Shown here piece by piece: positions 1 to 25,859 of a stretch of 25,859 nucleotides of DNA. The DNA is from Bodo saltans. Lineage: Eukaryota; Euglenozoa; Kinetoplastea; Eubodonida; Bodonidae. Location of the stretch: contig CYKH01002113.1 of the NCBI GenBank assembly GCA_001460835.1, forward strand, positions 4,460 to 30,318, in the 5' to 3' direction. The translations under genes were made by a program, and so were the position numbers. The notes beneath the pieces are model-generated. The model was not told the origin of the DNA. It worked only from the letters and a program-made list of their open reading frames with translations, and did no database searches. Each line of letters starts with the position of its first letter. The first letter of the stretch is position 1.

Positions 1-348
1 GTGAAGGGCCTGCGCTTCATCCTTGACACTGCGTCGGTGTGCCACGACCTGAACCCCTACATCGCGACGCTGAAGCACGACGGCGCGATGGTGCTGGTTG
101 GCGCGCCTGAGAACCCCCACCCGCCAGTGATCCCGTTTGGCCTGATCTTCGGTCGCCGCACCCTTGCTGGCTCTCTGATCGGCGGCATCAAGGAGACGGA
201 GGAGATGCTCGAGTTCTGCGGCAAGCACAACATCGTGAGCGAGATCGAGCTGATCCAGATCCAGGACATCGAGAAGGCGTATGAGCGCCTGGAGAAGAAC
301 GCCGTGAACGGCCGCTTCGTGATCGACATTGCGTCGCTGAAGCAGTAG
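1..348 (+). CDS. Zinc-dependent NADP alcohol dehydrogenase (cinnamyl-alcohol dehydrogenase type), C-terminal part
   Basis: This is the 3' end of a gene that starts before the window. The 115 visible residues cover the end of the Rossmann (NADP-binding) half and the C-terminal lobe of a medium-chain alcohol dehydrogenase of the cinnamyl-alcohol/YahK type. Hallmarks are the strand ending VLVGAPE (about residues 31-37), the stretch FGRRTLAGSLIGG (about 50-62) and the closing segment NGRFVIDIASL. The family reduces aldehydes to alcohols with NADPH. The catalytic zinc ligands lie in the N-terminal half outside the window. Codon use is strongly biased toward G/C-ending codons, more than in the neighbours, which suggests high expression. 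The true start is not visible. Substrate and compartment cannot be told from this fragment. Confidence 0.88.
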   Translation: MKGLRFILDTASVCHDLNPYIATLKHDGAMVLVGAPENPHPPVIPFGLIFGRRTLAGSLIGGIKETEEMLEFCGKHNIVSEIELIQIQDIEKAYERLEKNAVNGRFVIDIASLKQ

Positions 349-677
349 TGCCCGCGTGACGCGGTGAGCAGATATTGTGCGTGTGCGTGAGTGCCGCGCA
401 GCAACCAACGCAAGATTTGATTAAGGTGGCGAACCCACCACGACGTTCCTCAACCTCCCTGCGGCGGTGTGCACCTGGCGCACTGTCGCCGCGGTGAGTC
501 GACGGCCCCCTCATATTTCATGCCAACATCCCTAACAACCACACTCTCTTTCGAATCACACCTCCGACTAACTAACACTCGACAAAAGTGTTCTTGTTTA
601 TTGTTACCTGTGAGCCGTTTGCTGGGGCTCCCCGATCACTTTTGTGTCTCATTGCTTTTTTTTTAGTTGTGGAAGGA
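349..677 (+). other. Intergenic region between the dehydrogenase and RRP6
   Basis: These 329 bases hold the 3' UTR of the dehydrogenase and the 5' leader of RRP6. No open frame with coding character was seen. Pyrimidine/A-rich sequence at about 505-595 is followed by a clear T-run and AG at 656-666, listed separately. No structural RNA was recognised. Confidence 0.6.
656..666 (+). promoter_or_regulatory. Probable spliced-leader acceptor for RRP6
   Basis: Nine consecutive T residues (656-664) run straight into AG at 665-666, eleven bases before the RRP6 ATG at 678, with no ATG in between. A polypyrimidine tract followed by the first AG is the standard trans-splice acceptor of kinetoplastids. 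This acceptor decides the start: the in-frame extension upstream to 588 has no ATG and would lie before the spliced-leader site. Confidence 0.7.
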
Positions 678-2908
678 ATGAGTTCTGAGTCCGTACCTGA
701 CGCGAAGGAGTTTGTGGAGGCCGCGTTTCAAACGGTGCGCCAGTACTGTACCTTCGCCTCGAGCTTTCCTACCAACGATGATTACGAATACCAAAGTGCG
801 TTTCGTGGCTTTCCCCGCCACGTGACGAAGCATGCGGATGCACTCCTCGACATTATGGATGCGTGCGTTGCTCAGATCCCAAAGAAGCGAAGGATTGTTC
901 TGTCCAGCAACTCCCTTCGTAGTGGAAATGTGTTGCAGGCCGCCCAGCGACACACTGCGATCATGGAGACTGTCGATTCCTTGCTGGAGAACGTTGACCA
1001 CCTGCTGGATGAGGCTCGTGGACAACGGTTGCACGGAGACGAGCAGCTTCAAGTTGCTTTTGGCTCCGCCCTCAACAGCGGTGCGTCTTCTGGCGGGAAG
1101 AGTGGACAGACACAGTCGGCGACAATTCTTCGCCCTCAGTTGACCTTTGAGACACCAGTTGATAACAGCCACGCGAAGTTCCGTGCAACTGTGCACCACG
1201 CCGACGGGAGCACTTCGCTCTGCGACGTCGATACGCACCCCTACGCGGAATTGATTGAGCAGTTTAAAGTTCCCACTCTGCAATTGCTCCCCACCGAAGA
1301 CAAACAGTACCTGCCCTTGGAGACCACACCGTTAACCTTTGTTGAGACTGTGGAGGGCCTCGATGCGTTGATTGCGGCGCTCTCTGCCTGTCGCGAGGTT
1401 GCTGTGGATTTGGAGCATCACGACTTCCGATCATTCCAAGGAATCACTTGTTTAATGCAACTGTCCACGCGATCTGAGGACTACATTGTTGACGTTCTGC
1501 GCCTTCGATCTCACATGCACCGTTTGAACCGAGTGTTTCTTGACACCAACATCCTGAAGGTGTTCCACGGCGCTAAGGAAGATGTGCGCTGGCTGCAGAA
1601 GGATTTTGGTCTCTATGTCGCCAACATGTTTGACACTGGCATTGCGTTGCAGACTCTTCACATGCCACACAGCCTCGCATTCGCTGTTGACCACTTCTGC
1701 GGAGTACGACTGGACAAGAAGTACCAGACAGCAGATTGGCGCATTCGACCAGTGCCCTCAGAAATGATTCACTACGCCCGCCAAGATACGCATTACCTCT
1801 TGTATGTTCATGACCGCCTTAAGGCGTTGTTGCTGCACGCAGAGGGGCGGGCATCCGTGGGGAACCTGCTGGTGCACGTTTACCAGGACTCCCGTCGCCT
1901 TTGTTTGACAAAGTACGAGAAGCCGATGCTGGATGTGGACACCACGTATCGCGAAGCAATGGGCAAGTCCTTAGGTGGTTTGTCTGCAACACAGCTAGAA
2001 GTATTGCGGGTGGTGTTCAACTGGCGAGACCAAGCGGCTCGTGATGCTGACGAAAGTCCTCCAGCGATCATGCACGCATCTGCTATTTTACAGATCGCGT
2101 CGAAACTTCCAACCTCCGCGAAAGAGATCCTTGCGTGCTGTGCCCCAGTCAGCCTGGTGGTTCGCCGTGACATTGGCCAGCTGTGCGAGCTTGTCAAGAA
2201 AACATTGACTGACAATGGAATCGACTGCGAGGCCAATGCCGCCACTCGCTTAGCCTCAGCACGTGCAGCTGGTCGAGTTGATCCTTTTTTTTTTTTTGCT
2301 GAGCACGTCGACGGAGTCCCCCAACAGTGATGTTACTGTCAGCACTGCCTTCACTCCATCGGCATGGTTTCGTGCGATGCAAGCTGTTGAGAACCGCACT
2401 GCTGTTTTTTTTTTCGCTGAGCACGTCGACGGAATCCCCCAACAGTGATGTTACTGTTAGTACTGCCTTCACTCCATCGGCATGGTTTCGTGCGATGCAA
2501 GCTGTTGAGAACCGCACTGCTGCCACAAGCAGTGACCCACTGGTTCCACTTCCAGGAGCAAATATTCTCGCTCGCGTAGCTGCAGCGCAAGAGCAGCAGC
2601 GCCAAGCCAACGCTGCCAAAGCCGCCGCGAAGCTTCTTGGCCCACTGCCAGAGACCTACGGCCGCAACGGCGATGAGAATGAAGAAGACTTGGACGCTGA
2701 CTGCATTCAATTCAGTCGCGAAGAAGAGGCTGCTGAAGGTTTGGAGACTCCTACTGCACCTGGAGCCAGCGATGAGGAAGTGCCGGCTAAGAAGCCTCAA
2801 ACTCTTGAGGACATGACGTCCGTTTATGAAGAGCTCGGCACTGGGCGATCAGGGCGGCGGAAAGCACAGAAAGAACTTGCGAACAAGAAGCGTAACCGAA
2901 ACGAATAA
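678..2908 (+). CDS. RRP6: RRP6/EXOSC10-like nuclear exosome 3'-5' exoribonuclease (frame broken by a tandem duplication)
   Basis: RRP6 is the DEDDy exoribonuclease that works with the nuclear exosome on rRNA, snoRNA and RNA surveillance substrates. From the ATG at 678 the protein has a PMC2NT-like helical N-terminus (about residues 10-60). The exonuclease domain follows, with motif I D244-L-E246 in VAVDLEHHDF, motif II D302 in HGAKEDVRWL, and motif III Y366 and D370 in YARQDTHYLL. An HRDC helical domain (about 435-510) and a low-complexity charged tail come next. All catalytic residues are present. The starting frame stops at 2328-2330, after a 13-T run. The tail continues in another frame to TAA at 2906-2908. 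A 118-bp tandem duplication (2287-2522) and the T-runs cause the break. Removing one copy and one T gives 704 codons, close to the family norm. Identity is secure; the frame break is probably an assembly or sequencing fault. Confidence 0.93.
2287..2522 (+). repeat. 118-bp head-to-tail duplication inside RRP6
   Basis: Copy 1 spans 2287-2404 and copy 2 spans 2405-2522. Each copy begins in a T-run and ends with GCTG. Apart from the T-run edge (a T at 2297 against a C at 2415) I count three differences: GAG/GAA, GTC/GTT and AGC/AGT. All three are synonymous in the frame that encodes STSTESPNSDVTVS. The period equals 1 modulo 3, so the second copy is read out of register with the first. Confidence 0.95.
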
Positions 2909-2909
2909 G

Positions 2910-2945
2910 GAACCTCCCCTTTTCATCCCTGAAAAGGGGAGGTTC
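2910..2945 (+). other. Perfect 15-bp hairpin directly after the RRP6 stop codon
   Basis: The arms GAACCTCCCCTTTTC (2910-2924) and GAAAAGGGGAGGTTC (2931-2945) are exact reverse complements. They are separated by the six-base loop ATCCCT. The hairpin starts two bases after the TAA of RRP6, so it would be in the mRNA 3' UTR. It resembles a bacterial intrinsic terminator in shape, but no T-run follows and the context is eukaryotic. A role in stability, processing or binding of a regulatory protein is possible but not shown. Confidence 0.85.
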
Positions 2946-3320
2946 ATGAACGACGCACTAACGACGTCCAATATTAACACAACAATGGTTGAAGTGCAAT
3001 ATTATTTTGAACTCTGACGCTTTTTTTTTTGACGCCAACACAACTTGTTTGCTTGCTTGTTTGTTTGTTTTTGATGGTCGAGAAACCACTCAAGATTGAG
3101 AGGGTGAGCTCGTGAAAAAAGCGAACATATTGCACATCGCTCTCAAGAAAAAGAAAAGGACAGTTAAAGCGGCAGTTCATTTTCCAGCCAAGCAGTAGCG
3201 TTTACCAGTGTGGTCGAACCCTAATAAACGTTGCCGAAGGACAAAAGTAGCACTGAAGGTACGACCAAAAAAAGAAACACTTTACAACTTCTACGTGTGT
3301 ATTCCATTTGATATCACAAC
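2946..3320 (+). other. Intergenic region between RRP6 and the Sec7 gene
   Basis: This region holds a ten-T run (3021-3030) and a short TTGC/TTTG simple repeat (about 3046-3072). Both are candidate pyrimidine/U-rich processing signals for the Sec7 mRNA. The exact acceptor AG is unclear because several AGs occur between 3073 and 3272. A 13-codon upstream frame starts at about 3076. No other gene was seen. Confidence 0.5.
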
Positions 3321-6300
3321 ATGGCAACACTTGTCGTCGGCGAGTCAATCAACGTCAAAAGTATGTGGATTCCAGCGTTGGACGCAGTCTCAAAAGCTCT
3401 CGAAAAAGCTCGAGCTCTTGAAAGCAACAAGGAACAGCGATATCTCTTACGCCTTGTGTCCACAGAGATTCAGCAACAGCAACAGCTGCTGGCAACAGCA
3501 CCCTCAACTCCACGAGTGACCTCAACATCAACTGCTGTGGCTGCGGCGTCACCGCCAGCTTCCCCGGGGCGACCCACTTCTGCAGGGTCCGTTTCACCGC
3601 AGCGAGGACAGACAGGAGTCACGTCAGCTGCTAATGGTGCGCCTGCCGCTGCAACAACCAGCGGCATCGACGAGCTATCATTCACCATGAATCGTGTGGC
3701 AACAGTTGTGCGTGGCTATTTACTGCACACCCTCGCCCAGAACCGATCCAATCAGCGCATCGTGGAAGCAACGCTAGAGCTTTCACATGCGCTCCTCAAC
3801 AGCGGTGTTCTCCCAGTGGATGCTCAATGGGCACCTGCCAACATTCCGATCCCCTCTACTGTCAATGCATCGATGCTCACGAAAATGCTTGGTACATGGG
3901 GAAGTCGTTCGACGACAACAGAGCCCCATGCCGAGGGTAGTGCGGCACCGCATCCTCCTTCTATTGCGGCGGCAACGATGAATCCCTTCGACGAAATCGC
4001 AACGCTGAACGTGAAGGTGGCGTTGTGCGTCCCGAACCAGGTAGAATCACCAGGACTATACACCGCCATCACCTCGCTGCTCGGTGCGGTCGTACCAGAT
4101 CGGGTCAGCTGTATCGATCGAACATGCCCGCAGCAGACATCGTTCATCCCAAGTGGGTCGTTTATTGGGTTGAGTGGCCCAGCCCTTCAAACGCACGCAT
4201 ACCTGCTCTTTGCTCTTGCTGTCCGTGCCACTACGTCGAACATGCCGACGCTGCTGACGATCGTGAAGGGAGGGCTGTCGAGGCTCATTGGTGCCATCGT
4301 GAAGGAGTTGGATCGGCATCGCTGTCCGTGCCACTACGTCGAACATGCCGACGCTGCTGACGATCGTGAAGGGAGGGCTGTCGAGGCTCATTGGTGCCAT
4401 CGTGAAGGAGTTGGATCGGCATCACAATCGTTCGGTGCGAGGGTCTTCGATGGGCCCTCTCGCCGCGGACAGCACCAACCCCACCCCATCCACTCGCTCT
4501 ATCACTCCTACACCCACCACGTCATCGAATGCACTCAACCAACACTTGCGCAGCAGCAGTGCGGCCCCGCAGCAAGGAGGACGCTATGAACCCGCAACCG
4601 TCACGTTACATCATGATGTTGCCGTATTGATTGGCATTGCCACGTACTTCACGTCTGACACGTTGATGGCTGCGTCAAAAGATGACATCTCGAAGCTGAT
4701 TGCACTTGTTCCCATTTCGTTGACGAGATCCAGCGAATCCCGTGCCCTTTGCCTCACCTACATTTTGCAATTTTTTGTGAATGGTGGCCCAGGGATGCGA
4801 AAGAGCCCCATCCTGCTCCACTGTATTCAACAGACCCTATTCCCAGCGGTGCTGAAGACGGCCTTGTCAAATGAAATCGATGTGTACCGGTTGAGTCTCA
4901 ATATTCTCTACACCCTGTACAATAACTTCTACGCCGAGCTGATGGTTGAGTGTGGTATGTTCTTTCAGCACGTGCTGTTCCAAATCTTAGCATCCCAGAA
5001 TGCGAGCGTGTCGCAAAAAGTTCTTGCCCTAGAAGTCGTGAAGTTGATCGCCGAAGAGCCAAAGAATTTGCTCAACATGTACTTAAACTACGACTGTGAC
5101 ACGAATTCCACCAATGTGTATGAAACGCTTCTCTACCATCTCGACGTCCTCGCAACAGGAACATCAAAGCGAACACGTGGCGGCGATCAAGCAACTTCGC
5201 CTCTTGCCAAGACTACTGGGAGTAGTAGCACTGCGGCGTCCACAGGATCAACGCCCCCTCCCACCGCGGCACGTGTGCCTCAGCTGCAGCGTCTTGCACT
5301 CGACACGCTGCTGTGCATCGCCGAGGCCCACCATCAGTGGGTGGAACGGTTTGTTGAGGGTGGGACGAAACAACCGACCCCATCATATGTTGAGTCGTCC
5401 CCGAGCCCAAACGTTGGGGCTATGTTGAGCGAAGGCGATGTCGACACAAACGATGAAACCACCACCACCACCGCTGCATTGACCACTTCCCTCGCGCCAC
5501 ATTTCGTTGGCCTCGGCGCCATGGACGGCGACGGGGATTTACTCTCGGCGGAACCTTCCTACTCTAATTTCAGCGCATCTACCGTTACCATGAGCGGAAT
5601 GGACCTTTCGCATGTCTTCGACACCAAGAAAAAGAAGCGCCTGACTGAAAAGTTTCTCAAGCTGTTCAATACGGAAAAAAGTGCTGAGCGTGCTCTCGCG
5701 TTCCTAGAAGGAGACGGGCAAGATATCCTCCCCAGCGATGAAACACTGCCGGAGCCGTTAAGTCGTGACAGACGAGCTGCATCATATGCTGTGCTCAAGA
5801 ACACAACGACGAGTTTAGCGAATTCCATGATGACACCAGGAGGAGTACCAGCTGACCTCCCTCAGCTAAGCCCCAAGGCGAGTGATTCCCCCTCTGCACC
5901 GGCTGCAACACCTGCACACCCGCTCCTCGATGAAGCAGCTGAGTTTGCACAACGCGTGGCCGTGCTATGGTATTCGCTAGACGGTTCCTTGGACCGACTT
6001 GTTTTAGGTGATTTCTTTGCCAAAGGCTTCCGAAAAGAGTTACACCAAACGATCTTTAAAATGTGGATCGAGCTTCACGATTTCCGAAACAAGGCCATTG
6101 ACGTGGCGTTGCGTCAGTTTCTTGGCGGCTTTAAGCTCCTAGGAGAAGCGCAGGTGGTAGACAGGACGATGGAGGTGTTCGCGGCACATTATTGCCGCAT
6201 GAACCCTTCCGCGTTCAGTTCGGCGAATACCGCGTTTATTTTGTCTTTCACGATTTGCATGCTGAACACCGATGCCCACAGCATTCATGTGGTTGATAAA

Positions 6301-9300
6301 ATGTCCAAGGAGGCGTTTATCCGGATGAACAAAGGTGTCGATGATGGGAAGGACTTGGACTCAGAGTTGTTGTCATCGATCTACGATCGTATTACGTCGA
6401 AGGAGATCAAACTACGCCCGTTGAAGGCACGATCCCTCGCACACGGTGGTACCATGCACGGCACTCAGACGGGTGCTGCTGCGGCTGTAGGCCGCAAGAG
6501 CAACATTGCGGTCGCGGTGCTGGGCTCGATCCCTATCCTTCGTCGGCTCGTGCCAATAGCTGAGTCGATTGGTGATGCTGTTATGATCCCCGTGGACGCA
6601 GCAGGGAACATCCTCTTCAATACTGCTCAACGAAAGCGCTCTCAGAATTACTCTGCTGAGTTTCATGAAGTGTTCCGAGAAGCCATGTCGATGCTGCGTG
6701 AGCATCAGAACACCATCGGGGAGGGTTCGTTGACCGTGGACACCAACGACAGCGACCACCACCGTCGGCAGGGATCCATCGAAGGTACCAGCACGCCGTC
6801 ACTTAACGGGACTCAGAGTAGTATGATCATGTTTGTAGAAGCAGATAGCCTCGAGCACGCCCTGCCTATGTGGGATTTGACCGTGGAGATTGTCGTTGAC
6901 GCGTTACTCGTCGCTCTCCAAGAAGCGTGTAGTGTTGTCCGCTATGCCACCAAGGACGAGGTGGGCGCAGCAACAGGCGATGATGCAGCGGCGCAACATG
7001 GACTAGGCACGTCTCCACCGCTGGGACCGGAGGGGTCTGTGAGCAACGGCCACTTCGCTGAGACAAGCCCTGGGTACACCGAGGGCATGGCGCGCGTGGA
7101 ACAGTTGATCAAGGGAGTTCTCGTCACCGTTCGCGTCTGTGCAGCACTGGGCGCCCTCCCACACGCGCATCGCCTGCTGGAGCGGCTGTTCCAGCTTTCC
7201 ACTCTCCAGCAGGTGATTACCCTCCAACGGCATGATAAGAAACTTGCCGTGTGCACCGTCAAAGTGAAGCAACGCATCCCATCCGCATGCCTTCGTTGCG
7301 CAGTTGCAGTTCTCGAAGCGCTTGCAGTCAATGGCAACGTGTGCACAGCAGACATGTGGTCCATTGGATATCAAATCGTGTCGTACATCGACGCTCTCTC
7401 TACATTTCTGCGTGAGAATTCTCGCGTCTCCAAAGGCGAAAGTGGAGGGACGTCCCCAACAACCGGAGGCATGTATTCGAGCCGGAGATCGTTGCAGCAC
7501 GCCGTGAGCGTCAACTTGCCAACACCAAACGACGCGATGGCGACGGTTCCCGCGCCTCCAAAGAGTACTACGCTCCCGTCAACGCAGCCATCTGCCTTCG
7601 CCGCAGCCGCTGCGAGTTTATCTTCCGATGCCGCGCAGCCCTCCCACTTTGCCACAGCGGCAGAGTTACAAAAGTGTCAACAGATCCTCGATGACCTCTA
7701 CGCCGTCTCGCCATATCTTCTGTGGGTGGAGCGGCTCTACGACGTGACCAGTGCTTCGTCCCAGTCATTGCTTCAAATGGTAAACGGATTGTGCAAGGTG
7801 TGTGTGGAGGAACTTGAAGTGGGCCGCATCTTTTCCCTCAGCCGGCTAACGGAATTCTGCACGGTGTGCACAACAATCGTGTCGCGTATGCAATGGCGTG
7901 ACTTGTGGGCGAACTGTGAACCACTATTCGTGGCGGCAGGCTCCAAGGACAGCGCTATCGCACTCCAGGCCATCGATGGCCTCAAAGGCATTGCGTACCA
8001 TTATCTTCTCAAGGAGGAACTATCTCTCTACAAGTTCCAAAAAGAGCTGCTTCAACCGTTTGAGCGCATTCTCATGCGGAATAACGAGAAGGACGTCCGG
8101 GTCGCCATCATCCGTGCCGTGCATGACATGATTGAAAACCGCTCTGTTCAACTAGCTAGCGGGTGGAGTGTGATCTTATCGCTGCTCAGTAGGGGTGCAC
8201 TGATTCCTGAACTCGTGCATATGAGTTGGAGTGGGTGCAAGCAGCTTGTCACGCGGCATCTGCCACATCTGTCCGAGTGCTTCCACGATTTTATCTTTTG
8301 TCTGACAAGCTTTGCGAGCAACACTGCGGACGTGCACATTGCGTTTCAAGGCGCATCGTATCTCGTCGCGTGTGGAACGTGGTTGCAGGTGGGTCTTGTT
8401 CCTCTGCCTCCCTGCTTCGAGGAAGACGAGGACGCTGAGGAGGCGGCTGCGCTGAGATCACCGAGCGATAGTACCTCATCTGCACACAAGAGCTCTGTGG
8501 ATGGAGGAGATCGTGATGATGACAACACATCGATAGAAGGCTCCTCGTCATTGAATGGCTCCTCGATGCTGTCCATGGATGACGCCGCCTTAGCCCCGCA
8601 ACACGGCTATGACCTCCTGCAGGCATCCCTCGACGTCCTTGATCCTCCTCGACTGGTCGATGGGCTTGAGGCGTGCACATCAGTTGCTGCAATGCGAGCG
8701 TTATGCGAAGGAGGTGGATGCCACCTCGCACAGTTCTGTGCCTTGTCTCCAGAGGAGTGGCGAACGTGTTGCGTTCCGCCGACTCGTATGCACTTCTCAT
8801 CGCCTGATGAGGAATTGGATGTTATGAAGAGAGTTGTTCGAACTGCCGACCGACTTCGACGTGACGGATCTCAACTTATCCCGAAGTTTGAGGTGCTGTG
8901 CCGAGCCCCGAGACCTCCCATGCCGCTAACGGTTGCTGGGAGCCCAGCGAATTTAGTTCAGCACGACTTCGGATTCTCGATTACTGGAGCTGACTTTGTG
9001 CCGAACTTATCATGCACTGCGGCTGGGTTCGCTGCCACGGCACCGGCAGTCAACCGCACTTGCGCACCTCTGCCCGCGCTGTCATCTACTATGTTTGGCG
9101 AGGGTCCGGTGCAGCGCGTTCTGGAATCCGATGAACCCATCTCGGCAACCCGAAAGCTTGTACGTCCCACCGACTTCACACAGCGCACTGAGTACAACCT
9201 GTGGGCTTCTCTCTTCGAAGGACTTGTGCCCATCATTTTTGCCCATTCCGACACGAGAGCACGACTGCACGCAGTGCGATGCCTCTGGGAGCTCGTACGT

Positions 9301-11409
9301 AGATTCGCAAGATTCTTCGACAAGGGAGTTCAACTGTCGTTGCTGTCGCCTCTCCTGCGATCGGCTGTGTCGGCGTTGGCTACGGACGAAACCCTTCTTC
9401 CTCAGTCACCTCGTGCACGGCGAAGCAGCGTCGCATCGCCTGCTGACATCGGGTCCTCCCACCCACATGGTGCACAGCAACAAGCGCTCTACCGAAAGTA
9501 TCGTGGCATCATGCAGACGTCCTTGAGGGGAATGCTCTACGCATGCTCCACAGATGCTCACTTGCTGACATTGGCGTGTGACTCCATCCAACGAGCTGCA
9601 ACCTACGCTAAGAATCCACGGTGCCTCAAGGCAGGCTTGGTATCCGTGCTGGTCAGTCTCGTCTCTGAAGCGTGCAGTCCTACTAGCTCTGCATGTGTGA
9701 GTGGTGACGATGCTCAGGTCACTGCACTCACGCAGTCTAATGTAAGCTGGTGGATCACCCAAGCGCACCCAGAGGTGTTCCGTATTGCCAAAGGGCATGA
9801 GCTTCTTGCAGGGATTGTAGAGCGCAGCTTGCTGCCATCCGTCATGGAGGCGTGGGATGCAAGTGTCAGTGAAAGTGCGGCTTCTTTCGGTGGGGGACAT
9901 GGGCTTATCGAATGGTTGCCCTCGATGTCGTCCGCACGTCAGATTTGGGATCTGTGCGCCACTCTGGCGAATCGTAATAGTTCCATCGACTCTGGCAATG
10001 CCGTGCGTTGGGCAAACACACTACGTGGCGCCGCCCAACGTCACACGGAAACGTTGAGCACGTCAACACGAATGTTCACAGCCACTGCACGTTACTTAGC
10101 GTCGCTGCGCCGCAAGTCGTCTAGCCTCGTTGCCACCCCCGCGGCACTTACAGAGACCTCAACTATTGACGGAATGCAGCTCATCCTGCCCTCGGCAATG
10201 ATCGTTCCTTCGTTGTGTCTGTTCCTGAAAGAGTCCCGCCCTAGCCCAATGACAGCAGACATGTTCACCACGACTCGTACCCTAGTCACAGGACTATTAG
10301 ATGCGATTACATGGACCAGTGAGGTGCTGTGGGGCCTTGGTCCAAACGTAGGCCTCTTGCAGAGCTCGCTCCTTACGCTACATCAACACAATCAGGATCT
10401 TAAGTCGGCAGCAGGTGTGGCAGTTCTTGCGTCTACCGATGGCGGCGCCGCTGAGAGACAGCACAGGAGGCGCACGTTCCAGTGGCTTGCCACATTCTCA
10501 TACCAGACATTTGCGGCCACGATGAATTACATTGTCACAGCAGCGGCCATCGACGGCCTCACGCCCTGCGGCCAGCTGTTAGAGCCTCAGGAACTGCTCG
10601 CACTTATTCCTCGGCTACCGAATCGCGGGGACCTGACATGGGACGCCAGAGGCAGTTTATGCCAAAGCATTGAAGAACATGTCTTGGCCCTCGAGTCCTT
10701 AGCGCCATCTATCGAAGACGCCATCGTTGCGGGGGGAAGCAACATCAAGACCGGAAACAGCTGGAAGTGCCCTCATGCATCAGTGATGCTGGATCGCGTT
10801 GTGCTTCTGATTCGACGCACCTCCTCTGCTGGAGGGGCAGGAGTTGACTCTGATGATTCGGATGCGAGCACTAACGGCAGTGATCAACACCAAGACGATG
10901 ACGATCTTGATGCGGCCCAACCCCCTCGGATGGTACTTCAAGGGACCTTGTCGTCAGCGAGCAGCACCGTATCGGATTTGCTCGCTAGCGCGACTGTGAG
11001 GGCTGCTGAAGACCCGATTCCAAGTATTGAAGTAGAGACCATTGAGGACGATGAAACGCCCCCTAACGTGAGCACCGAGGAGAACACTGGAGACCTTCCA
11101 GCCGCTGAGAAAGCTGCCAACGTGACGAACGATGAGGAGAAGGCGGATGAACCAACGACTGCTGACGTTCAAGAACATGAAGCGCCCGCCACACCTCGAC
11201 TCCTGGCCGTCGAAAGCGTCGATGTTGCCGGAACACATGCCACATATGACGCTGATAGGACCTCACCAGAGGCGGTTGCCGAAGACGCTGCAGCTGCACA
11301 AGCAGCCGAGGAGGTTGTAGATGCCGCGGAGGAAGCGGCTCTGTTGAAAGTTGCAGAAGGTGACCTGCACTCAACAAGCGACGACACGACGAACGATGAC
11401 TTGCGATGA
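3321..11409 (+). CDS. Large BIG/Sec7-type ARF guanine-nucleotide exchange factor (frame broken by a tandem duplication)
   Basis: Large Sec7 proteins load GTP onto ARF GTPases at the Golgi/trans-Golgi to recruit vesicle coats. The gene starts at ATG 3321 (MATLVVGESINVKSM). A 103-bp duplication (4218-4423) shifts the frame, so the first frame ends at 4589 and the rest is read one base later. Without one copy the gene is exactly 2662 codons, longer than the usual 1,600-2,000 residues. In that numbering an N-terminal DCB-like region is followed by the HUS box NYDCD (555-559; 5086-5100). The Sec7 domain (about 840-997; 5941-6411) has the glutamic-finger motif GEAQ with E908 (6145-6147) and the second motif MLNTDAHS. 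Long helical HDS-like regions follow. Several Ser/Thr/Ala-rich linkers interrupt the protein, and the tail (10840-11409) is rich in Asp, Glu and Ala. Whether it is closer to BIG or GBF is not settled. Confidence 0.92.
4218..4423 (+). repeat. 103-bp perfect head-to-tail duplication inside the Sec7 gene
   Basis: Copy 1 (4218-4320) and copy 2 (4321-4423) appear identical by eye. Both start GCTGTCCGTGCC and end GATCGGCATC. The flanking bases differ (T before copy 1, C before copy 2), which fixes the boundaries. The period equals 1 modulo 3. The segment encodes SNMPTLLTIVKGGLSRLIG in the conserved frame, and this peptide appears in both of the broken halves of the protein. Confidence 0.96.
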
Positions 11410-11774
11410 AGAAGTCATGAGGGAGAAAGTGAACCCTGAGAAAGAAAAAAACAACAACAATACAAAAACACAAAAGTGAAGGGAGATGAAAAATGGGTAA
11501 AAGACTGAGTTGTTGCTGCATGGAGTGTTGCTTTCATTGTTGAATATCCGCAGACACCAGTCCCATCATAAGGCTTTGCTGCGTCCCTATGCCGATTGCT
11601 TCGTTTTGAGCGTGATTTTTATTTATTTGCGTCAATCCTCGTGCGAATTATTATTTGTGTTGAGCGATGCTTGGTGATGCTATTTGTTTTGTTCTCTTGC
11701 ACTCTCGTTCTTTCTTTCTTTCTTTCTTTTTTTTTAAATTTATATGTGAGAAAGTAGCCTGTGCTCTAAGAAGA
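11410..11774 (+). other. Intergenic region between the Sec7 gene and the membrane-protein gene
   Basis: A purine-rich, A-rich stretch (about 11430-11500) just after the Sec7 stop is the likely 3' UTR. A pyrimidine-rich acceptor (11706-11757) sits near the end. An ATG at 11667, in frame with the next gene, lies upstream of the tract and is not used as the start here. No other gene was seen. Confidence 0.5.
11706..11757 (+). promoter_or_regulatory. Probable spliced-leader acceptor for the membrane-protein gene
   Basis: A TTTC-repeat tract running into nine Ts (about 11706-11735) is followed by AGs at 11749-11750, 11753-11754 and 11756-11757. The next ATG is at 11775. An ATG-TGA pair at 11744 would be excluded by splicing at any of these AGs. 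This supports 11775 as the start and leaves a signal peptide at the N-terminus. Confidence 0.65.
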
Positions 11775-12503
11775 ATGAAACTGAGTTCACAGTCGCTTTT
11801 CTCAATGGTGTTATCCTTCATTATTGTCCTTGTCGTGATCCTTAGCCCACATTCTGTGGACGCCTTGTCGGCAGCTGCACAGGCGTACATTACAAACAGT
11901 TTCTCAGGGTCGAATGTTTCTTGCGACGCGACCTTCGACGAAACCAACTGCTCTCTCACGCAGAACTGCCTGTGGAACGCGTCGAACACAAGTGCGACAC
12001 CAAACGGGACATGCTATCGCAAGACGGCACTTGTCACCATCAATTCCACAAACTCCGAAGGCGTGCGCGATAGCTGGTGCTACGAGTACTTCCCGCAGTG
12101 GTTCATTGCGACTGTGTATTTCCTTTGCACCCTCTCAACAGGGTTTGCCATTGCGGGCATGTGGTACAACTACAAGTACTACGACGTGTACGTCATTATG
12201 ATGGATGGAGAGCGGCTTTACAATAAATTCTATTTCAAGACATCGCCCATCAACGTCTACCTTGCCGCTCTCGTCGCCACATCATTTATGATGTTCTGCG
12301 CAGCGTGTGCGTATTTCAATGACCCGTACTTGTGCTCTTATGTGGGATTCGTCATCGTGTTCTTGATTGTATGCCTTGGCGTACCATTTATTGCGCTGAT
12401 TGTGTACATTGTGTGGTGTATCATGGAGTACTTGAATCGTAGGGAGATGAATGTGAATCAAGAGGCTCTTCCAAAGTACAACAACCAAGTCCGGTGCTTT
12501 TAG
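11775..12503 (+). CDS. Signal-peptide, N-glycosylated three-helix membrane protein, family not recognised
   Basis: This 242-residue protein starts at ATG 11775. It begins with a hydrophobic signal peptide (about residues 1-30, ending near SVDALS). A lumenal or extracellular domain follows, with several N-glycosylation sequons (NVS, NCS, NAS, NTS, NGT, NST) and a cluster of cysteines with the pattern C...C...C-L-W...G-T-C. That pattern loosely recalls a small PSI-like module. Three strongly hydrophobic segments follow (about residues 118-140, 158-178 and 188-213). The cytosolic tail is short and ends VRCF. The predicted topology is lumenal N-terminus and three membrane spans; the third is long and may be irregular. 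I do not recognise the family, and no enzymatic motif is visible. Secretory-pathway or plasma-membrane location is inferred from the signal peptide and sequons. Confidence 0.8.
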   Translation: MKLSSQSLFSMVLSFIIVLVVILSPHSVDALSAAAQAYITNSFSGSNVSCDATFDETNCSLTQNCLWNASNTSATPNGTCYRKTALVTINSTNSEGVRDSWCYEYFPQWFIATVYFLCTLSTGFAIAGMWYNYKYYDVYVIMMDGERLYNKFYFKTSPINVYLAALVATSFMMFCAACAYFNDPYLCSYVGFVIVFLIVCLGVPFIALIVYIVWCIMEYLNRREMNVNQEALPKYNNQVRCF

Positions 12504-12641
12504 TCATGTGAGAAAAAAAAGAACGGAAAACCAGACGAGCATCAGACAGCTCTGTCTTTTGTGTGATTGTGTCTTTTGCTCTTGTGAAAGAGTGAAGCTG
12601 TGCATTAAATGAACGTGGAAGACCAGAAATAGTTATAGTAG

Positions 12642-12672
12642 CCCCCCCTCCCCCTCCTTCTCTAACCCTCAG
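12642..12672 (+). promoter_or_regulatory. Polypyrimidine tract with AG, candidate trans-splice acceptor
   Basis: A C/T tract broken only by a single AA (12642-12670) ends in AG at 12671-12672. It is too far from the next start (12959) to be an obvious sole acceptor. It could define the poly(A) site of the upstream gene or an alternative acceptor. Confidence 0.5.
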
Positions 12673-12716
12673 CACATCCATTTGTTCACCGCTGCAAAAC
12701 ACAAGTTCCAGTGGAT

Positions 12717-12754
12717 ATTTTCTTTCCTCCTTTACCACATTTCGCCCCTTTCAG
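12717..12754 (+). promoter_or_regulatory. Polypyrimidine tract with AG, candidate acceptor for the WD40/coiled-coil gene
   Basis: A T/C-rich tract ending TTTCAG puts the AG at 12753-12754. Splicing here would leave a leader of about 200 bases containing short upstream frames. Splicing at the weaker AG at 12921-12922 would give a clean 36-base leader. Both are possible. Confidence 0.5.
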
Positions 12755-12958
12755 TACGATCAATGAATTAGCGTGCTGCCCCCTCTTGATGCGATAGCAA
12801 AAATGTATGTCTTACCTGTGACAAATGCTTCATTTGTTGCTATTATTATTAGGAAGGATCCATATTCTGTAGTTGTTTCTAGATATTTCTCGCGCGGAAG
12901 GTGTTGAGTGCACATTCCACAGTACACATCACAACGTGACTGACCGATTCATTTATTC

Positions 12959-15900
12959 ATGAGACGCCAACATTCACCTGGCGTCTCGTCGTCAACGCGG
13001 ATTGCCTCGTCAGCGTCATCGAGGCATGCAGGTGGTGGTGGCGCACACCGTCCTCCAGCAACGCATCAGCTGCTCCCAGCGGATCTGTTTGGCATCACAT
13101 CGAGTGCTTCTGCCCGTCACATGGACGCAACTTCCATCGGCTCACACGGCGTCTCTTCTTTTGCATCGCACAACACGCCCCTACGTCCCACCGTGCAAGG
13201 GATGTGCTTGGTGCCGCACCACGAAGAGTTGTACTGCGCAGAGCACCCATGCAAAGTGACAGTGCGCTCTGCCGTGCCCTCCACGAAGTTCCACGCTAAG
13301 ATGGTGGTGGAGATTCCGCTGCCTCACCCCGATGCGTTCTTCCGGTCGCTGCACTATGTGGCCGGGCCTAACGGGTCAGATGGCTGGGTGTGGTGCTCCG
13401 CGTCTAGCGGTGAGTTGGTGGCTGTTCATACAATCACGAAGAAGTATGCAATGATTGCAGATACTGGTTCCCTTTTGGACGCAGGACCTATCGCAGCGTT
13501 GGCGGACTTCTGGACACTTTCTCCCATCCCAGGATCGTTGCAGAGAACGCTAACAGACACTCCTCTCGATGGCCTGCAGCCCCACCGACATCGAGTCGTG
13601 GTGTCCATTTCTCGTGCTGGTGTCGTAGGACTATGGGATATGACAACGCGCACCCTCTTCGCCAAAGTTCAGTGCTCACTCCCCACAACAAGCCCCTCCA
13701 CCTCCTCATTCCTATCAATGGTGGGGCCCACCAAGGCAACTCCTATTCACAGGCAGCCTACTTCCCATGGAAACCAGATGCGGGTGAAGTGCAGTAGCAG
13801 TTGGGCCTCCGCTGGTATCATCTTCGTGGGAGTGGGCGTGACGAGCAGTGCTGGTGGGCCCAATCTGAGCGGACTTGTGTATGTTGTCGATGGTCGCCGA
13901 TTGTCTCACACAACAAGCGCCCCGCTGATACTGCCCAACACCGGCAGTGACGACGTCGAGAACGATGGAGAGTTCACAGTTCCGTTATTGGACGGCGCTG
14001 TGCTGAGCATGGCCTTTGAACCCAGCCCCCATTCCCGTGATCAGGGTGCTCTGTGGCTCTCCACAAGCACCGGTGCAGTGGGGAGAGTGGACTGTGGGGC
14101 TGCATCTGGTGCTGGTGTCGAGGGCAGCGTCGTTGCGTACAACGTGAGATGGCGCCGCGGCGTGCACGACGGGTTTAGTCACAAACTATGTCTCAGTGGC
14201 GCTCAGCATGCTGTTTCCTGTGGTAGCGATGGTCGCGTCGCCATTCTTGACGTCGACACGCTCAATATCATTCAAAAGGTGACTTTAGACATGGGCACGA
14301 TGGTGCAAGAACTTTGTAGCTTGGGCGAAACCGCGGCGTCTAGTGGGTCGGTATCGATGCTCTTAGCAATTTCCGACCGTACATTCCGATGTATGAGCTT
14401 GAAACGAAGCGGGCCATGGACGAGTGGATCTCGAGGGAGCTCGCCGATTCGAGGATCTCCTCGACGTCGTGCCTCACCATCGTCTCCGTTGCGCTCTTCT
14501 CCCTCTGGCCGACGAGGCTCTCTCCACCTGGCAGTGCCGCTAGGCGGAAGTAGCTCAAGCTTTGCGTCGCTTCACACCGGTGCCACCACACCACTCACTA
14601 CCCAGCAACTCCTGTACCACTGTATGACCTTGCTGCAAGGGCTCAAGAGCGTTGAGGCAGCAGAGGTGGACGCTCGTAGCAGCTTCATGGAATCCGAGTT
14701 GGTCGCTCGGGATATGCTCTACCACTACTGGGACTATTTATGCTGTGGGGGTCGCACGCACCAACTCCCAAGCCGCTTGTGGTTTGTGCAGCTTCAGGAG
14801 GCGGATACAAGACTGTACTGGCAGCAGGAAGCGTACTTGGAGCTGCGGCACACGCTGAAGCAATGCAACCTGCACTGGAAGCGTGCCTGTGATCGGCGGG
14901 AGGTGGTGTGGAACTGGTGCTGGGATGAAGAGGAGGAGCGTCACCGGCGTGATCTTGTTCTTCACGCCGAGGCGACCGAGCGCATCGCTCTCCGAGACGG
15001 CCTTCATCAACTTGGCCGAGCTGCTGCTACGGCGACGCAGCGCCGCCTTGAGAGGCTGGCTCACGATGAAACGCTAGACAAGCTCGAAACTGCACTTGTG
15101 CGGTTAACGGAGTTGGAACCACTAGCGGCAAAGGTGGCACCCCTCCAGGGAGATCTGCAGCGTATGGTCCTTTCGTTATCGTCTGTTAACGAGGCATGCC
15201 AGGAATTGGAAGATGGACGAGTTCGTCTCGAATCCTGTCAACGAGGCATGCCAAGAATTGGAGGATGGACGAGTTCGTCTCGAATCAGAGCTCCGGAGGG
15301 CTCGCAGTGATTTACAACACCGGGAGACCACTTCGCGTCTTGATGGGCATCGAATGTTCTTAGATGCGGAGGATTTGCAGCGGCACAAGATTCAAGAGGA
15401 GGCCGCGTCCCACGTGGCCCAACTTCTCAGCGCTGCACGCAGGGAGGAGGGCAAGATGCTTGCAGCGGCTCATCATTTACTGCGAGAGGACCGCACGCAC
15501 ATCGCTTCCCTTCAGCAGCATCGTTCCACGCTTGAAACAGTCTCCATTCACCTTCAACGTGATCTGCGCGATGTGGAGCTCACTCGCGACGGCCAGCGTG
15601 CCGCTCATCGCAGGTTCGAGGAACAGGTGCAGTCCTTGGAGGAGCAGCTCGCAGAGATCACCAGGCGCCTCACCGTATCGGAGGAGCACCGTGCGGTGAC
15701 GGAGCTGGAACTACTACGAACAAAGTCGTCAGCGGAGCTTCATCGGTCGAGACTTGAGCAAAGTTCCAGTCTTGCCGAAGACACATTTAAAACAGTCCTT
15801 GCGCAACGTGAGCGCATGCAAAGCCTCAGGCATTCACTTGACGCGATCCAAGAGCGACTTGAAGTATTTGTTCGACTAGGTGAGGATACGTTTGATGCTG

Positions 15901-16343
15901 GCATCACGGAGCGCAGAATACACAAGGCTCGGTCGGCGCTGCAGGAGGCCCAAGAAGATCTCATCGCCATTCGGCGTGCGGAAAGTCATCGATGGACAAG
16001 TCTGGAAAGTGACATGGCAAATACGTTAGGCGATTGGATGCGACATACTCACGCAGCAGAACGAGAACAGTCTTCATCACGACTTTCTATTTCTGCCTCT
16101 CGTCCACGTCCTGCAGAGGAACCTCAAAGCACGGATCATCATCCCAACGACCATTTCGGTGGTCCCACAGCGTTGCGCACGCAAGAGCATCTCTATCACG
16201 CGTTTGAACAAGTTCTTAGTGCGGCGGAGCTGATTGGGCCGCGGTGGATGGAGGAGGTATTGATCATCGATAAGGCTCAATTCTTTGATGCTCTCCGGAA
16301 ATCGCTTTCTGTTCTTGCTGCTGCTCGTGGTGTTGATCCATAG
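12959..16343 (+). CDS. WD40-like propeller plus coiled-coil protein of unknown function (frame broken by a tandem duplication)
   Basis: The start is ATG 12959 (MRRQHSPGVSSS). A Ser/Ala/His-rich N-terminus (about 60 residues) leads into a region with degenerate WD40-like blades. Examples are VVSISRAGVVGLWDM and HAVSCGSDGRVAILDV. A basic Ser/Pro/Arg-rich linker (about 14401-14530) follows. From about 14640 to the stop there is a long charged, Glu/Arg/Leu-rich coiled coil. A 52-bp duplication at 15183-15286 shifts the frame, so the first frame stops at 15310 and the real one continues to TAG 16341-16343. Removing one copy leaves exactly 1111 codons. Propeller-plus-coiled-coil layouts are common in ciliary, centrosomal and trafficking scaffolds, but I cannot assign a family. 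The continuous coiled coil across the break supports a single protein. Confidence 0.8.
15183..15286 (+). repeat. 52-bp head-to-tail duplication inside the WD40/coiled-coil gene
   Basis: Copy 1 is 15183-15234 and copy 2 is 15235-15286. They differ at three bases: GTT/GTC, CAG/CAA and GAA/GAG. All three are synonymous in the frame VNEACQELEDGRVRLE. The period equals 1 modulo 3, so the duplication breaks the gene. Confidence 0.95.
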
Positions 16344-16688
16344 CGAATACGTCTCCTCGGACAGATCGAAGCGTTGCTGTTTGTACTATTTCGTTTCGCT
16401 TATCTGAAGTTTAGCCAGCAATGATGAAACCTGCTCATGAGCGTGAGCATCTCACGTTTTCTTGTTTATGTGTTCTCACTTGAGTAGAATCAACTGTCGA
16501 GAAGAAGAAAAAAACACACAGGAAGAGGAAAACACAAGCGACACACAGACTCTCGCGCCTTTCCGAGGGAACCTCTGTACGTAGCTAACATTCCCACCCT
16601 TGAAAAAAAGTATTGTGAACTGAAGCCACAATCAAACAAAAGCAGATTCATCAAATCGTTAAAGGCGTCACTGATTTCAACAGGGCAT
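16344..16688 (+). other. Intergenic region between the WD40/coiled-coil and PP2C genes
   Basis: The 3' UTR of the upstream gene includes a short inverted repeat around GCTCATGAGC (about 16434-16443). An A-rich stretch (16500-16535) follows. The sequence ends in TTTCAACAG with AG at 16682-16683, six bases before the PP2C ATG, which makes it the likely trans-splice acceptor although its pyrimidine tract is weak. No gene was seen. Confidence 0.5.
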
Positions 16689-17996
16689 ATGTCAGACAAC
16701 GATGGATCACGTGCCGCTGCACCGCATCAACCCAACAACAACAACGCTGATGCAGACGATGAGGTTGTACTAGTAGGAAGTCCCCCCACCACACCAGAGC
16801 CCGCATCTATTCTGACGTCACATCACAATCACAAACATTCTAGTGAACCCCACCACCACCACCATACACATGCCGGCGCCGTAGGGATCGCCCCGCTGAA
16901 CACCGGAGAGTTAGCTGCAGGAGACAACAGCACGCCGGAAGTGTCGTTCTATTCTACCAAGAAAGAAAAGGCAGTGTGGCGAATGATCGAATATGGCGTC
17001 TCGTCTGAGCAAGGGACTCGTAAAACGATGGAAGATCAGCACAAGGCGATGCTCAGCACTGACTTAGTGACCCCTCGGGACCGTTCTGCTCCACGCCTAG
17101 CTATGGGAATTCCGTTTTTCGGAGTGTACGATGGCCATGGCGGGCAACAGTGCGCTGAATTTCTACGCGAGAATTTGCACACGTTCATCTTGTCCGTAGG
17201 GTCACAAGCGCTGCTAGGGGTCGCACGGTAGTTCCTACCACAGCTCCTCCGCCTCTTTTAAAAATACCTCTTTACATCCTGACTTGCTTAGCTTAGACCT
17301 TCATGTCACCGGGTTGCGCTTGTTGTCGAAGAGCTCCTCTTCACAGGCAACGTCGGCGATTCCGAAATTGTACTGTGCCGCAACGGTACTGCCAAGGTTC
17401 TCACGGTCAAACATACACTTTCGGCTAGCGAAGGTGAGGTTGAGCGTGTGAAGGCTTGCGGCGGAAGAATTTTCCACTCCCGCGTCGGCCACCCCAAGTT
17501 CAATCCTATGCTAGTGAGCCTCGCCGTTTCCAGAGCTGTCGGAGATGCTGGGTTTAAGCTAGAGGAGTACACCGACGGAAAGGCCTCTGGGCTTATTGCC
17601 GATGCAGACACCAGCGTCACAGAATTAGAACGTGATGACGAATTCATTATTATTGGGTGCGACGGCGTCTGGGACGTGCTGTCGTACCAAGCCGCAGTGG
17701 ATTTCTGCAGGAAACTCATCACCGACGGCCACGACACACAGCACGTCACAGAGCAACTCTGTCAAGAAGCGCTTAGACTCGGCAGCACCGACAACGTCAC
17801 TGCATTATTTGTCAGTCTCAAGTGCCGACCAGGGTCTGCTGGAGGTGGTAGACCCACGAGTGCTACGCAACGACCAGCGAGTGCTGCTAGCGCCCGCCGA
17901 GGGTCAACATTCGAGGATGCGACTCCCAACGCGGCTGCTCACCACGCAGGCCCGAAGCCACCGATTCCTCAAGCGCCACAGTCGTCGTCGTCGTGA
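16689..17996 (+). CDS. PP2C-family Ser/Thr phosphatase with a disrupted middle segment
   Basis: PP2C (PPM) enzymes are Mn/Mg-dependent Ser/Thr phosphatases. The start is ATG 16689. The N-terminus is disordered and His-rich (five consecutive His near residue 59). The first half carries RKTMEDQH and FFGVYDGHGGQQCAEF, including metal-ligand Asp/Glu residues. The second half carries GNVGDSEIVLC, SLAVSRAVGDAGFK, DEFIIIGCDGVWDV and GSTDNVTALFVSL, then a Ser/Ala/Pro-rich tail. The halves share a frame, but TAG at 17229-17231 and further stops to about 17291 separate them. One other frame is open across the gap and encodes SSASFKNTSLHPDLL, which resembles the helix expected there. Two compensating indels, near 17218-17231 and 17305-17313, would therefore explain the break. 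The cause may be sequence error, an incorrectly filled gap or recent inactivation. The family call is firm; whether the gene is functional is unknown. Confidence 0.85.
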
Positions 17997-18525
17997 GAGA
18001 GGCAACACTTGCATTTTTATCGTTGCTTGGCGCCAATTTTTAGGAGTGTGAAATGGAACAAAAGTGTGGGCGCAAACGAAAAACACAACCAAAAACAAAC
18101 GAAACATGAAAAAACCAACAAACACAACACAAAAATATCCAAAACGAAAACCACAAACAAAACAAAACAGCAATCAACCAGAAACACAAACTGTTCAAAT
18201 GAAGGTTATCTTACGAGTGCATGTGTGAGCTTTGCAGATGTGATGCGATGCGATGTGAGACGTGACGTTGGCATGATGAATGAAATACACGCGACCCTTA
18301 TTGTGACGCTTTTGTCGTGATTTGCACTGAAGGGTGCTGCAATTTCTTCGCTATGTTGATGGACCTCATTTAGCACCCCACCCCCCCTCGTCGCTCACCT
18401 TTTCTCCCCCCTTCGTTGCCAGTGCGTAGATCAGCACACAAGCGTGGAGTCCTTGAGACCATTGATGCACTATCTTTGTGACGCGCTGATGATTCACGAA
18501 TCCTTGCTTCGTTGCTTTGATAACA
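17997..18525 (+). other. Intergenic region between the PP2C and SEH1-like genes, with an A/C-rich block
   Basis: The 529 bases start with the PP2C 3' UTR. A block at about 18071-18190 is almost only A and C on the + strand. A short GATGC/GATGT run lies at about 18238-18257. The strong acceptor at 18375-18422 follows, then a leader of about 100 bases with ATGs at 18465 and 18489 in another frame. No RNA gene was recognised. Confidence 0.5.
18375..18422 (+). promoter_or_regulatory. Strong spliced-leader acceptor for the SEH1-like gene
   Basis: A long C/T-rich tract (about 18375-18418) ends in GCCAG with AG at 18421-18422. It is one of the strongest polypyrimidine-AG signals in the window. It lies 103 bases before the chosen SEH1 ATG at 18526. 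The intervening ATGs at 18465 and 18489 are out of frame with SEH1. Confidence 0.65.
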
Positions 18526-20466
18526 ATGCACACAAGCCAACAACAACAAAAAAATCTGGCAGCAATGTTTCTGGCCCCGCACCCTACGACATCGGCGGGC
18601 ACGAAACCGACGACACAAAAGTCACGATCGACATCATCGGCTTCCGCCATGAAGCCGCAGCAACAACCACTGCAACAGGATGCACCCTCGCTTCCTCGAA
18701 CGTCGCAACCACCACCACCACCATCTGCGGCGGGAGCGGCAACTGGAGTGTTGAACGTCTCGACATTGGGCGCGGTTTCCTCTTCCACGGCGTACTCTCA
18801 CTACTCCCCACACAAGGACCAGCAGCTCCCAAACTCTCCATCTCCAACGACCAACGCGACCTTCAACAACGGTGGCTCCACCTTTGTCGTGGATGCAGCA
18901 ATTATGGTTGAGAACAGGGGCCACGAAGGATCGGGTGCGTATCATCAAGGGGCAGCACACCTGGCGAAGCCTCGCCGCTTATTAAAACCACTCTTTCACG
19001 TGGCAGCATGCGATGCGATGATCACATCAATCGAGTGCGGCCCTCCCAATAGCGGCGTGATGGCGTTTGGTCTCTCATCAGGAGAAGTATACATCTGTCG
19101 TGCTCCTTCAAGTGAAGTCGGCGGAGGAGTTGCACGTGACAGTGGCCGCGCCTCGATCGATTGGGAGTTGACTCCTGTCCGCATAGGTACCATGTCCAGC
19201 GCTGTCACGCAGCTTGCGTGGGCAACCCCCAGAGTCAACAGCACCACGCGTTCTGTGTTGCACCTTGTGTGCTGTTGCCCGGGGAGGGGGGTCAAGGTGT
19301 TCTCAAACGACCCCTTCTCAAGGCCCACCGGCAAAGAGACGACGGATGCAGCGAGGCGTGGGTGGGTGGAGGAAACCGTTGAAGTGGAGGACTGCGTTGC
19401 GGTGGCGTGGTCGTCATCGTCTCCGTTGAGTCCATCGTCCTCGGCTGGGCACGCGAACAATCCTTTGATGCTGCAGAATGAATTGAGTCTCATCTGTGTG
19501 TCTGGAAAACAGAAGATTGTTTGTTGCCACAGGCGGGACGACGGGTATGGGGCTTGGGTAGAGGCGCATTCCTTCTCTGGAGTAGGGACAACCAGCGGAG
19601 GAGGAGCGCATGCGCTGCAAGCAGCAGCCATCGACGCTTCGGCTGGATCACCCGCACCAAAGCAGCAGGCTCCAAAGCGAAGCTCCTCCAGCATGAGTAG
19701 AGACGTATCGTGCATCGCTGTCAGCTGCGATGCTTGCGCGGCGGGTGCACCTGCAGGGAACATGCTGGCTGTCGGCGATTACGATGGCTGGGTTCGTGTT
19801 TTCGAGGCTCCTTCTCTGCAAGGCTTTGCTCGCTCAGGTGCCACAGCGTCTGGCAGCGCACCAACGGCGGGAGGCAATGGTAGCGGGCCTCTCATTCTGC
19901 TTCAACTGAGCCATAGTGTGCTGGTTTCCTTGGCCAATGGAGCGGGAGGCACAACCTCTAGCACAACACCGCAGCCACTTTCACCGTGCCACGGTGTTCG
20001 GCACGTTGCGTGGGCCGCTGCACAGGGCCGAAGCTTTGCGCCTCTAGGTTACGTCGCCGGTACAGAATTAGTCGTGTTGCTCATAGCCAACGCCCTCTGC
20101 AACTTGCTGGACAACACGATAGCTGTTGGTACAGTCCTCGGGTATCGTCGTGTGGTTCTGGACGAGGAGGTGTTTAAAATGACGTGGAATCCCTCGGGCA
20201 CTCGCATCACGACATCCCACGCTGACGGCACCGTCCGTGTCTACTGCCTCGCAACCACTTACCGCGATCCTCGAAGAGCTCGTGCAAGCTCCTCCGCTGC
20301 TAAGCCCGTCCTGCTTCATCAAGACGGACAACCACAGCCAACGTCAACGGACAGTCTCCATTTCCCAATGGTAGAGAAGTACTTCGTCGGTATCGATGAA
20401 ATGTCCAGAAGTGTTGCTCCTTACGCCGCTGATCCTCTGGCAAACCTCCGCGACATGGCATCATAA
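18526..20466 (+). CDS. SEH1: SEH1-like WD40 nucleoporin/GATOR2 propeller with a long low-complexity N-terminus
   Basis: SEH1 is a six-bladed beta-propeller of the nuclear-pore Y-complex and, in many eukaryotes, of the GATOR2 nutrient-signalling complex. The 646-residue reading frame has about 150 residues of Gln/Ser/Pro/Thr-rich sequence. Propeller blades follow, separated by Ser/Gly-rich insertions. Diagnostic stretches are VSCIAVS...MLAVGDYDGWVRVFE (about 390-430), GVRHVAWAAAQGRSF (about 491-505) and VFKMTWNPSGTRITTSHADG (about 549-568). They line up with the SEH1 blades that contain a conserved GRSF and a final VWRVSWN-type blade. SEH1 is usually about 350-420 residues, so this form is long. 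The start is uncertain: 18526 is the first in-frame ATG after the acceptor, but 18565 and 18904 are also in frame. SEC13 is the main alternative; the GRSF blade favours SEH1. Confidence 0.72.
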   Translation: MHTSQQQQKNLAAMFLAPHPTTSAGTKPTTQKSRSTSSASAMKPQQQPLQQDAPSLPRTSQPPPPPSAAGAATGVLNVSTLGAVSSSTAYSHYSPHKDQQLPNSPSPTTNATFNNGGSTFVVDAAIMVENRGHEGSGAYHQGAAHLAKPRRLLKPLFHVAACDAMITSIECGPPNSGVMAFGLSSGEVYICRAPSSEVGGGVARDSGRASIDWELTPVRIGTMSSAVTQLAWATPRVNSTTRSVLHLVCCCPGRGVKVFSNDPFSRPTGKETTDAARRGWVEETVEVEDCVAVAWSSSSPLSPSSSAGHANNPLMLQNELSLICVSGKQKIVCCHRRDDGYGAWVEAHSFSGVGTTSGGGAHALQAAAIDASAGSPAPKQQAPKRSSSSMSRDVSCIAVSCDACAAGAPAGNMLAVGDYDGWVRVFEAPSLQGFARSGATASGSAPTAGGNGSGPLILLQLSHSVLVSLANGAGGTTSSTTPQPLSPCHGVRHVAWAAAQGRSFAPLGYVAGTELVVLLIANALCNLLDNTIAVGTVLGYRRVVLDEEVFKMTWNPSGTRITTSHADGTVRVYCLATTYRDPRRARASSSAAKPVLLHQDGQPQPTSTDSLHFPMVEKYFVGIDEMSRSVAPYAADPLANLRDMAS

Positions 20467-20566
20467 CAAACGTTATTGCCAAGAGAGTTGTTTGTTCACG
20501 GAGGCGAGAATATTGTTGCGCTTCCCCACTGATTTTCTCGAAACGAATCACACTTGATTGAATGCA

Positions 20567-20595
20567 ATCTTCCTTACCCCCTCGTCCTGTCGCAG
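20567..20595 (+). promoter_or_regulatory. Probable spliced-leader acceptor for the LRR gene
   Basis: A T/C-rich tract (20567-20593) ends in CGCAG with AG at 20594-20595. The LRR start is at 20647. One upstream ATG at 20611 opens a frame of only eight codons, so it may mildly repress translation or be bypassed by splicing at the AG at 20623-20624. Confidence 0.55.
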
Positions 20596-20646
20596 TATTG
20601 TTGCTGGTTTATGTTCTTTCAAAGAAAAAAAAAGTGATCAGATAAG

Positions 20647-21696
20647 ATGAGAAGGGAAAAAGGACCAACAAAGATTCAGAAGCGACCACGCACCGCCTCG
20701 TCTGAGCCCTTACAGAGGCGGCCCGTCAAGGATCAAGCAGCTGCGTCTTCAGCCCCTACTGCCGATGAAGTGCGAACAACAGTTGCAACGACAACGCCAG
20801 TGAGTCCGCCACCTGCCGCCGCCACTGAAACAGCGGTTGTCCAGCTTACAGAGGAAGAGTACCTCAAAAAGGTCAGCGGAAGGAAGTCCCGACACGATGC
20901 GGTGGCAGAAACTGGTGGCGTGAACATGCGGCTTCTCGCAACAGATCCAGTGTACAGAATTCTTCATCACTCTCATCGCTCCGACGTCGTGGAGGTTGTG
21001 AAGTGCAAGTTTGGTGAGGCAGAATGTGAGCGTGCTGCCAAGTACTTGAGGGATGAGTTCACTGCTGGCCCAGTTCGTCGGTTGAGGCTTCAGTTGAATG
21101 TCACCGGAGCTGAGTTGTACATGGGCAGATTTTTCCCATTTTTCTCGAAGCACGCGTTATCTCTTAGATTGCTCGACCTTAGCAGAAATCAACTCACGGC
21201 CGATGATGTGGTCGTCTTAGCGCGAACATTAAAGCTCTCTACTGCGAATCGATCTCTCGAAGTTCTCGATCTCAGCTGCAACCGGGATATTGGCAACCAA
21301 GGCGCAGCGGTGCTGATGAGTTCTATCTCCAAAAGTGAAACGATTCGTGCCGTCATTCTCAAACACATTTCACTGGACGACGAGGGGGCACGGATGGTGG
21401 CCCCATATTTAGCATCCCGACCCCACCCCCTTCCTTCACCTTCATTACAGGTGAAGGCCGGCGATGCGGCGATACTGAATGGCTACCAGTGGACTGGGAA
21501 TGACCAGCACAGAGGGCACTGCAATTTCTTTCTGAACTTAAACGAGAATTGCCTTGGCCCAGATTCGATTCAGCTGTTGGGAAAATGCTTGCCGGAGCAT
21601 GTGTCGCTTACTGTGCTTCATCAAAGGCCAAAGAGGACACCACAACAACGCGCAACGACCAGTTCTGTTGCGAACGAAGCATCGCCAGAATCCTAA
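20647..21696 (+). CDS. Leucine-rich-repeat protein (ribonuclease-inhibitor type)
   Basis: This 349-residue protein has a basic, Thr/Ala/Pro-rich N-terminus (about residues 1-70). An unrecognised middle follows. A run of leucine-rich repeats (about 165-270) includes LRLLDLSRNQLTADD, LEVLDLSCNRDIGNQGA and AVILKHISLDDEGA. The spacing and the LDLS.N....G pattern fit the ribonuclease-inhibitor LRR subfamily. A further single repeat, FFLNLNENCLGPDSIQLLG, lies at about 294-312. The C-terminal tail is short and basic. LRRs of this type are protein-binding scaffolds, common in axonemal and regulatory proteins, but no partner can be named. The frame is intact and no catalytic motif is visible. Confidence 0.82.
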   Translation: MRREKGPTKIQKRPRTASSEPLQRRPVKDQAAASSAPTADEVRTTVATTTPVSPPPAAATETAVVQLTEEEYLKKVSGRKSRHDAVAETGGVNMRLLATDPVYRILHHSHRSDVVEVVKCKFGEAECERAAKYLRDEFTAGPVRRLRLQLNVTGAELYMGRFFPFFSKHALSLRLLDLSRNQLTADDVVVLARTLKLSTANRSLEVLDLSCNRDIGNQGAAVLMSSISKSETIRAVILKHISLDDEGARMVAPYLASRPHPLPSPSLQVKAGDAAILNGYQWTGNDQHRGHCNFFLNLNENCLGPDSIQLLGKCLPEHVSLTVLHQRPKRTPQQRATTSSVANEASPES

Positions 21697-21782
21697 CAAA
21701 GTTTGTTAATTCGAAACGAAAAAAGAATGGAGTTGAGATATTGATGTCCACTTGGGGAAAAATCAACCTCAGTTTTGATGAT

Positions 21783-21820
21783 TGATTTTCCCTTTTAATT
21801 TTGTGCTTTATTGTTCAAAG
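21783..21820 (+). promoter_or_regulatory. Probable spliced-leader acceptor for the CCDC146-like gene
   Basis: A T-rich tract (about 21783-21815) is followed by AAAG with AG at 21819-21820. The downstream leader of about 106 bases has no ATG before 21927. This supports 21927 (MDGDLNSN) as the start of the coiled-coil protein. Confidence 0.65.
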
Positions 21821-21926
21821 GTAGTGAAGAAGGTGTAGAACAGCGAGCGTGTGTGTAAATCTCGAAAAAGATTTTTGGAAATTCTTGGGGAGGAACATTT
21901 GATAGGCAAATTTGCAACAGTACCAT

Positions 21927-24863
21927 ATGGACGGAGATCTCAACTCAAACCAGCAAGAGCTTGGCGACGTCTCTGACGTGACCCACTCGACCGCCTTCCT
22001 TAGCATCGATGCCCTTCTCGAAGAGGGTAAGATTGTTGAGGAACGCGCAGCCCATCTGAAGTCTAAGTTCAAGGAGCTGCACGATCGAGTCCTCCAGATC
22101 TACAACCACGACAACTTCCTGCTGAAGCGTGCACGCCAATCTAGGAAAGACCTCGAATTAGAGAAGGCAAAAGTGGACCGCTGCGGCCAAGTGGCACGCC
22201 AAGACGATGATGCCATTCAACAACTGAAAAGGGAGCTTGCCGCGGCGGAGCACGAGCTGTCCGTTGCCCAAGAAAAAGAGTCGATGCTGCAAGTGGAAGC
22301 GCTCGAGCTTGACCGGAAGAAGCAGAACTTGACCCATGAAGTAGAAGATGCCATTGCTGCGGAAGAAGCACGTCTGAAGCCTCAAATCGAAGCACTCAAC
22401 AAGACGATCAAAGACATCGGCGAGGAGATTGAGAATACCTCCAAGGAGTTTGATATTCTGCGCAACAAACGCGAGGGTCTCTTGGGCAACGAGCGGCAAC
22501 TCCGTGAAGATGCAGAGCATACGGATGTTGTGATTTCTGAAGCGAAGTCAGAGTTTGCACGAGTAGAGAAGGAGCCTGATCGCGCAAGAAAGCAAGCAGA
22601 AATTGTCCTAAAGGCATTCCTCACCGCACAGAAAGAGCTTGGCTCACTTGATGACAAGGTCAGTGGCCAAGTAGACATGATCAACAAGCTCGAGAGCAAG
22701 AAGAAAGATACGTCCGAGGAACAAGCCGATGCTGTCGCCGCTCTTCAAGTGAAACGTGGAGAGATTGCAGAGAAGCTGAAGACCCTCGGGACAATTAGTG
22801 CGTCCCTTGAGGGTGAGATCGAAACGCGCACAGCGTACCAGCAGCGTGTCCAGGAACTCGAAGGGCTCATCAAAGCCGCCGCTGTGGCGTTCAACCAAGA
22901 GCGTGACTTGCTCAACAAGACGATCCGAGACAAGGACAAGGGCATGAAAGACTTCAAGACCATCGACCAGGCCAAGGCAGACTTAGAGTCCGAGAGGGAA
23001 GTCTGCAAGAAACAAGTAGAATTCTTAGGACGTGAAGCCCAGCGCCTCAGCGGTCAACGTAAACAATACGCCTCTGAGTTGGAGGAGATGAAGCGTGACG
23101 TGGATATTCTGATCAACAACTTCCTCAAGGAAGAAATTGCGGAAAAGCGATGCGTGAAGGACAAAGAGAACATTCAGTCCAGCATCCAGCATCTCGAAGA
23201 CTTACTCGCCGAGCGCAGCCTTCAAGAGCAGGCACACAAACGAGAACTGTCGGAGCTCGCCATGCACCGAGAGCAGATCAGCCGTGAGTGCAGTCGAAAC
23301 CAAGGCCGCGTCCTGCTCGCCAAGAATGAACTGAAGGTCAAAGAGGTCATTTTACGCGAGCTCCGCAAGCGACACGATGAAATGCAAACTCGCCTTACCT
23401 CGCTCATGGAGATGTTCCAGAATGTGAAGCGTGAGCGCAGCCAAAAGGCAGCACAGATTCAGTCCGCAAGTCAACGTATGAGCGAGATGCAGGAAAAGAT
23501 TAAGATTCTGGAGAATGAACTCGAAGTGCTGCGTCGTGAGAGTCTCATCAAGGACTCGGAACTGTCGCGAAAGAAGCGTGAATCGCATGAACTGCGCCAG
23601 ACATGCAAGAATTTGCGCGTCGACAAAAACAAATGCAAGAAGAAGTTAGACGAAGCCGCCAACGTAGAACGCGACCTCAAGAATCAAATGCGCAAGTTGA
23701 ACAACGTCATCACCATGACCGAAGACGAGATGTTGGAATTGAAGCGTGCGTACGAGGATGCGGTGGAGAACCGCAACTACACCGGTATCCAACTAATTGA
23801 TCGCAACGATGAGCTCTGTATCCTCTACGAGAAGTCCAACATTCAAGAGTCTATCATCAAGAATGGATTGTTGATGATCAACAAACGTTCAGAGGAGATT
23901 CGAGCCTTGACTGTGCAGCTGACCGATACCCAACGCCAAATTGAACTCTGTCAGCGTGTCCTGCCCCAAGTGCGGGATATGGAGGAGGACCTTGCGAAGT
24001 TAGTGCAAGATTTAGAAGATGAGCGATGGCGCGCATCTGTATTGGAGTCAGACCTAACAGACCCGCTCAACCCCTCTCGCTGGAGGAAGCTCGGAAAGGT
24101 CGGCACATCAACCAACGGCGGCTCCACGAAAAAGAGTGACGGGAATGCTGCAGATGACGATGGTGCGGCTGACAAGGCGTCCCCATCGGCAAGTGTGGCT
24201 GCCGCCAGTGTGGCTGCCGCCGCTGCCGGCAACGAGGGGCCTAGCGAAGAGTTTGTGGAGTTACAATCCAAACACCAATCCCTAGAGCAGCGTGTTGCCA
24301 CCGTCAACGAACGCTTGATGGAGAAGGAATTGATTCTTGAGGAGGTCACCGAGCTCTCCAACAAACTACGTCGCCAAGCGCTCAATGGCCGAGACTTTAC
24401 GTTAGCCCTCGCTAAGAAGGTGAACAACTACCAATTTGACATCAAGAACAAGACAAAGAAGATGATGGCCACTCTATCGGAGTTGTCCATGGTGCAGGCG
24501 TCGTCTATTCAATTGCAAATGGAAGTGCAGCAGCTTGAAGACACGGTTTCTGAGGCTCACCGTCGCACAGATATCGGCGAGGCGCCCACGGACAATATCG
24601 CTCAGCGCCTGGAGCGCGAAGAGAGGAGTAAGCAACGATATCAAACCCTGTTGCAGTCGCGACGTGAGGCTTCGGCAGTCGCAGAGAACCTTCTCACGAC
24701 GGCTGAGCAGCGACCCAATGCTTATATTCCTGAAGGTGACCTTAACCTCCCGAAGCCGTACGGCATGCACGCGCCGTTCAAGCCGAACATGGCAGTCCAA
24801 GGGCAGGTGAGCAGGTACTACCGCAAGACGCAGCAGAAGGACCTAGACTTTGGCGATGACTGA
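21927..24863 (+). CDS. CCDC146: CCDC146/MBO2-like flagellar coiled-coil protein
   Basis: The 978-residue protein is almost entirely coiled coil, rich in Glu, Lys, Arg and Leu. Several short stretches match what I know of CCDC146 (Chlamydomonas MBO2). They are YNHDNFLLKRAR near the N-terminus (about residue 55), LYEKSNIQESIIKNGLLMIN (about 635-655), LNPSRWRKLG (about 713-722), and the C-terminal signature RPNAYIPEGD...LPKPYGMHAPFKP (about 929-953). Its length is close to the animal protein (about 955). CCDC146 and MBO2 are linked to axoneme and centriole microtubules and to flagellar beating, which fits a flagellated protist. An Ala/Ser/Gly-rich insert with a short repeat, SVAAASVAAAAAG, interrupts the coil at about 753-765. 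The frame is intact. The start follows a clean leader. Confidence 0.85.
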   Translation: MDGDLNSNQQELGDVSDVTHSTAFLSIDALLEEGKIVEERAAHLKSKFKELHDRVLQIYNHDNFLLKRARQSRKDLELEKAKVDRCGQVARQDDDAIQQLKRELAAAEHELSVAQEKESMLQVEALELDRKKQNLTHEVEDAIAAEEARLKPQIEALNKTIKDIGEEIENTSKEFDILRNKREGLLGNERQLREDAEHTDVVISEAKSEFARVEKEPDRARKQAEIVLKAFLTAQKELGSLDDKVSGQVDMINKLESKKKDTSEEQADAVAALQVKRGEIAEKLKTLGTISASLEGEIETRTAYQQRVQELEGLIKAAAVAFNQERDLLNKTIRDKDKGMKDFKTIDQAKADLESEREVCKKQVEFLGREAQRLSGQRKQYASELEEMKRDVDILINNFLKEEIAEKRCVKDKENIQSSIQHLEDLLAERSLQEQAHKRELSELAMHREQISRECSRNQGRVLLAKNELKVKEVILRELRKRHDEMQTRLTSLMEMFQNVKRERSQKAAQIQSASQRMSEMQEKIKILENELEVLRRESLIKDSELSRKKRESHELRQTCKNLRVDKNKCKKKLDEAANVERDLKNQMRKLNNVITMTEDEMLELKRAYEDAVENRNYTGIQLIDRNDELCILYEKSNIQESIIKNGLLMINKRSEEIRALTVQLTDTQRQIELCQRVLPQVRDMEEDLAKLVQDLEDERWRASVLESDLTDPLNPSRWRKLGKVGTSTNGGSTKKSDGNAADDDGAADKASPSASVAAASVAAAAAGNEGPSEEFVELQSKHQSLEQRVATVNERLMEKELILEEVTELSNKLRRQALNGRDFTLALAKKVNNYQFDIKNKTKKMMATLSELSMVQASSIQLQMEVQQLEDTVSEAHRRTDIGEAPTDNIAQRLEREERSKQRYQTLLQSRREASAVAENLLTTAEQRPNAYIPEGDLNLPKPYGMHAPFKPNMAVQGQVSRYYRKTQQKDLDFGDD

Positions 24864-25169
24864 TGAATTGGGGCGAGCGAGCTTGTAGTCCGTCAGGCAA
24901 CACAACGTGATGTACATGAGGGCGGGATGCCGCATTGGGAAGAGGGATGGTCTTCAATGCTGCAAACCCTGCCAAAAAAAGAAAAGAGCATGAAAAGGGA
25001 AAAAAGGTGGTGTCGATAGACAAAAAAACAACCCCCAAAACTAATGTGTACACCCATGTGTTGTATGTTCTTGTTCCAAACAGGGAAAACGAAGTGATGA
25101 TGCTGCAAGAACATGTCGTTATTTCCTTCATATTTTATTCTTTCATTTCATTTGGGTAAAAGAACGCAA
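24864..25169 (+). other. Intergenic region after the CCDC146-like gene
   Basis: These 306 bases contain an A-rich stretch (about 24973-25036), then a T-rich pyrimidine tract leading to the acceptor at 25161-25162. No gene or structural RNA was recognised. Confidence 0.5.
25119..25162 (+). promoter_or_regulatory. Probable spliced-leader acceptor for the 25170 frame
   Basis: A T-rich tract (about 25119-25155) is followed by AAAAG with AG at 25161-25162. The ATG at 25170 comes seven bases later. The spacing is similar to that at RRP6, which supports a real gene start here. Confidence 0.6.
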
Positions 25170-25412
25170 ATGAAAAACGAGTTTGAAGAAGCATTCTTGC
25201 GACGGCACGCAACCCTTGCAGCGGACAAGAGGCCGCTGGTGCCAGCACCGCCCCCATGTTGCCTCTTGATGCGCAACTGTAACAATCCTGCACAACGCCT
25301 AGAATGGTCCATTGCTGGGGAGGTAAAGGAACTCACTGGATCTTCCCTCCTTGGGGAACTACGACAAGTCGTCGGGAAAAGCTTGCGTGAGCACAGCACC
25401 GTCAACACGTAG
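25170..25412 (+). CDS. Unrecognised short protein or 5' part of a broken gene
   Basis: From ATG 25170 the frame encodes 80 residues, beginning MKNEFEEAFLRRHATLAADK, and stops at TAG 25410-25412. The start follows a good trans-splice acceptor. No domain was recognised. The region RLEWSIAGEVKELTGSSLLG looks like ordinary globular protein. The frame downstream, from 25551 to the window end, is the same phase. This may therefore be the first exon-like part of one longer gene whose middle (about 25405-25550) is frame-damaged, as in the PP2C gene. A short independent gene is the alternative. Confidence 0.45.
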   Translation: MKNEFEEAFLRRHATLAADKRPLVPAPPPCCLLMRNCNNPAQRLEWSIAGEVKELTGSSLLGELRQVVGKSLREHSTVNT

Positions 25413-25622
25413 TGGCACAGTAGTGCTAGGTGTCTCCGTAGTTGTAGTAGTCGTGCTCAGTGTTACCACTTGCCTCGACACCACGGCAACCTCGCACCAC
25501 CGAGCAACGACGACAGACGCGTGCTGTAAAAAGTCGTGTGGTGACGCTGACGTCTCTTCCTGCCTGACACCGCGCAACTCACCCCAAGCAAGTTCCACGA
25601 GGTGCCATCCGAGGCGTCCGCA

Positions 25623-25859
25623 ATGCCTCGAGTGGTGACGCTTTCCCCGTACGTCGTCGCGGAGTCGTCCTCAAACAATGAGTTATTTGAGCTCATGCAA
25701 ACAAAGGTCCAACTCCTGTGCACTGCTCTCCAGGACGTGATTGTTGCTGGCGGTGCGGCCAAAGTGGTGCCATCGTTTCGTGTCGTAGCCACTGATCCGC
25801 CACACGTCGCCTTGAACCACAGACTAGATTGGATGAGAGAGGCGCTGCAGCAGTTAGTC
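25623..25859 (+). CDS. Unrecognised protein, 5' part, runs off the window
   Basis: An open frame runs from ATG 25623 (MPRVVTLSPYVVAESSSNNE) to the last base without a stop and gives 79 residues. The same frame is open back to 25551. The composition looks coding, with a mix of helix-forming and hydrophobic residues such as LFELMQTKVQLLCTALQDV. No family was recognised. The sequence before it is moderately pyrimidine-rich (about 25551-25585) with AGs at 25587-25592, so a separate trans-spliced gene is possible. The other possibility is that this continues the gene that begins at 25170. Confidence 0.5.
   Translation, partial: MPRVVTLSPYVVAESSSNNELFELMQTKVQLLCTALQDVIVAGGAAKVVPSFRVVATDPPHVALNHRLDWMREALQQLV

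Follow-up and report, generated by a model that had tools for sequence, protein, structure and literature searches.

False duplications from overlapping haplotype contigs have been documented in genome assemblies, for instance as the duplicated overlapping contigs of Kelley and Salzberg 2010 (PMC2864568). In an Illumina-based hummingbird assembly, long reads revealed erroneous tandem duplications, including a 22 bp erroneous tandem repeat beside a gap at FOXP2 exon 6, which is absent from the long-read assembly (PMC5632298). The signs of false duplication described elsewhere include half depth and, for copies on one scaffold, a gap (PMC9516828). Here we compare these cases with a 118-bp tandem duplication in the RRP6 gene of Bodo saltans. 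The gene lies in a stretch of 25,859 nucleotides of contig CYKH01002113.1, which we call the window, and all of our positions refer to it unless another sequence is named. From the sequence, we think it very likely that the 118-bp duplication is an assembly artefact, and its origin is probably allelic. An artefact of this type is an ordinary error and gives no proof of a broken RRP6.

Tandem Repeats Finder reported 2287-2522 as 2.0 copies of a unit with period 118 and a 96% match. This bears out the two copies given in the preliminary description, which lie on the plus strand at 2287-2404 and 2405-2522 (from repeat detection and a copy-by-copy comparison). The copies adjoin directly and are 96.6% identical. 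A second repeat search placed the pair three bases to the left (2284-2401 and 2402-2519). In 20 first-order Markov resamples of the window, there was no tandem duplication with a period of at least 20, so the pair is not a chance repeat. We also ran the detector on 200,000 bases of E. coli K-12, and it found no match within a gene. (The single match there has 2.4 copies and lies between fre and fadA. As a finished bacterial genome, E. coli tests the detector and not kinetoplastid biology.)

Comparing the copies base by base, we found that four sites separate them. Three of these, 2316 G / 2434 A (GAG/GAA), 2340 C / 2458 T (GTC/GTT), and 2343 C / 2461 T (AGC/AGT), are silent in the frame STSTESPNSDVTVS, as had been claimed. 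The fourth, which had also been noticed, is 2297 T / 2415 C, at the end of a T-run. There are 13 T before GCTGAG in copy 1, and copy 2 starts within its T-run, with 10 T and then C. This site is not silent (Leu/Ser in the coding frame), so the claim that the copies differ only at synonymous sites holds for the three coding sites but not for the T-run. In the remaining two frames of the unit, the copies are 3 and 4 residues apart and stops are present, which makes the coding frame of the unit certain. By itself, the silent pattern in RRP6 is weak evidence: three random transitions would all be silent with P = 0.034, and with the T-run site counted, at least three out of four would be with P = 0.11.

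The gene is spread over two open reading frames on the plus strand. The upstream ORF (576-2330) has its likely start at the ATG at 678 and ends early, with FFFFAEHVDGVPQQ followed by a stop. It contains the PMC2NT, DEDD 3'-5' exonuclease, and HRDC domains in that order (PF08066, PF01612, and PF00570, each scoring above the Pfam cut-off), as in an RRP6 / EXOSC10 exoribonuclease. Its best PDB matches are 4nlc and 4nlb, which are both T. brucei RRP6 (PMC3928423). The downstream ORF (2303-2908), in which copy 2 is read as STSTESPNSDVTVS, has no Pfam match of its own; it does have a coding score by codon usage, and we take it to be the C-terminal tail. With the unit counted once, about 700 codons separate the ATG at 678 from the stop of the downstream ORF.

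According to the codon-usage score, RRP6 is coded in frame 2 upstream, in frame 0 through the body of copy 1, and in frame 1 from copy 2 onward. (For RRP6, the codon model was trained on other genes within the window; parts of the Sec7 gene and of the gene with the 52-bp pair, both described below, were among the training data and were then scored with the model.) There are two frame steps, one at the T-run of 13 T ahead of copy 1 (2285-2297, plus strand) and one at the copy junction, where 118 = 1 mod 3. We considered whether the duplication could be the whole cause of the frame break, but this is ruled out: going from the upstream to the downstream frame takes a change of 2, and 118 = 1 mod 3, so the second step is made at the T-run, where the coding frame shifts independently of the duplication. 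The T-run is either miscounted or of unequal length between two alleles. The preliminary description had one copy out of frame. The frames do differ, but there are two causes, and it is the T-run step, not the duplication, that sets copy 1 off from the upstream ORF.

A gene whose frame is lost at two places, the T-run and the copy junction, could be a truncated or pseudogenised RRP6 that holds an old genomic duplication, with the out-of-frame copy decaying. However, there is a single frame, common to both copies, in which three of the four differences are silent, and the codon signal is coding up to the break and straight after it. Also, the two parts of RRP6 total about 700 residues, which is near the 736 residues of T. 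brucei RRP6 (PMC3928423). We consider an old duplication extremely unlikely; the silent differences together with the codon signal led us to reject it.

Two other two-copy duplications with a period of at least 20 are present in the window, both on the plus strand, like all of the ORFs that we took as genes there. (Kinetoplastid gene arrays likewise share one strand.) The first is a 103-bp pair (4218-4320 and 4321-4423), whose copies adjoin and are 100% identical. It lies in a gene for a Sec7/BIG-type ARF-GEF with HUS, Sec7, and HDS domains (Pfam), and the frame changes from a left ORF at 3312-4589 to a right ORF at 4303-11409. (A PDB search with the N-terminal part of this gene gave no match.) The second is a 52-bp pair (15183-15234 and 15235-15286), whose copies adjoin and are 94.2% identical, in a gene without a Pfam match that looks coiled-coil-like by eye. 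Its three differences (GTT/GTC, CAG/CAA, and GAA/GAG) are all silent, and the frame changes from the ORF at 12944-15310 to the ORF at 15126-16343. Counting the pair in RRP6, all three of these duplications (3/3) sit within ORFs and break the frame.

Some other features of the window are worth recording. A 15-bp unit in a CFAP58-like gene has two identical in-frame copies (24192-24221); the frame is kept, unlike in the three longer pairs. In a PP2C phosphatase gene (17220-17325), the frame is left at about 17228 and regained at about 17322, and in between, a different frame is open and has a coding score (SSYHSSSASFKNTSLHPDLLSLDLHVTG), which suggests two small indels. Scans of the window for tRNAs and for Rfam families gave no matches.

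To see how frequent such pairs are, we ran the detector (period at least 20, identity at least 0.88, and 3-mer entropy above 3.3) on 205,958 readable bases of the assembly, or 180,099 without the window. The outside sample is made up of contig starts (18 contigs chosen by hand and 10 drawn from 80 that had been listed at random) and of one further stretch from the contig that holds the window; L001 was omitted, as it repeats sequence of the window. Repeats that were too short were excluded (L019, with a period of 17; several with a period of 12; and the 15-bp pair). The output was ten rows, nine of them two-copy duplications. The tenth, which we set aside, is an array of about 6.3 copies at L008:8391-8861, with a period of 75 (a multiple of three) and copies that are about 96% alike; it has the look of a genuine repeat array and differs in this from the two-copy cases.

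Seven of the nine two-copy duplications are located at an ORF frame change, including four of the six outside the window. The four are in L003 (224 bp, at L003:8481-8930, flanked by ORFs of 155 and 100 aa), L009 (70 bp; 124 and 270 aa), L013 (38 bp; 91 and 610 aa), and L020 (28 bp; 596 and 489 aa). The corresponding ORFs in the window are of 584 and 201 aa for the 118-bp pair, 425 and 2,368 aa for the 103-bp pair, and 788 and 405 aa for the 52-bp pair, so across the seven duplications the ORFs span 91 to 2,368 aa and the periods range from 28 to 224. The other two pairs were not counted as coding: L011 has a period of 24, a multiple of three, and lies in a 118-aa ORF of doubtful status, and L017 has a period of 37 with no convincing gene. 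The frequency was uneven: all six outside pairs came from the first batch (130,455 readable bases), and the second batch, made up of the last ten contigs (49,644), had none.

In six of the seven frame-breaking pairs, the unit has one and the same frame whether it is read as copy 1 in the left ORF or as copy 2 in the right ORF. Only RRP6 departs from this, owing to its T-run. A fresh real duplication would also be expected to give same-frame reading; the point is that each ORF continues through one copy. The coding scores cover the window pairs; around the four outside duplications, no Pfam domain decided the copy number. Among the eight ORFs there, the one match above the cut-off was PF23002 in the left ORF of L020, which does not cover the duplicated unit. 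Below the cut-off, DUF1104 matched the two halves of L003, and L013 had a match to a CFAP65 Ig domain; the scan of the L009 ORFs gave no match. The small ORF in L003 has a hydrophobic start (by eye) and the C-terminal residues HEEL.

Each RRP6 copy carries a T-run with an AG a few bases after it, an arrangement like that of a kinetoplastid splice acceptor. This raises the idea that the duplication is functional, either because the repeated polypyrimidine tract and AG serve as an alternative trans-splice acceptor or because one unit is removed as an intron. But the 103-bp and 52-bp pairs have no such tract, and AGGT, which would be needed for precise GT-AG removal of one copy, is absent from all three window units (by eye). 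Nor did we see, by eye, a boundary motif that is shared by the seven duplications with their various periods. We give this idea almost no credence: the missing AGGT in the three window units and the missing T-run in the other two led us to reject an intron or a repeated splice acceptor.

The evidence that some of these copies are alleles comes from their differences. Three of the seven duplications have copies that differ at all, at four sites in RRP6, three in the 52-bp pair, and one in L009 (AAC/AAT, which is silent). All eight differences are transitions, and seven of the eight are silent in the ORF's frame. For a transition taken at random in these units, the chance of being silent is 0.32 to 0.35; this gives P = 0.0005 for 7 silent out of 7 and P = 0.0024 for at least 7 out of 8. 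Where the unit cannot be in frame twice, silent divergence implies that both copies were coding as they diverged, and so that they were alleles. The silent excess is what is expected of alleles, and not of a copy that is decaying out of frame. In the other four duplications (the 103-bp pair, L003, L013, and L020), the copies are identical and so are uninformative about alleles. Because of these four pairs, heterozygosity is not required, and the common cause would be an unmerged overlap, with heterozygosity as an occasional contributor. The proposal in the preliminary description that the assembler joined two alleles in tandem is the best reading, and it gains indirect support, less from the three RRP6 sites than from the seven of nine pairs at frame changes and the seven of eight silent differences; but alleles need not be the general cause, as four of the seven pairs are identical.

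Abutting copies with silent differences would be explained as well by a real and recent tandem duplication, made by unequal exchange between homologues, as by an artefact. Both alleles would then be on one chromosome, with an intact copy on the other. The preliminary description had named this alternative too (a recent copy from the other homologue). A broken RRP6 is also possible in itself, as Rrp6 is non-essential in yeast (PMC3928423). On the other hand, the same type of event would need to have broken seven ORFs in 205,958 readable bases, and even the sample from outside the window (4 in 180,099 bases) corresponds to about 20 ORF-breaking events per megabase. We searched the readable part of the assembly (29,294,288 bases in 934 contigs) and found no second match to 2200-2600, 4430-11400, or 11400-18400, and no intact second RRP6; the lack of second matches is expected if alleles were collapsed. 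We consider unequal exchange improbable. If the duplications were all real, then this protist would continually make short inter-homologue tandem duplications in its genes and would carry many alleles with broken frames, and intact product would come from the other homologue or from correction at the RNA level, which strikes us as more improbable still.

We propose instead that overlaps between contig ends were left unmerged when the contigs were joined in scaffolding or gap closing, and that some of the joins set two alleles side by side. This is the best account of the pairs. In RRP6, we infer that one contig ended with ACCGCACTGCTG (2404) and that the next started within the T-run (2405), at a point that would truly lie about 118 bases further upstream. 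The contig ends would then have been set edge to edge in scaffolding or gap closing, with the overlap left unmerged. At the joins in RRP6 and in the 52-bp pair, the ends may have come from different alleles, which would be why these copies have silent differences. As a place for a contig to break, the T-run is plausible, and it would separately hold a length error or an allelic length difference.

The Bodo saltans draft has been described as 39.9 Mb in 2,402 scaffolds with an N50 of 31.5 kb, assembled from Illumina data by means of Velvet (k=41), SSPACE, GapFiller, and IMAGE, followed by ICORN correction and REAPR splitting (PMC4728078). If that draft is the source, then ICORN and REAPR, as listed there, would have left such places in, which counts against an artefact. 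There is also no N gap between the copies, or any N in the window, and this counts against an artefact unless the gap was closed, so our account needs a closed gap. As the whole cause, an artefact of this type faces two further difficulties: the difference in the T-run is a non-silent one, and the frame of RRP6 is left unexplained by the duplication alone. A search of the readable assembly for a spliced-leader pattern found no match, which has little weight because the assembly searched seems to consist of contigs of roughly 10 kb and upward. Our literature searches on gap closers that make tandem copies, on a long-read assembly of Bodo saltans, and on assembly errors in this species turned up nothing usable.

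Compared with the known false duplications, the pairs in Bodo saltans are like duplicated overlapping contigs in being near-identical neighbours with allele-like differences, and some of the published cases touch coding sequence (PMC2864568). They are unlike them in that our copies are gapless and only 28-224 bp, and the cases treated in that report were decided by mate pairs, while ours are judged from sequence (PMC2864568). The hummingbird errors are also short tandem copies in gene regions, but they are from another organism and were compared with long reads, and there is no gap beside the copies here (PMC5632298). The pairs in RRP6, the 52-bp unit, and L009, with their allele-like differences, resemble heterotype false duplications, and the identical pairs (103-bp, L003, L013, and L020) resemble homotype ones; the survey that set up these classes used k-mers and read depth (PMC9516828), while the likeness here comes from the copy sequences, with the gap absent. 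Nearby stretches of high identity, which mark unmerged overlaps, are present (96.6%, 100%, and 94.2% for the three window pairs); visible contig ends or a gap are not, as the window has no N, and gap closing would remove them. We suggest that the pairs work like unmerged-overlap false duplications in which the gap has already been closed. We put this forward as a likeness and make no claim on formal membership in that class.

Two-copy duplications that break ORFs occur about once per 30 kb if the window is included (7 in 205,958 bases) and about once per 45 kb without it (4 in 180,099 bases). The second figure is fairer because the window was picked for holding one. Two copies, a length that is not a multiple of three, and silent differences together make a cheap screen that needs no reads. 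The value of the finding is mainly as a warning about the assembly, and as biology it is low. Gene models, pseudogene counts, and claims of gene loss for this species could be wrong at such places.
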